Source of the DNA: Desulfobulbaceae bacterium
Lineage (GTDB): Bacteria > Desulfobacterota > Desulfobulbia > Desulfobulbales > Desulfobulbaceae
Assembly (NCBI GenBank): GCA_011389815.1
Contig: JAABTP010000006.1
Span: 1-64,000, forward strand
Direction: 5' to 3'
Length of the DNA: 64,000 nucleotides
Below are positions 1-64,000 of the stretch, one piece after another. Each line of letters starts with the position of its first letter. Positions within the stretch are counted from its first letter, which is position 1. The notes below the pieces were generated by a model. The model was not told the DNA's origin. It saw only the letters and a list, made by a program, of their open reading frames with translations, and did no database searches. A program made the translations under genes and the position numbers.

Positions 1-37
1 CGTGGATAGATCTCGTAAAAAACGTTGTGACCCTTAA

Positions 38-118
38 ACTATCGTGATCTTCTTTTTTTGTCCAATCTTTTTTTGTGAGGAATGAGGGGGGTGAACGGTT
101 ACCCCTCTGTTCGTCTTC
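38..118 (+). promoter_or_regulatory. Leader-like region of CRISPR array 1
   Basis: The stretch just before the first repeat has T-runs (around 50-77) followed by a G-rich segment with a short inverted repeat (GGGGTGAAC/GTTACCCC, about 90-107). Type I-E leaders lie on the 5' side of repeats in this orientation, and the degenerate repeat is at the other end, so this is the expected leader position. A short open frame (2-37, ending TAA) could be the tail of an upstream gene; I cannot identify it. Confidence 0.45.
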
Positions 119-838
119 ATGTTCCCCGCACATGCGGGGATGAACCGACAGGTGATACCCCTGCTGTTGGGGCGAGGGTAATGTTCCCCGCACATGCGGG
201 GATGAACCGCCCGGAACAATCTACAAGCTGAAGTGCATCTCATGTTCCCCGCACATGCGGGGATGAACCGACGGTTGAGTAGGAATTCAACGGCAATGCT
301 TTATGTTCCCCGCACACGCGGGGATGAACCGTCCTTGGCTGCAATATAAAGCCACCGTCAATCATGTTCCCCGCACACGCGGGGATGAACCGCCATGCAG
401 CTGGCATGGAGAGAGGTTAAAACCATGTTCCCCGCACACGCGGGGATGAACCGTACCGGCAGCGTCAAGTATATTTATTGTTATCATGTTCCCCGCACAC
501 GCGGGGATGAACCCCGTACCGTCCTCAAAATCCAGATGTTTAGTTAATGTTCCCCGCACACGCGGGGATGAACCGGTCAAGATCTCCGGCAAAGAGTATA
601 CCGGCCCATGTTCCCCGCACTCGCGGGGATGAACCGCAGCATTACACAACAGAGCAGCGCAAAGGACTATGTTCCCCGCACTCGCGGGGATGAACCGCCT
701 AAAAAGAAGGTTTCGGAAGTTGAAAAACCATGTTCCCCGCACACGCGGGGATGAACCGCGGTACGTTGTCCACAATTGCGGACAGACCTGCATGTTCCCC
801 GCACACGCGGGGATGAACCACACGCGGGGATGAACCCC
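119..838 (+). CRISPR. CRISPR array 1, type I-E, 12 repeats plus one truncated
   Basis: Repeats are 29 bp, with core CCCCGCACACGCGGGG flanked by ATGTT and ATGAACCG, and start at 119, 181, 242, 303, 364, 425, 486, 547, 608, 669, 730 and 792. Spacers are 32-33 nt. Repeat variants are ordered: the first three carry CATGCG, the next five CACACG, then two CACTCG, then two CACACG. The repeats at 486 and 792 differ in the final base. Repeat 12 is followed with no spacer by the 3' part of another repeat (about 818-838), so the distal end is deleted. The palindromic repeat matches the type I-E family, for which Cas6e is the processing enzyme. Confidence 0.98.
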
Positions 839-850
839 GTACACTCCATC

Positions 851-3613
851 ATGGCCGATCTGTCCGACGACAAAACCTATTTCCTGTATTGGGCCAAAAC
901 CGACCGCAGCAAGGAGAGCAGCCCCGGCACCTGTCACCTCCTGCCCTACCACTGCCTGGATGTGGCGGCGGTGGGCAGCGTCCTGCTGCGGAAAAACCGA
1001 CCCCTCCTTGATTTTTTCACCGAGCATACAGGGCTGGACGAACAAACCTTCACCGGCCTTGCCTGCTCCTTCCTCGCCCTGCACGATGTGGGGAAATTCA
1101 GCGAGGCATTCCAGGGCCTGCAGGAAGACCTTCTCTATCAATTCAGAGGCCGGAAAAAAAGCAAGCCCTATGATCATCTCCATCACGACAGCCTGGGTTT
1201 TTTGCTCTGGCGCGATCGTCTGGCAAAACAGTTCTGCTCCGCCCATCTCGCGGAGCACGAAGACCTCTGGGACTGGCAGGATTTTTTGGAGATCTGGGCC
1301 CTGGCCTGTACCGGTCATCACGGTCAGCCGCCCAAAGGCAGCGACCGGCCCCTCCTGCGCTGGTTTTTGCCGGAAAACCTTGCAGCGGCAGAGGCATTCA
1401 GCTGTTTCTGCGGCCGCTTCTTTCTTCAGGATATCGTTCTTGCCGCACCTATAGATTTCCAGCTATGGAGCAGACAGATGCGCTGCCTGTCCTGGTGGCT
1501 GGCCGGTTTTGCCGTGCTCTGCGACTGGCTGGGATCAAACAGCGACTTTTTCCCTCTGCGCAGCGAACCTCTTGACCTGGAGGCCTATTGGCAGGAGATT
1601 GCGTTGCCGGCAGCGGAACGGATCATCCAGAACAGCGATATTCTCCCTCTCCCGTGCAGTACGCCGACCACGCTTTCCGGCCTGTTTCCATCCATAATAC
1701 ATACGCCGACACCGTTGCAGGCCGAGACGGCACGCATCGAGATCGGACAGGGACCGCATCTCTTCATCCTGGAGGACGTGACCGGGGCGGGAAAAACAGA
1801 GGCCGCGTTTATGCTCCTGCACCGCCTGATGACAGAAGGCGGAGCCGAAGGGGCCTACTTCGCCCTGCCCACTATGGCCACGGCCAATGCTATGTACCAG
1901 CGGACAGGGGCGGTGTACAGGCAACTCTATGCAGAGGGTTCCAGTCCTTCGTTGGTTCTGGCGCACGGATCGCGGCACCTGATGGACGGTTTTGTCCGTT
2001 CCGTGCTTCCCGCCTCTCCCAACGGGCAGCTTGGTCAGGCACCAGCGGAAGACCGAGAGGCTGCGGTCTCCTGCGCAGCCTGGTTGGCCGACAACCGCAA
2101 AAAGGCCCTGCTGGCCCATATCGGAGCAGGCACGGTGGATCAGGCCCTGCTCGCTGTGCTCTGTTCCCGGCATCAGTCCATGCGTCTGCTCGGCCTGCGC
2201 AACAAGGTGCTGATCGTGGACGAGGTCCATGCCTGTGATGCCTACATGCATCAGCTCCTGCAAGTCCTGCTGACCTTTCATGCCGCAGCAGGCGGCAGTG
2301 CGATCCTGCTTTCCGCCACCCTGCCGTCGGCCATGCGGGAGGAACTGCTTGCCGCCTATGCCGCCGGTCTGGGACAGCACGGCCCGGTTCCGGCAAAGAG
2401 CGGCTATCCCCTGCTGACCCTGTTCACTGCCGGGCAACTGCATGAACTGGAAATCGCCACCCGCAATGAGGTGCGCAGAAAGCTCTCCTTCACCCTGTTC
2501 AGGGAGGAGCAGGAGGCGCTTGACCTGATCCTGGAAAAAACGAGGCAGGGCCAATGTGTGGCCTGGGTGCGCAACACGGTTGCGGAGGCTATCAAGAGTT
2601 ACGAGCAGCTGCGTACCCTGCTGCCCCAGGACAGTATCCGGGACAAAATTATGCTCTTCCATGCCCGCTTCGCGCTCAGTGATCGGCTGGCAACAGAAGA
2701 ACAGGTGCTTGCTCGTTTCGGCAAGAACAGCAGAGCAAGAGACCGGCAGGGCCGGGTGCTCATCGCCACCCAGGTAATCGAGCAGTCCCTGGACCTGGAT
2801 TTCGACTGCATGATCTCGGATCTCGCCCCCATCGATCTGCTGATTCAGCGGGCAGGCCGTCTGCGCCGCCATACCAGAGACCGGCAGGGTAATCCCATTG
2901 ATCGTCCAGATGAACGCGGCGCACCGACCCTGCATGTATTGGGGCCTGAGCCGTCGGATGATGCGGGCGCAGGCTGGTTTTCCACGCTCTTTCCCACAGC
3001 GGTCAAGGTATATGATGATCATGGCCGCCTCTGGTTGACAGCTCGTTATTTGCAGGAGAACGGACAGCTGCGGGTACCGGAGGATATGCGGTCGGCTGTC
3101 GAGTATGTGTATGGGCCGGACAGTGAGGTGCGTATTCCCGAAGGACTGGTCGTGCAAAGCCGGGAGGCCGAAACAGGGGCCATGACCGACCGCTCTCTTG
3201 CCAAAATGAACAGCATCAATTTTGCAGAAGGCTATACCATGCCGGATCATTCCTGGTGGGACGAATCCGTGACCCCGACCCGGCTCGGCGAACCCTCAAT
3301 TGCTCTGCGTCTGGCTAAATGGCGGGACGGCAGACTCCGGCCCTGGTCTGCTGCGGAGCAAAACCCCTGGACCCTGAGTGAGGTCAGCGTGCGCAAGCGA
3401 CTGGCTGCGGAAGAGGCTGTGCCCCAGAATGCAGACTGTGCGGCAGCAATGGCTGCTTTGCAGGAACAGTGGGGCGGTCGACGGAATTTTTCCCTGCTTG
3501 TGCCGCTGGTGGAGATTGAGGACGGAACCTGGCAGGGCTGCGTCAAGAACGGGCAGGGCGAGGAAGTGCCTGTCCGCTATTCGCCGGATACCGGGCTGGT
3601 GCTTGGTGGCTAA
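851..3613 (+). CDS. cas3: Cas3 HD nuclease-helicase (type I-E)
   Basis: Recruited by target-bound Cascade to nick, unwind and degrade DNA. With the start at 851 the protein is 920 aa, a normal length. The N-terminal HD nuclease domain shows His34 (YHCLD) and the His78-Asp79 pair (ALHDVGKF), with further histidines near 109-112 (HLHHD). The SF2 helicase follows: Walker A VTGAGKTEAAF near 309, DEVH near 457, SAT motif LLSATLP, and the C-terminal helicase motif QRAGRLRRH. An in-frame ATG at 830 lies inside the truncated last CRISPR repeat; the ATG at 851 gives an N-terminus more like E. coli Cas3. Neither has a convincing ribosome-binding site, and no room is left for a separate promoter, so expression may depend on transcription through array 1. 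Confidence 0.96.
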   Translation: MADLSDDKTYFLYWAKTDRSKESSPGTCHLLPYHCLDVAAVGSVLLRKNRPLLDFFTEHTGLDEQTFTGLACSFLALHDVGKFSEAFQGLQEDLLYQFRGRKKSKPYDHLHHDSLGFLLWRDRLAKQFCSAHLAEHEDLWDWQDFLEIWALACTGHHGQPPKGSDRPLLRWFLPENLAAAEAFSCFCGRFFLQDIVLAAPIDFQLWSRQMRCLSWWLAGFAVLCDWLGSNSDFFPLRSEPLDLEAYWQEIALPAAERIIQNSDILPLPCSTPTTLSGLFPSIIHTPTPLQAETARIEIGQGPHLFILEDVTGAGKTEAAFMLLHRLMTEGGAEGAYFALPTMATANAMYQRTGAVYRQLYAEGSSPSLVLAHGSRHLMDGFVRSVLPASPNGQLGQAPAEDREAAVSCAAWLADNRKKALLAHIGAGTVDQALLAVLCSRHQSMRLLGLRNKVLIVDEVHACDAYMHQLLQVLLTFHAAAGGSAILLSATLPSAMREELLAAYAAGLGQHGPVPAKSGYPLLTLFTAGQLHELEIATRNEVRRKLSFTLFREEQEALDLILEKTRQGQCVAWVRNTVAEAIKSYEQLRTLLPQDSIRDKIMLFHARFALSDRLATEEQVLARFGKNSRARDRQGRVLIATQVIEQSLDLDFDCMISDLAPIDLLIQRAGRLRRHTRDRQGNPIDRPDERGAPTLHVLGPEPSDDAGAGWFSTLFPTAVKVYDDHGRLWLTARYLQENGQLRVPEDMRSAVEYVYGPDSEVRIPEGLVVQSREAETGAMTDRSLAKMNSINFAEGYTMPDHSWWDESVTPTRLGEPSIALRLAKWRDGRLRPWSAAEQNPWTLSEVSVRKRLAAEEAVPQNADCAAAMAALQEQWGGRRNFSLLVPLVEIEDGTWQGCVKNGQGEEVPVRYSPDTGLVLGG

Positions 3614-3627
3614 GGTGTCGTTTCCGT

Positions 3628-3732
3628 GCCCGGTGTTGAAACACCGGGCTATTACCGACAGTCCCTCCGGGACGCTGTTTTCCCCAGCCCCGGAGGGGCG
3701 ATCAAAAATAGCCCATTGTTTTAACGATGGGC
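3628..3732. repeat. Triple-hairpin intergenic element
   Basis: Three consecutive inverted repeats lie between cas3 and casA: 3628-3649 (10-bp arms, GCCCGGTGTT), 3663-3697 (9-bp arms, CCCTCCGGG) and 3711-3732 (10-bp arms with one G-T pair). The block looks like a REP-type intergenic element rather than a terminator, since no T-tract follows. It could still stabilise or attenuate the cas mRNA. The assignment as a mobile repeat is inference. Confidence 0.6.
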
Positions 3733-3774
3733 ATCCTTTCTGAAATCCGAAATCGTACTCAAAAAAGGAGGCAT

Positions 3775-5388
3775 ATGAACCTCATCAACGACCAATGGCT
3801 GCCGGTGTACCGCAGGAGCGGCACAAGTTTCCGGATTGCTCCCTGGCAGCTCACTGACGACATGGCGCAGGATCCTGTGGAAAAGTTCAATGCCCTGCGA
3901 CCGGATTTCAACGGTGCCCTGGTGCAGTTCTGCATCGGGCTTGTCCAGACCGCCTTTGCCCCGAAAAATGACCGGGAATGGATGGCCCTGTATCAGACAC
4001 CGCCGGAACCGCAGGTTTTGCAGGAAGCCATGCAGTCGTATCAACACGCCTTTGAGGCGGACGGTGACGGCCCTTGCTTTATGCAGGATTTTGACCTGCC
4101 GGACGGCGAAGCAAAGGGAATCGGCGCGCTCCTGCTTGAGGAGCCTGGCGGCAACGCCCTGCGGCTGAACACGGATCACTTTATCAAACGGGGTAATGCC
4201 GAGGCCATGAGTCCGGCAATGGCAATGACCGCACTGCTGACCTTACAGCTGAACGCCCCTGCCGGCGGGGTTGGCCACCGGGTCTCGATTCGCGGCGGCG
4301 GGCCGCTGACCACTCTGCTGACCCCGGATCTCCAGGAAAATCCGGAACACAATACGCTCTGGCATCTGGTCTGGCTCAATGTGCTGCCCAGGGAGGTCTT
4401 TGAACGGTCATCCGGCAACCCGGCGCAAAAAGACAAAACTGCCATCTTTCCCTGGCTCGGTCCGACCCGGAAAAGTAGGGGCGACCGGCCGGTCGCCCCT
4501 ACCGACCGGGATACCACGCCGGAAGATGTCCATCCCTTGCAGATGTACTGGAGTATGCCCAGGCGTATCCGCCTTGAATGGAGCGAAACGGAAGAAGGGG
4601 AGTGCTCGCTGTCCGGGGAAAGCGGTTTGCTTGTCCGCCGCTTCAGAACCAAAAATTACGGCATCAACTACACCGGCCCCTGGCAGCATCCTTTGAGTCC
4701 GTATCGCTTTGACCCGCAGGGCATGCCGCTGCCGCTCCATGCGCAGCCGGACGGACTCAGCTACCGGCACTGGCTCAGTCTCGCCCTGGGCAATATCGCA
4801 GAAAAAGACCAAAGGGCTGCTGCCGCAGTTGTCCACTATCATACGCAGAAGAGCGGGAGACGCAAGAAGATCAAGACCAAGCTCTGGACATTTGGCTATG
4901 ATATGGACAACATGAAGGCCAGGGGTTGGCACGAGGCCCATATGCCGCTGGTGCATCTGGAACCGGAGTACAGGGAGTATTTCATTGATATGGTGCGGGA
5001 CATCCTCAATGCCACCGGTCAGGTGGCGGATAACCTGCGGGGTGCCCTGAAAAAGGCCTGGTTCAAGCCCAAGGCCAAGGTCGGCGGTGATCTGTCCTTT
5101 ATCGTCAACGCCTTCTGGCAAAACACGGAAGCGGATTTTTATGCCCTGCTGTCGGATATCCATGCGGCAGTTGTCAAAGGAGGAGATGAAATATCCTTGT
5201 ATCATAGATGGTTTCAGGTTATTGATGCTGCTTCACAGCAGCTCTTGAGCACCTGGACTGCCAGCGGCAGGATAGAACATGAAGATCCGAAACGCATTGC
5301 CTTGGCGCATCTTGATCTTCGCAAATTCAACAGGAAAAAGGTGATTCAAGAAATCCTGCGGCTCAATATGGAAGAAGCGGAAGCATGA
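3775..5388 (+). CDS. casA: Cascade large subunit Cse1 (CasA, Cas8e)
   Basis: Large subunit of the type I-E Cascade, which recognises the PAM and recruits Cas3. It is 537 aa, close to the usual length. The N-terminus NLINDQWLPVYRRSG and the motif TTPEDVHPLQMYWSMPRRI are typical of the family. The start at 3775 is set by AAGGAGG three bases upstream; an earlier ATG at 3727 lies in the intergenic hairpin element and is unlikely. Residues about 234-243 are encoded by a perfect 28-bp palindrome (4475-4502) that keeps the frame and sits between the conserved FPWLGPTR and TTPEDVHP segments. It therefore looks like an insertion into a loop. Confidence 0.96.
   Translation: MNLINDQWLPVYRRSGTSFRIAPWQLTDDMAQDPVEKFNALRPDFNGALVQFCIGLVQTAFAPKNDREWMALYQTPPEPQVLQEAMQSYQHAFEADGDGPCFMQDFDLPDGEAKGIGALLLEEPGGNALRLNTDHFIKRGNAEAMSPAMAMTALLTLQLNAPAGGVGHRVSIRGGGPLTTLLTPDLQENPEHNTLWHLVWLNVLPREVFERSSGNPAQKDKTAIFPWLGPTRKSRGDRPVAPTDRDTTPEDVHPLQMYWSMPRRIRLEWSETEEGECSLSGESGLLVRRFRTKNYGINYTGPWQHPLSPYRFDPQGMPLPLHAQPDGLSYRHWLSLALGNIAEKDQRAAAAVVHYHTQKSGRRKKIKTKLWTFGYDMDNMKARGWHEAHMPLVHLEPEYREYFIDMVRDILNATGQVADNLRGALKKAWFKPKAKVGGDLSFIVNAFWQNTEADFYALLSDIHAAVVKGGDEISLYHRWFQVIDAASQQLLSTWTASGRIEHEDPKRIALAHLDLRKFNRKKVIQEILRLNMEEAEA
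4475..4502. repeat. 28-bp palindrome inserted in casA
   Basis: This is a perfect palindrome with 14-bp arms (GTAGGGGCGACCGG and its complement) and no loop. It belongs to the same family as the intergenic palindromes at 8731, 20062, 24187, 47416 and elsewhere in this window. It adds about ten codons to casA without a stop or frame change. Confidence 0.85.
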
Positions 5389-5414
5389 GCAGGATATAAC
5401 GCAAGAGGGAATCT

Positions 5415-5918
5415 ATGACAACAGAAGCGGCAGAAGCAAAGAATACGAGAACAATCAATGCGGAACAGCAGGCAGTGCTGGAGTGGTGGCAAGCACTTCA
5501 GGACAACAAGGGCGGCAGAGCCGAACTGCGTCGGGCAAAGGAGCTTGAACAGGTCTTTTTTTCGCCCGAGTTTTATAGCCTGTACAACAGGCTCGCTCCG
5601 CTGCAATGGCGGAGCAGGGAAAAACTGGCCCTGCTGGCCGGGGTACTGGCCCATGTCAGAACCCATACAGCAGCGCAGAGCGTGGCCAAACAGATGGCCT
5701 CCCCGGGCAAAAGCGGGTCCAAGGCCGTGTTGAGCGGCCTGCGCTTCCGCCGTCTGCTCAAACATGAAACAGCCGAAGAACTGTACGGACCCATGATCCG
5801 GGTCATTCGGCTGCTCGACAAGAAGATCAATATAGCGGACCTGGCGCAAAGCCTCTATTGGTGGAACAGCCGGACCAAGATGGACTGGTCCATGCGCTAT
5901 TATAAAAAAGCACCATAG
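5415..5918 (+). CDS. casB: Cascade small subunit Cse2 (CasB)
   Basis: Small alpha-helical Cascade subunit, present as a dimer, that stabilises the R-loop and contacts the non-target strand. It is 167 aa, normal for the family. Recognisable features are VLEWWQALQDNKGGRAELRR near the N-terminus, the conserved FRRLLKHE segment and the arginine-rich surface around it. It lies 26 nt after casA in the same operon. Its stop codon overlaps the first base of a short palindrome of the dispersed family. Confidence 0.93.
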   Translation: MTTEAAEAKNTRTINAEQQAVLEWWQALQDNKGGRAELRRAKELEQVFFSPEFYSLYNRLAPLQWRSREKLALLAGVLAHVRTHTAAQSVAKQMASPGKSGSKAVLSGLRFRRLLKHETAEELYGPMIRVIRLLDKKINIADLAQSLYWWNSRTKMDWSMRYYKKAP

Positions 5919-5943
5919 GGCCGACCTATGTGTCTGCCCGGTA
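5917..5943. repeat. Short palindrome after casB
   Basis: GGGCCGAC and GTCTGCCC flank a 6-nt loop (5918-5939) with one mismatch, followed by GGTA. It is nearly the same as the element at 24187-24208, which also ends GTCTGCCCGGTA. It occupies the start of the 129-nt casB-casC gap, which holds no gene that I can see. Confidence 0.6.
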
Positions 5944-6047
5944 CTGTTGAAACGAGAAGTTTTTTGTCCCTCTATTTATCAGGTTTCCTCACCTGACCCG
6001 AATGCGGGACAGGCTGAAAAGATCATGAAATCATACGGAGAAACTCT

Positions 6048-7172
6048 ATGGATACCTTTCTGCAACTGCACCTCTTAACCTCTTATCCGCCTTCCAATCT
6101 CAATCGGGATGACCTGGGTCGCCCGAAAACTGCGCTCATGGGCGGGGCAACCCGGCTGCGCATCTCTTCCCAGAGCCTGAAACGGGCATGGCGTACCTCA
6201 GAACTTTTTGAAACTGCATTGAAAGGCCATGTCGGCACCAGAACCAAGGAGATGGGTGTAAAAATATACAGAAAGTTCAGCGAACAGGGTATCAGCCATA
6301 AAAAAGCCCTGGAATGGGCCGGGGCCATAGCTGAAGTTTTCGGCAAGAGAAAGAAAGCATTGACCCCGGCGGAGAAAAAGAAACTGAAGGATGATGAAAA
6401 TTTGACGACGGAGAAAAAGCTGAGAAAAGAACTGGTTGAAGTCGAGATAGAGCAGCTGGCTCATTTCGGCCCGGCAGAGGAACAGGCTGTGTGGGCCTTG
6501 GTGGATACCGTCATTGCCCGGCAGGCAGGGCCGGAAAAAGAAGAGCTGGATTTATTACGGGCCAAGTCCGGTGCTGCGGATATCGCCCTGTTCGGTCGAA
6601 TGCTCGCCTCTCATCCGTCTTTTAATATGGAGGCTGCGGCCCAGGTGGCCCATGCGGTCACGGTAAACAAGGTGGCAGTGGAGGATGACTTTTTCACGGC
6701 AGTGGATGATTTGAATAACGGTGAAGAGGACATGGGTGCCGGACATATGGGAGAGACCGAATTCGGCTCCGGTGTGTTCTACCTTTACATCTGTATTGAC
6801 CGGCGTCTGTTGCTGGAAAATTTGGATGGAGACCAGGAGCTTGCAAACAAGGCCCTGGCTGCTCTGATTGAATGCGCTGTCAAGGTCGCTCCGGGCGGCA
6901 AACAGAACAGCTTTGCCTCCCGTGCCTATGCCTCGTTCATTGCCTGTGAAACAGGGAATCAGCAACCCCGTTCCCTGTCCGTGGCCTTTCTGGAACCGGT
7001 CAACGAAAAGGGCAAGGAAAAAAATATGCTGGCAGCAGCTATACAACGGTTGCAGGAGACCCGGACCAATATGGACAGGGTGTACGGCCCCTGTTCTGCA
7101 ACATACTGCGAAATGAACGCCCATACCAGGGAAGGCAGTTTACAGGATATGATTCAATGCGCAACGGAGTAG
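6048..7172 (+). CDS. casC: Cascade backbone subunit Cas7e (CasC, Cse4)
   Basis: Forms the crRNA-coating backbone of Cascade (six copies in E. coli). It is 374 aa, the usual size. The N-terminus FLQLHLLTSYPPSNLNRDD and RLRISSQSLKRAWR are family hallmarks (binding of the crRNA backbone), as is KQNSFASRAYA in the C-terminal half. The start codon is preceded by GGAGAAACTCT. A lysine-rich stretch (residues about 105-130) sits in a variable region. Part of the casA-casE operon. Confidence 0.96.
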   Translation: MDTFLQLHLLTSYPPSNLNRDDLGRPKTALMGGATRLRISSQSLKRAWRTSELFETALKGHVGTRTKEMGVKIYRKFSEQGISHKKALEWAGAIAEVFGKRKKALTPAEKKKLKDDENLTTEKKLRKELVEVEIEQLAHFGPAEEQAVWALVDTVIARQAGPEKEELDLLRAKSGAADIALFGRMLASHPSFNMEAAAQVAHAVTVNKVAVEDDFFTAVDDLNNGEEDMGAGHMGETEFGSGVFYLYICIDRRLLLENLDGDQELANKALAALIECAVKVAPGGKQNSFASRAYASFIACETGNQQPRSLSVAFLEPVNEKGKEKNMLAAAIQRLQETRTNMDRVYGPCSATYCEMNAHTREGSLQDMIQCATE

Positions 7173-7177
7173 TTGAT

Positions 7178-8008
7178 ATGCAGAAATTTCTCGTTTTTCA
7201 GCTCTACGGTCCGTTGGCTTCCTGGGGTGAGGTTGCTGTGGGTGGTGAACGGCCTGCAGCAGCCCATCCGGGCAGATCCGCCATTCTCGGTCTGTTGGCG
7301 GCAGCAGCTGGCATCCGGCGGCATGAGGAGGAAGAGCATCAGGCCCTGGAACAGGCATTCGGCATGGCCGTGTGCGTGGAGTCTTCAGGAACCTTTGTCA
7401 ATGACTACCACACGGCCCAGGTTCCGCCCCAGGCAGCCCTTAAAAAGCATCCGGCAAAGACCCGCCGTGACGAACTCCTGGCCCTGGCTGCATATCAAAA
7501 AGATAATCCCAAAACATCGGGCACCATCCTCTCCAACAGGGCCTATCGCTGTGATGCCCTGTATCAGATTGCGCTCTGGAAACGGCAGGAGGGTTCGCTG
7601 ACTCTGGAACAAGCCGGGGGATATCTTGCCTGCCCGAACTTTACCCTGTATCTGGGCCGCAAATCCTGCCCTCCGGCCCTGCCGTTGCAGCCGCAGCTTG
7701 TGGAGGCGGAAAATCTGGTTGCTGCGTTCAACAAGGCGGACCTGACCTCTCCGCAGGAGTTTGTGCAGAGCTTGCAGCAAGGAAGCAGCAGGCCAAAGGC
7801 GGACAGGACAAGGCATCTGTTCAGGAAACAGCCTGTGACCCTGTTCTGGGACAGTGCAGAGGGGGTGGAGAGCGGCGTTCCGGCGCAGGAAACCTTTGTC
7901 CGGCGGGATGCGGTGCTGTCCCGGAAGCGGTGGCAATTTGAAGAGCGGAAGGAACACTATGCCCCATGGCCGCAAGAGCCGCCGCAGCCGCAACAGGAGG
8001 GGAGCTGA
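7178..8008 (+). CDS. casD: Cascade subunit Cas5e (CasD)
   Basis: Binds the 5' handle of the crRNA at the foot of Cascade. It is 276 aa, slightly longer than many Cas5e. The RAMP N-terminus FLVFQLYGPLASWGE is diagnostic, as is the following glycine-rich GLLAAAAGIRR. The start is placed at the ATG at 7178, five bases after the casC stop and 8 nt after GGAG; an upstream in-frame ATG at 7157 would overlap casC. Its stop is one base from the casE start, so the two are probably translationally coupled. Confidence 0.94.
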   Translation: MQKFLVFQLYGPLASWGEVAVGGERPAAAHPGRSAILGLLAAAAGIRRHEEEEHQALEQAFGMAVCVESSGTFVNDYHTAQVPPQAALKKHPAKTRRDELLALAAYQKDNPKTSGTILSNRAYRCDALYQIALWKRQEGSLTLEQAGGYLACPNFTLYLGRKSCPPALPLQPQLVEAENLVAAFNKADLTSPQEFVQSLQQGSSRPKADRTRHLFRKQPVTLFWDSAEGVESGVPAQETFVRRDAVLSRKRWQFEERKEHYAPWPQEPPQPQQEGS

Positions 8009-8009
8009 T

Positions 8010-8687
8010 ATGTTTTTCAGTAAAATGACCTTCCAGGAACACGGCATTGCTCCGGCGGAAAGGATGCGCATCCTGCGGAGTCCCTATGCCCTGCATCAGG
8101 CAGTCTGGCAGCTCTTTAGCGACAGCCCGGAACGGGAACGGGATTTTATGTATCGACTGGATCGGGACGGTCTGCGTCCGGTGGTCTACACGGTCAGTGA
8201 ACGGGAGCCCGAGGATCGGAGTACGGTCTGGCAGGTTGCGGTCAAGGACTATACGCCTGTGCTCAGGATAGGGACAGAGCTGGGCTTTCTGCTCAGGGCC
8301 AATCCGGTGGTGACGAAAAAGGATGCCCAGGGCAGGCGGCGGCATGATGTGGTGATGGATAGGAAAAAAACTTTGCAGGAACAGGGGGTGACGAAACAGG
8401 ACATGCCTTCTTCAGCAGAACTGGCCCAGGAGGCCGGATGGGACTGGCTGGCCTGTCGGGCGGAACAGTACGGCTTTACCGCCCGGCAGGAAAATGTGCT
8501 GGTGGAGGGCTACCGTCAGGAGGTCTTCCCCAAAAACAGGAATGGCCCGAAGATCCGCTTCAGCCTGCTGGATTTCAGCGGCAGGCTCACCGTGACGGAC
8601 CCGGATTTGTTTCTCCGCACCCTGTTCCGGGGCATGGGCCCGGCCAAGGCATTCGGCTGCGGCCTGCTCCTGGTGCGAAGGATATAG
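8010..8687 (+). CDS. casE: crRNA-processing endoribonuclease Cas6e (CasE)
   Basis: Cleaves the pre-crRNA at the base of the repeat hairpin and stays bound to the 3' handle. It is 225 aa. The start at 8010 follows AGGAGGGGAG, and the N-terminus FFSKMTF is typical. The catalytic-region His (ALHQAVWQLF) and the C-terminal glycine-rich loop GMGPAKAFGCGLLLVRR are clear. It is the last intact cas gene; the expected next genes, cas1 and cas2, are absent except for a Cas2 tail further on. Confidence 0.95.
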   Translation: MFFSKMTFQEHGIAPAERMRILRSPYALHQAVWQLFSDSPERERDFMYRLDRDGLRPVVYTVSEREPEDRSTVWQVAVKDYTPVLRIGTELGFLLRANPVVTKKDAQGRRRHDVVMDRKKTLQEQGVTKQDMPSSAELAQEAGWDWLACRAEQYGFTARQENVLVEGYRQEVFPKNRNGPKIRFSLLDFSGRLTVTDPDLFLRTLFRGMGPAKAFGCGLLLVRRI

Positions 8688-8730
8688 GACGGTACGCTGT
8701 TCTCCCCGTATCTTCCGGATACCGGACGCT

Positions 8731-8758
8731 GTAGGGGCACGGTGCGCCGTGCCCCTAC
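8731..8758. repeat. Palindrome between casE and RhuM-Fic gene
   Basis: Perfect inverted repeat with 12-bp arms (GTAGGGGCACGG and complement) and a 4-nt loop. It lies in the 125-nt gap at the left edge of the segment that replaced cas1-cas2, so it may mark or have aided that rearrangement (inference). Confidence 0.75.
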
Positions 8759-8812
8759 GTACTGCAATATATTATTTGAAAACAGGTTGTTGTCGCAGGA
8801 AAGGAGTGAGAT

Positions 8813-10010
<1,198 letters not shown>

Positions 10011-10026
10011 AGTAGATACAATTGGT

Positions 10027-10886
10027 ATGTTCCCCGCACTCGCGGGGATGAACCGGTATCCGACAACAGCAGATCCAAAAAAAGAAGATGTTCCCCGCAC
10101 TCGCGGGGATGAACCGGTGTGCCGCTTGAGCTGCTGGAGGATCAAAGCATGTTCCCCGCACTCGCGGGGATGAACCGTCATCTTGCACGGATCAAATATC
10201 TACGTTATAATGTTCCCCGCACTCGCGGGGATGAACCGCCCAGCCTGGCATTTACCATCAGGGCCAAAGTATGTTCCCCGCACTCGCGGGGATGAACCGC
10301 CACCTGGTTAGCGTCGGCCTTCCAGGATATAATGTTCCCCGCACTCGCGGGGATGAACCGTATAGACGGTATGCCAACACCGCAGCTTTACTATGTTCCC
10401 CGCACTCGCGGGGATGAACCGACATAGACCTACCCGATGCGGTTATGGTTAATATGTTCCCCGCACTCGCGGGGATGAACCGAGCAGGCGGCAGCACAGG
10501 CAGAGGAGGAGCGGCATGTTCCCCGCACTCGCGGGGATGAACCGGAACTAATCAAGGTCTATGACGAGACCGGTAGCATGTTCCCCGCACTCGCGGGGAT
10601 GAACCGAATTTCAATGCCCAGCTCGCCAGCCTCTTTATATGTTCCCCGCACTCGCGGGGATGAACCGGCAAACGTAAAATAATGCTTACCTTTGTCGATA
10701 TGTTCCCCGCACTCGCGGGGATGAACCGACCAAAACGGCATCAGAACCGTCATAAAATCCCATGTTCCCCGCACTCGCGGGGATGAACCGTTTCCAAGTG
10801 GTTTGCTGAGCATGAAGTAGGTATGTTCCCCGCACACGCGGGGATGAACCGTTCGATAGATTTTTTCTTGGCGGTATTAACTGATG
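10027..10886 (+). CRISPR. CRISPR array 2, type I-E, 14 intact repeats plus split 15th
   Basis: Repeats of 29 bp start at 10027, 10088, 10149, 10210, 10271, 10332, 10393, 10454, 10516, 10578, 10639, 10700, 10762 and 10823, with spacers of 32-33 nt. The first 13 carry the core CCCCGCACTCGCGGGG; the one at 10823 carries CACACG. A normal 32-nt spacer follows (10852-10883), and then only ATG, the first three bases of repeat 15 (10884-10886), before an inserted gene cassette. The rest of repeat 15 is at 11297-11322. The same repeat as array 1, so both are served by the same Cascade. Confidence 0.97.
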
Positions 10887-10909
10887 TTCGGCAGCAAGGC
10901 ACATCTGAT

Positions 10910-11236
10910 ATGCAAATGCAGTTCGAGATAATAAAAGAGCGGCCAAAAATAAGTGTCCGGGTGACCCGTGATTCTGTCTGTGCTGGGGATGATGCAGATG
11001 CACCCCATGAGAAACTGATCGAAATACCGAGCTTTATAGATCCAATGGCCCTTTATGCTCATATCGGCACATCCTACCTCCCGGGCGTCAATGGATATGG
11101 CCATTCATGGGATTTGATGTTAAACGGCAATCTCATTGGGGTATATGGATCCGGCTCATTCAAGCCCAAGGTGAAAGAGGTGGCATATGCGGAGAGCAAT
11201 CATGTTCATTTTAAATACCATTCCGCTGCATACTAA
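10910..11236 (+). CDS. Cassette-borne protein of unknown function
   Basis: A 108-aa protein I do not recognise. It starts at the ATG at 10910, eleven bases after AAGG; a second Met is at codon 3. The middle has IPSFIDPMALYAHIGTSYLPG and the C-terminus is rich in aromatic and glycine residues (GYGHSWDLML, GVYGSGSFKPK). There is no signal peptide or membrane segment. It is the sole gene of the integron cassette, which fits the pattern that most cassette genes are single, promoterless and uncharacterised. Transcription would have to come from array 2 read-through. Confidence 0.75.
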   Translation: MQMQFEIIKERPKISVRVTRDSVCAGDDADAPHEKLIEIPSFIDPMALYAHIGTSYLPGVNGYGHSWDLMLNGNLIGVYGSGSFKPKVKEVAYAESNHVHFKYHSAAY

Positions 11237-11242
11237 TCAGCT

Positions 11243-11296
11243 GCCGAACAAGGCGCTTGTTGGGACGCCGCTTCGCGGCGCCCCACAGCTTTGACG
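11243..11296 (+). other. attC: attC recombination site of the cassette
   Basis: R'' box GCCGAAC at 11243-11249, then AAGGCGCTTGTTGG, a central hairpin GACGCCGCTTCGCGGCGC, then CCCCACAGCTTTGAC and the G of the crossover GTT at 11296. Spacing and core match classical short attC sites such as that of aadA cassettes, including the same GACGCCGCTTCGCGGCGC core. In the circular form R' would be GTTCGGC, restored by the first six bases of the cassette. Confidence 0.85.
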
Positions 11297-11322
11297 TTCC
11301 CCGCACACGCGGGGATGAACCG
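11297..11322 (+). CRISPR. Right part of split CRISPR repeat 15
   Basis: TTCCCC followed by GCACACGCGGGGATGAACCG: the 26 bases that complete ATG at 10884-10886. Downstream the next 650 nt contain the HicAB genes rather than a normal spacer. Confidence 0.92.
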
Positions 11323-11350
11323 GTAGCGAGCCAATCCCGATACCAATCAA

Positions 11351-11686
11351 CTAAGAACTAAGCACAGCCTGTTCCAGCGTATCCGCCACCCATTTGTTCA
11401 GACTTTTTCCGGTATGGGCCGCAGCAGCAGAAAGTTGCGCATGAACCGAGGGCGCAATGCGCAAGGTCAGTTTACCGGAATAGGGTTTATCCGGGGAACG
11501 GCCTTCCTGTTTGCAGTCGGCAAGATAATGTTCAACCGCATTATGAAAGTCCTGGGTGAGCTGGCTCACTGTTTCCCCCTCAAAGCTGATATTGTCCTTG
11601 ATACCGATGACTTTACCCCAGAATATATTATCCCGTGCGTCAAAATTGACTTTCGCAGAATACCCCTTATAGGTCATCATGTTCAT
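11351..11686 (-). CDS. hicB: HicB-family antitoxin
   Basis: 111 aa. The N-terminal part has the partial RNase-H-like HicB fold (YKGYSAKVNFDARDNIFWGKV, then VSQLTQDFHNAVEHYL), and the C-terminus is a ribbon-helix-helix DNA-binding domain (KLTLRIAPSVHAQL, HTGKSLNKWVADTL). It neutralises HicA and probably represses the operon. It follows hicA with an ATGA overlap and a GGAGG ribosome site inside the hicA end. The last codons reach into the expected spacer position next to repeat 15. Confidence 0.92.
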   Translation of the reverse strand: MNMMTYKGYSAKVNFDARDNIFWGKVIGIKDNISFEGETVSQLTQDFHNAVEHYLADCKQEGRSPDKPYSGKLTLRIAPSVHAQLSAAAAHTGKSLNKWVADTLEQAVLSS

Positions 11687-11937
11687 GGCCTTACCTCCAA
11701 TTCCGTCAACCAGTTACGAATCTTTTCCACCATATATCTTTTCGCTTCTTTCCCCGGATGCGGCCTGTGCGCATATTGCCGGGATGCAAAAAGTTCTAAG
11801 ACCACCCGTGAACCGTTCCCCTCGCGAACATCACCGCCAAGGGCCTTTATCAATGATTCAATATCGCTGAACTTGATATTTGCCCTTGTGGGTTCGGCAA
11901 AAATGGCTGCTAATGTTTTCCGGTGTTTCCCTTTCAT
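11683..11937 (-). CDS. hicA: HicA-family mRNA interferase toxin
   Basis: 84 aa from the ATG at 11937 (MKGKHRKTLAAIFAEP). Matches the HicA double-stranded-RNA-binding-like toxin family, with DIESLIKALGGDV, GSRVVLELF and the conserved RPHPGKEAKRYMVEKIRNWL. The active His is probably in RPHPG. Toxin-first gene order, with hicB overlapping by four bases. It is transcribed against the CRISPR array and lies between repeat 15 and the last degenerate repeat. Confidence 0.92.
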   Translation of the reverse strand: MKGKHRKTLAAIFAEPTRANIKFSDIESLIKALGGDVREGNGSRVVLELFASRQYAHRPHPGKEAKRYMVEKIRNWLTELEVRP

Positions 11938-11974
11938 GATAAATATGGTAGCACTTTGTGACGCTGCTGGCAAG

Positions 11975-12003
11975 ATATTCCCCGCACACGCGGGGATGAA
12001 CCT
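11975..12003 (+). CRISPR. Last, degenerate CRISPR repeat
   Basis: Carries the core CCCCGCACACGCGGGG and GATGAACC, but has A instead of G at position 3 and T at position 29. It lies 38 nt beyond the hicA start, on the same strand as array 2. No further repeat follows, so this is the trailer end of array 2. Confidence 0.85.
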
Positions 12004-12053
12004 GCGTACACAGGCTATGAAGAGGCTATCCGAGTGGAATAGATAAATCTATA

Positions 12054-12233
12054 TCAGAAAATCAATATTACATAAACACCATGCCTTCTGCGAGAATGAA
12101 TCAGCACATTCTTTGACCAGCCAAATTTACGGGTCATGCGGATATAAAACTCCCGTTGCAACGGGTCTTTGCATTTACTCATAATGACCAGGTTGTGCGC
12201 CCAAGCAATTTCTCCAACCAGTGGTTGGAGTTT
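12054..12233 (-). pseudogene. Remnant of DUF1016 (YhcG-type) nuclease gene
   Basis: On the minus strand the frame reads LQPLVGEIAWAHNLVI, then MSKCKDPLQREFYIRMTRKF and GWSKNVLIH. This is the conserved N-terminal-domain segment of DUF1016/YhcG PDDEXK nucleases. Similarity stops after LIH and the frame ends about a dozen codons later. Upstream it is cut off by the Crp/Fnr stop codon in the same frame. About 45 codons survive from a gene of some 350, so this is debris of a defence or mobile-element gene. Confidence 0.75.
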
Positions 12234-12239
12234 TTATTT
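12212..12239 (+). terminator. Intrinsic-type terminator at the end of the array 2 region
   Basis: CTCCAACC and GGTTGGAG form an 8-bp stem with a 3-nt loop, followed on the plus strand by TTTTTATTT. It could end transcripts running through array 2 and its inserts. The same bases encode the LQPLVGE part of the DUF1016 remnant, so it may be fortuitous. Confidence 0.55.
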
Positions 12240-12899
12240 GTACTTCTGTAATTCGTTGTATTTGAGAAGGATAATCATGTTGCCTTGTACCCGGATGAGG
12301 CCTTCACGGGTCAAATACGCAAATATTCTGGAAAGATTTTCCGGGCTGGTGCCCAGCAGGCAGGCCAGTTGCGATTTGGGCATATCAAGAAGAACCCGGT
12401 CGGTTCTTTTTTGTTGTTCGGAAAGATAGATAAGGTGTGCGATCAGGCGCTGCGGTACTTCTTTGAGCGCAAGATCTCCTATTTTGGTGGAGAACATGCA
12501 CAGGCGCTTTGACAGCCCGGCCAACATGCCCAGGGCAAGGGGAGGGTAAGTGCTTGTCATGGCGAGAAACTCTGTTTTGGGAAAGAAAAGAACCGTGGAC
12601 GGTGTCATGCTTGCCGCAGTAGCGGGATAGATTTTGTTATGAAAAAGCGGCGTGAGCCCAAAGGGTTCTCCCGGACCAAGGACATAGATTATCTGTTCTT
12701 TGCCTTTGAGCGAGGACTTATAGATCTTTATCTGGCCTTGGCTGACAAGATAGAATCCGGTGATTGATCTACCTTCCGAAAAAATGATTTCTCCTTTTTG
12801 ATAGGTTTTCGTGTAGGTTATATCGGCAATTCGGCTGACCAGCTCATCGGAAAGCTCCTTAAAAAAGAATGAATTGGTCAGCAGTTTTTTTTTATTCAT
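12234..12899 (-). CDS. Crp/Fnr-family transcriptional regulator
   Basis: 221 aa. The N-terminal cyclic-nucleotide-binding-like beta-barrel (about 10-125) has YQKGEIIFSEGRSITGFYLV and VLGPGEPFGLTPLF. The long dimerisation helix is near 125-150 and the C-terminal winged helix (150-215) has MPKSQLACLLGTSPENLSRIF as the recognition region. There is no Fnr-type N-terminal cysteine cluster, so it is not a classical oxygen-sensing Fnr. It lies upstream of and divergent from the nap operon, the usual place for a regulator of nitrate/nitric-oxide respiration, so control of nap is likely but not shown. Confidence 0.88.
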   Translation of the reverse strand: MNKKKLLTNSFFFKELSDELVSRIADITYTKTYQKGEIIFSEGRSITGFYLVSQGQIKIYKSSLKGKEQIIYVLGPGEPFGLTPLFHNKIYPATAASMTPSTVLFFPKTEFLAMTSTYPPLALGMLAGLSKRLCMFSTKIGDLALKEVPQRLIAHLIYLSEQQKRTDRVLLDMPKSQLACLLGTSPENLSRIFAYLTREGLIRVQGNMIILLKYNELQKYK

Positions 12900-13096
12900 T
12901 AACCGGAATCAGCAGATTGAAGGGGAAGGGCGCAGCTCAAGGCGGACAAGTACAAAAACTGAAAGTTTATTGCAAAGCTTCGGGTTTCATACGCCGCCCT
13001 TTGGGGCGGGGTCGTTTATTAGACACCGGAGGGAGGATTTTGTCAACTGCTTCCTTCTGTTATAATGCCGGAGGCGGAAAAAATGCCCCGGCAGCA

Positions 13097-13348
13097 GTGC
13101 AGAATGATGTTTACCTGCTGCAGGATCATTTTCTCCTGCTGCAGGATCATTTTCTCCTGCTACAGGATCATTTTTTCCCGCTACAGGATCATTTTCTCCC
13201 GTTACAGAATGCCTTTCTCCCGTTGCAGAGCCGCTTTTTCCTGCTCCGAAACCATTTCTTCCCGCTGCAGGGGCATGTTCTCCTGTCCCATGAGGATTTC
13301 CCCCTGCTCACAAGGTCTTTTGCCCTGTCCGCTACGATTTTTTCCTCT
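13097..13348. repeat. Degenerate 21-bp tandem repeat (copy A)
   Basis: About twelve units of 21 bp; units at 13118, 13139, 13160 and 13181 are nearly identical (CTGCAGGATCATTTTCTCCTG type, then drifting). On the minus strand each unit is seven codons (REKMILQ type heptad), which would form a coiled coil, but several units end in stop codons. Only a partial frame of 68 codons (13202-13408) stays open, starting at a TTG. A homologous block is at 53516-53662. It fills the gap between the Crp/Fnr gene and nap, with no clear gene on either strand. Confidence 0.8.
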
Positions 13349-13402
13349 GCCCGGCGGCAAAGGAGAAGACATCGGCTGTTTTTTTCTCCTTTTTTTGATA
13401 TA

Positions 13403-13413
13403 GGTCAATGACC
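13403..13413. promoter_or_regulatory. Possible operator upstream of nap
   Basis: Perfect palindrome GGTCA-A-TGACC, 150 nt before napF. It resembles half-sites used by Fnr/HcpR/Dnr regulators (TTGAC/GTCAA-like) but the spacing is too short for a standard site. Suggested only because of its position between the Crp/Fnr gene and nap. Confidence 0.25.
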
Positions 13414-13562
13414 ATACCTTGTTCCGCCGATAATATACTACTGTTTAATACTGTTGTAGTTACGACCTGCCCTGCCGTGAGGCGATGAACGATAAAATCA
13501 CCCACAGCAGGACAGCATGTGTCGGTGCAGGCATGATATCCAACGTATATAACGGAATTTGT

Positions 13563-14135
13563 ATGAATCTCACCTCCTTCTTTGTTGATAAATGTCTTGC
13601 CTTCTTCCTTCAGACAGAGGCTGACCAGGTACGACGGGATTCCGTCACCCCTTCTGCGGCCTTGGCCTTACCTCCGCCCTGGTCTGCCCCTGACCAGGAA
13701 TTCCCTGATCTCTGCAACGCTTGCGGAGCATGTGTGGCTGCCTGTGAAAAACAGCTGATTAAACTTGAGGGGGACGGATTGCCGGTCATGGATTTTTCCA
13801 AGGGTTTCTGCCATTTTTGCGGAGATTGCGCCCGGTCTTGTCCCGGTGGTGCCCTCCATTTTTCCGATGAGCCACCTCATGGACCTCTGCATGTTGCCAT
13901 CAGGGAAACGTGTCTTACGCGAAAAAAAGTTCTCTGCCAGCTCTGCCAGGAGCACTGTGAGCAGGAAGCAATAGTTTTTTCCCGAGAAGGGCAGGGGGAA
14001 CAGGTTCCCCGTATCCTGTCCGAACAATGTAATGGCTGTGGTGCCTGCGTTGCAGCATGCCCTGTTCAGGCCATTTCACTCCGATCTGCTGAGAATCAGT
14101 CTTTTAATCAATCTCTACCACGAGGTAATGCATGA
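13563..14135 (+). CDS. napF: NapF-type polyferredoxin
   Basis: Cytoplasmic iron-sulfur protein of periplasmic nitrate reductase operons, linked to NapA maturation. It is 190 aa from the ATG at 13563; two earlier in-frame ATGs (13485, 13533) exist but give an unusual N-terminus. Four cysteine groups are seen: CNACGACVAACEK, CHFCGDCARSCPG, the wider-spaced CLTRKKVLCQLCQEHC, and CNGCGACVAACPV. The stop overlaps the napD start (ATGA), so the two are coupled. Confidence 0.9.
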   Translation: MNLTSFFVDKCLAFFLQTEADQVRRDSVTPSAALALPPPWSAPDQEFPDLCNACGACVAACEKQLIKLEGDGLPVMDFSKGFCHFCGDCARSCPGGALHFSDEPPHGPLHVAIRETCLTRKKVLCQLCQEHCEQEAIVFSREGQGEQVPRILSEQCNGCGACVAACPVQAISLRSAENQSFNQSLPRGNA

Positions 14136-14365
14136 ATATTTCCGGCATTGTTGTCCAGGCCTTTCCTGATAATTTCCAAGCGGTCCAGCAACGCCTGCAA
14201 ACACTCTCCGGTGTGGAAATCCATGCTGTGAACAAGGACGGGAGTTCCCTCGTCATTACCCTGGAGGACACACCGGATAATGTGCCTTCTGATGTCATGA
14301 TGGATGTGCAGAAAACGCAGGGCGTTCTTGCTGCGTCCCTTATTTATAACTATTGTGATGAGTGA
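14132..14365 (+). CDS. napD: NapD chaperone
   Basis: 77 aa, the usual size. NapD binds the twin-arginine signal peptide of NapA and holds back export until the molybdenum cofactor is inserted. The beta-alpha-beta ferredoxin-like fold is indicated by MNISGIVVQAFPDNFQAV, GVEIHAVNKDGSSLVIT and the C-terminal LAASLIYNYCDE. It starts within the napF stop codon and lies 30 nt before napA. Confidence 0.93.
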   Translation: MNISGIVVQAFPDNFQAVQQRLQTLSGVEIHAVNKDGSSLVITLEDTPDNVPSDVMMDVQKTQGVLAASLIYNYCDE

Positions 14366-14395
14366 TCATTACATACCAGGAAAGGAGGAAGATGT

Positions 14396-16897
14396 ATGAA
14401 GCTGAACAGGCGTGATTTTATCAAGGCCAACGCTGCAATGGCCGCTGCCGCTGTTGCGGGTACGCAGCTGCCGGCCACGCAAAAGGCCCTGGCTGCTGAG
14501 GGTGATGCCGGAATCCGATGGGATAAGGCCCCCTGTCGTTTCTGCGGGACAGGGTGCAGTGTGTTGGTGGGGACCAAAAACGGGAAGATCGTGGCAACCC
14601 AGGGTGATCCTGATGCCCCGGTGAATAAGGGATTGAACTGTATTAAGGGTTATTTCCTGACCAAGATCATGTACGGCAAGGATCGGCTCACCAAACCGCT
14701 GCTGCGCAAGAAGAACGGCAAGTATGATAAAAACGGCGAGTTCACTCCGGTCTCCTGGGATGAAGCCTTTGCAATCATGGCGGAGAAATTCAAGGAGGCG
14801 ATTCACAAGAACGGACCAACCACAGTGGGCATGTTCGGGTCCGGGCAATGGCAGGTCTGGGAAGGCTATGCCGCAGCAAAGCTCTTTAAAGCCGGTTTGC
14901 TGTCCAATAATATTGATCCCAATGCCCGCCATTGCATGGCCTCGGCAGTTGCCGCCTTTATGCGCACCTTTGGCATTGACGAGCCTATGGGCTGCTACGA
15001 TGATCTGGAAAAGGCAGACGCCTTTGTCCTGTGGGGAGCAAATATGGCTGAGATGCATCCTATCCTCTGGTCGCGACTCACCAACCGCCGCCTGACAGCC
15101 AACCATGTCAAGGTGGCCGTGCTGTCCACCTATGAACATCGTTGCTTTGATCTGGCTGATATCCCCATGATCTTCAAACCTCAATCCGACCTGGCGATTC
15201 TGAACTATATTGCCAATTATATTATTCAGAATGACAAGGTGAACAAGGACTTTGTGGACAAGCACGTCAATTTCCGTATCGGCAATACAGATATCGGTTA
15301 CGGCCTGCGACCGGAGCATCCGCTGGAGCAAAAGGCGGCCAATGCCAAGGAACGCAAAAAGCAGATCGGGTCCAAGGAATACAGCTTTGAAGAATACGCC
15401 AGGTTCGTGTCCGAGTATACCCTGGACAAGGCCCATGAAATGTCCGGCGTGCCCAGGAAAGATCTCAAGGCCCTGGCTGAACTGTATGCTGATCCGAAAC
15501 GCAAGGTGGTCTCCTACTGGACTATGGGATTTAACCAGCATACCCGGGGCACCTGGGTTAATCAGCTCTGCTATAATGTCCACCTGCTTACCGGAAAAAT
15601 CTCTGAGCCAGGCAATGGTCCGTTTTCTCTTACCGGCCAGCCCTCAGCCTGTGGTACAGCCCGTGAGGTGGGTACTTTTTCCCATCGCCTGCCTGCGGAC
15701 ATGGTGGTGATGAAAAAGGAGCATCGTGATGTTGCTGAAAAGATCTGGAAGCTGCCTCAAGGCACGATCCCGGCCAAACCCGGCTATCATGCGGTTCTCC
15801 AGAATCGAATGCTCAAAGACGGCAAACTCAATGCCTATTGGGTGATGTGTAATAATAATATGCAGGCAGCCGCAAATATGAATGAGGAGGGGTATCCGGG
15901 CTACCGTAATCCAAAGAACTTTATTGTGGTTTCAGATCCCTATCCCACGGTCACGGCCATGGCCGCTGATTTGATCCTGCCCACTGCCATGTGGGTGGAA
16001 AAGGAAGGGGCCTATGGTAATGCGGAACGCCGGACCCAGTTTTTTCGGCAGCAGGTTAAGCCGCCAGGAGAGGCAAAGAGTGATCTCTGGCAGCTGGTGG
16101 AGTTTTCCAAATACTTCACAACCGACGAGGTCTGGCCCAAGGAACTGCTTGCCAAAAATCCGAAATACAAAGGTAAAACGCTGTACGAGGTGCTTTTTAC
16201 CAACGGGCAGGTGGATAAATTTCCACTAAGTCAGCTCCAGAAAGGGCATGACAACGATGAGTCAAATCATTTTGGCTTTTACCTGCAAAAAGGACTGTTT
16301 GAGGAATATGCCAGCTTCGGTCGGGGCAAGGCCCATGATCTGGCCCCGTTTGAGATGTATCATAAGGCCCGCGGCCTGCGCTGGCCCGTGGTGGACAATA
16401 AAGAAACCCTGTGGCGTTTCCGGGAAGGATATGATCCGTATGTCAAGAAAGGGGAAGGAGTCCGGTTTTATGGACATAAGGATGGCAAAGCAGTTATCTT
16501 TGCCCTGCCTTACGAACCTCCTCCTGAAGTACCGGATAAGGAGTATGATCTTTGGCTCTGTACCGGCCGGGTCCTGGAGCATTGGCATTCCGGTTCCATG
16601 ACCAGACGAGTGCCGGAGCTGTATCGTGCCGTGCCTGATGCCCAGGTCTTTATGCATCCCAAGGATGCGGAAAAACGTGGCCTCAAGCGCGGACAGCTGG
16701 TCAAGATCGCATCCCGTCGGGGTGAGATCACCTGTCCGGTGGAGACCAGAGGGCGGAACAAGGTGCCGGAAGGATTGGTTTTTGTGCCTTGGTTTGATGC
16801 GGGCCGTCTGGTCAATAAACTGACCCTGGATGCCACCTGCCCGATTTCCAAGGAAACTGATTTCAAGAAATGCGCGGTTAAGGTGACTACGGCGTGA
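14396..16897 (+). CDS. napA: Periplasmic nitrate reductase catalytic subunit NapA
   Basis: Reduces nitrate to nitrite in the periplasm with a Mo-bis-MGD cofactor and one [4Fe-4S] cluster. 833 aa, normal length. A twin-arginine signal ([12 protein letters not shown]) is followed by Ala-rich residues to about 33. Cluster ligands are Cys47, Cys50, Cys54 and Cys82 ([16 protein letters not shown]). Cys180 in NARHCMAS is the expected molybdenum ligand of NapA-type enzymes. The molybdopterin dinucleotide-binding C-terminal domain is present ([38 protein letters not shown]). A GGAGG ribosome site precedes the start. Confidence 0.98.
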
Positions 16898-16955
16898 TAT
16901 TTGGTATCTTCTAATAAACAGCTAGATGAGCTTGAGAGGAATAGTGTTGAGAGAC

Positions 16956-17186
16956 ATGAAAGATCTGCAGCATGATATTAAATTTGTACTTTGTATCGAC
17001 AATAGAGATTGCGATGATCTGGAAAAGGGAAAGGTGTATCGGATTATCCCTGATGCTGGTGCAGCAAAAGACGGTTATCTTCGTGTCGTGGATGAATCGA
17101 CAGAAGACTATCTTTATCCAGAATCCTATTTTGTTCTCTTGAAATTACCGCAAAAGGCTCAGGATGCTCTTTTTGTGGAGGCCTGA
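16956..17186 (+). CDS. Small conserved protein inside the nap operon
   Basis: 76 aa from the ATG at 16956 (GAGAG five bases upstream); an earlier ATG at 16926 has no ribosome site. I know of no assigned function. The sequence has a beta-rich pattern: FVLCIDNRDCDDLEKGKVYRI, GYLRVVDESTEDYLYPESYF. There is no signal peptide, so it is cytoplasmic. Its stop overlaps the napG start by one base, so it is expressed with the nitrate reductase genes, though this may be recent insertion of an unrelated small gene. Confidence 0.75.
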   Translation: MKDLQHDIKFVLCIDNRDCDDLEKGKVYRIIPDAGAAKDGYLRVVDESTEDYLYPESYFVLLKLPQKAQDALFVEA

Positions 17187-18055
17187 TGAGTGACAATAAC
17201 AAGAAGCAGCAAAAGGAGAATGCGCGTCGCCGGTTTTTGAGGGACTCTTTGTCGGCTGCTGCTGGTGCCTTTGTGCTGGCTGTGGGCCTGGGAGCGTATC
17301 AGCGTTCTGCACAAGCTGTGCCTGCACGGGCAATACGACCGCCAGGGGCCTTGCCGGAAAAGAAGTTTCAGGCAGCCTGTCTGCGTTGCGGTCAATGTGT
17401 CAGGGCCTGTCATGCCAATCTCCTGCGGAACAACGACATGCCGGAGATGAGTACTGAAGGCCCGGCTGAGGTAAATCCCAACGCCTCAGTGGAGCTGGAG
17501 CCGGTTCTGCGGTTGGCGGAATCCGGTAATGATATTCCGACGGGAACGCCGTACTTCATCCCCCGGATAAGCCCCTGCCGCCTGTGCGAGGATATGCCCT
17601 GTGTGCAGGCCTGTCCTTCCGGTGCCTTAAGTGAGAAGAACCTTCTGGATAAGGAAAAGAAAGAGCCTTCAATTTACCAGGCAAGAATGGGATTGGCCGT
17701 GCTCATTAACCATGAGAACTGCATTGGTTTTCAGGGATTACGCTGTGATGTCTGTTATCGGAACTGTCCAGTGATTGATAAGGCCCTGACTCTGGATATG
17801 CAGGTCAATCAGAGAACAGGAGTGCATACTCGTTTTATTCCCACAGTGCATTCGGAACATTGCACAGGCTGCGGGAAATGCGAGCGCTCCTGTATTTTGG
17901 AGCACCCGGCGATTAAGGTGTTGCCCCTTGCTCTGGCACGGGGGGAACTGGGCCATCATTATCGCTTGGGGTGGCAGGAAAAGGAAGAGGCTGGCAAGTC
18001 TCTGATACCTGAAGCTTTACAACTTCCTGCAAGAAGACCGGAGGAACTGCTATGA
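17186..18055 (+). CDS. napG: NapG ferredoxin-type quinol oxidation subunit
   Basis: 289 aa. Periplasmic iron-sulfur protein that takes electrons from NapH and passes them on to NapB/NapA. A twin-arginine-like signal (RRRFLRDSLSAAAGAF) is present. Four cluster motifs are seen: CLRCGQCVRACHANLL, CRLCEDMPCVQACPSG, CIGFQGLRCDVCYRNCP and CTGCGKCERSCIL. With NapH it replaces the tetrahaem quinol dehydrogenase NapC, which is absent. Its stop overlaps the napH start. Confidence 0.94.
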   Translation: MSDNNKKQQKENARRRFLRDSLSAAAGAFVLAVGLGAYQRSAQAVPARAIRPPGALPEKKFQAACLRCGQCVRACHANLLRNNDMPEMSTEGPAEVNPNASVELEPVLRLAESGNDIPTGTPYFIPRISPCRLCEDMPCVQACPSGALSEKNLLDKEKKEPSIYQARMGLAVLINHENCIGFQGLRCDVCYRNCPVIDKALTLDMQVNQRTGVHTRFIPTVHSEHCTGCGKCERSCILEHPAIKVLPLALARGELGHHYRLGWQEKEEAGKSLIPEALQLPARRPEELL

Positions 18056-18894
18056 ATGCACGAATTCCGGGCCATGAGGCTGTTGCAAGGAAAGGGTGGT
18101 TGCTGGCAAACAGATGGTTGCTCCTGCGTCGTATCTCGCAGCTCGGTATCCTGGGATTATTTCTGGCAGGCCCCCTGCTTGGGATATGGATTATCCGAGG
18201 CACCCTGTCTGCCAGTGAGACCTTGGGATTTCTTCCCATGACAGACCCGTTGATTATGCTGCAATCCCTTGCTGCTGGTCATCCCGCAGCATCCACAGCT
18301 GTGATCGGGACATTGATCGTTGTGGTCTTTTATGCCCTGCTTAGTGGCAGGGTGTTCTGTGCCTGGGTCTGCCCTGTGAATCTGGTGACTGATACAGCTG
18401 CCTGGCTGAACAGGAGGATGGGGATGAAAAAAGTCCTACACCTGAGCAAAAGCACCCGGTATTGGTTTATGGCAGCGATTTTGCTCCTGTCCCTTGGCAG
18501 TGGAACCATAGTTTACGAATGGTTGAATCCGGTGACGCTGTTGCAGCGGGGGCTGTTGTTCGGCATGGGTATGGGATGGATGCTGCTCCTTGCTCTTTTT
18601 CTTTTTGATGCCTTTCTGTTACGACGTGGTTGGTGCGGCTATCTTTGCCCCGTGGGTGCCATGTACAGTCTGCTGAGTCCGGCTGCTGTCCTTCGGGTCA
18701 AGGCGGATGGCCGGGAACGATGTACGGATTGCCAGGACTGTTTTGCGGTTTGTCCTGAACCTCAGGTTATTCGTCCTGCGCTCAAGGGTGATGCACAAAG
18801 CACCTCAATCATACTGTCCAGAAACTGTTTGAACTGCGGGCGATGTATTGATATCTGCCCGCATAATGTTTTTCGTTTTTCCCGACGAACTTGA
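18052..18894 (+). CDS. napH: NapH membrane quinol dehydrogenase
   Basis: 280 aa. Inner-membrane polytopic protein that oxidises menaquinol and delivers electrons to NapG. Hydrophobic segments are near 24-48, 75-95, 135-155 and 165-190. The CxxxCP motifs FCAWVCPVNLV and WCGYLCPVGAMY are typical of the NapH/CcoG family. Two C-terminal [4Fe-4S] motifs, CTDCQDCFAVCPEPQ and CLNCGRCIDICPHN, lie on the cytoplasmic side. Overlaps napG by four bases. Confidence 0.95.
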   Translation: MNARIPGHEAVARKGWLLANRWLLLRRISQLGILGLFLAGPLLGIWIIRGTLSASETLGFLPMTDPLIMLQSLAAGHPAASTAVIGTLIVVVFYALLSGRVFCAWVCPVNLVTDTAAWLNRRMGMKKVLHLSKSTRYWFMAAILLLSLGSGTIVYEWLNPVTLLQRGLLFGMGMGWMLLLALFLFDAFLLRRGWCGYLCPVGAMYSLLSPAAVLRVKADGRERCTDCQDCFAVCPEPQVIRPALKGDAQSTSIILSRNCLNCGRCIDICPHNVFRFSRRT

Positions 18895-18905
18895 TGGAGA
18901 ATACT

Positions 18906-19319
18906 ATGAAATGGATCATATTCCCTCTTTTTTTTATAGCAGCTGTTTGTTGTTTTTCCTTTGCCTCTGCTGAGGATGATATTCAATCCTTACGGGGGAG
19001 CAAGGATATTCTGGCTGATTCGGCACCTGCTGTGGACATGGACTGGCAGCCGACCGGTTCTGCTGTTCCCCGCACCTCGGCTCATCAACCGCCTCTCATT
19101 CCCCATGATATAAATGGGATGAAAATCTCAAAAGCCATGAATATGTGTTTGAACTGTCATGGCATAGAAGGGATTGGGGTACCGAAGCCCTTTGCGACCC
19201 ATTACACGGACCGGGATGGGAACACAGGAGAAAAGATTTCCCAGCGTTGGTATTTTTGCACCCAGTGTCATGTTGGCCAGGTTGATGCTCCTCCTTTGGT
19301 GGAGAATACCTTTAAATAA
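18906..19319 (+). CDS. napB: NapB dihaem cytochrome c, small subunit
   Basis: 137 aa. Electron-transfer subunit that binds NapA in the periplasm. A Sec signal peptide (WIIFPLFFIAAVCCFSFASA) comes first, then two haem sites, CLNCH and CTQCH, near residues 82 and 119, with nearby histidines that may serve as axial ligands. The start at 18906 is chosen because GGAG lies six bases upstream. It ends the nap operon; no napC, napL or napM is found. Confidence 0.93.
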   Translation: MKWIIFPLFFIAAVCCFSFASAEDDIQSLRGSKDILADSAPAVDMDWQPTGSAVPRTSAHQPPLIPHDINGMKISKAMNMCLNCHGIEGIGVPKPFATHYTDRDGNTGEKISQRWYFCTQCHVGQVDAPPLVENTFK

Positions 19320-19452
19320 CAATCTATAACTGCGTAAACTCCGAGCTGAAGAATCTACGTCTTCTTAACGTCCTTCTGGATTGATGGATATGATTTGAAG
19401 CCGAAAGGGTCTGGTTGGAAACGATTATGCCTCCCGTGTTTGGAAAGGAGTT

Positions 19453-20016
19453 TTACGTTGTCTCTTCTTGATGTTTCCTGCCTGTAGCAAAAAGGGCAAC
19501 CCCTGTTATTCCGGACATCCCGTTAAAGAGAATATCCCGGATATCAAAGACCCGATTAGGCAACCACCATTGGATCAGTTCATCAAAACTGCCAGCAAAC
19601 CAGACCAAAAGGCATGGTAAAATCCATTCATGTATGAGTGTTGTGTCGTTTGCCGATGATGCTGGAAAGTGTGCTCCTTCCTCTACACTCCAGCATATCA
19701 ACCAGCCAGCAAGTCCATAGGTGAGAAAATGGAGGCGTTCTTCAGGCAGGGCAGATATCAGGAAGGCTGAACAGAGCAGAAAGATGATCAAAAAGAAACG
19801 CAGAAGAAATTGTTTCCGGGTAATGGTTCGGTAGCGCCAGAACAGGATGAACGGCAAACTGCCAACAAAGAGGGCTATAATTACAGGGAGGAGTATTTCT
19901 GTTGAGCGAAGATATTCGGCGATTGGGCGGGCAATGCCCAGGGTGCCGTAGATACAGAGAATATAGGCAAGGGTCAGGGTAATACGTAGTTTTGTGGGTA
20001 CTCTTGTCTTCTGCAT
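19453..20016 (-). CDS. VanZ-like family membrane protein
   Basis: 187 aa with about five hydrophobic segments (11-30, 42-60, 70-88, 97-112, 132-150). The C-terminal signature FDELIQWWLPNRVFDIRDILFNGM is that of VanZ-like proteins, named for a teicoplanin-resistance factor but mostly of unknown function. It stands alone on the minus strand, facing napB. The 133 nt between them hold no gene I can see. Confidence 0.8.
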   Translation of the reverse strand: MQKTRVPTKLRITLTLAYILCIYGTLGIARPIAEYLRSTEILLPVIIALFVGSLPFILFWRYRTITRKQFLLRFFLIIFLLCSAFLISALPEERLHFLTYGLAGWLICWSVEEGAHFPASSANDTTLIHEWILPCLLVWFAGSFDELIQWWLPNRVFDIRDILFNGMSGITGVALFATGRKHQEETT

Positions 20017-20061
20017 GAGGGATTTTCCAGAAAATACGATGCTGTTTTCGCTACAGGGGTT

Positions 20062-20092
20062 GTAGGGGCAACGGCATGCCGTTATCCCTCAA
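20062..20092. repeat. Degenerate member of the GTAGGGGC palindrome family
   Basis: GTAGGGGCAACGGCAT followed by an imperfect complement (GCCGTTATCCCTCAAC). It sits between the VanZ-like gene and the 3' end of the S1-domain gene and is a more decayed copy of the element at 47416-47444, which shares the ACGGCATGCCGTT centre. Confidence 0.6.
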
Positions 20093-20106
20093 CACCCAAC
20101 AGGCAG

Positions 20107-21285
20107 CTACTTTTGTTTTCGATTCATCTGGGCCTGGAGCAGGTCCCCGAATGTACCCATAGATTGAGAAGCATTTCCCTTGGCCTCTTTGGAGGACGTG
20201 TACTCCTTCTTTGCAGCCTTTTCTTCTTCTGCCTTGGCAGTGTAATCTTCTGGGACCAAAGAGATTCGTTTCTTTTCCAGATCAACACTGTCGACTTTGA
20301 CTGTGATCTCCTGGCCAGTGTCCAGAATCTCACGGGGATGATTGATTCGGCGACCAGAGCCAAGCTTGGATATATGCAACAGCCCATCGACTCCGGGTTC
20401 CAGAGTAACAAAGGCCCCAAACTGTGCCAGCCGGGAAACAATGCCGGTGTGGATGCTCGCAGGAGCATATTTTTCTTCAGCCTTATCCCAGGGATTTTCC
20501 AGCGTATCTTTCAGGCTCAGGGAAATACGATCTTTGGCCCAATCGAGCTTCTTGATGATAACTTCAACCCGCTGTCCTTTACTGAGCACGTCGTCAACCT
20601 GATCAATTTGCCCCCAGGCCAGTTCAGAAATCGGAATGAGCCCATCCACTCCGCCTAAATCGATAAACGCACCAAATTTTTGCAGAGAGCTGACAGTTCC
20701 CTCAACCTTATCGCCTTCAGAAAGGGTTTCTTTGAGCTGTTCTTTGAGGTGTTCCCGTTCCTCTTCCTGTACTGCCCGGGCAGAGAGAATGATATTTCGT
20801 CCTTTGTTACCGAACTCAATAATCTTAAAGGTGAGTTCCTGTTCTAAATACTCATCAGAATTATCGACCCGGCGTAAGCCCATTTGTGAATAGGGGCAGA
20901 AGCCGCGTTGACCAGCAACGGTTATTTGGAATCCACCTTTAATATCAGCAGTTACCTTGCCCTGCACAGGAATATTACTATGAAATGCCTGTTCCAGTTC
21001 TTCCACCCCAACCTGTCCGGATCCGATCTTTGTTGTGAAACGTTGTTCACCTCCCCGGCTGCTTAAGAAAAAGACAGAAACCGTGTCACCTGGCTGGGCT
21101 GTCAGTTCATTATTCTCATCCCGCAGTTCTGATGCGTTAAGGATACCTTCACTTTTTCCACCCAGATCCAGGAAGATGTTTTCACCGTTGATATCGGCAA
21201 TAACTGCGTCAATTTTATCGCCCGGCTGAATTTTATCGCCTGCGGTTTTGTCCTGAAAGATATCTGCAAATTGTTCTTCACTCAT
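20107..21285 (-). CDS. S1 RNA-binding domain protein (ribosomal protein S1-like)
   Basis: 392 aa with four S1 domains at about 20-95, 105-180, 195-260 and 275-350. Examples are KIDAVIADINGENIFLDLGG, EGTVSSLQKFGAFIDLGGVD and GIVSRLAQFGAFVTLEPGVD. Classical S1 has six such domains, so this is a shorter S1 homologue, as found in several Desulfobacterota. Probably ribosome-associated or an mRNA-binding translation factor. The C-terminus is Lys/Glu-rich. A GC-poor upstream region with 10-bp repeats may hold its promoter. Confidence 0.88.
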   Translation of the reverse strand: MSEEQFADIFQDKTAGDKIQPGDKIDAVIADINGENIFLDLGGKSEGILNASELRDENNELTAQPGDTVSVFFLSSRGGEQRFTTKIGSGQVGVEELEQAFHSNIPVQGKVTADIKGGFQITVAGQRGFCPYSQMGLRRVDNSDEYLEQELTFKIIEFGNKGRNIILSARAVQEEEREHLKEQLKETLSEGDKVEGTVSSLQKFGAFIDLGGVDGLIPISELAWGQIDQVDDVLSKGQRVEVIIKKLDWAKDRISLSLKDTLENPWDKAEEKYAPASIHTGIVSRLAQFGAFVTLEPGVDGLLHISKLGSGRRINHPREILDTGQEITVKVDSVDLEKKRISLVPEDYTAKAEEEKAAKKEYTSSKEAKGNASQSMGTFGDLLQAQMNRKQK

Positions 21286-21380
21286 GTCGTTTGATGATTT
21301 GCTGTGATTGATGGGGAGGGATTCTGCACTATTCTTGGGATAAGAATGGTCGTTGAAAATTCATTATGTATTGTTGTTAT

Positions 21381-21410
21381 GTATTGATACGTATTGATAC
21401 GTATTGATAC
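21381..21410. repeat. Three tandem 10-bp repeats
   Basis: GTATTGATAC occurs three times head to tail in the 167-nt gap between lolA and the S1-domain gene, about 100 nt upstream of the latter. It could be a regulator-binding cluster or simple slippage; there is no further evidence. Confidence 0.6.
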
Positions 21411-21414
21411 GTAA

Positions 21415-21439
21415 GAACCCACCCTGCCAGTGCGGGTTC
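21415..21439 (-). terminator. Hairpin downstream of lolA
   Basis: GAACCC and GGGTTC (6-bp arms) enclose a 13-nt loop that can pair further. There is no strong T-run on the minus strand, so this is only a candidate terminator for the murI-lolA pair. Confidence 0.35.
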
Positions 21440-21452
21440 ATTATTTTGTTTG

Positions 21453-22178
21453 CTATTGCCTCATGATTTCCGTGCCAGATGGGATATTCAGTTGAATCAG
21501 GTTTGCAATGGTTTGTGATGAATCTGCTGGTAATGCATTGAAGCTGATATTATTGAAGATCAACTCTGTTGTTGTTTCAAAATGATCTTCCATGATCAGT
21601 CGTTTGATTCTTTTTTCCTTATCAAACCAAAAATGGAGCGATTTGACTTGACCGTGAGGTTGCTTGGGAATCAACTGAACAGCAATATCAGATTGCGCGC
21701 CTTTTTTGTTTGCAAAACGATGATCTGCCGGAAGAAGATTAAAATCGTCTTTCAGGTCATGCTTGCCAATAAAAAAGGAATAGGTGATATCAGACTGTAA
21801 TTTATCGGCTGACATAATAATCAGCTGTTTATCTTTTTCTGTATAAATAGAAAGTTCTTTCCCGTCATTAAGTATGATTTGTTTGCCTGGTTGCGTATAG
21901 TCCCAACGCATAATACCAGCACTTGTTGCTGAAGGGCGATAGAACACACTATTCCCAGCACCTTTCCGGGTTCTTCCATTGCTGTTGGTGATTTGTTGAA
22001 AATCAAAGCTGAGGCTGGTCAGGTTGCGATAATAACGCTGTATATCTTCCAATTGATCCAGTGGGACTTTTGATGACTGAGCCTGTCCTGCAAGAGGAAA
22101 AAGCAATACGCAGAGGAATACGCAGAGGTCTAAGAAAGTAGTCCAGAGAGTAGTTCGCTTAAGTATTTGTATTAGCAT
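21453..22178 (-). CDS. lolA: Outer-membrane lipoprotein carrier LolA
   Basis: Periplasmic chaperone that carries lipoproteins from the inner to the outer membrane. From the ATG at 22178 the protein is 241 aa with a signal peptide (TTFLDLCVFLCVLLFPLAGQA). Family features follow: SLSFDFQQITNSNGRTRKG, FYRPSATSAGIMRWDY and the LSIYTEKDKQLII strand. The frame is open further upstream to 22274, but those codons overlap murI heavily and give a poor N-terminus. It overlaps the end of murI by 20 nt, so they form one transcript. Confidence 0.87.
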   Translation of the reverse strand: MLIQILKRTTLWTTFLDLCVFLCVLLFPLAGQAQSSKVPLDQLEDIQRYYRNLTSLSFDFQQITNSNGRTRKGAGNSVFYRPSATSAGIMRWDYTQPGKQIILNDGKELSIYTEKDKQLIIMSADKLQSDITYSFFIGKHDLKDDFNLLPADHRFANKKGAQSDIAVQLIPKQPHGQVKSLHFWFDKEKRIKRLIMEDHFETTTELIFNNISFNALPADSSQTIANLIQLNIPSGTEIMRQ

Positions 22179-22983
22179 TTGTATTAATGAGGTTGATTTT
22201 TCGACCAAAGATTCCATTGGCCAGCTTTCGCAAGGGCGGGGTGGAGTCAGATACAAAAAAAAGATTTTTTTCAAAATGGTGAGGTTGTTGATTCGTATTT
22301 TTTTTTCTGATATTTGATGTTATTTCAGGAGAATTGTCAAGAAAAGATTGCAAATACCGGGCAGTTTCAATTGATGAGTCAATAAGCCGTACTTTTTTAC
22401 CGATTCTTTTTTGGATAAGAGGGGTCAGAAGGGGGTAATGTGTACAGCCCAGAATAAGTGTGTCAATCTGATGTCGGCGGAGAGGGGTCAAGTAACGTCG
22501 TACAATCATTTTGGTCTCGCGCTTATTGAGCCAGCCTTCCTCTATCAGGGGAACAAGGAGCGGACATGCCTGACTATATATTTGGCAGGCAGGGTTGCGT
22601 TGTTTGATCTGTTGTGTGTAAATGTCTGACTGAACAGTTGCGCGGGTACCAATGATGCCGATTCGCTTGTTTGTCGTATTTTCTGTTGCTTTAGAGGCTG
22701 TTGCTGTTACAACATCTATGATTGGCACAGAATATTCAGTACGTAGCTTGTTAATCGAAGTGGCTGCGGCAGAGTTACAGGCAACAATAATAATTTCAGC
22801 ACCTTGCCTGAGCAGGAAATCTACATTACGACGAGAATAATTGATTATAGTTTCCGGACTCTTAGAACCATAAGGGGTGTGGGCGACGTCACCAAAATAA
22901 AGAAGAGGATATTGCGGACATACCTGCTCAATTGTTTTGGCAACGGTCATCCCACCGACACCAGAGTCAAAAATACCGATCAT
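22159..22983 (-). CDS. murI: Glutamate racemase
   Basis: Makes D-glutamate for peptidoglycan. 274 aa from the ATG at 22983 (MIGIFDSGVGGMTVAK), the conserved MurI start; the frame is open further upstream but lacks family similarity. Both catalytic cysteines are visible in VACNSAAATS and LGCTHYPLLTP. YFGDVAHTPYGSK is also conserved. The C-terminus has a Thr/Asn-rich tail (NTNANTNT) that overlaps the lolA start. Confidence 0.97.
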   Translation of the reverse strand: MIGIFDSGVGGMTVAKTIEQVCPQYPLLYFGDVAHTPYGSKSPETIINYSRRNVDFLLRQGAEIIIVACNSAAATSINKLRTEYSVPIIDVVTATASKATENTTNKRIGIIGTRATVQSDIYTQQIKQRNPACQIYSQACPLLVPLIEEGWLNKRETKMIVRRYLTPLRRHQIDTLILGCTHYPLLTPLIQKRIGKKVRLIDSSIETARYLQSFLDNSPEITSNIRKKNTNQQPHHFEKNLFFVSDSTPPLRKLANGIFGRKINLINTNANTNT

Positions 22984-22993
22984 AAATAACAGA

Positions 22994-23428
22994 TTATTTT
23001 TTTCCTTTTTTTGAGCGATTACCAAATGTTTTGCGCAAGTTGGGATGGATGCCGCGCTCTTTACTGGCTTGAGACCGTTCCTCGGAAAGGGCTTTTGCAC
23101 AAAGTGATTGCGTGCTGCTGAAACCGTATTTTTTCCGGTACTCTTTTGATGTCATATTATGGGACTTCAAGTGCTTAGTGAGCATTTTAAAGGATTGACC
23201 ACATTCCAGACAAATTATTTTATTTTTTTGAATGGACCTCTTGGGATCCATTGCTGGTTTTTCTTCTTTTTCTTCAGAGGGGACACCGGTTTGTTCTGCT
23301 TCTTGCAAGTCCTTAAGGGTTTGATAGGTGTCATTGAGCGCTGTTTTGATTTCTTCCATGCTCATATTGGAACCATTTATTTGTGACTGGATAATGTCTG
23401 CGGTCATTTCGACAAGTGTTTTACTCAT
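22994..23428 (-). CDS. MucR/Ros-family zinc-finger regulator
   Basis: 144 aa. The central to C-terminal part is the MucR domain: ICLECGQSFKMLTKHLKSHN, with a Cys2-His2 zinc site (CxxC and two His), followed by TSKEYRKKYGFS. MucR proteins are AT-rich DNA-binding, H-NS-like regulators. It lies ten bases upstream of the murI start on the same strand. The 350-nt AT-rich region ahead of it could be its own target. Confidence 0.9.
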   Translation of the reverse strand: MSKTLVEMTADIIQSQINGSNMSMEEIKTALNDTYQTLKDLQEAEQTGVPSEEKEEKPAMDPKRSIQKNKIICLECGQSFKMLTKHLKSHNMTSKEYRKKYGFSSTQSLCAKALSEERSQASKERGIHPNLRKTFGNRSKKGKK

Positions 23429-23674
23429 ATTGTACTCCTGTTAAAATAAAATATGGTGACTATACCATATAATTTGTATTTGTTGTGTCAAATTTTTGTG
23501 AAATAATAAAATATATAATTATATATTATAGGCTTTATGGATGCAATATAATATTTTCGCAGATGCGCAAGAGCTTTTTTTGTCTTACCTGTTTTTATTT
23601 TTGAAAATAAAAGAAGAACAAACCTGTCAGTATTGCGAGTTTCTACGGTTTTGACATCTTTGATGTTTCGATGG
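23429..23674. other. AT-rich intergenic region
   Basis: Divergent control region between the MucR-type gene and fmdB-like gene. It is strongly AT-rich (for example the TATATAATTATATATTATAGG tract's neighbourhood at 23508-23532) and has no ORF over 15 codons that looks genuine. An AT-rich region is what MucR proteins bind. Confidence 0.5.
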
Positions 23675-23703
23675 TTGACAGGCTGAAAGAGGAAGGTTAT
23701 TTT
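23675..23703 (+). promoter_or_regulatory. Probable sigma-70 promoter of fmdB-like gene
   Basis: TTGACA (23675-23680), 17-nt spacer, TATTTT (23698-23703). It lies 75 nt before the FmdB-type start codon with no gene between. Confidence 0.5.
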
Positions 23704-23778
23704 ACTGATTCTGTAAAGGTAGATTGTTGTGTTTGGTATAGTGTCTTAAAAATACTTATATTACGATTGAGGTGAAAA

Positions 23779-24081
23779 ATGCCGGTTTACGAGTATGAGT
23801 GCCCTGCTTGCGAAAAAGTGTATGAAGTACATCAGGGAATGAATGATAGCCCTTTAAAGGCCTGTTCTGTTTGCGGTGGAGACGTAAAAAAACTCGTGTC
23901 CATGAGTTCTTTTCATTTGAAAGGTGGAGGATGGTATTCAGACGGATATGCATCAGGCTCATCTGCTCAGGGGGACTCGCAAAAAGCAGAGAAAAAGAGT
24001 TCAACTGGTAGCGAGGGAGCAAAGAAAGCATCTTCATGCGGAACAGACAGTGCCTGCAAGGGATGTCCTGCTTCGTCGTAA
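23779..24081 (+). CDS. FmdB-family zinc-ribbon protein
   Basis: 100 aa. The N-terminal 45 residues are the FmdB zinc ribbon: MPVYEYECPACEKVYEVHQG, then ACSVCGGDVKKLVS. The role is unknown, thought to be regulatory. After HLKGGGWYSDGY, which is also typical, comes a Ser/Lys-rich low-complexity tail ending in CGTDSACKGCPASS with three further cysteines. A GGTGAAAA sequence precedes the start. Confidence 0.88.
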   Translation: MPVYEYECPACEKVYEVHQGMNDSPLKACSVCGGDVKKLVSMSSFHLKGGGWYSDGYASGSSAQGDSQKAEKKSSTGSEGAKKASSCGTDSACKGCPASS

Positions 24082-24089
24082 CTCGAATG

Positions 24090-24131
24090 CGAGCTATCTC
24101 TTTAAGTTGTTGAGGAAAGGGAGATAGCTCG
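24090..24131 (+). terminator. Hairpin after fmdB-like gene
   Basis: Perfect 11-bp stem (CGAGCTATCTC / GAGATAGCTCG) with a 20-nt loop, 8 nt after the stop. No T-run follows, so it may act as an mRNA 3' stabiliser or a Rho-assisted stop. Confidence 0.45.
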
Positions 24132-24186
24132 TAGTTAGGAAATCTATAAAAAAATAAAATACCTGTTTTCAGGTGCAGAATTACAG

Positions 24187-24258
24187 GGGCAGACCTGCAT
24201 GTCTGCCCGGTATAAAAGGGCGAATATATAGGCAAAGGGCGAACACATAGGTTCGCCC
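24187..24258. repeat. Two palindromes of the dispersed family
   Basis: 24187-24208 (GGGCAGAC / GTCTGCCC) and 24237-24258 (GGGCGAAC / GTTCGCCC) followed by CTAC. Together they look like one composite element with outer CAGGGGC and GCCCCTA ends. They occupy the 420-nt gap 24082-24501. The rest of that gap has short repeats of GAGCGTATAATAG type and no gene. Confidence 0.65.
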
Positions 24259-24501
24259 CTACTGCAACCGAAATAATGGGTAGGGTTATTTCTTGTTGAG
24301 TCCCTTATAACGAATACAGAGCGTATAATAGAACGTATAACAGAGCGCATACAGAGTTTGTGCAGAACATGTTTTTACCTGCCCGTTTTACCTGCTCGGG
24401 CTGTGGGCATTGTTTTTTAATTGACAGTGTTTTGTTTTCGTTGGTAGTCTGAAAATGAAGATCAGATGTATTAGAGAGATTATTTGAATAGGAGCAGTGT
24501 C

Positions 24502-24864
24502 ATGGTGGGTTTGGAAGCAGTTGCAAGCGGTACATCAGGTGGTTTTTTTGCGAAAATAGGTGCTTGGCTGCAAAGTACGCATGTCCCTGAGCAGGTAAAA
24601 GATGTTGAAGTGATTGCTCTCTTTACCAATCCTTGGTTTCTTGTCCCTTTTATTGCTCTTGTTGGCTATCTCATCTGGAAGCAATCTTTTAACGAACTCA
24701 TTATCATTGGTATCTTTATCATTCTCTGGTGGGTCAGTGGGACAGAGTATATGCAGACTCTTATTGTTGACGGAGAGCTCCAGATAAAGAAGGTCTTGCC
24801 GGTGTTAGCTGGTGCTTCTGCAGTTCTCGGTTTTATAATTTATTTATTTTTTGGAAGATCATGA
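24502..24864 (+). CDS. Small membrane protein of unknown function
   Basis: 120 aa. The start at 24502 is supported by AGGAGC upstream. Three hydrophobic segments lie near 46-62 (WFLVPFIALVGYLIW), 68-84 (ELIIIGIFIILWWVS) and 101-117 (VLPVLAGASAVLGFIIYLFF). I do not recognise the family. It precedes the two cNMP/DUF4388 genes by 75 nt and may be transcribed with them. Confidence 0.7.
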   Translation: MVGLEAVASGTSGGFFAKIGAWLQSTHVPEQVKDVEVIALFTNPWFLVPFIALVGYLIWKQSFNELIIIGIFIILWWVSGTEYMQTLIVDGELQIKKVLPVLAGASAVLGFIIYLFFGRS

Positions 24865-24939
24865 GGATATCCTCTGGAGAAAAATTTCGAATAATAATAA
24901 AGAAGTTTTGTTATATCTTTTTAAATCAGGTTAATCAGC

Positions 24940-26022
24940 ATGGAATATCGTAACGCGGTTTTTGTTGTTACCTCAGAGGACTCATGCCCTATCTATAATG
25001 TAGGTGAAGAAATTCAGATTCAGGATTCGGCAGTCAGTGTAGACTATGAGAAGCCGGTTTGTCTGATTTTGGTGCGTGAACTCCATAAAGCGCTTGCTAA
25101 AAAACCAGGACAACAGCGCTTTACGCAAAGAGCGATGCAGCAAGCATCATTTCGTTGTCCCGGTTGCACGGGATCAATGCGCTTTGAATATAAGAAAGAG
25201 CGGGGCTTTTCTACTCTGCAAATGAACCTGCTGCGGATTGCAGATAAAAAAGCGAGAAAACGACATGTAGAAGCCTTGTTTAAGCATCTCCGCACCATGC
25301 AAGTGTTTGAACTTCTAGAAGATCATGACTTGCTGGATCTGATTTCAATGCTGAAGCTAAAGCAATTTGACCCCAACAAGGTGATCATATCTGAGGGCAC
25401 CCGGGGAACCCATCTCTACATCATATTATCCGGTAAGGTTGCCATTATAAAAGGCGAAAACGAGGTAATTGCCGAGATTGGCAGGGGAGAAATCTTTGGT
25501 GAAATGAGTCTGCTTTCCGGAGAGCCTGCCAGTAGCTCAGTGCATTCCCGAACAGTGGTCAAATTCGGCACGATTAACGGAAAAGATCTGAAGTTTATTT
25601 TAAACAGATACCCTGTGCTTCAGATTTTTTTCTATCGTCTGTTAGTGAACCGGGCCCAGATGAATATGGCCCGGTCCGGTAAAATCAGTTCTGGTATGAG
25701 CGGAGAGTTGATTTATATTAATCCGGTTGAGCTGTTTCAGTTAATCAATAGTGGCGGTAAATCAGGAAAGGTTGATTTAATTTTCCATGACGGACACGCC
25801 ACTATCCTGTTTAAGGAAGGAGAGATAATCCATGCGTCCTTTGGGGAGTTGAGTGGAAAAGAAGCACTCTTTGCTCTGCTATCCAAAAAGAAGGGATCGT
25901 TTACCTATAATACAGAACTAGCTGAAAAATATGAAGAACTTCCCGTTCTTGGCGGGTTTATGGGGCTTTTGATGGAAGGTCTGCAACGCATTGATGAGGA
26001 GATGGTGGTGAATACAGACTGA
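24940..26022 (+). CDS. cNMP-binding/DUF4388 (PATAN) regulator, paralogue 1
   Basis: 360 aa in three parts. Residues 1-115 have no family I can name; they contain CPGCTGSMRFEYKKE with one CxxC pair. Residues about 120-240 are a cyclic-nucleotide-binding domain (VIISEGTRGTHLYIILSGKV, IGRGEIFGEMSLLSGEPASS). Residues about 258-350 are DUF4388/PATAN (PVELFQLINSGGKSGKV, EGEIIHASFGELSGKEALF), found in signalling proteins for output or interaction. There is no DNA-binding domain, so it probably works by protein contacts. A tandem copy follows. Confidence 0.85.
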   Translation: MEYRNAVFVVTSEDSCPIYNVGEEIQIQDSAVSVDYEKPVCLILVRELHKALAKKPGQQRFTQRAMQQASFRCPGCTGSMRFEYKKERGFSTLQMNLLRIADKKARKRHVEALFKHLRTMQVFELLEDHDLLDLISMLKLKQFDPNKVIISEGTRGTHLYIILSGKVAIIKGENEVIAEIGRGEIFGEMSLLSGEPASSSVHSRTVVKFGTINGKDLKFILNRYPVLQIFFYRLLVNRAQMNMARSGKISSGMSGELIYINPVELFQLINSGGKSGKVDLIFHDGHATILFKEGEIIHASFGELSGKEALFALLSKKKGSFTYNTELAEKYEELPVLGGFMGLLMEGLQRIDEEMVVNTD

Positions 26023-26134
26023 TTTTGTAGAGACATGGATGTGAAGGGCAACGAAAAAGCCCGGAGTCTGCAGGAACATGATGAGCTATGCAGGCAATAA
26101 ATTGAGTAGCTGAAGAGTAGCGGAGTAGAAATGC

Positions 26135-27217
26135 ATGGAATATCGCAATGCTGTATTCATTGTTACCGAAGAACACGCATGTCCCATATATAATGTCGGC
26201 GATGAATTCATTGTTCATGAATCTACTCTTACCATTGAGCGGAATAAAGAAGTATGCTTGATGCTGGTGCAGGAAATGCTTAAGACCCTGAACTGCTCCA
26301 GACCCTTGCGTCCTCGTTTTACCCAGACTGGTATGCGGAGAACCAAGTTTGAGTGCGGTGGATGTACGGGACTCATTCGTTTTGAGTATAAGAAGGAAAA
26401 CGCCTATTCCACTTTGCAGATGAACCTCCTTGAGGTAGCGAAAAAACGGGCGAAGAATCAATTGATAGAAGACTTTTTCGATCTCCTCCGGGAGATGGAG
26501 CTTTTTGAACCTCTGGATGATTTTGATCTCCAGGACCTTGCTCTGCTCATGAAGTTGCAAAAGTTTTCTGCAAATAAAGTGATCATTGAAGCTGGAGAGC
26601 TTGGAACCCATTTCTATGTTGTATTATCAGGAACAGTTGCAGTTGTCCGGGAGGATAATGAGGTTGTTGCGGAGATTGGTCCAGGGGATATTTTTGGAGA
26701 GATGAGTCTGCTCTCTGGAGAATTGACCTATCCTTCTGTTTATTCGAAAACAGCTGTTCAGCTGGCAGCTCTTAAGGCAAAAGATTTTAAACATGTTTTA
26801 TCCAGGTATCCTATATTACAAATCTTTTTTTATAGAGTTTTGGTAAACCGTGCCCAGGTAAATACAATACGATCTGGCAATATCAGTTCCGGCATGAGCG
26901 GTGACCTGGAAGATATTAATACCGTGGAGCTGTTTCAACTCATCAACTCTGGTGGTAAGACAGGAAAAGTACAGTTTACCTTTGATGCATCTCAGGCATT
27001 AACGCTGTTTAATGAAGGTGAGATAGTGTATTGTCAATACGGCGAGTTAGAAGGGAAAGAGGCTATCTTTTCTTTACTGGCAAAGCAGAAAGGCTCCTTT
27101 GTCTATACAAAGGGTCTTACTCAAGAGGAGAAAAAGTTGCCTGTGCTTGGAGGTTTTATGGGGCTTGTTATGGAAGGTTTACGCCGTATTGATGAAGAAC
27201 AGGAAGCAGGTGAGTAG
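26135..27217 (+). CDS. cNMP-binding/DUF4388 (PATAN) regulator, paralogue 2
   Basis: 360 aa, the same length and architecture as the preceding gene and clearly a tandem duplicate (MEYRNAVF, CTGLIRFEYKKE, GDIFGEMSLLSGE, GGFMGLVMEGLRRIDEE). The cNMP phosphate-binding segment IFGEMSLLSGELTYPS has Thr-Tyr where paralogue 1 has Ala-Ser, so ligand binding may differ. In both, the Arg expected for strict cAMP binding is not evident. It ends 3 nt from the convergent fabB gene. Confidence 0.85.
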   Translation: MEYRNAVFIVTEEHACPIYNVGDEFIVHESTLTIERNKEVCLMLVQEMLKTLNCSRPLRPRFTQTGMRRTKFECGGCTGLIRFEYKKENAYSTLQMNLLEVAKKRAKNQLIEDFFDLLREMELFEPLDDFDLQDLALLMKLQKFSANKVIIEAGELGTHFYVVLSGTVAVVREDNEVVAEIGPGDIFGEMSLLSGELTYPSVYSKTAVQLAALKAKDFKHVLSRYPILQIFFYRVLVNRAQVNTIRSGNISSGMSGDLEDINTVELFQLINSGGKTGKVQFTFDASQALTLFNEGEIVYCQYGELEGKEAIFSLLAKQKGSFVYTKGLTQEEKKLPVLGGFMGLVMEGLRRIDEEQEAGE

Positions 27218-27220
27218 CCG

Positions 27221-28435
27221 TTACCCTTGATATTTTTGAAAAATAAGGCAGGCATTGGTGCCGCCAAAGCCGTAGCTGTTCGACATAACCCTGTTTAATA
27301 TTATTTGGCGCGTTTGTTGGACAATATTCATTTCTTGAGCGTCTGGTTCCAGAGTATGAATATTGGCACTTGCTGCAATAAAATCATTATTGAGCATAAG
27401 GATGCTGTAGATAGCCTCATGCACTCCGGCAGCACCTAATGAATGTCCTGAAAGAGATTTTGTGGAACTGATTGGGGGAATACTGGCACCAAATACCTGG
27501 CGAATGGCCTGCAGCTCAACCATATCGCCAATAGGGGTGGATGTTCCGTGGGCATTGATATAATCAATAGGCGCGGAAACAGAGGCAAGAGCAAGTTTTA
27601 TGCAACGAGATGCCCCTTCACCTGATGGAGATACCATCTCATAACCGTCAGCGGTTGCCCCATAGCCGATAAGCTCTCCGTAAATCTGTGCTCCGCGTTG
27701 ACAGGCATGTTCAAGTTCTTCTAAAACAATCAGGCCAGCTCCATTGGCAACAACAAATCCGTCCCGGTGTACATCATATGGTCTTGAGGCTTGTTCCGGT
27801 GTATCATTAAAATTGGTGGACAAGGCCCCCATCGCATCAAACATTGAAGTTTGGGTCCAGTGTTCTTCATCGCTACCACCAGCAAAGATGATATCCTGTT
27901 TCCCAAGCTGAATCTGTTCCATTGCTGCACCAATGCAGTGAGCACCAGTGGCGCAGGCAGAGGAGATGGAGTAACAGGTACCTTTGATTTTAAAAGGTGC
28001 TGTGAGACCAGCTGAAACGGTACTGGACATGGTTTTGGGCACCATGAATGGGCTGAGTCGGCGTAGTCCTCTCTTGCGCATAATATCGGCTGTGGCAACA
28101 ACATTTTCTGCTGAAGTGCCTCCTGAGCCAATAATCAAGCCGGTACGTGGTGAGGAAACCTGTTCAGGAGAGAGTCCACTGTCCTGTATGGCCTGTTGCA
28201 TTGCCAGGTAGGCATAGGCAGCTGCATTGCCCATGAAACGGAGTATTTTTTTATCAATATGTTTTTTGCAATTGATTTGAGTAAAGGCACCGATCTGCGA
28301 GCGCAGTCCCAGTTCTTTGTAAGGTTCCCAGAATCGAATACCGGATTTTCCTGTTTGCAAGGAGGCCAGAACGTCCTCTGTTGTATCTCCTAGGGAGGAA
28401 ATAATTCCCATCCCTGTTATGACCACTCTACGCAT
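27221..28435 (-). CDS. fabB: 3-oxoacyl-ACP synthase I (FabB type)
   Basis: Elongating condensing enzyme of fatty-acid synthesis. 404 aa. The catalytic Cys-His-His set is visible: [22 protein letters not shown] and [12 protein letters not shown]. The sequence follows FabB rather than FabF ([55 protein letters not shown]). FabB is needed for unsaturated fatty acids together with FabA, which is not next to it. Monocistronic and convergent with the DUF4388 gene. Confidence 0.95.
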
Positions 28436-28689
28436 TATTGTTTTTTATTATTTCTCAAAAGTTATTGTACTTCATGCTGCATCGCTATGGGTTTATTCTT
28501 GTGTAAGAATGACAGATTCACAGCAAAAGAACAATAGTTTTTCAATTTCTCAGAAAAGTATGGAATCTGATTACAAGCGAAAAAGCATTACTATTTTTTT
28601 CTTAATAAGCTGCTAGGATTCAACAGAAAATATCTTGCCCCTTATGCCGGATATCTTATCATGTCCAGATGAAAATATTGGAGAAGAAT

Positions 28690-29199
28690 ATGTTAAAAAA
28701 GAAAATTTTAAAGGCATTAACTAACCAGATTAATGAGGAAATGTATTCCGGATATCTTTACCTGTCCATGGAGTCTTATTTCCATTCGATCAGTTTGGCG
28801 GGTTTTGCATCCTGGATGCGGGTGCAGGCCCAGGAAGAATTGCATCATGGGATGAGGTTGTATGATTTTGTCAATGAACGTGGTGGAAGAGTGTTTTTGG
28901 ATACGATTAATCGACCAGATGCGAAATGGGAAAATCCTCTTGCCGTTTTTGAGCAGGTTATGGCTCATGAGGAAAAAGTAACTGCGTTGATTAATGAGTT
29001 GATGGATCTTGCAGGTTCAGAGCAGGATCATGCAACCAAGATTTTTTTGCAGTGGTTTGTTTCTGAACAGGTAGAAGAAGAGGCCTCAGTTGGCGATGTG
29101 CTGAATAAGTTGCGCCTGATCCAGAACGATTCATCCGGACTTTTTATGTTGGACGCTGAATTGGCAAAGCGAGTCTTTATTCCTCCAGCAAAGGAATAA
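28690..29199 (+). CDS. Ferritin
   Basis: 169 aa, iron storage and ferroxidase. The start at 28690 follows GGAGAAGA; a weaker upstream ATG at 28669 would add seven residues. Ferroxidase ligands are indicated by NEEMYSGYLYLSMESYF, AQEELHHGMRLYDFV and FLQWFVSEQVEEEAS. Length and pattern match bacterial FtnA. The 254-nt region upstream, shared with fabB, should contain divergent promoters, though I see no clear Fur box. Confidence 0.93.
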   Translation: MLKKKILKALTNQINEEMYSGYLYLSMESYFHSISLAGFASWMRVQAQEELHHGMRLYDFVNERGGRVFLDTINRPDAKWENPLAVFEQVMAHEEKVTALINELMDLAGSEQDHATKIFLQWFVSEQVEEEASVGDVLNKLRLIQNDSSGLFMLDAELAKRVFIPPAKE

Positions 29200-29264
29200 G
29201 GAAAAAATTTGTTGAGCTGAATAAGTACGCTGAGGATTAACTCTTGATAAAGGGAGACTATCTT

Positions 29265-29978
29265 ATGGGAACACGAGCAATTAAACAGCATGTTTTGAGA
29301 GTATTAAAGCAGAATGATCTTGCTGAGATTGAAACTGAGCTTGTTCAGTTCCAGGAAAAGGAGCTGGTTAATGCACTTTTTTTTGGGATTTGTCATCCTG
29401 ATGAGTTGATCCGCTGGCATGCAATTTCCGTCATGGGTCGTGCGGTGGCTCGACTGGCTGACCAGGACATGGAAGAAGCCCGGATAATACTTCGGCGTAT
29501 GTTGTGGAGTCTGAATGATGAGTCAGGCGGGATTGGTTGGGGAGTGCCAGAGTCCATGGCGGAAATTATGTATCGGCATGATGGGATAACCAAAGAGTAT
29601 ATTCATATGCTGATTTCCTATATGCGCCCTGATGGTGAGGAAGAATGGCAGGACGGTAATTTTCTTGAGCATGAGATATTACAGCAGGGACTTATGTGGG
29701 CCATGGGACGATTAGCTCAGAACCGGAAAGAATGTTTACTCGCCCGTGGAGTAGAGCGTGACCTTCCGCCGTACCTCGAAGCTGCTGATGCAACTGTCTG
29801 TGGACTGGCTGCACGGGCTATTGGGCTCCTTGGCAGGGCAGCGTCAAGGGAGCCGTTGGAACAGCTCAACAAGCTGGCCAAAAATGACCAAAGAATGTTG
29901 CGCTTGTATGATCACGGTGTCTTCTGCACGGTTTCGGTTGCTGAACTTGCAGGCCGTGCCCTCAAGGAGGTTGAATAA
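29265..29978 (+). CDS. DVU0298-type HEAT-repeat protein
   Basis: 237 aa from the ATG at 29265 (AAGGGAG upstream). All-helical repeats resembling PBS-lyase/HEAT units: LIRWHAISVMGRAVARLA, GWGVPESMAEIMYRHDG, HEILQQGLMWAMGRLAQ, VCGLAARAIGLLGRA. It matches the protein family first noted in Desulfovibrio as DVU0298, of unknown function. Its stop is immediately followed by the start of the next gene, so the two are one operon. Confidence 0.8.
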   Translation: MGTRAIKQHVLRVLKQNDLAEIETELVQFQEKELVNALFFGICHPDELIRWHAISVMGRAVARLADQDMEEARIILRRMLWSLNDESGGIGWGVPESMAEIMYRHDGITKEYIHMLISYMRPDGEEEWQDGNFLEHEILQQGLMWAMGRLAQNRKECLLARGVERDLPPYLEAADATVCGLAARAIGLLGRAASREPLEQLNKLAKNDQRMLRLYDHGVFCTVSVAELAGRALKEVE

Positions 29979-31247
29979 ATGGACCAGGATCTTTTCCCCC
30001 ATGTTGCGTGTCTGCAACTACCTCTTCAGCAAGGAGATGTGCAGGCAAATCTGCAGGCTGTGCAAGAGATGCTGGCAAAAGCCTGCTGCCCAGCCAATAC
30101 CCTTGTTGTTTTGCCCGAGCTATGGGCCACAGGTTTTGATTACGCACATATTCATGCCCTTGCTGAGCAAACACCTGAAATTCTCGCTGAGCTTCAGAAA
30201 GAAGCTGCGCAGAAGTGCGTATGGTTTGCTGGTTCTTTACTGGATAAACAACCCACCAGGGAGATCTATAATGCCTTTTTTGTAGTTGGGCCGGAAGGGC
30301 AGGTTGGCTGCTATCATAAGCAGCATCTGTTTCAGCTGTGGCAGGAGGACCAGTACCTTGCAGCTGGAAAAGAAGCGCAAGGTATCCAGACACCTTTTGG
30401 GCCAATTGCTGCTCTGGTCTGCTATGATCTCCGCTTTCCTCAGCTCAGTCAACAGCAGATTTTTTCCGGAGCCAAGCTGCTTGTCATTTCTGCCCAATGG
30501 CCTGCACTTCGGGCTGACCACTGGAAGATTCTTCTCCAGGCCCGGGCTATTGAGAACCAGGCTTTTGTTGTGGCATGTAATGGAAGTGGTCGTCTTGCTG
30601 TGGGTGATCTGGCTGGCCAGTCAATGATTATTTCGCCTTCAGGAGAGATACTTGCCCAGGCTGATAAAGAACCTGCTGTGCTTACGGCTGATCTTGATCC
30701 AGAAGATGTTACAACTGCCCGATCCCGTTTTTGTTCCGTTGCAGAGCGTCCCTGGTATGGTCAGGATGCACATAAAATCGTTGGACCAGATATTCTGTTG
30801 GAGCGGTTATCCCGCATGCGTGCCCAGGGCAGTAAGGTGGTTTTTACCAATGGCTGTTTTGACCTTCTTCATGCAGGCCATGTGAGCTATCTGGAAGAGG
30901 CCCGGCGTTGTGGTGATTGCCTTGTTATTGGTGTTAACTCTGACAGCTCTGTTCAGGCCTTAAAAGGACCTGCGCGTCCGGTGAATAGTGAGCGTGAACG
31001 GGCCCGGGTTTTGGCGGCCTTGGGATGTGTTGATTTTGTGGTGTTTTTTGATGAAGACACTCCGCTGAAACTCATTCAGGCACTCCTCCCGGATATTCTG
31101 GTTAAAGGGGCTGATTGGCCTGAAGACCAGATAGTTGGTGGAGCTGAGGTCAAAGCAGCCGGAGGAGCAATTAAGCGAATAGCTTTTACGTGCCAGACCT
31201 CAACTACTCGTATTATTGAGACAATATTAACGTCTGCTGGCGCATAA
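29979..31247 (+). CDS. Nitrilase-family hydrolase fused to heptose-phosphate adenylyltransferase (RfaE2)
   Basis: 422 aa with two enzymes in one chain. Residues 1-260 are a carbon-nitrogen hydrolase with the Glu47-Lys114-Cys148 triad (LPELWATGF, YHKQHLF, LVCYDLRFPQL), resembling omega-amidase types. Residues about 285-420 are the nucleotidyltransferase of ADP-heptose synthesis: VVFTNGCFDLLHAGHVSYL, RPVNSERERARVLAALG and DILVKGADW. The latter would activate heptose-1-phosphate for lipopolysaccharide core. The coding sequence runs through the junction without a break. The fusion is unusual; what links the two activities is unclear. Confidence 0.9.
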   Translation: MDQDLFPHVACLQLPLQQGDVQANLQAVQEMLAKACCPANTLVVLPELWATGFDYAHIHALAEQTPEILAELQKEAAQKCVWFAGSLLDKQPTREIYNAFFVVGPEGQVGCYHKQHLFQLWQEDQYLAAGKEAQGIQTPFGPIAALVCYDLRFPQLSQQQIFSGAKLLVISAQWPALRADHWKILLQARAIENQAFVVACNGSGRLAVGDLAGQSMIISPSGEILAQADKEPAVLTADLDPEDVTTARSRFCSVAERPWYGQDAHKIVGPDILLERLSRMRAQGSKVVFTNGCFDLLHAGHVSYLEEARRCGDCLVIGVNSDSSVQALKGPARPVNSERERARVLAALGCVDFVVFFDEDTPLKLIQALLPDILVKGADWPEDQIVGGAEVKAAGGAIKRIAFTCQTSTTRIIETILTSAGA

Positions 31248-31486
31248 TTTTTTTTCTGTATAAGTCCCTTCGTTGTTGTGGTAAACTATGGAGACGATTC
31301 TCTGAAATTATGCCTTTATTATTTCTAACAATTTATCTTTTTGACCTTTCGTGGTAACAATGGGTCGTGACTATACGGATGACTAATAACTCTTTTCATA
31401 GCAGAGGCAAGCAAGTATTTTTACAAGCAGGAGTGCTGAATTTTTCTAATACGGTTAACGGTTCAACGATTAATGGGTAAAAAAAA
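31248..31486. other. Intergenic region before the chemosensory cluster
   Basis: AT-rich with T-runs at 31248-31256 just after the stop of the fused enzyme gene. I see no ORF, tRNA or strong hairpin. The whole gap is 389 nt and must hold the start of the transcript for the following genes. Confidence 0.5.
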
Positions 31487-31514
31487 TTGATTTCTGTTTT
31501 AGATATGCTATTTT
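31487..31514 (+). promoter_or_regulatory. Possible promoter of chemosensory region
   Basis: TTGATT (31487-31492), 16-nt spacer, TATTTT (31509-31514), 122 nt before the first start codon of the cluster. A plausible sigma-70 match but weak. Confidence 0.3.
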
Positions 31515-31636
31515 AGAAAGGTGATGACGTTTGAATGCTGATACCATGGGCGTTACTGTTTGAGGATTGATTGGGGTAGGCAGCTTCTGTATGCAGAAAT
31601 AAAAATTCTTGTTAATTGAATTTGTTGTATGATTTC

Positions 31637-33421
31637 ATGTCTGATATATCAAAAATTCTCATTGTAGATGACGATCTGACCTATGTTCATGACCTTTGCG
31701 ATGTCCTGTCTGCGTATAGTCAGTACAAAGTATTGACAGCCACAAACAGAGGTGATGAGGTCTTTGCGCTGAAAAAAGAGAAGATAGCTGTTCTTGTTGT
31801 TAATCTCAATGCGGAAAATATTGATGCGCTGGCCTTGCTGTCTCTTGTTTCTTCATCATACCGTCACATTCAATGTATTGTGATGATTTCGCAAAAGCAT
31901 CCTTCTGTAGAATATGTGAAGGAATGCCGATTCAAGGATTCTATTTACCTTTATCTGGTGAAACCCGCCAACCTGGAGACAATTGGTTGTGCTGTTCTTG
32001 AGGGATTACAACGCCTGGATGAAAATGATTATACCCCTGGAATATTTGCTGGAAAAATAGTTTCTTTTCTGGAAGCCCTTGAAAAGACCTGTCGAGTTCG
32101 TGTCCATTTTGGCAGTAAAAAACAGGGTGAACTCCATTTTGACAAGGGCCTGCTTGTGAATGCCACTTGTGATAATAAACAAGGCGTAGATGCTGCATTA
32201 GAGATATTTGATTGGCCCCCGCTGGGGTTCACGCAAGAACCGGCAGAAAGCAATGGAGAGCATCTTATTACGCAGAAAGGTTTAGAAACTATCCTGATCA
32301 CCTCCAGATTAAAAAAAGAGGCAGCTGGCAGTCCGATAAGTGGCTGGGCAGGTGAAAGTTGTCCACTGGAGGCATCCAAGCAGAAAATAAACTTGTTTAT
32401 AGTGGATGATTCCAGGATGATGCGCAAGGTCATCGCCAATATATTTAAAGACAATCCTGTGGTGCAGGTTGTTGGGGAAGCAGAAAACGGGGAAGAGGCT
32501 CTTCAGATCATTCCCCAGCTCAAACCAGACGTTGTGACCCTTGATGTGGAAATGCCGGTCATGGATGGTCTGACCACAATGAAGCATCTGATGATTCAGG
32601 CCCCCACGCCCACAGTCATGCTCAGTGCCATGACCGTTGAAGGAGCGGATGTGACCTTTGATGCCCTGAAATATGGGGCAGTGGATTTTGTGGCCAAGCC
32701 TTCAAATACTGGTACTGTGAATCTTGAGGAGCAGACCAGCGAAATTGAACGCAAGGTACGCCTGGCAGCAGATGTAGAGCTTGAAGCAGTGAAATATGTC
32801 CGTGCTGTGAGTAAGGAAAAAAAAGAGGCTCTTGCCCTTGCTGGTGAAAAATGTGAGGGCCTTGTTGCCCTGGGAGCTGCTGAAGGCGGTTATGGTGCTT
32901 TTTTGAAAATCCTGCCTCATTTGTCAGCAAAGTTTCCAGTGGCCTACCTTGTTGTTTTTTATGTCCCGTCCCGACATCTTGACTCCTTTGTCAGCTATAT
33001 CAACAAACTTTCCCCCTTGATAATTCGCCGTGCAGAAAATGATGCCAAAATAGAAGCAGGTGTCTGTTATTTTGCCTCTGGAGAGGAGTATCTGACAGTT
33101 CGTGAAGTGGAAGGGGAGATGGTATTGCATCTTTCTTCAGCACCCTTTGCCACCCGGAGAGGTTCGATAGATATGCTCTTTTTTTCTGTAGCAGAACGGG
33201 TAAAAGAAAAAAGCATTGCTGTTGTCTTGTCCGGGATGGGCGAAGACGGTGGAGAGGGGCTAGGGGAGATTCTACGCGTGGGAGGGACAGGTATTGTTCA
33301 GGACCCGGCTGGTAGTCTGTACCGGGAGATGCCAGGGGCTGTGGCGGCCCGTTGCCCTGGGGCAAAGGTATTGCCAGACACAGGGATTCCCAGGGGTATT
33401 GAGGACGTGCTTGCGGGCTAA
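31637..33421 (+). CDS. REC-PATAN-REC-CheB-like protein with degenerate esterase
   Basis: 594 aa from the ATG at 31637. Domains: a receiver (7-125) with Asn in place of the phospho-Asp (VVNLNAENID); DUF4388/PATAN (135-230); a complete receiver (251-370; VDDSRMM, TLDVEMPVMDG, AKPS); and a CheB methylesterase-like domain (405-594). In the last, the GASTGG nucleophile loop reads GAAEGG (Ser to Ala) near 410 and the QHMP loop reads FYVPS (His to Tyr) near 441. The Asp in SGMGEDG near 535 is kept. Glutamyl-methylester hydrolysis is therefore unlikely; a binding or scaffold role is inferred. Confidence 0.88.
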   Translation: MSDISKILIVDDDLTYVHDLCDVLSAYSQYKVLTATNRGDEVFALKKEKIAVLVVNLNAENIDALALLSLVSSSYRHIQCIVMISQKHPSVEYVKECRFKDSIYLYLVKPANLETIGCAVLEGLQRLDENDYTPGIFAGKIVSFLEALEKTCRVRVHFGSKKQGELHFDKGLLVNATCDNKQGVDAALEIFDWPPLGFTQEPAESNGEHLITQKGLETILITSRLKKEAAGSPISGWAGESCPLEASKQKINLFIVDDSRMMRKVIANIFKDNPVVQVVGEAENGEEALQIIPQLKPDVVTLDVEMPVMDGLTTMKHLMIQAPTPTVMLSAMTVEGADVTFDALKYGAVDFVAKPSNTGTVNLEEQTSEIERKVRLAADVELEAVKYVRAVSKEKKEALALAGEKCEGLVALGAAEGGYGAFLKILPHLSAKFPVAYLVVFYVPSRHLDSFVSYINKLSPLIIRRAENDAKIEAGVCYFASGEEYLTVREVEGEMVLHLSSAPFATRRGSIDMLFFSVAERVKEKSIAVVLSGMGEDGGEGLGEILRVGGTGIVQDPAGSLYREMPGAVAARCPGAKVLPDTGIPRGIEDVLAG

Positions 33422-33432
33422 GGAGGGATGCA

Positions 33433-33579
33433 CTTGTCTCCCGTTGAGACACGAGCTTGTCTCGCATTGAGACACGAGCTTGTCTCGCATTGAGACACGA
33501 GCTTGTCTCGCATTGAGACACGAGCTTGTCTCCCATTGAGACACGAGCTTGTCTCGCATTGAGACACGAGCTTGTCTCT
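33433..33579. repeat. Tandem 23-bp repeats, each a small hairpin
   Basis: Six full units (CTTGTCTCGCATTGAGACAC plus GAG) start at 33433, 33456, 33479, 33502, 33525 and 33548, with a partial seventh at 33571. Unit 1 has CCG and unit 5 CCA in the loop instead of GCA. Each contains GTCTC and GAGAC, so RNA would fold into a row of stem-loops. It begins 12 nt after the CheB-like stop codon. Frames on the minus strand through it merely reflect the repeat. Confidence 0.95.
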
Positions 33580-33738
33580 AAGGGGTGTTCAGAGGGAGTA
33601 TTCAGAGAGGCAGATACGTACTCAACAGGGTTGATCAACCTTTTTATCTGAAAAAAAACATAGTACTCATTGCAATATTAAAGATATACAGATATAAATG
33701 AAAGTAGTAACAAAAATTCCATAAGGAGGTATGGAGGC

Positions 33739-33846
33739 ATGTTCTTAGGAGTGCGGCAGAATCAGGCCCGGTACCGGGAAAGTACATCCGGTCATTCGGT
33801 ACTATCGGAAAACAGACAGGTGGAGGGAAAAGTATGGAAAATTTGA
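33739..33846 (+). CDS. Possible 35-codon leader ORF before the MCP gene
   Basis: ATG at 33739 with a strong GGAGG ribosome site; encodes [20 protein letters not shown] and 15 more residues, ending in TGA at 33844-33846, which overlaps the MCP start (33834) by 13 nt. The arrangement suggests translational coupling. I see no homology, and it could be chance. Confidence 0.35.
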
Positions 33847-36800
33847 AGAGGAAGTCGTCCGGTTGGTACGGAGGGCTGGGGCTTCGCGGTAAGCTGGTAG
33901 CGATCATGCTTATGGTTGGTCTGCTGCCGTTTCTGGTTAACGCGTTAATTGACCAGATTTCGGCGGCCAACGCATTGCAGGAACGTGCAGAGGATCAGCT
34001 GAACTCTATTCGAGAGATTAAAAAGGACCAGGTTGCTGGTTTCCTCAAGGAACGTCAGGCTGATATGACGAGTCTTGCGAACCTGTCCGCCTCGCTTCGT
34101 TCAGAAGCGCTGAACAAGCTGACAGCGATTGAGGAGGTAAAGCTTCAGGCCCTGCAGCGGTATTTCGGTAAACGTAGGGCTGACGTGGAGATGCTTCGCA
34201 ACAGCCTGACAACGATCACCGCCATACAGGAGCTGAACGAGTCATTCAAGGAAGAGGGCCGCAGAATCGGCGGCAGTCTCTGGAACGGGTATAAAGAAAA
34301 ATACGGTGCCTGGTATACGGGGTTCTCCGAAGAGCACGGGTATTATGATGTCTTTCTTATTTCAGCGGAAGGGGATGTTCTCTTCACTGTGAAGGAGGAA
34401 TCAGACCTGGGACAGAATCTGGCCACCGGAGGACTCAAGGGCAGCGGTCTGGGTGAGACCTATGCCAGGGTCATGAAAGAGGGGAAAATCGTTATAACCG
34501 ACTATGCCTCCTATGCACCGTCCAATAATCAGCAGGCCATGTTCATGGGCGGTCCGATTCGTGATGAGAGTGGCAGGATTTTCGGTGTGGCTGCTTTCCA
34601 GCTTGCCACGGATGAAATTAACGATATTGTTAATCAGCGCGCAGGTCTGACCAGTACCTTTGAGTCCTATCTGGTCGGTGATGCCGACAATCCCACCCTG
34701 CATTCCGACCGTGTGGTCAAAGAGGGTAAGATTGGTGATCCCCATGATACACCTGACGGTCGGCTGGCTTTGGCAGGGAAGTCGGGACAACTCCACAAGA
34801 TCGGTACAACAGGCGTTCTTGAGCTTTCCGTGTATTCACCGGTTGAGATTCCCGGCCTGAACTGGGGCCTGATCACCAACGGTGCCCTGGAGGAAGTTAT
34901 TGTTCCGAAAGAGGAGGGACAGGCCGAGGATCTGATGCAGAAGTACCAGAAAACATACGGCTACTATGATATCTTTATGATTGATCCCACCGGTCTTATC
35001 TTTTATACGGTTGAGCGGGAATCTGACTATCTGACCAATATACTCACGGGCAAGTACAGCAACTCCAACCTGGGACGACTGGTCCAGAATGTTATATCGA
35101 CCAAGAGAGCGAGCATGGCGGATTATGCACGGTATGCCCCGACCGGGGATAAGCCTGCCGCCTTTTTTGCCGCTCCGGTTACAGATGCCAAAGGTGAGCT
35201 GGTCATGGTTGTTGCCGCTCAGATGGCGGACACGAATATTCAGGAGCTACTTGACCTAACTATCGGTCTGGGTGATACCGGTGAGATCTTTCTGGTTGGT
35301 GAGGATTATATCGCCCGATCCAACTCCCGTTTCGGTCTGAAGTTATTGGAATCAGAACTGACCGCAACCATTGTGAAGGATGGTTTCCGTCAGGATGGGG
35401 CTGTAACGGAAGAGTCTGTTGATTATCTTGGTAATGAGATTATTTCCACTGCTGTGAAGTTGAACCTGCCCAAGGAACTGGGTGTGGATTTCGACTGGCT
35501 TATTGAGGCCAAAATCAACCGTGCCGAAGCACTGGAAGCCATTACCACCCTGCGGCTCCAGGCCCTGGGTATTGGTGTTATCATCGTTATTGTTGTAACT
35601 CTGGTTGCCTGGTTTGTAGGTGGCGGTTTCGCGAAACCCATTGTTGCGATTGCCGGGGTTGTTCGGCAGGTTGCTGCGGAACGTGATCTTACCCTGAAGG
35701 TGGAGAGTACTACCTCAGATGAGATCGGTCAGATGGCTGACGAGTTCAACAACATGCTGGTTGAGTTGAACGCAGCCTTCTCCGAGGTACAGAGTATATC
35801 CCAGGCAGTTGCTGCAAACGCAGAAAACGTGGCAGGCCGCGCTTCTGCAAACAGGGACAGGGCCGAAGTTGAGGCCCAGCAGACAGAAAAAACAAGAGAG
35901 CTGCTCCAGACAATGGGTAAGACAGCAGGCCAGGTTTCTGAGGGTGCCAGGGCACAGCAGGAAAGTGCGCAGCGTTCCCAGCAAACCATTGCTGAGCTGC
36001 TCCAATCCATGGATACTGTGAGTGACGCTGTTATTAAACAGTCTGAAGAAGCTGAAAAAGCTACTGACCGTGTGGGTGCCATGGGTGAGACCGGTGCTCA
36101 GGTTGTGGCCACATCCACCGAGCAGGGTAAAATGGTTATGCAGGTAACCGCATCCATGAATGAAATTACTGCTTCTGTACGTAACATGGCTCAGGCAGTA
36201 GATTCCGCTACAGCCCAGGGTCAGGAAGCACTTCAGGCTGCTCAGGAAGGTCGATCAGCGGTTGAAAGTACGGTTGCTGGTATGCGTGCCATTGCAGATT
36301 CATCTGGTCAGATTTCTGAAATCATCGACGTTATTACAGAGATCGCCGAGCAAACAAACCTGCTTGCTCTGAATGCTGCTATTGAGGCTGCTCGTGCCGG
36401 TGCGCATGGTAAGGGTTTTGCGGTTGTTGCTGACGAGGTTGGTAAACTGGCCCAACGTTCCTCTGAAGCTGCAAAAGAGATTACGCAGCTGATTAAGGAT
36501 TCTGCTGCCAACGTTGATGCAGGAACACGGTACTCTGAACAATTGGAGACTGCTCTGGTTAAAATTGATGCCAGTGGTCGTGAAAACATGCGCTCCATTG
36601 AGGAAATTGCCTCTGTTGCCCAGGTTGTTCAAGGTGATATTCAAAATGCACAGGCCCTTGTTCAGGAATTGAACAAGTTGGCAGAACAAATCTCCAAAAT
36701 GGCTGGTGAGCAGGGTGCTCGTCGTCAGGCAGCTGAAACAGCGCTTTCCTCTATGGTGCAACAGTCCCAGATCATTTCTGCGCTGGTATCTGAAGCAAGT

Positions 36801-37037
36801 GCCGGTTCCAGTGCCATTGACTCTGAGATGCGCGATATTGTGAGCCGTACTGATCAGCTGACCGAAATGGTTGCTGCCCAGGGTGAGCGTTCCCAGAATG
36901 CAGTAAAGATTGCTCAGCAATCCTTTGAAGGCGCGCAAAAAACAGTTGAGGGAGCTGGTGTGGTTGTGTCCATTACCGATGAATTGCAGGCAGCTTCTGA
37001 GAGACTCCGTCAACAGGTTGAGCAGTTTAAGTTGTAA
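33834..37037 (+). CDS. Methyl-accepting chemotaxis protein with large double sensor
   Basis: 1067 aa. TM1 is near 20-42. The unusually long periplasmic part (43-575) contains two related Cache-like modules, each with a YYD(V/I)F-ID/SAEG pattern ([19 protein letters not shown] near 160; [19 protein letters not shown] near 370). TM2 is near 580-600 and HAMP near 600-655. The signalling domain holds the conserved tip [18 protein letters not shown] near 840-858. There is no CheR-docking pentapeptide at the C-terminus (ends VEQFKL). Start follows GGTGGAGGG. First of the core set MCP-CheW-CheY-HAMP-CheA. Confidence 0.95.
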
Positions 37038-37079
37038 GCTTACCTGTTGTCTGTTTTTTCAGGTTCCTATCTCCTTGTT

Positions 37080-37112
37080 ACTCTGCGTTCTCTGTCTTGG
37101 AGAGCGCAGAGT
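37080..37112 (+). terminator. Hairpin between MCP and cheW
   Basis: ACTCTGCG and CGCAGAGT (8-bp stem) with an inner CTCT/AGAG pairing. No T-run follows, so it more likely tunes mRNA stability between the abundant MCP message and cheW than stops it completely. Confidence 0.4.
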
Positions 37113-37208
37113 GATTTATAAAGGGGGAGGAGAACGCATCGAGGTGATAACAGATCAGGTTTTTTTTCCACTGTTGCTCAACTCATTACGTACTAAAGGA
37201 GAAAAATT

Positions 37209-37736
37209 ATGGCTGATACCATGGCTGATACCTTTACAGCCGATAAAATGACCGAGCAGGATGAAGGAGACCAGCAGCTTATGCAGCTGGTTGGTTTTAC
37301 TATTGGCGATGAACATTTTGGAGTTAATATTCTCATGGTACAGGAGATTATTCGTTCTGCTCCTATTACATCTGTACCTAACTCTCCGGAGTTTATAGAG
37401 GGAGTTATCAATCTACGCGGTAATATCATTCCTGTTATTGAGTTGCGAAAACGACTCAATCTGTTTCGCGAAGAAGCAGCGTCAGAAGATCCCTGGATAT
37501 TGATTCTGGATATCAATAGCAGGGTAACAGGGTTTATAGTGGATTCTGTTACCAGAGTCTTGAAGATTATGGAAGACACCATTGAGCCTCCGCCAGATGT
37601 TGTTGTGGCTGGCCTTGCCAACCAGTACATTCGAGGTGTGTGTGATATCGGTGAAAGTTTGTTGATTCTGCTTGATTTTAATCGAATTCTTTTAGCAGAT
37701 GAATTGAATCAGCTTAGGGCAATAGACGGAGACTAA
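37209..37736 (+). CDS. cheW: CheW adaptor
   Basis: 175 aa. Couples the receptor to CheA. A Met-Ala-Asp-Thr duplication opens the N-terminus (ATGGCTGATACC twice). The CheW fold is evident in QLVGFTIGDEHFGVNILMVQ, PEFIEGVINLRGNIIPVIEL, VTGFIVDSVTRVLKI and YIRGVCDIGESLLILLDFN. AAGGAG lies seven bases before the start. Followed after 4 nt by cheY. Confidence 0.96.
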   Translation: MADTMADTFTADKMTEQDEGDQQLMQLVGFTIGDEHFGVNILMVQEIIRSAPITSVPNSPEFIEGVINLRGNIIPVIELRKRLNLFREEAASEDPWILILDINSRVTGFIVDSVTRVLKIMEDTIEPPPDVVVAGLANQYIRGVCDIGESLLILLDFNRILLADELNQLRAIDGD

Positions 37737-37740
37737 CCAT

Positions 37741-38106
37741 ATGAGTAAGCGAGTTCTGATAGTTGATGACTCATCTATGATGCGTAAGATGATCGCAAAA
37801 TTATTACAGCCCCCAGGCCATATTGTAGTGGGGCAGGCAAAAAATGGTCTGGAGGCGATTGATCTGTATAAGTCGTTAAAACCTGATATTGTGACTATGG
37901 ATATCACCATGCGTGATATGGATGGGCTTGCTGCGGCAGAAGAAATTTTACGTTATGATAGCTCTGCCCATATTATTTTTCTCTCAAATCTTGATGAAGA
38001 AATATATCGGGCTGAGGTTGAGCGTCTTGGAGCTCGGGGATTTGCAAGTAAACATAAGGCCAGAGAAATACTTGATATGATAGATGAAACAGATAGCGAA
38101 GGCTAG
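37741..38106 (+). CDS. cheY: CheY-like single-domain response regulator
   Basis: 121 aa. Acidic pair and phospho-Asp are present (VLIVDDSSMMRK, DIVTMDITMRDMDG), then the Ser switch (IIFLSNLDEE) and Lys (GFASKHK, lacking the usual Pro after Lys). With no flagellar motor genes in the window, its target may be a gliding or type IV pilus machine (inference). Confidence 0.9.
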   Translation: MSKRVLIVDDSSMMRKMIAKLLQPPGHIVVGQAKNGLEAIDLYKSLKPDIVTMDITMRDMDGLAAAEEILRYDSSAHIIFLSNLDEEIYRAEVERLGARGFASKHKAREILDMIDETDSEG

Positions 38107-38293
38107 TGTACTATCGCCTGAGTAGAGGTTATGCTGGTATTTTCCTTTGTTTGTAATGACAGGAATATTCGGATGGGTATGTTTTCCTATATAACGCCCT
38201 ATATTCTTAGAGAAAATAGCAGGCAGTTTGGTGATGGGTGCTTGTTTGGCTGGTCGCCACACAGTTCATCATAAAAAAACGGATTTGTCGCCT

Positions 38294-38920
38294 ATGTCTC
38301 CTTTTTTACAGGCAGCAAACGATGTGAGTTTAAAGAAAAAGACCCAGATTTTTTTTGTACTCAACTTTTTGCTGGTCACAATTGCAGCAGCAGGCCTTCT
38401 CTATGTATTAGTTAAACACAGCGGTGAGACTATAAGAATTGTTCATATTGTATTATGTGTAATTTTATTTCTTTTGCTGGGTATTCAAGCCGCTGCTTTG
38501 ATGTATTTTAAACGGAATATTATAAAACCCCTGGCTGAAATGCAGGCAGCAAGCAGATTAATGGCTGATGGACACCTTGAAACACTCAATCACACAAAAA
38601 GGGAGGATGAAATTGGTTCTTTAGGCGAAAATATTAATGATTTAGCGATGAATATGCAGGAAGTTTTGCTTTTTGTCTGGAACCATAGTCAATTAAGCCG
38701 GGATCTGCTGGAAAATATTGCTGATGATTTAAATTTTTCCCTGGATGCGGATTCAATTGATTCTATAGACAAAGACATACAAAAAGATATCAGTACAATG
38801 CATCGTAATAATGAAAACCTAAAATCTATTGTAATGTCATTTAGTTATTTTGAAATTAAATTGGAAGACGAGAAAATGGTCTCTGATTATCAGCAGGAGC
38901 CTGGAGTGACATTCTCCTGA
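38294..38920 (+). CDS. HAMP-only membrane protein 1
   Basis: 208 aa from the ATG at 38294; the frame is open from 38228. TM segments near 21-40 (IFFVLNFLLVTIAAAGLLYVL) and 52-72. HAMP linker near 73-125 (IIKPLAEMQAASRLMADGHL, DEIGSLGENINDLAMNMQ). The remaining 80 residues are helical and acidic with no kinase, cyclase or MCP output domain. It sits between cheY and cheA, so it probably influences the array through its HAMP helices; function unknown. Confidence 0.75.
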   Translation: MSPFLQAANDVSLKKKTQIFFVLNFLLVTIAAAGLLYVLVKHSGETIRIVHIVLCVILFLLLGIQAAALMYFKRNIIKPLAEMQAASRLMADGHLETLNHTKREDEIGSLGENINDLAMNMQEVLLFVWNHSQLSRDLLENIADDLNFSLDADSIDSIDKDIQKDISTMHRNNENLKSIVMSFSYFEIKLEDEKMVSDYQQEPGVTFS

Positions 38921-39066
38921 ATATACGAGTAAATATGATGAGCTGGTCTGACTGCCAGAAGAGGGAGTGTATACAATAAAGAGAGGAGTCAGACTTGAGA
39001 GGATACAGGATAGTAGAATATTTTTTAGCAATGCAAGAATAATCAAGTAGTTACAAGGTGGAGAAT

Positions 39067-42000
39067 ATGATAGACTCATCAATGTTACCGGATTTTATTG
39101 TTGAGGCGGCGGAACATCTTGAAGTGATGGAAAGCAGTCTTCTCCGGCTTGAACAGGGTTATGAAGTTACAGATAAAGAATTAATGGATGAAATTTTTCG
39201 TTCGATTCATTCTATCAAAGGAGCAGCTCAGTTTGTCGGGATTGAGCGCGTTTCTGAACTGTCGCATAAGCTTGAAAATTTACTTGATCTTATTCGTCGG
39301 GGTGAGATTACCTTGAGTCCGGCGATTACAGACTTATTAATTGCCGGTAAAGATCGTTTGACCCTGTTAGTGGATGAACTTGAACGTACCAAGGCAGAAG
39401 AAACAGAGGTATCTGACCTTGTAGAGCAGGTGCGAAGAGTAATTGAAGGTGAGGACGTTGAAGATGATGCGCCTGAAGAAACAGTGTCAGGTTCAGGTGC
39501 TGCCCAGGAAGAAGTACTTCAGGGACTAGGTGAGAAGGAGGAACAATCAGGACTTCTTACTGAAGAAAATATGTCTGATGAGTTTGATGAAGAACTCTAT
39601 AACATTTTCCTGCAACAACTCAAGGAAAATATACCCTTTCTTTATGCTCAAACTGTTGAGTTGTCAATTTCTGTTGATAAACAGGATGTCCTGTACCGTT
39701 GCAGTGATTCTATAAAAAGTCTCAAATCATCTGCCAATTATATGGGCTATGAAAAGCTTACCCAGCATTATTCCAATTGGCAACATGCTATTGATAATGC
39801 TGTTGAGCAACTTTCAAGTGGAAAAATGCCCAACCTGAATTTTATGCAGGATTATATAGATGAGATTATTCGTTCATTTCCCCAGGCAATGGAAGGGTAT
39901 TCGTATGATGATGCAGATGAACTGGGTGATGGGCATCAGGATGAGCAGCACGAAACATCGTCTATTGATTCAGCCCTGAATTCTATTTTTGCTGATGAAG
40001 ATCCAGCAGGAGTTTCCGATTCACCTGTTGCTCATCAGGAAGAAGACAGTGAGGACACACCAGAGCCTGAAGAGGTGGCAGGAGAAGGGATTGATCTTGA
40101 TGACGCATTGGATACGATCTTTTCCGATGAACATGGAGGAGTTTCCGATCATGGAGAAAATGCAGATTTCCAGAGTTTGGGCGATGAAGCTTCTCGTGCA
40201 GAACATTCTCTGGGGCCTGTAATAAAAGAGGAGGCTGGAAATGCGGCTGAAACAGTTCCTCTTGAATACGAGCTTTCTGATGATGAGTATGACGAAGAGC
40301 TTATTTCGATTTTTCTGAAAAAGTTAAAGGGTGATATTGAATATATTCAGACGCAGATTGCAGAATATCTGGCAGGTGCTGATATAAGAAAAATACTTGA
40401 GAACTGTCACGATGCTATTGGTCGGTTGTCATCATCAGCCAACTATATGGAATATATGAGCCTGACAGCATTTTGCGAGGTATGGCAGAACGTTGTTGAT
40501 GGTTATCTTACTGACGTTTCAGCAGGACTTGTTCCTGATATTGCTCCTGGTTTACAGGAGTTTGTTGATAAAATTATAAGTGTTTATCCTCAGATTGTTG
40601 AGAGCGAACAACAAAACGGGGATGATGAAATTTTTAGTGATGCTGAAGGAGCTGATGCAGGTTTTGACGATTCTCCAAAAGAGAGTAATGCTTCTGCTGG
40701 CAAAGAGGATAAGGACAAAGAACAGGCTGAAGAATTCGAAGGTGTAACTGCCGGTGAAAAAACAGAACATGTTGCACAGACAGAAAATGTGTCAGCAGAT
40801 AAAGCCCTTTTTGACAGGCTGAGTACAGCCTTAGAAACCCCTGAATATGCAAACAATGTATCAGAAGGGAGCATTGACAGGGTCATTGAAGAAATCATAG
40901 AATCTCCAGGGTATGAAGAAGAATCTGAACCTTCTTCAAATGAGGAGAATGGGACTATAGCTGGCTCTCATTTACTGGATCAGGTCGTTACTTCAAGCAC
41001 TTCAGATAAAAAAGAGGTTGCTGTGGACAACGCTCATACAGATGATATCCCTGATACTGCTGAAGAAAAAATACAGGATACCAGCGACTATGATGAGCCG
41101 GTTCCCGGGGGTGGAGAAAAAGAAGAAATAAAGAACGATCTTTCTGATCATTCTCCACAAAGCAAGCTAGGATTAGCGAAATCTGAGATTCTTGAGCAAG
41201 AGAAACAAGAAAAAGCCGCAGAAGGAGAACAGGAACAACAGTCTGCAAAGAAAGCATCCACTTTCCGAAGCAGCATTAGAGTTGATGCTGAAAAAGTGGA
41301 CTTTTTGATGAATCAAGTGGGTGAGTTGGTTGTTAGTCGTGCCTATTTTGCGCAGCTTGTTAATGAGATAAGAGGGTTGGAGATGCAACTTCTTGAGTCT
41401 TCCGGGACTTCTAAGAGTCAGCTCAAACCCCTTCATGAATTCGCCTTTCGATTAAGTGAGGCGGGTGTTCATCTTGGTCGCGTGTCCAACGAACTTCAGG
41501 AAGGTGTTATGAAGGTCAGGATGCTGCCCATTGATCAGCTGTTTAAACGCTATCCGCGTTTAGTGCGTGATCTTGCACGTAATACAAACAAGGATGTTAA
41601 ACTGGTTACAAGAGGTGAAGAAACAGAGCTTGACAAAATGGTCATTGAATCCCTTTCTGATCCTTTGATTCATATTATTAGAAACTCAGTTGACCATGGT
41701 CTGGAAAATGCAGAAGATCGTTTGCGGGCTGGCAAACCAGCCCAGGGAACACTCATTCTGGAGGCTTTTCACGAAAGTGATCATATTGTAGTGGAGATTT
41801 CAGATGATGGCAGAGGGCTTGATACGCAACGCATCAAAGCCAAGGCATTGGAAAGAGGTCTGGTCAGCGAGGATGAGTTAGAGCGAATGCCTGAACAGGA
41901 GTTGACCCGACTTATCATGTTACCCGGTTTCAGTACAGCTGAAAAAGCGACCCAAACATCCGGACGAGGTGTTGGTATGGACGTGGTGAAGAAGAACATT

Positions 42001-42576
42001 GAAAAGCTCAATGGTACGGTAGAGCTTTTTTCTGAGGCAGGAAAGGGAACACGCCTGCGTATTAAGATTCCTTTAACTATGGCTATTATTCAAGCCTTAA
42101 TGGTCCGGGTTGGAAAAGAAAAATTTACCATTCCTTTGACCTCAGTTGAGGAAACCCTGAGGGTGTTCCGTCATGAGATTTCAGAAATTGAAGGGGTTGA
42201 TGTTATTCACTTACGTGACAATACCATGCCTATTTTTCAGCTTGCCAAGATTTATAACATTGATCGTCAGGCAAGCCAGGAAGGAAAAATGTTTGTTGTT
42301 GTGGTGAGTACCGGAACCCAGGAGCTGGGCTTGGTTGTTGATGAACTCCTTGGCCAGGAAGAGGTCGTTATTAAACCACTTGCTGATTATTTGCGACTTG
42401 AAAGCGGGTTTAACGGAGCAACGATTTTAGGTGATGGTGGTATTTCACTTATTTTGGATATCCCTGAGCTTGTCAAGATAGCCAAGGAAAATCAAATATT
42501 GAGACAGGGTCAGCGTACGTTGGGTTTTAAGCGAAAAAAAAGGAATGCTGCAGAGACAGCAGAACAGGTTCATTAA
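39067..42576 (+). CDS. cheA: CheA histidine kinase with two extra His-less Hpt-like repeats
   Basis: 1169 aa from the ATG at 39067 (GGTGGAG upstream), far longer than typical CheA (650-750). The true Hpt domain has His48 (IFRSIHSIKGAAQF). Two Hpt-like repeats follow, near 170-270 and 405-505, each starting DEELYNIFLQQLK or DEELISIFLKKLK. At the phospho-His position these have Asp214 (SDSIKSLKSSANY) and Asp449 (HDAIGRLSSSANY). Long acidic linkers separate them. Dimerisation, the ATP-binding kinase domain (HIIRNSVDHGLENA, DDGRGLD, GRGVGMDVVKK) and the CheW-like domain occupy 740-1160. Confidence 0.95.
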   Translation: MIDSSMLPDFIVEAAEHLEVMESSLLRLEQGYEVTDKELMDEIFRSIHSIKGAAQFVGIERVSELSHKLENLLDLIRRGEITLSPAITDLLIAGKDRLTLLVDELERTKAEETEVSDLVEQVRRVIEGEDVEDDAPEETVSGSGAAQEEVLQGLGEKEEQSGLLTEENMSDEFDEELYNIFLQQLKENIPFLYAQTVELSISVDKQDVLYRCSDSIKSLKSSANYMGYEKLTQHYSNWQHAIDNAVEQLSSGKMPNLNFMQDYIDEIIRSFPQAMEGYSYDDADELGDGHQDEQHETSSIDSALNSIFADEDPAGVSDSPVAHQEEDSEDTPEPEEVAGEGIDLDDALDTIFSDEHGGVSDHGENADFQSLGDEASRAEHSLGPVIKEEAGNAAETVPLEYELSDDEYDEELISIFLKKLKGDIEYIQTQIAEYLAGADIRKILENCHDAIGRLSSSANYMEYMSLTAFCEVWQNVVDGYLTDVSAGLVPDIAPGLQEFVDKIISVYPQIVESEQQNGDDEIFSDAEGADAGFDDSPKESNASAGKEDKDKEQAEEFEGVTAGEKTEHVAQTENVSADKALFDRLSTALETPEYANNVSEGSIDRVIEEIIESPGYEEESEPSSNEENGTIAGSHLLDQVVTSSTSDKKEVAVDNAHTDDIPDTAEEKIQDTSDYDEPVPGGGEKEEIKNDLSDHSPQSKLGLAKSEILEQEKQEKAAEGEQEQQSAKKASTFRSSIRVDAEKVDFLMNQVGELVVSRAYFAQLVNEIRGLEMQLLESSGTSKSQLKPLHEFAFRLSEAGVHLGRVSNELQEGVMKVRMLPIDQLFKRYPRLVRDLARNTNKDVKLVTRGEETELDKMVIESLSDPLIHIIRNSVDHGLENAEDRLRAGKPAQGTLILEAFHESDHIVVEISDDGRGLDTQRIKAKALERGLVSEDELERMPEQELTRLIMLPGFSTAEKATQTSGRGVGMDVVKKNIEKLNGTVELFSEAGKGTRLRIKIPLTMAIIQALMVRVGKEKFTIPLTSVEETLRVFRHEISEIEGVDVIHLRDNTMPIFQLAKIYNIDRQASQEGKMFVVVVSTGTQELGLVVDELLGQEEVVIKPLADYLRLESGFNGATILGDGGISLILDIPELVKIAKENQILRQGQRTLGFKRKKRNAAETAEQVH

Positions 42577-42676
42577 GCATTTCCTGATGGATAACTCGGG
42601 AGAAAGAGGACCAGATAATAGCAGCAAAGAAATAATGTTAGATGTTGCATTCCTGAATAGGGGGTAAGGCTGCGGT

Positions 42677-43714
42677 ATGGATAAAAAACTTAAAGTTCTT
42701 GTTGTTGACGATGCAACCTTTATGACAAAGGCGATCAGTGATCTCTTGGAGTCAGATCCTGATATTGAGGTCGTTGGAGTTGCAAATAACGGACTGGAGG
42801 GGCTGGAAAAAATTAATGAGCTCCAGCCAGACGTTATCACCCTTGATATTGATATGCCGGTTATGGACGGACTGCAGGCTGTTCGGCATATCATGATTGA
42901 ATCTCCGGTACCCATTGTTGTTTTAAGCTCATTATTTAGTGACGGTTCCATCACCTTTGAGGCGTTACGCCTTGGGGTTGTTGATTTTGTGGCAAAGCCA
43001 TCAGGGGCGATATCAAGTGATATTCATACAGCGAAACAACACATTGTTGACCGTATTAAACTGGCTTCGGCTGTTAACTTTCAGAATATACGGCGAGTTC
43101 GGGTGAACGCCCGAAAAAAAAAAGAAGGGCTTGCTGATCTGTATGGATTTCATCCCCTGGATTATATAATTGCTATTGGGACCTCATTGACCGGGCCAAA
43201 TACATTTATTCGCCTGATGACACGGCTTAATGCAGGACTGCCTGCTGCTGCTGTTATTTTGTTAGAAATTTCTCCTAAAATACTTGCTGCTTTTGCAGAA
43301 AAATTTAATGAATTTGTTCTTTGGAAGATAGAAGTTGCACGTCAAGGAACAGTCTTGGAACAGGGAGTTTGTTATATTCAGTCAAACATGCATTCGTTGA
43401 CTATTGGCTTAAACGAAAACGGTGATTCTTGTTTTCAGCTTGGTGAACGGGTTGAAAATCCGTTGGATACCTTTTTTCAGTCATCAGCTGAAGTATTTCG
43501 GGAAAATACAGTTGGGGTTCTTCTTACCGGTTATGGAGATGACGGATCAGAAGGTTTTGCCGCCATTCAAGGGAAATTCGGCAAGACCATAGCCCAAAGC
43601 GTGGAGACCTGTGTGTACCCCAGTCTTACTGATACTGCAATAAAGCGCAATAAAGTGGACTTGATTGCTGAAGAGGCACAACTTGCTGAGGTTATTGAGT
43701 CTGTTATTCGATAA
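42677..43714 (+). CDS. CheB-like response regulator lacking the catalytic His
   Basis: 345 aa with the CheB layout: receiver (5-125; VDDATFMTK, TLDIDMPVMDG, VAKPSG), linker, esterase-like domain (150-345). The nucleophile loop GASTGG reads GTSLTG (Ser kept, near 168). The QHMP loop reads LEIS (His to Glu, near 197), and the Asp in GYGDDG is present near 290. Without the His, esterase activity is doubtful. It follows cheA by 100 nt in the normal place for cheB. Gene symbol left open for that reason. Confidence 0.87.
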   Translation: MDKKLKVLVVDDATFMTKAISDLLESDPDIEVVGVANNGLEGLEKINELQPDVITLDIDMPVMDGLQAVRHIMIESPVPIVVLSSLFSDGSITFEALRLGVVDFVAKPSGAISSDIHTAKQHIVDRIKLASAVNFQNIRRVRVNARKKKEGLADLYGFHPLDYIIAIGTSLTGPNTFIRLMTRLNAGLPAAAVILLEISPKILAAFAEKFNEFVLWKIEVARQGTVLEQGVCYIQSNMHSLTIGLNENGDSCFQLGERVENPLDTFFQSSAEVFRENTVGVLLTGYGDDGSEGFAAIQGKFGKTIAQSVETCVYPSLTDTAIKRNKVDLIAEEAQLAEVIESVIR

Positions 43715-43864
43715 TGATCAATGCTCTTTTTATCTGTTCAATAATTTCCATCCCGACTTTAAGAAGACGGCTGGATATCTTTCCAAACCATCTGCCTGCT
43801 TTTTATGTAACACATAATAACTGACTGAATAGATATAACTCTTTATATATTAGGGAAGCACACT

Positions 43865-44776
43865 ATGATTATTACATGCGACAGTTGCAAAACCAGATAT
43901 AAGGTTGCTGACGATATAATTAATAAACCGACATTCAAGGTGCGATGTCATAAATGTAATTATAGGTTCATTATACATAAAAATGATCCATTGGATGATT
44001 CCTTTCTCCTGCAGGATGAGGTTTCTGCAGATGATCATCGCATTATTGCACTGAGCAATCAGAAAGGCGGGGTGGCAAAAACAACGACCTGTCTTAATTT
44101 GGCAGTGTCGCTTGCTCATATGGGCAAGAAAGTGCTTGTGGTTGATTTTGATGTGCAGGCCAATCTCACCATTTTACTTGGCTTTCGACAAACCCGCTCT
44201 TTTTATGAACTCTTGAACAAGGAGGTCAAAGGGATCAATGATATCATTTTGCATACAAAATATCCTAATTTATCCTTGCTCCCTTCGAACAGTAAAATGG
44301 CACTCCTGAAGAAAAGGTATCTAACACAGCATAATTTTGAATATTTACTAAGAAACAGGCTACAGGAGATAGAAAAAAAGTATGATCATATTTTAATAGA
44401 TACTCCGCCATCTATTGAGTTTTTTACCTTAAATGCCTTGATTGCAGCAAAATTAGTTATTGTACCGACCACTTGCGAATATCTTTCAATACATGGTGTG
44501 TCACAAATAAGCGACATTATTAAGGTGCTGAAAGGCATTGATCACGATATAGAATATAAGGTTCTTATCACGATGTTTGATGCCAGAAAAACATCGGAAA
44601 AAGTGATTTATGAAAAGATTCGGCATAAGTACGGAGCAATGGTCTGCAAAACAGTCATTGAGATTGACGATAAGATGCAGGAGTCACATATCGTGAACCT
44701 CCCAATTCTATACTATGATGAAAAGAGCAAATCTGCTGGTCAGTACCAGGACTTAGCCCTTGAGATTACAGAATAA
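43865..44776 (+). CDS. ParA/MinD-type ATPase with N-terminal zinc finger
   Basis: 303 aa. Residues 1-40 form an MJ0042-type zinc ribbon (ITCDSCKTRYKV, VRCHKCNYRF). From about 60 comes a ParA ATPase with deviant Walker A (SNQKGGVAKTTT), Walker A' (VLVVDFDVQANL) and Walker B (HILIDTPPS). No parB is near. ParA homologues in chemotaxis clusters (ParC, PpfA) position receptor arrays, so array placement is the likely role. The zinc finger could tether it to a partner. Confidence 0.88.
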   Translation: MIITCDSCKTRYKVADDIINKPTFKVRCHKCNYRFIIHKNDPLDDSFLLQDEVSADDHRIIALSNQKGGVAKTTTCLNLAVSLAHMGKKVLVVDFDVQANLTILLGFRQTRSFYELLNKEVKGINDIILHTKYPNLSLLPSNSKMALLKKRYLTQHNFEYLLRNRLQEIEKKYDHILIDTPPSIEFFTLNALIAAKLVIVPTTCEYLSIHGVSQISDIIKVLKGIDHDIEYKVLITMFDARKTSEKVIYEKIRHKYGAMVCKTVIEIDDKMQESHIVNLPILYYDEKSKSAGQYQDLALEITE

Positions 44777-44799
44777 AAAGGCATTGCGGAGCTTTACTG

Positions 44800-45579
44800 A
44801 TGATGACAGAAACACATTCTACGCTGACAAAAAATATAGCCCCGGTTCTGTCCTTTACGGTTTTGGTTCTGGTTTGGGAGGCAACAGTCCGTTTGAGCGG
44901 TTGGGATACCAATGTTCTACCAGGACCTTATAAGGTACTGGAAAGCATGACTGAGCTGATAGCCAACGGTTCCATATTCAAGCACACTGTGGCCAGTTTA
45001 TTTCGAGTGACATTAGGCTTCTATATTGCTGCAATACTGGGTATCCCTTTAGGGATTATTCTGGGAAGAAGCCAGATTGCCTCCATACTGTTCAGTCCGG
45101 TTATCAGTTTTCTTCGTCCTATTTCTCCATTGGCCTGGATACCTTTGGCCATGCTTTGGTTTGGAATCGGCGATAAGCCTGCTATTTTTTTGATTTTTTT
45201 GGCCAGCTTTTTTCCTATTGTTATGGCTACAACAGTTGCAGTTCACTCAATCAATCCTACATATTTTTATGTTGCTGCTAATTTTAATTTCAGCAGAACA
45301 GAAGTCATTCAAAAGGTAGTTATTCCAGCTATTATTCCCGATGTCATTACTGCATTGCGCCTGAGCGTTGCCATAGCCTGGGTTGTTGTTGTTGCGGCGG
45401 AGATGATTGCGGTCCAATCCGGCCTTGGTTATTTGATTCTTGATTCAAGGAACGGGCTACGCATGGATTACGTAATGGACGGAATGATTGTTATCGGCCT
45501 TATTGGCCTGTTCCTGGACTATATTATGCGCCGTCTTAGCAGGATTGAGTCTGCATCCTGGGGCGTTAAACAGGCATAA
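44800..45579 (+). CDS. ABC transporter permease, nitrate/sulfonate/taurine type
   Basis: 259 aa with six predicted membrane helices. The conserved inner-membrane loop is VAIAWVVVVAAEMIAVQSGLG with PISPLAWIPLAMLWFGIGDK, as in SsuC/TauC/NrtB. First gene of a three-gene importer (permease-ATPase-binding protein). The substrate cannot be told from sequence: sulfonate, nitrate, bicarbonate and thiamine-precursor importers share this family. Confidence 0.92.
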   Translation: MMTETHSTLTKNIAPVLSFTVLVLVWEATVRLSGWDTNVLPGPYKVLESMTELIANGSIFKHTVASLFRVTLGFYIAAILGIPLGIILGRSQIASILFSPVISFLRPISPLAWIPLAMLWFGIGDKPAIFLIFLASFFPIVMATTVAVHSINPTYFYVAANFNFSRTEVIQKVVIPAIIPDVITALRLSVAIAWVVVVAAEMIAVQSGLGYLILDSRNGLRMDYVMDGMIVIGLIGLFLDYIMRRLSRIESASWGVKQA

Positions 45580-45592
45580 GGAGGAAACATAA

Positions 45593-46387
45593 ATGGCACA
45601 TATTCAGATCAATAATTTGAGCAGGGAATTTGTCAACCGACGAAAAAAGGAGCGCGAAGGAAACGGCCTTGATTATGGTGAAAAGGTTTCAGTGCTTGAG
45701 AACATCAATATTGAAGTGGAAGACGGTGAAATGGTCTGTCTGCTGGGGCCGTCCGGTTGTGGAAAATCAACACTCCTCCGTATCCTTGCTGGTTTTGATA
45801 AACAAACTTCAGGAACCGTCCTTATTGACGGTAAAGAAGTGACCGGCCCAAGTTCTGATAATATTTTTGTTTTTCAGCATAGTGGGTTGTTGCCGTGGAT
45901 GACAGTTGGTGAAAATGTTGAACTTGGTCTGCGCCACATGGAAGACGAACAAGCCAAAAAAGTGGAAATTCAGGAGTATATTGAAATGGTTGAGCTTGAC
46001 GGCTTTGAAGATCATTATCCACGCCAGTTGTCCGGCGGGATGCAGCGTCGGGCTGAACTTGCCCGGGCCTTGGCTGTCAACCCTGATATTCTGATTATGG
46101 ATGAACCTTTTAACGGCCTTGATTTTTTGACCCATATGAAGATGCGGGAAGAAGTGGTTAATATGCACCAGTTTCTTGGAAAAACGGTTTTCATCGTAAC
46201 CCATGATATTGATGATGCCCTCATTATGGGAGACCGGGTCGTGGTTTTTAGTAAAAGACCTTCACAGGTAAAAATGAACCAAAAGCTTGATTTTCCCCAT
46301 CCAAGGATTGTTTTTAATAAACAAACAGAATTGAGTCAACTCCGAGATGAGCTGTTTTTGATGCTTGGAGTAAGCTATGCTGTCTAA
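45593..46387 (+). CDS. ABC transporter ATP-binding protein, SsuB/TauB type
   Basis: 264 aa. Walker A GPSGCGKST, Q-loop FVFQHSGLLPWMTV, signature LSGGMQRRAELARAL, Walker B ILIMDEPFNGLD and the switch His (VTHDIDDAL) are all intact. A charged insertion near 15-28 (RRKKEREGNGLDYGEK) is not usual. AAGGAGG precedes the start. Its end overlaps the next gene by 11 nt. Confidence 0.95.
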   Translation: MAHIQINNLSREFVNRRKKEREGNGLDYGEKVSVLENINIEVEDGEMVCLLGPSGCGKSTLLRILAGFDKQTSGTVLIDGKEVTGPSSDNIFVFQHSGLLPWMTVGENVELGLRHMEDEQAKKVEIQEYIEMVELDGFEDHYPRQLSGGMQRRAELARALAVNPDILIMDEPFNGLDFLTHMKMREEVVNMHQFLGKTVFIVTHDIDDALIMGDRVVVFSKRPSQVKMNQKLDFPHPRIVFNKQTELSQLRDELFLMLGVSYAV

Positions 46388-47411
46388 TAATAGAAAAAAG
46401 AGATTAACCTGGTCCAGAACCTGGAGTTTTGCCATAGGAAGTGTTTTCTGGGCCGTCTTTATTTCAGGACTACATTGGTGGCTGAATTTTGATCATGGCG
46501 ATCAAAAAATAGTAAAAATGGGCTATATGCCTGTTGTTACTAATATGGCTGCGCCTTTGCTGGATTACGCCAGTACCAAGGACAGTGAAGTACATTTCAA
46601 AGCTTTAAAGTTCAGCTCATTTGCCGAGATGGGAGAAGCACTTCGCAATGATGAAATCCAGGTGGCCTTTATTATTGCTCCTCTTTCCATTGTTCTTCGG
46701 CAGCAGGGAGCAGATGTAAAGATTATCTATATTGGTAATCGGCACGAAAGTACCCTTGTTACCCGGTCGGAATTAAATATCAAAGATTTTCAAGGGCTTG
46801 TTGGTAAAACCGTTGCTGTTCCCATGCGTTTTTCCGGGCATAATCTCAGTTTATTACGCCTGATGGAAGAAAAAAATCTGCGTGGAGAGATTAATATCGT
46901 GGAGTTGAATCCTCCTGATATGGCCTCTGCCTTGGCGAGCGGTTCCCTTGATGCCTATTATGTTGGCGAGCCTTTTGCTGTCCAGACCTTAAAAGATGGT
47001 ACTTCTGATCTTCTTTTTTATGTTGAGGAAGTATGGGAATCCTTTATCTGTAACCTGGTTATTGTCAAACAGAGCCTGATTCAAGAGGATCCAGAGCTTG
47101 TTGAGAAATTTGTCCAGGGAGCTGTTCGATCAGGAATCTGGGCCAAAAAAAATCCTGATGAGGCTGCTGAGATTGCAGCGCGATATTGGTCGCAGTCTGT
47201 TGATTTGGTCAAGTACGCATTACACGTTGCAGGAGGGAGAACGGTTTATGATGAGTATCTCCCCAGGATAGAAGAAATGCAGGAGATTGCAGACCTCATG
47301 GTACGCTATCAGCTTATTGAGAGTAATAATATTGAAGGCATTATAGATGCACAATTTGCAGAAAATGTTGATACAGACCATATTGAATCAATAGACGATA
47401 TTCTTCGTTAG
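46377..47411 (+). CDS. ABC transporter substrate-binding protein, NMT1/SsuA-like
   Basis: 344 aa. The N-terminus has a basic stretch and hydrophobic helix (17-37) with no lipobox or obvious cleavage site, so it is probably membrane-anchored. The periplasmic-binding fold of the NMT1/SsuA/NrtA type follows: VKMGYMPVVTNMAAPLLDYA, VAFIIAPLSIVLRQQG, GKTVAVPMRFSGHNL, SGSLDAYYVGEPFA. Last gene of the importer. Its place in a chemosensory cluster would also allow a ligand-sensing role. Confidence 0.9.
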   Translation: MLSNNRKKRLTWSRTWSFAIGSVFWAVFISGLHWWLNFDHGDQKIVKMGYMPVVTNMAAPLLDYASTKDSEVHFKALKFSSFAEMGEALRNDEIQVAFIIAPLSIVLRQQGADVKIIYIGNRHESTLVTRSELNIKDFQGLVGKTVAVPMRFSGHNLSLLRLMEEKNLRGEINIVELNPPDMASALASGSLDAYYVGEPFAVQTLKDGTSDLLFYVEEVWESFICNLVIVKQSLIQEDPELVEKFVQGAVRSGIWAKKNPDEAAEIAARYWSQSVDLVKYALHVAGGRTVYDEYLPRIEEMQEIADLMVRYQLIESNNIEGIIDAQFAENVDTDHIESIDDILR

Positions 47412-47415
47412 CTCT

Positions 47416-47444
47416 GTAGGGGGACGGCATGCCGTTCCCCCTAC
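47416..47444. repeat. Palindrome after the ABC operon
   Basis: GTAGGGGGACGGCAT with its near-perfect complement (one bulged base). Dispersed GTAGGGG-family element, five bases after the stop codon. It may double as a 3' mRNA hairpin. Confidence 0.75.
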
Positions 47445-47515
47445 GTATTATTTATATATTGATGCCGCAGCAAGATGGGTTGTTCTGATTATTCATTCTG
47501 ATTATTTAAAGCGCA

Positions 47516-47935
47516 ATGGTATATACAACAGGAAATTGCAGAAGAAAGACTCCACGGCTTGACAAACAGGTCAAGTTGAGTATCGGCCGCTTGCAGTACC
47601 CGATGACCAATGTGGGGATGAAAACAGGGTATACCACCAATGTTTCTGAAACAGGCCTTTGTTTTACCACTGATGAGCTTTTTAAGAATGGAACGATCCT
47701 GCAACTTGTTGTGGAGTTGATGGGATGGCAGTATTACCTGCGAACCACTGCTGCAATTGTTGATACTCAATCAATTGCCAAACCTCTTACTGCTGTTGCT
47801 GAGGTGGTTTGGTCGAAAAAAATGACCGACCAAGGGGAAAAATATGCTGTTGGCGTTCAATTCAAGGATATTTACGAGGACGATCTCCAGGCTTTTAAAA
47901 CATATTTGAGGAAAGTGCTTGATAAAAAGAGTTAA
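47516..47935 (+). CDS. PilZ-domain protein
   Basis: 139 aa. Likely binds cyclic di-GMP: the N-terminal arginine motif RRKTPR and the downstream NVSETG are in the PilZ arrangement (RxxxR, then D/NxSxxG), followed by beta-strand pairs TILQLVVELMGW and GVQFKDIYEDDLQAFKTYL. Start ATG at 47516 has a poor ribosome site. The next gene starts within its 3' end. Confidence 0.8.
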   Translation: MVYTTGNCRRKTPRLDKQVKLSIGRLQYPMTNVGMKTGYTTNVSETGLCFTTDELFKNGTILQLVVELMGWQYYLRTTAAIVDTQSIAKPLTAVAEVVWSKKMTDQGEKYAVGVQFKDIYEDDLQAFKTYLRKVLDKKS

Positions 47936-48506
47936 GACATTTTTTTCCCGCAAATTTTCTCTTTCATTACCTCAGAGTGGGCTCCAACGTCAATTGATCT
48001 TTTATATCGTCTTTATCGGCGTTGTTTTTTTGACCATGGCAGTGGAAATGAATGCCTTTCTCCGGGGAGAAAAAGTTTTGGGTACGCTGAAGGAGCTTAT
48101 TTCACCGGAAATCTCAACGGATCTTGTCAATCATATTCTTCTCAAGGTTCGTGTCTTGTTGGGAAATCTCCTGCTTGCCATTGGCTTGGTCATGATGCTC
48201 TTTACCAAAAGAATTATGTTTCCCTTGGAGCGTATCATTGAAGGAACCAGAGCCATTACGGCTGGTGATTTTTCTACAACCTTACCAGAACAGAACAGGG
48301 ATGAGCTTGGAGAGCTTGCCCGTCATATCAATGACCTGAATGCAAATGAACAGGAACTGATTCTTCTCACCAAGGGAATGTCGGACCAGCTTCGTCAGAC
48401 ATTGACCACAGGGGATGAAAACACAAGGATTGAAGAAGCCGTACAGATCATTGATGAACTGGAAGAAACTCTGGATGAATTTGGCAGGAGCTTTTATAAG
48501 TGTTAG
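47919..48506 (+). CDS. HAMP-only membrane protein 2
   Basis: 195 aa starting at a TTG (47919) with GAGGAAAG upstream, overlapping the PilZ gene by 17 nt. Two TM helices (about 27-45 and 78-98) flank a short periplasmic loop. HAMP domain near 100-155 (FPLERIIEGTRAITAGDFST, DELGELARHINDLNANEQEL). The C-terminal 40 residues are an acidic helix. As with the 38294 gene there is no output domain. Confidence 0.75.
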   Translation: MIKRVKTFFSRKFSLSLPQSGLQRQLIFYIVFIGVVFLTMAVEMNAFLRGEKVLGTLKELISPEISTDLVNHILLKVRVLLGNLLLAIGLVMMLFTKRIMFPLERIIEGTRAITAGDFSTTLPEQNRDELGELARHINDLNANEQELILLTKGMSDQLRQTLTTGDENTRIEEAVQIIDELEETLDEFGRSFYKC

Positions 48507-49264
48507 AGTTTCTTGAATTCTGGCAGATGTTGCCTATTGGCATACTCATTGCGAGTATAGCTATGTTTTTTGGTTTAGGCGGTGGTGTCCTGTGGATGCC
48601 TGTGTTATTGATGACCACAGACCTGGACCCCAATAATGCTGTGGTCTGTACCATTGTTATTCAGTTTTTTGGTCAACTCAGTGCATCATACAGTAATAAT
48701 CAGGCAGGCCTGATTGATTGGCAACTTGTTCGCATGCTGATTACCTTTGGTGTACCAGCAGTTGTTCTCGGCGTTATTTTTTCCCTTCTTCTGCATCCGG
48801 TTTGGATAGAACTTTTCCTTGGCCTGACGATTTTTTTTATTGCCTATGTTTTTCTTCGCGGAGATGATTTTTTTGTGACAGGATCAGATAAGGCAGATCT
48901 TGAAGCAGCCCGGCAAGGACGATTCATTACGGTTATTGGCAGTATCTTAACCGGATTCCTGGGGATTGGGGTAGGGGATTGGTTGGTACCATTTTTTAAT
49001 ATGCGTTGCAAGCTGGCTATGGTTCGCTCGGTTTCCACCAGTATTGCCTTGATGATGATTCTTTCACTCACAGCCCTGACTGTCCATATCCTGTTTGGTC
49101 GCTCCATAGAATGGCGGATTGCAATCCCCGGAGTTATTGGTGTGTTGATTGGTGCCCAGGTTGGAGCAAGGCTTTTGCGGAGTGTGCCGGAAACTCATTT
49201 TAAAGAATTCTTTGTGCTTATGTTGGTTTTTATTGCGACCCATGTCACCTTTAATGCGTTGTAA
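48500..49264 (+). CDS. TauE/SafE-family exporter
   Basis: 254 aa, GTG start at 48500 overlapping the preceding stop, with AGGAG upstream. About seven or eight membrane helices in two repeats, each with the glycine-rich signature (FFGLGGGVLWMPVLLMTTDL and TGFLGIGVGDWLVPFF). The family includes sulfite and sulfoacetate exporters. Together with a sulfonate-type importer nearby it might move oxidised sulfur compounds, but this is inference. Confidence 0.88.
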   Translation: MLEFLEFWQMLPIGILIASIAMFFGLGGGVLWMPVLLMTTDLDPNNAVVCTIVIQFFGQLSASYSNNQAGLIDWQLVRMLITFGVPAVVLGVIFSLLLHPVWIELFLGLTIFFIAYVFLRGDDFFVTGSDKADLEAARQGRFITVIGSILTGFLGIGVGDWLVPFFNMRCKLAMVRSVSTSIALMMILSLTALTVHILFGRSIEWRIAIPGVIGVLIGAQVGARLLRSVPETHFKEFFVLMLVFIATHVTFNAL

Positions 49265-49300
49265 AGAGAATGTTGGATATCTGAAAAAAAGTGCCTGTAT

Positions 49301-50683
49301 ATGAAACATCCTGTTGGAAGCGGTTTTGTTGGTGAAATAGAAGGGCTTGGGTTAGTGGATCTTGTCCAGTTTGCCTGCCTTGCTGGTGATGATAGAAAAC
49401 TCAGTGTGCTCAGTGAAGACAATAGAGGGGTACTCTATTTTTCTGATAATGAAATTGTTCATGCTGAATTCGGCGAGTTAAGCGGCGAAGAGGCGTTTTA
49501 TCGGATCATGAGCTGGCCTTCCGGGACCTTTAGTATGCTCTTTGCCTCGACTAATGTGCGTACGATTGACTCTTCATGGAATTTTCTTCTGTTAGAGGCT
49601 GCCCGTCGTATTGATGAGCAGTACAAAGACAAGGCAACCACTGAGGACGATTCTCAGCTCCCTAAAGTTTTGGTGGTGGATGATTCCCGTTTTTTTACCA
49701 AAGCATTTATTAAGCTTTTTGAAGAGCAGATTCATGCTCAGGTTGTTGGAACGGCGACAAATGGCAGGGAAGCGCTTAAATTTTTGGAGATGCAGGTTCC
49801 TGACCTTGTGACCCTTGATATGACCATGCCGGTCATGAGCGGGGATGTTGCCTTAAAGCATATTATGATACGCTCACCTGCGCCGGTGGTATTGGTCAGT
49901 AATTTTAATGATCAGCATTATTCCAGAGTGATGGATTTTATGCGCTACGGATGCGTGGACCTGGTTGCCAAGCCGACCAGCCCTGAATCCTGGAATTTCA
50001 TTGGTCAGCGGCTCCAATATCTTTTGCTCAATGTGAAAGAATTTTGTGTTGATAATGTCAGCAGGGCAAAACAATTAAAACCTGTTGATCCTGAGATAAA
50101 AAAACAACCGGAAAAAAAAGCAGAAAAACTTTTACTGATACTTGGTGGCCTGGGCGGGATGCTGGAGTTACAGAAAATAATTCCAGCACTTTCCTATGAC
50201 AGCGACATGGCAGTATTGGTCTTACAAAATATGTATCCTGGTATTGTCCAGTTTCTTTCTTCATATCTTGATAGTTTTACTCCCTATGCAACCAAAACGT
50301 TTTTGGAGACTAATGAAGTGCTGGGGGGGCAGTGTTTGGTTGGAAATTGTCATGGAAAACGAGAAATAATTATGTCAGAAGGTATTCCAGTGCTCACAGG
50401 CCCGGAAAGAGATGATGACCTGCAACTGATCAATACAGATTCTTTGCTCCATTCTGCTGCTGATATATTTGGTGCAGCACTCACAGTGGTTTTTCTCAGC
50501 GGGGTGGATCAGGATATAAAAGAAGGGATGGAAGCCGTGGTGACCCAAGGTGGGAAAATTATTTTGCAGGCCCCTGATTCCTGCTTACTCCCCCGTTCCA
50601 TTGAAGAGATTCGTAGTTTAGGTATGGAAGAATGCTGTTTGAAGCCAGAGGAAATTGCTCCTTATATTAATCCATTATTTTAG
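49301..50683 (+). CDS. PATAN-REC-CheB-like protein with degenerate esterase
   Basis: 460 aa. DUF4388/PATAN (5-105; VDLVQFACLAGDDRKLSVLS, EIVHAEFGELSGEEAFY); receiver (122-245; VDDSRFFTKAF, TLDMTMPVMSG, VAKPTSP); CheB-like domain (275-460). In the latter the nucleophile loop is GGLGGM (Ser to Leu) near 283 and QHMP reads QNMYP (His to Asn) near 310. The region of the third residue, SGVDQD, has an Asp but lost the glycine-rich context. The third CheB-like protein of the cluster and the most decayed. Confidence 0.85.
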   Translation: MKHPVGSGFVGEIEGLGLVDLVQFACLAGDDRKLSVLSEDNRGVLYFSDNEIVHAEFGELSGEEAFYRIMSWPSGTFSMLFASTNVRTIDSSWNFLLLEAARRIDEQYKDKATTEDDSQLPKVLVVDDSRFFTKAFIKLFEEQIHAQVVGTATNGREALKFLEMQVPDLVTLDMTMPVMSGDVALKHIMIRSPAPVVLVSNFNDQHYSRVMDFMRYGCVDLVAKPTSPESWNFIGQRLQYLLLNVKEFCVDNVSRAKQLKPVDPEIKKQPEKKAEKLLLILGGLGGMLELQKIIPALSYDSDMAVLVLQNMYPGIVQFLSSYLDSFTPYATKTFLETNEVLGGQCLVGNCHGKREIIMSEGIPVLTGPERDDDLQLINTDSLLHSAADIFGAALTVVFLSGVDQDIKEGMEAVVTQGGKIILQAPDSCLLPRSIEEIRSLGMEECCLKPEEIAPYINPLF

Positions 50684-50898
50684 CGCACAGTGCGCATGCC
50701 CACCTGCCTGAAAAAAGAGATTGCTCTATCAGCCTGTTTATGTTTCTGTGCTGTTGTGTTTTTCTTTTCATATAACTTTTTGTGCCTTGCCTGTTGGGCT
50801 GAAATAATACAACATGAAAGTTGACTGGACGACTTCAAGGAGTTGTCAGTACTTTTTACTAACTTCCATCCTCCCTTTGGGGTGGGAGAACACAACAC

Positions 50899-52356
50899 AT
50901 GAATTGTTATCTTATGGTTCGCCGACGTATTTTTTGTGGATCTTTTTGTATACACACCTATCTCACCACTGTTCTTGTTTTTTTAATACTGGCAGGCCAA
51001 TGCCTTGCGCCAGTCAATGTCTGTGCCTTTAGTATCGGAGAAGAGAGGGACATGGGCGAACAGCTTTTGCTGGCTGTGCGCAGTAAGTTTGAACTTATTG
51101 ATGACCCAGATGTTGTCCAATATATCAACAGACTTGGTCAACAGGTTCTTGCTATTGCTGGCCCGCAGTATTTTGATTATCATTTTTTTGTAGTTAATCA
51201 TGATCAATTTAATGCCTTTGCAGCACCTTCCGGGCTGATTTTTTTTAATTCCGGGTTGATTAAAACAATGCAATCCGAGGATCAGCTTCTCAGTGTCCTT
51301 GCCCATGAAGTGGCCCATGTTGTGAGCAGGCATCTTTCCAAGCGTATTGCCAAGCAGGAAAAAGTAACCGCAGCAAGTGTACTTTTTGGGCTGGCCAGTC
51401 TTGCAGTGGGAAATCCTGCCCTGACCCAGGGTCTCTTCAGCGGTGCCCTTGCAGCGAATCAGACAGCTGGGCTGAGTTTTTCCCGTCAGGATGAGGAACA
51501 GGCTGACCGATTGGCATTTGGTTGGTTGCGAATTATGGGGCGTAATCCAACAGCAATGGAGGCTATGTTGAAATCCATGCGCAGGATAACCCGTTATCGC
51601 TCCGAGCAATTACCTCCCTACCTCTTAACCCATCCCAATCCAGAGGATCGTCTGGATTATGTCCAATCTCTTCTGGAAATTGAGCGAAGAAGAACGGATA
51701 AACCCTTTCCTGATAAGGAGAAAGGGACCTTTGCTTTTTTGCGTTTTAAGTATCGGGTACTTAGTCAGTCTATTGATCCGGAAGATTTGCGAGTTCATTG
51801 TGCCAATACCTTAGCCTCAACTGAGGACCCGGTGCAGATCGCAATGGCGCATTATGGACTGTCCTTGCTCAGTATGCGGGAAAATAAATTTCAGGAAGCC
51901 CAGAAGCATTTGAGTATTGTGGAGAATGAGTTTCCTGGTCAAGATATCCTTAAGGTTGATCGTGCGGGCTTATATATTGCTGCGGGTGAGCATGAAAAGA
52001 GCATACGTTTATTGCGCAGCATGTATAAACGAGACCCCACTGATATGTATTGTGCATTTACATTTGCTGGTGCAATGGCAAGAAAGGGACAATATGAGGC
52101 TGCGGAGAAATATTATCTTGAAGTGGCAAAGAATATGCCCGGATATTCCCAAGCCTATTATGAGTTAGCCCGGGTGAAATCCGGACAAGGTGAACGGGGA
52201 GCAAGTAGTTTTTATTTGGCAAAGTACTATTTGTATGAAGGAAGGGTGGAACATGCAAAGCAGTATATGCGTAGAGTGCAAAAAAATCCTCAGGTACCTC
52301 CAGAACTTCAGAAAGAAGCAGGAGCGATCCTGAAACGTCTTAAGGAGCTTGATTGA
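50899..52356 (+). CDS. M48-family metalloprotease with TPR repeats (BepA-like)
   Basis: 485 aa. Signal peptide near 17-44 (LTTVLVFLILAGQCLA). Zinc protease site HEVAHVVSRH near 140-150, with the third ligand in RQDEEQADRLAF. The C-terminal half has tetratricopeptide repeats (MAHYGLSLLSMRENKFQEAQ, YEAAEKYYLEVAKNMPGYSQ). This is the architecture of BepA/YfgC, a periplasmic protease and chaperone in outer-membrane protein quality control. An alternative ATG at 50914 is possible. Confidence 0.92.
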   Translation: MNCYLMVRRRIFCGSFCIHTYLTTVLVFLILAGQCLAPVNVCAFSIGEERDMGEQLLLAVRSKFELIDDPDVVQYINRLGQQVLAIAGPQYFDYHFFVVNHDQFNAFAAPSGLIFFNSGLIKTMQSEDQLLSVLAHEVAHVVSRHLSKRIAKQEKVTAASVLFGLASLAVGNPALTQGLFSGALAANQTAGLSFSRQDEEQADRLAFGWLRIMGRNPTAMEAMLKSMRRITRYRSEQLPPYLLTHPNPEDRLDYVQSLLEIERRRTDKPFPDKEKGTFAFLRFKYRVLSQSIDPEDLRVHCANTLASTEDPVQIAMAHYGLSLLSMRENKFQEAQKHLSIVENEFPGQDILKVDRAGLYIAAGEHEKSIRLLRSMYKRDPTDMYCAFTFAGAMARKGQYEAAEKYYLEVAKNMPGYSQAYYELARVKSGQGERGASSFYLAKYYLYEGRVEHAKQYMRRVQKNPQVPPELQKEAGAILKRLKELD

Positions 52357-52430
52357 CGACGCATAACAATGCCACTTTCATCTTTTATTGTTCTTCCTAA
52401 AGGGGAGGAATGGGAATTTACAGGCAGGAT

Positions 52431-52841
52431 ATGTTAAAAAGATTTTCAGTCTCTTTGGAAGAACATCTTCTTGAACAATTTGATGAGTATATCACCCAAC
52501 ATGGGTACTCAAATCGTTCAGAGGCCATCCGTGATCTGATTCGTGAAAAGCTGATCAACAAGCAATGGCAGCAGGACAGCGAGGTGGTGGGAGTTGTCAC
52601 CCTGGTCTATGATCATCACCAGGCCCAGTTGCAGGAACGGATCACTGAGTTGCAGCACCATTATTACCAGCTTATCACCTCAACAACCCATGTGCATATG
52701 GATCATCACAATTGCCTGGAGGTGACTATTGTCAAGGGAAACGCGTTTACTGTCCAGGAATTGGCTGAAAAAATGATAGTTTTACGTGGGGTGAAGAATG
52801 GTAATCTGACCATGTCAAGCACTGGTGATGATTTGCATTGA
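52431..52841 (+). CDS. nikR: Nickel-responsive regulator NikR
   Basis: 136 aa. N-terminal ribbon-helix-helix (LKRFSVSLEEHLLEQFDEYI, YSNRSEAIRDLIREKL) and C-terminal ACT-like nickel domain with ligand set HVHMDHHNC plus upstream His. The ATG at 52431 gives the usual NikR start; one at 52410 directly behind GGGGAGG would add seven residues and is also possible. Represses nickel uptake genes, none of which lie nearby. Confidence 0.92.
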   Translation: MLKRFSVSLEEHLLEQFDEYITQHGYSNRSEAIRDLIREKLINKQWQQDSEVVGVVTLVYDHHQAQLQERITELQHHYYQLITSTTHVHMDHHNCLEVTIVKGNAFTVQELAEKMIVLRGVKNGNLTMSSTGDDLH

Positions 52842-52879
52842 TTGGGAGCTGGATAACTTTATGAGGCTGAATACTTTTC

Positions 52880-53386
52880 ATGAAAAAAATACATCTTATA
52901 CGCCATGCCAAGTCCAGCTGGAAGGAAGACGCACTGGCAGATATTGCCAGGCCGCTGAATAAGCGCGGTATTAAGGCCTGTCGTTTTATGGCCCAGCATA
53001 TCCTTGATGCTGGTTGCAGCTTTGATAATGTGTTCTGTAGTCCGGCTGTCAGGGCCCAGTTAACCATTGAGCTTATTAACAGTTGCCTGGAGGGGTTGGA
53101 TATTACCTGGCATACCGAGGAGCGGCTTTACACCTTTGACAGCGATCCTGTTTTTGCTTGGTGCAGGACCGTTGATGAATCTGTTTCCGAGTTGGTGATT
53201 GTCGGGCATAACCCGGCCTTAACGGATTTTTGTAATGTGCTCACTAATGGCAATCTTAAAAATATCCCCACCTGCGGGTATGCTCAGCTTACTCTTAAGA
53301 AGAAATGCCGTTGGCGGAAGCTTGCTGAAGGTTCTGCTGAGTTGACGGAGTTTCTTCGGCCTAAGAAATTGATGAAGAATAAATGA
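52880..53386 (+). CDS. sixA: SixA-type phosphohistidine phosphatase
   Basis: 168 aa, histidine-phosphatase superfamily. Catalytic LIRHAKSSW (His8) and VIVGHNPALTDF, with the SixA hallmark DIARPLNKRG. Removes phosphate from histidine on Hpt-type proteins. That is of interest next to a CheA with several Hpt-like repeats 10 kb away, but no direct link is shown. It starts 38 nt after nikR. Confidence 0.9.
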   Translation: MKKIHLIRHAKSSWKEDALADIARPLNKRGIKACRFMAQHILDAGCSFDNVFCSPAVRAQLTIELINSCLEGLDITWHTEERLYTFDSDPVFAWCRTVDESVSELVIVGHNPALTDFCNVLTNGNLKNIPTCGYAQLTLKKKCRWRKLAEGSAELTEFLRPKKLMKNK

Positions 53387-53515
53387 TTGATTCGGAAGCC
53401 CGGCAGAAGCTCTTCGCTGTTCTTGATCGGGGTATCTGTAGCGGACGGGAGCGGTGCTTTCCAGTTGCGAACAGGCAAAACCAGTTCTGGGTCGGATAAA
53501 AATCTCAAAAATATA

Positions 53516-53662
53516 CTGCAGAACCACTTTCTCCGCCTGCAGCGTCGTTTTATACCGCTTCAGGATGGCTTTCGCCTGCTCCAAGACCATTTCTGCCCGA
53601 TGCAGGGGCTTTTTGTCCTGTTCCATCGGGTTATTATCCCGGTGAGCCAGGTTTTTCTCCAC
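53516..53662. repeat. Degenerate 21-bp tandem repeat (copy B)
   Basis: Seven 21-bp units from 53516. Units at 53579 and 53600 (CTCCAAGACCATTTCTGCCC, ATGCAGGGGCTTTTTGTCCT) align closely with units at 13244 and 13265 of copy A. On the minus strand they encode MEQDKKPLHRAEMVLEQAKA-like heptads inside a 169-codon open frame (53219-53728) that runs antisense into sixA. The 408-nt gap between sixA and the antitoxin gene contains nothing else convincing. Confidence 0.75.
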
Positions 53663-53763
53663 TCCTTCCGTAGTCGGGCTATGTCCGCTATTTTCCCATT
53701 TTTTATCCTCTCCTTTCGCTTGACACATATCTCAGGCTGTAGTACCGTTACAAAAAAGGACTG

Positions 53764-53777
53764 AACTAAACTTAGTT
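53764..53777. promoter_or_regulatory. Probable operator of the toxin-antitoxin pair
   Basis: Inverted repeat AACTAA-AC-TTAGTT, 17 nt before the antitoxin start and overlapping the likely promoter zone. Phd/YefM antitoxins repress their own operon at such palindromes. Confidence 0.5.
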
Positions 53778-53794
53778 TAAATAAGGAGTCTGAT

Positions 53795-54040
53795 ATGATC
53801 ATTGTCAACACACATGAAGCTAAGACAAACCTGTCAAAGCTGCTGACCCTTGTTGCTGAAAAGCACGAGATTATAAAAATATGCAGAAATGGCAAAGTGA
53901 TGGCGGAACTTGTCAAGCCAAAATCGGGAAAGGCATCGCCGGGAAAGCTCCCGGTCATCCCCGAGCTTACAGGGGTTGTCTTCAAAGAGCCTGTCGAGGC
54001 CCCGCTTCCAGAGGAATTTTTTCCAGATTACACGCTTTGA
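53795..54040 (+). CDS. Phd/YefM-type antitoxin
   Basis: 81 aa. The N-terminal DNA-binding fold MIIVNTHEAKTNLSKLLTLV with CRNGKVMAELV is typical of Phd/YefM. The C-terminal 40 residues (PGKLPVIPELTGVVF, LPEEFFPDYTL) would wrap the toxin. GGAG lies ten bases upstream. Followed after 12 nt by the PIN toxin. Confidence 0.88.
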   Translation: MIIVNTHEAKTNLSKLLTLVAEKHEIIKICRNGKVMAELVKPKSGKASPGKLPVIPELTGVVFKEPVEAPLPEEFFPDYTL

Positions 54041-54052
54041 GGAGATGAATAA

Positions 54053-54439
54053 ATGCTCCTTTTGGACACATGCGCCTTACTGATGCTTGCAGGTCGCCGG
54101 GAAGATATTCCTGACAGGGTTATAAAAAAACTTACAGCGCAGGCTGACGAACTCTTTATCTCAACGATATCTTCCTTTGAGATTGTTCTGAAACACCGAC
54201 TCGGAAAGCTTGTCCTGCCCTTGACTGCCGAGGAATGGTATTGCAAGGCGATTGAAGGCTATGCAATAGAAGAAATACCGGTTAATTCGGCTGTCGCCAT
54301 GAGATCAGCATCCCTGCCTTTTATTTATAAAGATCCCTGTGACAGGATTATCATTGCCACTGCATTGGAACACAGGATGCCGATCATTACCCCAGATCGG
54401 ATGATTCCTCAATATCACGGCATTAAAGTGATCTGGTAA
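54053..54439 (+). CDS. PIN-domain toxin (VapC family)
   Basis: 128 aa. Acidic active-site residues of a PIN ribonuclease: Asp5 (LLLDTCALLML), Glu near 44 (STISSFEIVLKHRLGKL) and the C-terminal pair in DPCDRIIIATAL. The family typically cleaves tRNA or rRNA and is inhibited by the preceding antitoxin. GAGGAG precedes the start. Matches the PIN subgroup paired with Phd-type antitoxins. Confidence 0.92.
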   Translation: MLLLDTCALLMLAGRREDIPDRVIKKLTAQADELFISTISSFEIVLKHRLGKLVLPLTAEEWYCKAIEGYAIEEIPVNSAVAMRSASLPFIYKDPCDRIIIATALEHRMPIITPDRMIPQYHGIKVIW

Positions 54440-54461
54440 GATCAGTAACGTCACAGTAAAC

Positions 54462-54486
54462 GTTGGGGTTCGTGTCTCACCCCAAC
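54462..54486. repeat. Hairpin between toxin and EEP gene
   Basis: GTTGGGGT and ACCCCAAC (8-bp arms) with a 9-nt loop, 22 nt after the toxin stop. It may serve as a terminator between convergent genes, but lacks a T-run; the sequence resembles a dispersed-repeat half (GTAGGTTGGGGT on the minus strand). Confidence 0.5.
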
Positions 54487-54543
54487 CTACCAGGCGAAGC
54501 TAAGCGAGCCATGATCTGAACTGTTTGTCGGATAAGCCCGACA

Positions 54544-55278
54544 TTATATGGAGTTGAAATCACAAACCAAAGGAGCATGATCGGACAGGATGATATCAGG
54601 GATAAAGAATTTTTTTACTGTCAACTCGTTGCTGTACAGGATAAAATCCAGCTGACGTTTTGGGGAGTGACTGGGGTGAGAGGGGAAACCTTGGTCATTG
54701 GCATTCTGGAGACCGGTCGCAGCAAGAAAGAGATCAAGCTCCTGAGCACCCCAGAAGATATTGAAATCTCCGGCAACGATGATAGGGCCTTGCGTTTTTT
54801 TTACCAGCTTGTAGAGCTGATGAAGCTGACTTTGTCTGTTGTAATAGGTCAGAGAAAGGTGGATAAGAAAAATGGTCAGATTTGCTGTCCTGGCCTCAAT
54901 GACAAGTCGTTTGACACCCTTTCTGAAAAAATGAAACTGATGAGTAAGGATTTTTTCCTTACTCAGGAGGGCATTTCCCTGCTTGGCAAGAAGAGGGAAT
55001 CGTCGGGGAAGGGAGCCGGAATGGTATTTAGATTCAATAATATGATCATATCCCAGGCTACGGGCCAAGGAATCGGCCTGGCAACAATTTCCCGTCCGAA
55101 AAGAACCAGAATCCACCTCCACCAGCCCGACGATATCAGGAGACAGCCTGGTGATGAATTCGGTGATTTGACGATAGTTCTCTATTGAGCGTTTTAAATA
55201 TCCCGCATAGGGAACCGGAAAATGAAATCGGGTTCCGCTTCCGGTTCCATAACGGATATTATAGAGTAAAAAACGCAA
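54544..55278 (-). CDS. Endonuclease/exonuclease/phosphatase-family protein
   Basis: 244 aa. EEP-fold motifs: LLYNIRYG, IVGLVEVDSGSF (Glu), VIEARTANLTIFLIHLSL, IIVAGDFNIFW and LDFILYSNEL, then LSDHAPLVCDF. The set of metal and catalytic residues looks complete, so it is probably an active hydrolase, but whether the substrate is nucleic acid, a phospholipid or an inositol phosphate cannot be told. No signal peptide. Convergent with the PIN toxin gene. Confidence 0.87.
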   Translation of the reverse strand: MRFLLYNIRYGTGSGTRFHFPVPYAGYLKRSIENYRQITEFITRLSPDIVGLVEVDSGSFRTGNCCQADSLARSLGYDHIIESKYHSGSLPRRFPLLAKQGNALLSKEKILTHQFHFFRKGVKRLVIEARTANLTIFLIHLSLTYYNRQSQLHQLYKLVKKTQGPIIVAGDFNIFWGAQELDLFLAATGLQNANDQGFPSHPSHSPKRQLDFILYSNELTVKKFFIPDIILSDHAPLVCDFNSI

Positions 55279-55374
55279 TGTTCCCCCTTGAATAAATCCT
55301 TTGGCGTTTCGAACACCGTTTACCGGCCAGCACTGCTGTTATCTGTTTTTGAACTGTCCTTTTTTTCAGTGATG

Positions 55375-55845
55375 TTATTCATCAGATTGCGATTTTGTAT
55401 TAAAATTCGGGAATCTATGTTTTGCATATTTCATATGGCATGCTACACATGATTCAGTGAGTTTTGAATAATAAAAGCCAATGAGTTCTGCAGATTGTAT
55501 TTCAGCAGCGTGCTCAAGCTTTCCGGCATATTTGTGAAACTTTTTGTCCATGCTCATGAAAGAGTTAGGCAGTTTAGAACCAAGCTCTTTTTTCTGTGCA
55601 TCCGTGATTTGCTGCTTAAGGATAAAGCTATTTTTAATCTTCTTGGCAGTTACAGAAACTTGCTCAAAATCGCCTGAAACGTAAGAAGGAAAAATAGACT
55701 GCATACCATTTTGCAACGCTACCATTTCTTTGACAAGCAATACTCGAAGCTCTGATGATAAGGATTCAACGCCCGCTTCAGCTCTTGCACTTAAACTGCA
55801 TATGAACATTACAATCATTAAAGAAAGTTGTTTTTTCTTCATCAT
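55375..55845 (-). CDS. Monohaem cytochrome c (c'-like)
   Basis: 156 aa from the ATG at 55845 (GAGG seven bases upstream). Signal peptide LSLMIVMFICSLSARAEAG. One haem site CVACH near the C-terminus, followed by MKYAKHRF. The predicted fold is a helical bundle (LVKEMVALQNGMQSIFPSYV, LEHAAEIQSAELIGFYYSKL), as in cytochrome c' and its relatives. Periplasmic electron carrier or NO/redox sensor. Stands alone; upstream 230 nt are AT-rich. Confidence 0.85.
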   Translation of the reverse strand: MMKKKQLSLMIVMFICSLSARAEAGVESLSSELRVLLVKEMVALQNGMQSIFPSYVSGDFEQVSVTAKKIKNSFILKQQITDAQKKELGSKLPNSFMSMDKKFHKYAGKLEHAAEIQSAELIGFYYSKLTESCVACHMKYAKHRFPNFNTKSQSDE

Positions 55846-56033
55846 GTCTTGACCTCTTCTTTTATGCATTTTGAACCTATAGAAGAATATTGTGAGTACG
55901 TTGTGCTACCTGTCGGTATAGTTGAAGATTTGAATTTGAATACAATGATATGGATAAAGCAATGACTGATTATATTATAGTCACCTTGACTATACAAGGT
56001 TAAGATGTATGAGGCAACATCGGCCTGTCCTAT

Positions 56034-56068
56034 AAAAAAGGCACCTCCCGATAATCGAGAGATGCCTT
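56034..56068 (-). terminator. Intrinsic terminator of the Gld-type operon
   Basis: On the minus strand a 14-bp stem (AAGGCATCTCTCGA, two G-T pairs) with a 3-nt loop is followed by TTTTTT. It lies 27 nt beyond the stop codon of the DUF4340 gene. Confidence 0.88.
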
Positions 56069-56095
56069 AAAACAGCTTATAAGCCAAAAAGCAAG

Positions 56096-57370
56096 CTATT
56101 CAGCAGGAGCCTCTTCAGGCTCCTCTTGCTCCACAGCATCATTCATAACAGAAGAAGATCGTTGCGCTGCTGAATCATCCGAATCCAAGGCTTCAGGCGA
56201 TTCCTGGACAGTAGTATCCTCTGTATTCTGAACAGCTTCTGAAGATTCATTCACTTCCACCTCCTCCTGCACAACAGGTAAAGTTGCTTCTTCAGCTTCT
56301 TCCTCATCTTCAGGCGGCAGTTCAGGAAGAACAGCTTGTTCCACAGCCTCCTGCTCTGGCATCTCTACCTGCGGAGCTTCCTGCACTACAGGCGGTGTGG
56401 CAGGTTCCTTCTCTTCCTCATACCCATTCAGCAGCTTTTTCTGCTTGGCCTGGGTCAGGTCTTCCACCAGCCATTTACCAACCTTGAAATACAGGTCATT
56501 ATCCGACATCTTGAGGACAAAATAATCATCTTCATCGTTCTTGGCAAAGGCATAGCTCACAGTACTGTCATCCTGGCGGGTCACTGTGAATTGTATAGCT
56601 GGTTCCTTTTTGAGAAGTTCAGCTGATTTCACAGGATCAAGCACAGACTGGACAGAGATGGCAGTGATCTTATTCAACAGGGAATCCACGGCATCCTGAT
56701 TGATGTCCTCTGTGCTCGCGCCTTCCAGTACCCAGATTTCTTTCTTATCTTCTTCCTTGTCTTCATCTTTTTTGGCTTTCCTGGTCAGGAAAATATCGTC
56801 CAGAACAACGGACTTGAGTTCATCCTTATCCAGATCAGCCAAGGTGCGATCCAGCCAGCTGTCTGCATCTACATCAACCTCATGGCTGCCCACCGGGATA
56901 CTGACCACAGCCTTCTGGTCTGTCTTACGGGCATGGCTATTGCGCATGCCAGCTGAGGTACCAAGATAAAAATCTCCAGCAACAGCATCGCCCTTTTTCA
57001 GGATTACATGCCGCTCAAAATTATCCTCAGCAGTTTTAAAGCGTTTGGCAGCTCCTTTGCTGGTTGCCACTGCTAACCCCTGGCGGGCATCAGCAAGCTT
57101 TTGGAGCAGGTTTTCCACCTGATGTTGACTTGCTGGCGCAGAAAAAGCATTAGGCATGATCCAACCCTTGTCGTTCTTTTGCAGAACCAATTCTTTCTGC
57201 TCTGCTCCCTTGATCACAACTGAGGTGATGCTGTCAGGTGCAAAAGAAAGAAACGCCGAGTCCGGTGATGTGGATTCCAGATTGCTTGCCTCTTGTTGAT
57301 GCACAGCCACAGTCAGCCCGATCTGGAGCAGGAGCAGGGCTGCGGCTGCAAATATTATTGCTCTTATCAT
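56096..57370 (-). CDS. DUF4340-domain protein
   Basis: 424 aa. N-terminal anchor (IRAIIFAAAALLLLQIGLTVAV), then a periplasmic domain with FAPDSITSVVIKGAEQKELV, KGWIMPNAFSAPASQHQVENLL and SIPVGSHEVDVDADSWLDRTL, which fits DUF4340. The last 110 residues are Glu/Pro-rich and low-complexity. DUF4340 proteins accompany GldG-type ABC systems, as here: its start overlaps the end of the upstream gene by four bases. Confidence 0.85.
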   Translation of the reverse strand: MIRAIIFAAAALLLLQIGLTVAVHQQEASNLESTSPDSAFLSFAPDSITSVVIKGAEQKELVLQKNDKGWIMPNAFSAPASQHQVENLLQKLADARQGLAVATSKGAAKRFKTAEDNFERHVILKKGDAVAGDFYLGTSAGMRNSHARKTDQKAVVSIPVGSHEVDVDADSWLDRTLADLDKDELKSVVLDDIFLTRKAKKDEDKEEDKKEIWVLEGASTEDINQDAVDSLLNKITAISVQSVLDPVKSAELLKKEPAIQFTVTRQDDSTVSYAFAKNDEDDYFVLKMSDNDLYFKVGKWLVEDLTQAKQKKLLNGYEEEKEPATPPVVQEAPQVEMPEQEAVEQAVLPELPPEDEEEAEEATLPVVQEEVEVNESSEAVQNTEDTTVQESPEALDSDDSAAQRSSSVMNDAVEQEEPEEAPAE

Positions 57371-60285
57371 GATGATACCCTCCCGGTTTCAGGCTGGAGC
57401 AAGGCCAGTTGTTGTTCCTCTGCCTGTTTGCGAATACGAAGCCTGATCAGCCAGATAATTGCCAGGCCGAGCAGGACAAAAGCGTAATTGAGATACTCCC
57501 AGAAAAGCTGCTCGTTCTTGCTGATCGGGTCAAAAGGCCGGGAAAAATGGCTTCTGCCCCGAATAGAGAGCAGTCCTCTGTCCTCCAGAGACCAGTCCAC
57601 TGTATTGGCGATGAGCTGGATCGGGCCAAGATAACTGGTCCGATTCACGCTGGAGCTGATACTCAGTACGGTATCGCTGAGAAAGCTGTTTGAGGCAAAC
57701 AGGATGATCCGGGCTGTGTCCGGAGATTTATCCAGTTGACGGGCAATGACCTGCTCCTCTTTTTCTTCTTCTTCTGGCTGTCCAGGCATTGGTGGAGTTT
57801 CCTCCTCGGTTTGTTCTTCTTTTTGCAGCAGAGGAGAAGGCTTACCCGTGAAATAGGAGGTGAAACCACCCTCAATCACTGCTGCCAGGAGATGCTGCTC
57901 CTGTTCACCTTCAACGGCAAAACCAAGTTCTTCATAGGTCTGAAAATCGGGCTGAATATTGGTGGAAGAAGAGAGCCAGCTTTCCTCAGAGCTTTCCAGC
58001 AGACGAATCACCTTGCGGTCTTTGTTCTTCTCTGGATCAATGGTGATCGGTGAAGGCCAGTTCATGGTGATCTGTTGCAGACCAGAGGTGATACCACTGT
58101 CCTCATTCATGCCATCTGCCCGGATATCAACAAAATAGGGATAATTGACCAGCTGGGTTTCCTGGATAGTGAAACCACCCAGATTGCGCTGAACAGGGAC
58201 AGGGAAGGGCGTGTTTTGCGGATCAAGAACCGTCTGTTGTTCAATGACCACACCATTATGTTCAAGCCAATCTTTCAGGCCGGTTTTTTTCTCGCTCATG
58301 GACAACTGCCGTTGCATATCAATGGCATACGGAGAGGCGGCCAGAATCACGGTTCCTCCTTGCATCAAAAATTGGTCCACAGCAAAGAGTTCCTTCTCAT
58401 CAAGCTCTTGAGGAGCAGCGACCATCAGGATATCAGCCTCGCCTGAGACCTGGCCCTTGGACAGGTCTGCATCTATGACCGTATGCTCCTGGGAAAGCAG
58501 CTCACGCAGGGCAGTGAACTTGGGACCGCCACCTCCAGGAATCCCGTACTGGGGCATGGGCGGGGTGGATTCAGGAACACTCAGGGCGATATTTTTGGTA
58601 AAGCCAGTGGCAAAACGTTTTAAACCTGCATTGATGGATCGCTTCAGGCTTTCCTTTTCAAAATCCTCTGGCAGAGGCACCTCAATATGCTGGTCGCCAC
58701 TGTGCAACATCATGTAGAACCAAAAGGTATTTTGATCAAACAGGCTGGCTGCCATAGGGCGAAAACCATATTCCTGGCTGATCTGGTCAGCAACAGCACC
58801 ACCGTCTGCCTCCGGATCAACAATGTGTGCTGTAAAACGATCATTACTCTCTGTTTCCAGCTCCTGGGTTAACTCCAGTAATGCAGCCTTGAGCTGAACC
58901 AATTCTTCAGGTAAGCGTTCATCCGCAGAAAAATAAGCGGTCAGCTCCACAGGTTTTTGGATAGAGCTGAACAGGTCACCACCTGCCTGGTAACTGTACA
59001 GGACTTTCTTGATAGCACGGGTAATATCATATTCCGGGTTACGCAGTTCCACATCCAGGTCTTGTTCGTTTTGGCTCTTGATTTCAATGAGATCCCGGAA
59101 ACCCAGGGTTTCATATTGATCACCATAACGGATCAGGATATCAAAATAGGAATTGGTGACCGATGCCTGATATTTACTGGAGGTCTGAAAGGGAACAGGC
59201 CGGATGCCGTATTTCTGGCCAGCCTCCTGTTCCAGTTCAGGATTATCTGCCGGGTCAATAAACTCCACCCGCACCTTATCCTTACCAGCAATGGCGTATT
59301 CTTCCAGCAGATCGCGGAGCCGGGGCACCAGCGGAGCCAGCAGAGGATGAGTCTGAGCGGAAAAATAGCCGCGAATCAGCAGAGGTTCCTGAATCTGTCC
59401 CAGATAGCTTTTGGTTGCATCGGAAATGGAATAAATATCCCCCTCAGTCATGTCGGAACGCAGTTCGCCCATGGGGGCAAGCCAGAAGTTGGCAACCAGG
59501 AAATTAGCGATCAGCAGTCCACAGGCGATCTGCCAGGCCCGATGGTTGCTGTTCACCGGATTACCTGCCCAGCGGATCTTCTCTAACCCGTAGATATTCA
59601 GGCAGAGAAAAACCCCCATAATGCCAACGTAATAATAAAGATCGCGGAGGTCTATCACCCCTCTGGTAATGGAATCAAACCTAGAGCCTGTTCCCAGCAG
59701 CTGGAGAATTTCAGCTCCTTGGTTGCCAAGAAAAGCAGACAAGGTATCAGAACCGATCAGATAGAGCAGACCGCAGATCAAAGAGGTGGTGATCAGGCTG
59801 ACAATCTGGTTTTCTGACTTGACGCTGACAAAAAGACCAATGGAAATATAGGCTGCTGCCAGAAAGAGCGAGGCCAGATAGCCGCCCAGCACTGGTCCCC
59901 AGTCCAGCGGGCCAAGAAAACTCACCGTCACAGCAAGAGGCAGGGTCATGAGCAAGGCCAGACCGATTAGGGCCAGGCAGGCCAGGAATTTTCCCAGGAC
60001 TAAAGTGATGGGGCGCACTGGTGAAGTCAGGAGAAACTCCAGGGTTCCGGCCCGATGCTCTTCTGCCCACATCCGCATGGTAATAGCTGCCACCAGAAAG
60101 ATGAGCAGAATGGGCATCCACTCGAACAAGGCCCTGATTTCTGTGATGTTGCGGGAGAAAAAGGTTTCCACCCAAAAGAAAATAAACAGGCTTATCGCAA
60201 GAAAGGTGCCAAGAAAAATAAAGGCCACAGGCGAGCTGAAAAAGGCACTAAATTCCTTGCGGGCTATGCGTAATAATGTGCTCAT
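57367..60285 (-). CDS. ABC-2 permease fused to GldG-type protein
   Basis: 972 aa. Residues 1-240 are an ABC-2 permease with six helices (FFSSPVAFIFLGTFLAISLF, WAEEHRAGTLEFLLTSPVRP). Residues about 260-940 are the GldG/ABC-type transport auxiliary domain (YLGQIQEPLLIRGYFSA, VRVEFIDPADNPELEQEAG, AVDQFLMQGGTVILAASPYA), ending in a last TM helix. In Bacteroidetes GldF and GldG are separate and needed for gliding with GldA; here they are one chain. Gliding, surface export or envelope maintenance are all possible. Confidence 0.9.
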   Translation of the reverse strand: MSTLLRIARKEFSAFFSSPVAFIFLGTFLAISLFIFFWVETFFSRNITEIRALFEWMPILLIFLVAAITMRMWAEEHRAGTLEFLLTSPVRPITLVLGKFLACLALIGLALLMTLPLAVTVSFLGPLDWGPVLGGYLASLFLAAAYISIGLFVSVKSENQIVSLITTSLICGLLYLIGSDTLSAFLGNQGAEILQLLGTGSRFDSITRGVIDLRDLYYYVGIMGVFLCLNIYGLEKIRWAGNPVNSNHRAWQIACGLLIANFLVANFWLAPMGELRSDMTEGDIYSISDATKSYLGQIQEPLLIRGYFSAQTHPLLAPLVPRLRDLLEEYAIAGKDKVRVEFIDPADNPELEQEAGQKYGIRPVPFQTSSKYQASVTNSYFDILIRYGDQYETLGFRDLIEIKSQNEQDLDVELRNPEYDITRAIKKVLYSYQAGGDLFSSIQKPVELTAYFSADERLPEELVQLKAALLELTQELETESNDRFTAHIVDPEADGGAVADQISQEYGFRPMAASLFDQNTFWFYMMLHSGDQHIEVPLPEDFEKESLKRSINAGLKRFATGFTKNIALSVPESTPPMPQYGIPGGGGPKFTALRELLSQEHTVIDADLSKGQVSGEADILMVAAPQELDEKELFAVDQFLMQGGTVILAASPYAIDMQRQLSMSEKKTGLKDWLEHNGVVIEQQTVLDPQNTPFPVPVQRNLGGFTIQETQLVNYPYFVDIRADGMNEDSGITSGLQQITMNWPSPITIDPEKNKDRKVIRLLESSEESWLSSSTNIQPDFQTYEELGFAVEGEQEQHLLAAVIEGGFTSYFTGKPSPLLQKEEQTEEETPPMPGQPEEEEKEEQVIARQLDKSPDTARIILFASNSFLSDTVLSISSSVNRTSYLGPIQLIANTVDWSLEDRGLLSIRGRSHFSRPFDPISKNEQLFWEYLNYAFVLLGLAIIWLIRLRIRKQAEEQQLALLQPETGRVSS

Positions 60286-61208
60286 GCTGCACCTCCTCGT
60301 TCGCTGATCTCGGCAAACACGGTTTCCAGATTGCGGGATTCAAAATGCAGGGCAAAAAGCTGCCAATCCTGTTCATGAATCCCTTTGGCAAGGGCTGCTG
60401 CTGTTGCCTGTCCATCAGTATCTGCATGCAATTCCAGCTCAAAATGTTGATCCCTGCCAGCTGTTACAGAGGTAACCTGTTCAAAGGATTGAAAGAGTTC
60501 CAGAGCAGCATCTCTTGCTCCATCCGTGCTGATAAGTAATTTTGAACTGTGTTGCAAACCATCCACCTGAGCATCCAGTGCCAGAGCACCATCTTTGATA
60601 ATAAGCACCCGATCACAAATAGCCTGTACTTCCTGGAGGATATGGGTGGATATGATGACAGTAGCTGTCTTGGCCAGCTCTGCTATCAAGGTACGCATAT
60701 GCTGGATCTGAGTTGGATCAAGTCCATTGGTTGGCTCATCCAGAATCAGGATATCCGGCTTATGCAAAATAGCCTGGGCCACACCGGTACGCTGTCGATA
60801 CCCTCGGGAAAGGGTGGAGAGCTGCTTAGTCGCCTTTGCCTCCAGAGCTGTTCGGGCCACAGCCTCTCGGATCAGGGCTGGCCGATCCTGCTGGCTAATC
60901 CCGTGCAAGGCTGCGCTGTACTCCAGATAATCAAGTACGGTCATTTCCGGGTAAACTGGACAGTTTTCCGGGAGATAGCCTATTTTATTCTGGATCTTCC
61001 GACGTTGCTTGCCAATATCCAGCTCATCAATAAGGATATTTCCCGCTGTCGGTTCAAGATACCCGGTCATCATCTTCATGATGGTGGTCTTGCCTGCACC
61101 ATTATGACCGAGTAGCCCAACGATTTCGCCTTGGCCGATCTCGAACGAGACATTATCGACCGCTGTAAAGTCTCTATACTTTCTGGTGAGATGTTCAACT
61201 TTGATCAT
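60282..61208 (-). CDS. ABC transporter ATP-binding protein (GldA-like)
   Basis: 308 aa. Walker A GHNGAGKTT, signature LSRGYRQRTGVAQA, Walker B ILILDEPTNGLDP and switch His (VIISTHIL) are intact. The C-terminal 90 residues form the extra domain seen in ABC-2 exporters. It overlaps the permease gene by four bases and leads the three-gene operon. Confidence 0.94.
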   Translation of the reverse strand: MIKVEHLTRKYRDFTAVDNVSFEIGQGEIVGLLGHNGAGKTTIMKMMTGYLEPTAGNILIDELDIGKQRRKIQNKIGYLPENCPVYPEMTVLDYLEYSAALHGISQQDRPALIREAVARTALEAKATKQLSTLSRGYRQRTGVAQAILHKPDILILDEPTNGLDPTQIQHMRTLIAELAKTATVIISTHILQEVQAICDRVLIIKDGALALDAQVDGLQHSSKLLISTDGARDAALELFQSFEQVTSVTAGRDQHFELELHADTDGQATAAALAKGIHEQDWQLFALHFESRNLETVFAEISERGGAA

Positions 61209-61517
61209 GTGTACAACTCCATGTACTTGATTGAAAAAAAGTACTCAACGAACAAGAACGTTTTTTGCCGGAATAAATGAGAAAACAGGGGAATATGGCT
61301 CGTGAAGGTCGGGGAGGGAGTGGGCGGTACAAGAAGACCGCCTGCGCTCGCTCAACCGATGCCGGGACATCTCTCTGCTTTTACAGAGTTTCCAGCAAGG
61401 AAAACAACAGAGTAAAACAATAAAAACAATGGTGGAAAAGTCAAGGGGCAGAGGTATTTTTTGTGTGAAAGTATTGTCATCACCGGCAATGCCAAGCATG
61501 GCAGCGAAAACAAACCA
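61209..61517. other. Intergenic region upstream of the Gld-type operon
   Basis: 388 nt to the rubredoxin stop, mixed composition, with a small GCGGT/ACCGC hairpin near 61324-61341. No credible ORF. It should hold the promoter of the gldA-like operon. Confidence 0.45.
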
Positions 61518-61539
61518 GGGCAGGCACGGGGACCTGCCC
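61518..61539. repeat. Palindrome of the dispersed family
   Basis: GGGCAGG and CCTGCCC flank an 8-nt loop, followed by CC. 58 nt past the rubredoxin stop codon; could act as its 3' hairpin. Confidence 0.55.
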
Positions 61540-61596
61540 CAGCAGAACTGTTATCATTGTTGGATGTGGTCTAGGATACAAGCTGAAAAGAAAAGC

Positions 61597-61776
61597 TTAA
61601 ACACACCTTTCACATTTCATTTCCCTGTAAAACTCTCTCTTCCCCAAGTTACAAACAGGGCATGACCAATTTTCAGGAAGTTCATTCCATTGTGTCCCCT
61701 CAGGAATACCATTTTCTTTATCACCAACATCTGTTGTATAGCTGTACCCACAAATTGAGCATTTATAAGTATCCAT
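61597..61776 (-). CDS. Rubredoxin
   Basis: 59 aa. Both halves of the iron site are present: YKCSICGYSYTTDVGDKENG and WSCPVCNLGKREFY, giving Cys-x2-Cys-Gly-Tyr and Cys-Pro-x-Cys. GTQWNELPENWSCP is the standard rubredoxin middle. A strong GAAGGAGGGGG precedes the start. The last residues add two cysteines (KCERCV). Small one-electron carrier; the FAD oxidoreductase gene 900 nt away could be its reductase. Confidence 0.92.
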   Translation of the reverse strand: MDTYKCSICGYSYTTDVGDKENGIPEGTQWNELPENWSCPVCNLGKREFYREMKCERCV

Positions 61777-61883
61777 ATTCCCCCTCCTTCTAATTACGAC
61801 AGTACCCTACGTATTATCTCTGTCTCTTTACAGTAATAATTATCATTTAATAATTAAGTAATCAAAATATATATAGTTGGTCA

Positions 61884-62018
61884 ATGATAAAATTTGAATA
61901 TATAAATAATTTGTTTAATCCTTCTGGTTTAAAGGATTTATTTCTTTTCTCGAAAAATTGTTTATCTGGAGAGGAGTTGGTTTTTGAAAGTATAGAGTTG
62001 GAGGATGATTCGCAGTAA
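61884..62018 (+). CDS. Possible 44-residue protein
   Basis: Open frame MIKFEYINNLFNPSGLKDLF and 24 more residues, acidic at the end (ESIELEDDSQ). Weak ribosome site (GTTGG). Located in a very AT-rich 442-nt gap where chance frames are less likely to be long. No homology recognised. Confidence 0.25.
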   Translation: MIKFEYINNLFNPSGLKDLFLFSKNCLSGEELVFESIELEDDSQ

Positions 62019-62147
62019 GCAAACAAATTTGTATTTATTTGTTGTAATAACGAGATATTGAGATGATTCTGGCTGAGGTGGAAATACTATTGTATTGGAG
62101 ATATTATTATTAAAATATAATTTTTTGATGTAAGCGTCATTTTTTTT

Positions 62148-62176
62148 TTGACTTCGTTTTTGGTGAGTGATAAAAA
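62148..62176 (+). promoter_or_regulatory. Possible promoter of small secreted-protein gene
   Basis: TTGACT (62148-62153), 17-nt spacer, TAAAAA (62171-62176), about 43 nt before the start codon. Confidence 0.4.
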
Positions 62177-62187
62177 ATATCTTATAA

Positions 62188-62200
62188 GATAATTATTATC
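62188..62200. promoter_or_regulatory. Fur-box-like 6-1-6 palindrome
   Basis: GATAAT-T-ATTATC is a perfect 6-1-6 inverted repeat of the Fur type, just downstream of the suggested promoter. A weaker relative, AATAATTATCATT, lies at 61835-61847 upstream of rubredoxin. The AT-rich setting raises the chance of a coincidence. Confidence 0.35.
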
Positions 62201-62218
62201 AGTACAAAGGAGGAGTAA

Positions 62219-62581
62219 ATGAAAAAAAAGAATCTTATATTGATGGTATTGCTGGCAGCAAGTCTGGGGTGGGCAACAAATTCTTTTACAGCGGTGTATA
62301 CAGAACATATTGTTAATGTTGAAGGATTAACCCTGGATGAGGCGAGAGAAAAATACGGTGTTGACTCTGGGGTCAAACATCCGGTAATTTTTGAAGTGAA
62401 CGGACAATCTGGTCCAAGACATTGTCGGCCCATCCTTGCCTCTGGCGGCGCTCAGGCCTGTCCTACAGCAAAGATTTTCTACCAGTCAACACAAGTTATT
62501 CCGAATTATGATGGAACCAGTACAATGAAAGTTGATATTTATTATGATATCAACAATGAAGTGATTGTAAAGAATAACTGA
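62219..62581 (+). CDS. Small secreted protein of unknown function
   Basis: 120 aa. Signal peptide KNLILMVLLAASLGWATNSFTA, then a soluble domain with VEGLTLDEAREKYGVDSGVK and two cysteines (HCRPILASGGAQACPT) that could form a disulfide. The C-terminus is beta-rich (TMKVDIYYDINNEVIVKNN). AAAGGAGGAG gives a strong ribosome site. Family not recognised. A terminator follows. Confidence 0.75.
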   Translation: MKKKNLILMVLLAASLGWATNSFTAVYTEHIVNVEGLTLDEAREKYGVDSGVKHPVIFEVNGQSGPRHCRPILASGGAQACPTAKIFYQSTQVIPNYDGTSTMKVDIYYDINNEVIVKNN

Positions 62582-62640
62582 GAGGTCAGGTGGAAAGAAT
62601 TTTTTTATCTATGGTAGAGTAGATACCATGCATGCTTGAG

Positions 62641-62672
62641 GGGCGATCTGTATGATCGCCCTTATTTTTTGG
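62641..62672 (+). terminator. Terminator between convergent genes
   Basis: GGGCGATC and GATCGCCC (8-bp stem, 5-nt loop) followed by TTATTTTTT on the plus strand. It is built on a dispersed-family palindrome (GGGGCGATC...GATCGCCC). Confidence 0.75.
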
Positions 62673-63887
62673 TTAGTAATAAAGAGCAGACATAATCTCC
62701 CGAACCAATGCATCCTTCCGCTCTCCCAGGGAAATGCGGTTGCGAATCAGGTTGGTGTACACACCAGCCCTGCTTACATCACCAAGAAAAATCATACCCA
62801 CAAGACGATCCTGATCAAAGATCAGTTTGCGGTAATTCTCTCCCTGGGCCTCTGTATACACAGCATAGTGGGAAGAATCAGTATGGAGCAGGCCAGCAGA
62901 GATAATGGGCAAGCCGCCAATTTCAGTGCTGTTGAACGAGGAAAGGAGTGGCGGTACAAGTGCCTTAATCCCGCTCATGTTAAAGCCTGCTGTTCGCCCC
63001 ATATGGACAGCATTTCCCCACAGGGCACTGACCACATCCTTGCCAATAACCGCATCATGGATTTGGACCATATCACCGGCAGCATAAACATCCACGACGG
63101 ATGTCTGCATTTCCCGGTCAGTCAGCACAGCCTGATCAATATCAATGCCGGAGTCTGCAAGAAATTCCACATTGGGCCGCACCCCTGCCATTAACAGGAT
63201 CAGGTCTGCTGAAATGGTCTTTCCAGAAGCAAGCCGAACCCCTGTGGCTTGACCATCTGTAGCAAGGATTTCCTTGGCTGAATCATTGCTGTGAATTTCC
63301 ATCCCTTGCTCACAGAGCTTATTACTCATACGGCGGGCTGTTTCGGTGTCTGCTATAAAGGGCAGGATATGGGAGCGTTGCTCCACCACAGTGAGATGTA
63401 CACCTGTGCGTTTGAGGGCCTCAGCCATTTTGACACCTGCCAAGGCCCCACCAATGACCACGGCATTCCTGCATCCTTGCAGGGCCTCCCGTACCTTGAG
63501 GGCCTCATCCATATTACGCAGGGTAAAAACCCCTTGGCTGGCAACCCCAGGGATATCAGGGATCCGGGAGGAGCTGCCTGCTGCCAGCAAGAGCTTGTCA
63601 TAGGAACAGGTCGTGCCTGATGCCAGGCCAATCATTTTTTTTCCAGGATCCACACCAATACATTGATCATGATGAAAATGCACTCGTTCATCATTTGTGG
63701 GCTGCTCTGTAAACAGGATGTCATCCACAATGCGGCTGTTATCCAGGAGAAAGGGAATCAGGGCCCGGTAATAAAAAGGCATTGCTTCATCAGCAACCAC
63801 CTGTATTTCAGCATCAGGTCTGTTGGCCCGGATCACGTTGAGAGCTGTGGTGGCGGCAATAGAGCCACCAACAATAACGTACCGCAT
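62673..63887 (-). CDS. NAD(P)/FAD-dependent oxidoreductase
   Basis: 404 aa of the pyridine nucleotide-disulfide class, near NirB N-terminal domain and rubredoxin/ferredoxin reductases. FAD-binding IVGGSIAATTALNVI at the N-terminus, NAD-binding VIGGALAGVKMAEAL near 145, and the FAD C-motif VDVYAAGDMVQ near 265. No redox-active Cys pair. The gene is two bases after a ferredoxin gene and would pass electrons between NAD(P)H and an iron-sulfur partner. Confidence 0.87.
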   Translation of the reverse strand: MRYVIVGGSIAATTALNVIRANRPDAEIQVVADEAMPFYYRALIPFLLDNSRIVDDILFTEQPTNDERVHFHHDQCIGVDPGKKMIGLASGTTCSYDKLLLAAGSSSRIPDIPGVASQGVFTLRNMDEALKVREALQGCRNAVVIGGALAGVKMAEALKRTGVHLTVVEQRSHILPFIADTETARRMSNKLCEQGMEIHSNDSAKEILATDGQATGVRLASGKTISADLILLMAGVRPNVEFLADSGIDIDQAVLTDREMQTSVVDVYAAGDMVQIHDAVIGKDVVSALWGNAVHMGRTAGFNMSGIKALVPPLLSSFNSTEIGGLPIISAGLLHTDSSHYAVYTEAQGENYRKLIFDQDRLVGMIFLGDVSRAGVYTNLIRNRISLGERKDALVREIMSALYY

Positions 63888-63889
63888 AC

Positions 63890-64000
63890 TCAGCCCCCTT
63901 TTTTGAGCAGAAGTTCTTTGCGTCGTTCCAAAGGCAGGCTGTCCACATCAACCAGCTGCAAGGCCCTGGTCGGGCAACCAGCCACACAGGCCGGAGTCTC
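63890..64000 (-). CDS. Ferredoxin-type protein, C-terminal end (gene cut by window edge)
   Basis: 36 codons visible: TPACVAGCPTRALQLVDVD and a basic end (ERRKELLLKKGG). ACVAGCPTRAL is the end of a [4Fe-4S] motif. It continues beyond the window and is probably the 4Fe-4S subunit working with the adjacent FAD oxidoreductase. Confidence 0.8.
   Translation of the reverse strand, partial: ETPACVAGCPTRALQLVDVDSLPLERRKELLLKKGG

Follow-up and report, generated by a model that had tools for sequence, protein, structure and literature searches.

Integron recombination is known to place gene cassettes at secondary sites that are neither attI nor attC, termed attG. GTT-type secondary sites of the integrase IntI1 have been described (PMC10127599), as have attG sites (PMC12444791 and PMC12901181). 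Examples range from the aadB cassette in the IncQ plasmid RSF1010, a secondary-site insertion (Recchia and Hall 1995, as cited in PMC10127599), to genome-wide attG insertion (Loot et al. 2024, as cited in PMC12444791). Against this background a CRISPR repeat is an unusual target. The earlier note on this DNA knew of no description of a cassette inside a CRISPR array, and no published case emerged from the literature searched, which consisted mostly of papers outside subscription journals.

The window, by which we mean the whole 64,000-nucleotide stretch of DNA analyzed, carries a CRISPR repeat split by a 410-bp segment with the organization of a gene cassette. The locus would represent the natural escape of an integron cassette to a non-integron site with an identifiable target in an environmental bacterium, and thus an event that joins two systems recording or storing foreign DNA. 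For attG events the point of insertion can seldom be located unless a relative is available for comparison; here the target, being a known repeated sequence, reveals it. An immune array would, moreover, be interruptible in a way that is exactly reversible in principle.

The CRISPR locus and its split repeat

All features of the host locus lie on the plus strand. The genes cas3 (776–3613), cse1 (3727–5388), cse2 (5415–5918), cas7 (6048–7172), cas5 (7157–8008), and cas6 (7854–8687) were assigned through Pfam matches over 776–8687 to Cas3_HD, CRISPR_Cse1, CRISPR_Cse2, Cas_CT1975, Cas_Cas5d, and CRISPR_assoc/Cas6, and their order, together with 29-bp repeats and 32–33-nt spacers, identifies the system as type I-E. 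A leader (9835–10026), 73% identical to the pre-array region of the syntenic relative G002, precedes a leader-proximal array of 14 repeats of 29 bp (10027–10851). Neither cas1 nor cas2 was found between cas6 and the array in the window, in G002, or among the scanned open reading frames (ORFs) of contig C42 (loci L190 and L191). In the G002 locus (L190) the cas genes are 73–75% identical, the leader is conserved, and an array of 15 repeats runs without interruption; neither the cassette nor a hicBA pair is present at this place.

The last intact repeat upstream of the insertion, ATGTTCCCCGCACACGCGGGGATGAACCG (10823–10851), is followed by a 32-nt spacer (10852–10883), for which no exact match was found in viral contigs and whose 3′ end, TATTAACTG, supplies the target with an attI-like left half. 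Then come ATG (10884–10886), which forms the left 3 nt of the split repeat, the 410-bp insert (10887–11296), the right 26 nt of the repeat (11297–11322), and a distal spacer remnant (11323–11350) that reaches the hicB stop codon. Excision of 10887–11296 yields ATG|TTCCCCGCACACGCGGGGATGAACCG, a perfect 29-bp I-E repeat that matches the repeat at 10823–10851 letter for letter; the earlier note's claim that removal of this segment rebuilds a repeat behind a 32-nt spacer is thus correct to the coordinate. The insertion is distal to the leader, with 14 repeats before it and one after it (11294–11322), beyond which hicBA begins. This last repeat differs from the upstream repeat in its first bases alone (AC for AT) and retains the hairpin and the 5′ handle.

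The original site was reconstructed from the repeat itself rather than from a strain with an empty site. A search of related genomes for the repeat with and without the cassette, as the earlier note had proposed, produced the uninterrupted syntenic array of G002; a direct empty site was not found in the seven genomes of the genus, which share no flanking spacers with the window. As to the crossover, GTTC is common to both junctions, and five cut positions within it yield an identical product. The proposed G^TT crossover on both sides is compatible with the junctions as one of these five equivalent positions, not as a uniquely proven cut; it is the one expected from known integrase behavior (PMC10127599) rather than measured.

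Several other elements accompany the array. A hicBA toxin–antitoxin pair (minus strand, 11351–12002) lies between the last repeat and an orphan repeat (11974–12002) that is identical over 25 nt, and the array tail therefore holds two unrelated insertions. A hicBA copy, 84% identical, adjoins a Fic/RhuM-like gene at 721 kb of contig C2 in G002 (L020). In the window, a RhuM/Fic-domain gene (8813–9805) is found between cas6 and the leader; in G002 (L190) the leader directly follows cas6. Two more arrays use the same repeat family, one at 119–840 of the window, which ends at 792–837 in a partial repeat duplication (ACACGCGGGGATGAACC), and one at 100–320 of C42 (L017). Approximately ten 21-nt tandem units of the CAGGATCATTTTCTCCTGCTG type (13079–13309) lie upstream of a CRP-like gene (12234–12899, minus strand), and similar short-unit repeats occur behind both copies of the integron integrase gene intI in this genome (L015 10360–10850, L016 10040–10340) and in G002 (L190 12260–12640). 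Further downstream, a Moco (molybdenum/tungsten cofactor) riboswitch occupies 19327–19467 (67.8 bits).

The inserted cassette and its attC site

The insert possesses the full anatomy of a gene cassette, as the earlier note had maintained. It begins TTCGGC and contains one short ORF (nt 24–350 of 410) that starts near the left end, with its ATG at position 10910, and stops just before the attC site, at 11236; the R″ box GCCGAAC follows at nt 357–363 (11243–11249). Together with the preceding G, the left end reads GTTCGGC (10886–10892, plus strand) and is complementary to R″ at seven of seven positions, confirming that the cassette supplies its own matching R′. Such a match arises in 0.8% of random end pairs from this window, and it is also seen in the native cassettes C160-1, C160-2, C196-1, and C196-2 of the same genome. 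The strict TTRRRY consensus is violated at its first R, which is C here, as it is in native cassettes that start TTCGGC or TTCGCT.

The ORF (10910–11236, plus strand) encodes a 108-amino acid protein with no family in Pfam, NCBIfam, PADLOC, or PHROGs. No relatives of the protein were found in 74 family genomes, 395 phylum genomes, or viral contigs, and plasmids gave weak matches only (two at 32–33% identity, one short). Its single-sequence fold prediction, with a pLDDT of 45.5, is unusable. No second copy of the cassette was found, nor another place for it in the assembly.

As it now stands, the candidate attC spans 60 nt (11243–11302, plus strand), with R″ at 11243–11249 and an R′ box, GTTCCCC, contributed by the repeat. 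Its bottom strand folds with every one of the seven R-box positions paired, spacers of 5 and 4 nt left unpaired, a central stem, and a 3-nt loop, and the L stem carries extrahelical bases, with L boxes that are atypical. The R box type, the AA after R″, and a GAC with an extrahelical A are shared with native attCs. Among 36 background R″/R′ pairs with a 7/7 match (1.48 Mb, both strands), none folds as well with its R box paired.

A strict-folding scan for attC sites missed native ones, and covariance models were used instead; Rfam has no match at the insertion site. The first model, R1, was built from six attCs, namely, four native sites found beside the integrases on contigs C196 and C160 and two from a Desulfobulbaceae relative; the second, R2, draws on 51 family-wide attC matches. 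The candidate was excluded from both. R1 scores it at 22.5 bits (E = 0.0039 in 323 kb of sequence and E = 0.048 over the full 4.0 Mb of the genome), and genome-wide it ranks directly after the four training sites and a held-out site on C35 (40.8 bits) and ahead of the next score of 16 bits. With filters off, R2 assigns it a score of 27.1 bits (E = 9.6e-5 over 30 kb), the next best being 10.3 bits; with default filters it does not report the candidate, and the L boxes are therefore atypical for the integrase clade. Both models place the candidate at the top of the window and above background; the earlier note, in suggesting that the site be folded and scored with a covariance model, had named a background-level score as a refutation. 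The candidate is weaker than the native attCs (22.5 vs. 43–51 bits in R1) and may stem from another integron lineage. Judged by its sequence and predicted fold it is an attC, albeit an unusual one for integrases of this clade.

The integrase and the probable route of insertion

The integrase gene that the earlier note had recommended looking for is present in the same draft genome, as an attG insertion would require. It lies on C196 (8720–9724), scores 434.9 bits against TIGR02249, above the curated cut-off, and has Phage_integrase and Phage_int_SAM_4 domains. A second intI, on C160 (L016 9244–9576), is represented by its 5′ part only, breaking off after approximately 90 codons; the attI next to it is intact, and cassettes are present there as well. 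The integrase has relatives in Desulfobulbaceae, Desulfobacula, Desulfocapsa, and similar bacteria, many of them from sediments; the host itself may be a Desulfobulbales bacterium, possibly Candidatus Electrothrix. Also present in the genome are at least five further attC sites, along with four sequences resembling attI. The attI-adjacent cassettes of C196 and C160 start TTCGCTG and TTCGGCA, immediately 3′ of ...ATTAATACTG. The first cassettes of these two native arrays are defense-like, encoding a GmrSD_N protein (L015 6729–8687) and a NucS_C-like protein (L016 8020–9069), both of which match candidate defense families in PADLOC. Across the family, attC matches are dispersed over the genomes, consistent with a spread beyond integrons. 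In G007, a single-contig genome of the same genus with no intI match at 1e-60, attC sites are scattered over the genome, which suggests that cassettes leave integrons in this genus.

Given the cassette anatomy, the attC, the intI gene, the attI-like sequences, and the other attCs in the genome, the best reading is insertion by an integron integrase, which very probably used the CRISPR repeat as an attG site. The use of the GTT of the repeat as a secondary site, as originally put forward, is partly supported, by the cassette, its attC, its left end, and the integrase; the part that concerns the exact cut stays ambiguous. A cassette circle would present its folded, single-stranded attC, which IntI would bring together with GATG^TTCCCC, the double-stranded target where spacer and repeat meet. 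Strand exchange at G^TT, followed by resolution through replication, would then leave the cassette between two parts of the repeat with no target duplication. We infer that the acting enzyme was the C196 copy or the now truncated C160 copy, and likewise the exact cut and the order of events.

The same ambiguity over GTTC at the two junctions would also suit a joining without integrase, whether illegitimate or homology-assisted, in which a cassette-bearing fragment entered through these 4 nt, which every repeat contains. However, both ends of the fragment must then fall exactly at the borders of a cassette in which the left end and R″ match at 7/7 positions, in a genome that encodes an integron integrase, and we regard such a joining as improbable.

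Integrase-mediated insertion could in turn be a general property of CRISPR arrays, serving as landing pads whose repeats offer a GTT and a hairpin to IntI, dozens of times per array according to the earlier note. The present case and the GTT in every repeat speak for this idea, but the surveys argue against it. An attC with R″ GCCNAACAA abutting a GTTCCCCGCNNNNGCGGGGAT I-E repeat, a single narrow pattern that does recover the window site, was found in none of 84,980 genomes, from which the window's own genome was possibly left out. A looser pattern applied to 258 genomes of the class returned this site and two ordinary arrays (L092 and L093), leaving this locus as the sole case and none in the 257 other genomes. 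The other attC loci fetched, those of the family included, lie outside CRISPR arrays (147 loci scanned, including other collections and the two ordinary arrays). These counts hold within the repeat and R″ types searched. Nor do the repeats behave as attC-like hairpins: mimicry of attC, in which adjacent repeats set GAAC and GTTC around a spacer in the manner of R″ and R′, was considered and rejected, the target ranking 35th of 42 folded repeat–spacer–repeat units, which fold unlike attC. The proposed role of the hairpin in targeting is likewise unsupported, and a landing-pad function is very unlikely. The event is real, yet it looks like an isolated accident, not something that CRISPR arrays regularly undergo.

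An assembly artefact, in which the array and an integron cassette were falsely connected within the contig, deserves mention in a draft of 233 contigs, where both repeats and cassette arrays are prone to misassembly. It is nonetheless highly unlikely: the assembly holds no other place as a source of the cassette, and two false joins over just four common bases would need to have recreated a perfect repeat while keeping the array consistent. Capture of an over-long spacer by Cas1–Cas2 has the position of the insert within an array in its favor and can be dismissed, since acquisition inserts DNA adjacent to the leader and copies an entire repeat, whereas this insert is leader-distal in a repeat that is split and unduplicated, and cas1 and cas2 are absent between cas6 and the array.

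Target choice, consequences, and comparison with known systems

Returning to insertion by an integron integrase, the choice of this particular repeat may lie in its resemblance to attI. The attI of this integrase clade reads TTTCCACTTATTAAYAMTG^TT and the target GGTATTAACTGATG^TT. By a weight matrix from 17 attI sites, with a 1-nt gap allowed, the target ranks first among the 31 repeats (window and C42 arrays), a post hoc ranking that it owes to a spacer ending in TATTAACTG. The same attI matrix places it within the top 1.9% of 4106 GTT sites, a resemblance that needs the 1-nt gap. These comparisons, made after the fact, suggest that the site was chosen because the spacer end TATTAACTG beside ATG^TT mimics attI (TATTAACAATG^TT in relatives). 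A more speculative extension, which we consider unlikely, is that new spacers beside the constant ATGTT keep making integrase targets, so that an attI-like spacer end becomes a surrogate attI where cassettes enter, are read from the leader, and leave while restoring the repeat.

The effect on immunity appears to be small. The spacer at 10852–10883 likely loses its 3′ repeat hairpin, and the distal repeat likely keeps its hairpin and 5′ handle. The earlier note held that the distal array is split or silenced by the cassette. With a sole repeat between the insert and hicBA, however, the effect extends to no more than the final one or two spacers, and little immunity is therefore at stake. The leader might drive expression of the cassette ORF, which is oriented in the direction in which the array is transcribed. 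If the cassette were excised at this site, the array would likely be restored seamlessly: the predicted empty repeat would read as the spacer at 10852–10883 followed by ATGTTCCCCGCACACG, and the excised circle would carry the junction ...TTTGACGTTCGGCAGC.

Among described events, attG insertions offer the closest parallel, with a single cassette that sits with its attC away from any integron, a site compatible with the GTT type, an unduplicated target, and an intI gene in the genome. Unlike the attG examples, this locus has a CRISPR repeat as its target and an environmental, Desulfobulbales-type integrase in place of IntI1, and it is natural rather than selected. With sedentary chromosomal integrons and CALINs it shares the attC design, the match between R″ and the left end, and attC sites scattered in the genus; in contrast to them, it comprises a lone cassette rather than an array, and it resides in a CRISPR locus. 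Insertion sequences can likewise interrupt CRISPR arrays, and there too mobile DNA breaks the array; here, however, transposase and target duplication are both absent, and excision could restore the repeat exactly.

Follow-up and report, generated by a model that had tools for sequence, protein, structure and literature searches.

Hpt-related proteins that lack the phosphorylated histidine and act by binding include the plant pseudo-Hpt AHP6 and FimL from Pseudomonas aeruginosa. Within CheA kinases, His-less Hpt domains are already known from ChpA and CheA3, and the source that describes them regards their role, in its available text, as undetermined or lost (PMC10782961). In its accessible part, PMC5706961 describes for Vibrio a segment of CheA that is confined to ParC/ParP systems. 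The binding of a receiver by a P1 domain is illustrated by the Rhodobacter CheA3-P1/CheY6 complex in which, according to the available portion of the report, the receiver is gripped by residues 10, 11, 14 and 15 of helix A, with additional contacts from residues 56, 58, 59 and 60 of helix B and residues 61 and 63 of the next loop (PMC2817712).

The genome studied here is that of a cable bacterium, a group described as gliding in redox gradients in the available text of PMC12449579. The window, i.e. the whole stretch of 64,000 nucleotides that was analysed, encodes a CheA with two His-less repeats of Hpt fold, R1 and R2. Sequence comparisons and structure models indicate that these repeats are probably docking sites, for which a receiver is favoured over the neighbouring ParA-like ATPase as the partner.

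Domain layout of the cable-bacterium CheA

CheA is encoded by a single open reading frame (39058-42576), with the following features:

39067..42576, forward strand: CheA, 1169 aa, with the order Hpt1 - R1 - linker - R2 - linker - P3 - P4 - P5
39082..39384, forward strand: Hpt1 (P1), Pfam Hpt; codon of His48 at 39208-39210
39571..39900, forward strand: R1, His-less Hpt-fold repeat; Lys217 (39715-39717) at the His site, Asp214 (39706-39708) at H-3
39901..40275, forward strand: acidic linker between R1 and R2, with two short motifs found by eye, IDSALNSIFADE and LDDALDTIFSDE
40276..40608, forward strand: R2, His-less Hpt-fold repeat; Gly452 (40420-40422) at the His site, Asp449 (40411-40413) at H-3
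40801..40899, forward strand: short linker motif found by eye, ALFDRLSTALE ... VIEEI
41269..42477, forward strand: P3 (dimerisation), P4 (ATPase) and P5 (CheW-like); N, G1 and G2 boxes intact

The Pfam matches of CheA comprise Hpt, H-kinase_dim, HATPase_c and CheW, and no Pfam match to a P2 domain was obtained in this protein. The Hpt match, together with the ATG at 39067 that yields the numbering of His48, confirms the normal Hpt domain recognised in the preliminary description. The range given there for the repeats, 39571-40600, does take in both of them, but ends 8 bases before the end of R2. Orthologues of the repeat region are found in Candidatus Electrothrix aarhusensis (72% identity) and Ca. 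Electrothrix gigas (71%).

Two sets of relatives were compared. The 11 members of the intact set have an intact kinase and belong to Electrothrix or to one of two further genera in the family; the eroded set consists of six genomes from yet another genus of this family, in which the kinase has a broken N box and a broken G2 box. Motifs resembling IDSALNSIFADE and LDDALDTIFSDE are present in the R1-R2 linker of the intact relatives, with none seen in the eroded ones, and the ALFDRLSTALE ... VIEEI motif is recognisable in both sets and in genome G013. The conserved short linear motifs of the disordered linkers can be written as LDxALxSIFxDE (39901-40275) and LFxxLSxALE ... VIEEI (40801-40899). 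A small membrane protein with a HAMP domain (38228-38920) lies between CheY and CheA in most of the intact related operons; its conservation is low, at 46% across four genomes.

Kinship, fold and register of the repeats

R1 (residues 169-278) and R2 (residues 404-514), of approximately 110 residues each, are 38% identical and can be aligned over their whole length. Their BLOSUM local score of 215 lies 36 SD above that of shuffled sequences (29.0 ± 5.2) and was reached by none of 1000 shuffles, which establishes the two extra repeats of about 100 residues that had been noticed by inspection. The score of Hpt1 with R1 is 59 (shuffles 27.7 ± 4.5, reached by 0 of 1000), and the repeats are thus closer to each other than to Hpt1, as had also been remarked. 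Taken alone, the pairwise alignment of Hpt1 with R2 is not significant (158 of 1000 shuffles), and the kinship of R2 with Hpt1 reaches significance only when the family is considered as a whole. A profile of 37 repeats matches the PDB sequences 2ld6 (E 5e-5) and 1tqg (E 9e-5). The Pfam Hpt model (PF01627) gives 12.9 bits with R1 alone, against a gathering cut-off of 24.6, and matches 35 of the 37 repeats at E up to 1, with a best value of 9.6e-6. An hhalign comparison of the repeats with their own Hpt1 domains yields a weak match (27.6% probability, E 6.5e-4), and the case for kinship is therefore carried mainly by the fold, by the score between R1 and Hpt1 and by the profile match in the PDB.

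AlphaFold2 models were calculated from six sequences, taken from the window and two named Electrothrix contigs. Structure prediction had been proposed in the preliminary description as a check, and it returned all-helical four-helix bundles of the Hpt type for both repeats and no deviating fold, with mean pLDDT values of 89.8 for R1 and 92.8 for R2. The best natural PDB match to both is the P1 domain of Thermotoga maritima CheA (1tqg), with Z 13.1, rmsd 2.6 and 102 aligned residues for R1 and Z 13.9, rmsd 2.6 and 103 aligned residues for R2; the matches ranked next are further P1 domains. Designed four-helix bundles score equally high, so that the fold alone is no proof of kinship, and Foldseek gave no PDB match to the R1 and R2 models at E < 0.001. 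The P2 domain, in contrast to the all-helical repeats, is of the α/β type. The sequence and model evidence suggests that both repeats arose as copies of the CheA P1 (Hpt) domain and have since diverged, a proposal which, judged jointly with the receiver docking discussed below, appears about evenly poised.

Four alignments define the register at the His site: a pairwise BLOSUM alignment, the repeat HMM against the same protein (a weak match), hhalign against the Hpt1 domains (also weak) and the repeat profile against T. maritima P1. In all four, His48 aligns with Lys217 in R1 and Gly452 in R2, and with the repeat profile the active His of T. maritima P1 falls in the same column. The segments KSLKSSANYMG (R1) and GRLSSSANYME (R2) pair with HSIKGAAQFVG of Hpt1. 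The previous assignment, in which SDSIKSL and HDAIGRL were taken as the equivalents of HSIKG and Asp214 and Asp449 were placed where the His is expected, is a register error, the match between DSIK and HSIK being shorter than the pairing given above. Asp214 and Asp449 align with Arg45 at position H-3, one helical turn off. This position is Arg in 21 of 21 active P1 domains (the canonical domains caught by the repeat profile; the 18 Hpt1 domains of alignment A4 are not among them) and Asp or Glu in 54 of 77 repeats. As judged from the alignment, this charge reversal is common in the repeat family but is no substitution of the phosphorylated residue.

The wider family was collected from searches of the class and the phylum. 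Among 257 genomes of the class, 27 have a match at E up to 0.001 and 25 at E below 1e-10; the two excluded from the latter (G110 and G207) carry ordinary His-bearing Hpt domains. Among 395 genomes of the phylum 33 match at E up to 1e-6, i.e. 32 besides that of the window, of which 20 were fetched and read. The number of repeat copies per protein ranges from one to three, and no match was found on plasmids searched with the repeats. The loci that were read provide 77 aligned repeats, with one truncated fragment (G110_o2) left out; the term covers every sequence that does not combine the His with a Gly at H+4, including the weak G454_p2 and two very diverged repeats of G013.

The His is absent from its site in 76 of these 77 repeats, and the column contains Gly (19), Lys (17), Glu (12), Ala (10), Asp (7), Ser (4), Thr (2) and one each of His, Val, Asn, Leu, Gln and Arg. 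The sole His (G186) lacks the Gly at H+4, which is present in only one of the 77 repeats, and this doubtful case is all that the proposed search for His-containing versions in relatives brought up. Neither R1, with Lys217, nor R2, with Gly452, possesses a phosphorylatable His. The Spt and Tpt domains of ChpA are phosphotransfer variants that use Ser or Thr; these residues occupy the His position in six of the 77 repeats, R1 and R2 not included. The repeats have also lost the Lys, Gly, second His and Glu of columns 52, 53, 68 and 71, which we take to be catalytic neighbours of the His, with replacement both of column 68 (His in 19 of the 21 P1 domains) and of column 71 (Glu in 21 of 21). Mimicry of phospho-His by charge, which had been put forward for the two Asp residues, finds Lys and Gly at the site here and 13 different residues over the family; Asp as a phosphomimic is rejected on the basis of the register and of this variability. 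The frequent occurrence of Glu and Asp at the His site outside the class of the window echoes the charge idea, but the variety of residues in the alignment speaks against a conserved charge function.

The conserved groove and its candidate partners

Two motifs and three single residues make up the signature shared by the repeats: D-x-E-L-x-x-I-F early in helix A and S-S-A-N-Y-M-G-Y closing helix B, together with Cys44, Trp70 and Pro104. In the structural alignments of the R1 and R2 models, repeat position n pairs with residue n+2 of CheA3 towards the N-terminus, in agreement with the His columns; the CheY6-binding residues named in the accessible text on the complex thereby fall on repeat positions 8, 9, 12, 13, 54, 56, 57, 58, 59 and 61. 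Eight of these ten positions are invariant or at least 90% conserved in the 37-repeat set, compared with 17 of 110 overall, and one of 52 slid versions of the interface ties the observed conservation. For the 77 repeats the mean conservation is 0.625 at the ten positions versus 0.319 elsewhere (p 3.5e-5), which none of 52 slid versions reaches, while the 21 canonical P1 domains show no clear excess (0.564 versus 0.484, p 0.12). Position 12 is Ile in 75 of the 77 repeats and Asp or Glu in 19 of the 21 P1 domains; with Ile there the pocket becomes hydrophobic, like that of CheA3-P1. At some of the interface positions the residue is partly buried within a Hpt fold, which could in itself account for its conservation. 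The two repeats that survive in G013, both diverged, no longer show the groove signature.

With interface-equivalent positions among the most conserved and the catalytic residues lost, the suggestion in the preliminary description that the repeats bind receivers without phosphotransfer is probably correct. That R1 and R2 gave up phosphotransfer and kept the receiver-binding groove is a proposal which, on these alignments and models, we hold with about even confidence.

Across the 11 intact relatives R1 is the most conserved CheA domain, with a mean identity of 86.8%, compared with 82.3% for P3-P5, 74.8% for Hpt1 and 53.0% for R2. In the eroded set three of the six genomes have Arg in place of His48 of Hpt1, and the remaining three lack the Gly at H+4; the mean identities are 65.3% for R1, 59.6% for R2 and 44.4% for P3-P5. 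The eroded loci retain the protein with the N-terminal CheB1 receiver (69%, six of six) and ParA (63%), with the receptor down to 30%. No CheW, CheY, HAMP protein or CheB2 was seen at the six loci; CheB3 is kept in five, none being seen in G030 within the stretch read. Other CheA cores are present in most eroded genomes, and in G052 the eroded core is the only one at E below 1e-10. Directly before ParA, G013 encodes a protein of 649 residues that has no kinase domains but carries a degenerate Hpt at its N-terminus and the two diverged repeats; this genome has two CheA cores on other contigs. At the six eroded loci (L047, L050, L051, L052, L053 and L054) a pseudo-kinase CheA stands beside a degenerate receptor and ParA, an arrangement that can be read as a chemosensory array, decayed or repurposed.

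According to the docking proposal, R1 and R2 would tether one or more receiver proteins of the same operon close to the kinase array and pass no phosphate to them. They would do so from the position that P2 takes in other CheAs, and would remain useful after decay of the kinase. The N-terminal receiver of CheB1, CheY or other CheB-type receivers may be the ligands. The candidates in the window and the rival partner are:

31649..31999, forward strand: CheB1 N-terminal receiver, acceptor Asp replaced by Asn; candidate ligand
37741..38106, forward strand: CheY; candidate ligand
42677..43714, forward strand: CheB2 (receiver and CheB domain); candidate ligand
43865..44776, forward strand: ParA-like ATPase with N-terminal zinc ribbon, next to CheA; rival partner

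The best single candidate in the cable-bacterium family appears to be the CheB1 N-terminal receiver. Its acceptor Asp is Asn in the window as well as in each of the ten further intact genomes examined from the three genera, its helix 1 carries a hydrophobic residue at the position read from the alignment as the Met finger of CheY6, and it is the receiver kept at all six eroded loci. The equivalent receiver of the eroded loci has Asp in five of six and Cys in G009. The CheB1 N-terminal receiver is recognised in only part of the wider repeat family, so that another receiver would have to serve elsewhere. Docking of all three CheB-like proteins, as envisaged earlier, is not borne out: CheB2 is missing from the six eroded loci that retain the repeats. 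Compared with solved CheB structures, all three CheB-like proteins of the window have lost catalytic residues, with Ser to Ala and His to Tyr in CheB1 (31616-33421), His to Glu in CheB2 (42677-43714) and Ser to Gly and His to Asn in CheB3 (49301-50683). No CheR was found within the window; two are located on other contigs of the genome.

The His site of R1 is Lys in 11 of 11 intact genomes, and in a more specific form of the proposal this Lys would enter the acidic pocket of the CheB1 N-terminal receiver. A dead Hpt and a dead receiver would then form a permanent, phosphorylation-independent joint that outlives the kinase as the system decays, which we regard as rather improbable in this form. 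In favour of docking in general, the comparisons provide the conservation of R1 in the intact set and the retention of R1, R2 and the CheB1-type receiver in all six eroded genomes; against it they provide the variability of R2 in the intact set, the loss of the signature in G013 and the lack of CheY and CheB2 at the eroded loci.

Alternatively, the repeats could be adaptors for the downstream zinc-ribbon ParA-like ATPase and thereby position the array, comparable to CheA-LID with ParP/ParC in Vibrio. Within the class the correspondence is perfect: of the 257 genomes, the 25 with a zinc-ribbon ParA at E below 1e-75 are the same 25 that carry the repeats at E below 1e-10. The ParA gene also adjoins the repeat gene in 14 of 14 annotated loci besides the window, and the kinase-less repeat protein of G013 lies immediately upstream of it. 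However, co-inheritance in one operon by itself explains this co-occurrence, and the most conserved surface of the repeats overlaps with a receiver interface. As a universal partner ParA fails in the phylum, where none lies nearby at eight of the 17 informative repeat-CheA loci (the contig end is too near in G521, G431 and G454 to judge the neighbours in the remaining three of the 20). An adaptor function for ParA, the main rival of receiver docking, is unlikely.

Hpt folds can self-associate, and the presence of several repeats in some proteins would suit structural spacers or dimerisation modules that bind each other or the array lattice; the conserved face, however, maps to a heterotypic interface, and this role is quite doubtful. 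A Hpt fold without His would also suit a pseudosubstrate that occupies the P4 kinase site and damps phosphorylation of P1, comparable to plant AHP6, yet the six genomes with a broken N box and G2 box in P4 have kept the repeats, which makes this role very unlikely. That the repeats are relics, i.e. decayed extra Hpt domains under no selection, would agree with the variability of R2 but is contradicted by R1 and by the signature common to repeats across the phylum, and is hardly credible.

Comparison with known systems

The repeats resemble the CheA P1/Hpt domain (PF01627) in their four-helix fold with the αB-αC hairpin and in their sequence-profile kinship, but differ from it in the absence of a phosphorylatable His, the loss of the surrounding quartet and the possession of their own signature, DxELxxIF/SSANYMGY. 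AHP6 and FimL, unlike the repeats, are separate proteins with other partners. No published description of the repeats was found in the literature on chemotaxis and gliding of cable bacteria and on CheA with pseudo-Hpt domains, mostly from open-access journals. Within the literature searched, three features appear to be new: a family that extends over the phylum and has a signature of its own, the overlap of this signature with a receiver interface, and the retention of the repeats after kinase decay. The family would provide a clean case that is phylum-wide, conserved at receiver-binding positions, variable at the phosphate site and retained after decay of the kinase; one small domain and five receivers would suffice to put the docking hypothesis to the test. 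For cable bacteria, the repeats mark an unusual array, in which the three CheB-like proteins have likewise lost catalytic residues.

Like the repeats, the CheA-LID of Vibrio is part of a CheA and is accompanied by a ParA-like positioning system; as described in the available text, LID binds the CheW-like AIF domain of ParP and is not presented as a Hpt fold (PMC5706961). No ParP was recognised among the annotated genes of the window operon. ChpA of P. aeruginosa also contains extra Hpt domains without the His site, whose role is called undetermined, but is a Tfp-class CheA with many Hpt domains and a C-terminal receiver, none of which applies to the CheA of the window (PMC10782961, available part). 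Hpt2 and Hpt3 of Rhodobacter sphaeroides CheA3 are, like R1 and R2, His-less and located after a working P1 (PMC10782961, as far as its text is accessible), and the operon-type system of Rhodobacter, in the accessible part of PMC5706961, has a ParA-like protein too, PpfA. By the description in the same part of PMC10782961, CheA3 Hpt2 and Hpt3 belong to a kinase that is split with CheA4 and are judged largely nonfunctional, whereas R1 and R2 are located inside a complete kinase, with R1 strongly conserved and R2 variable.
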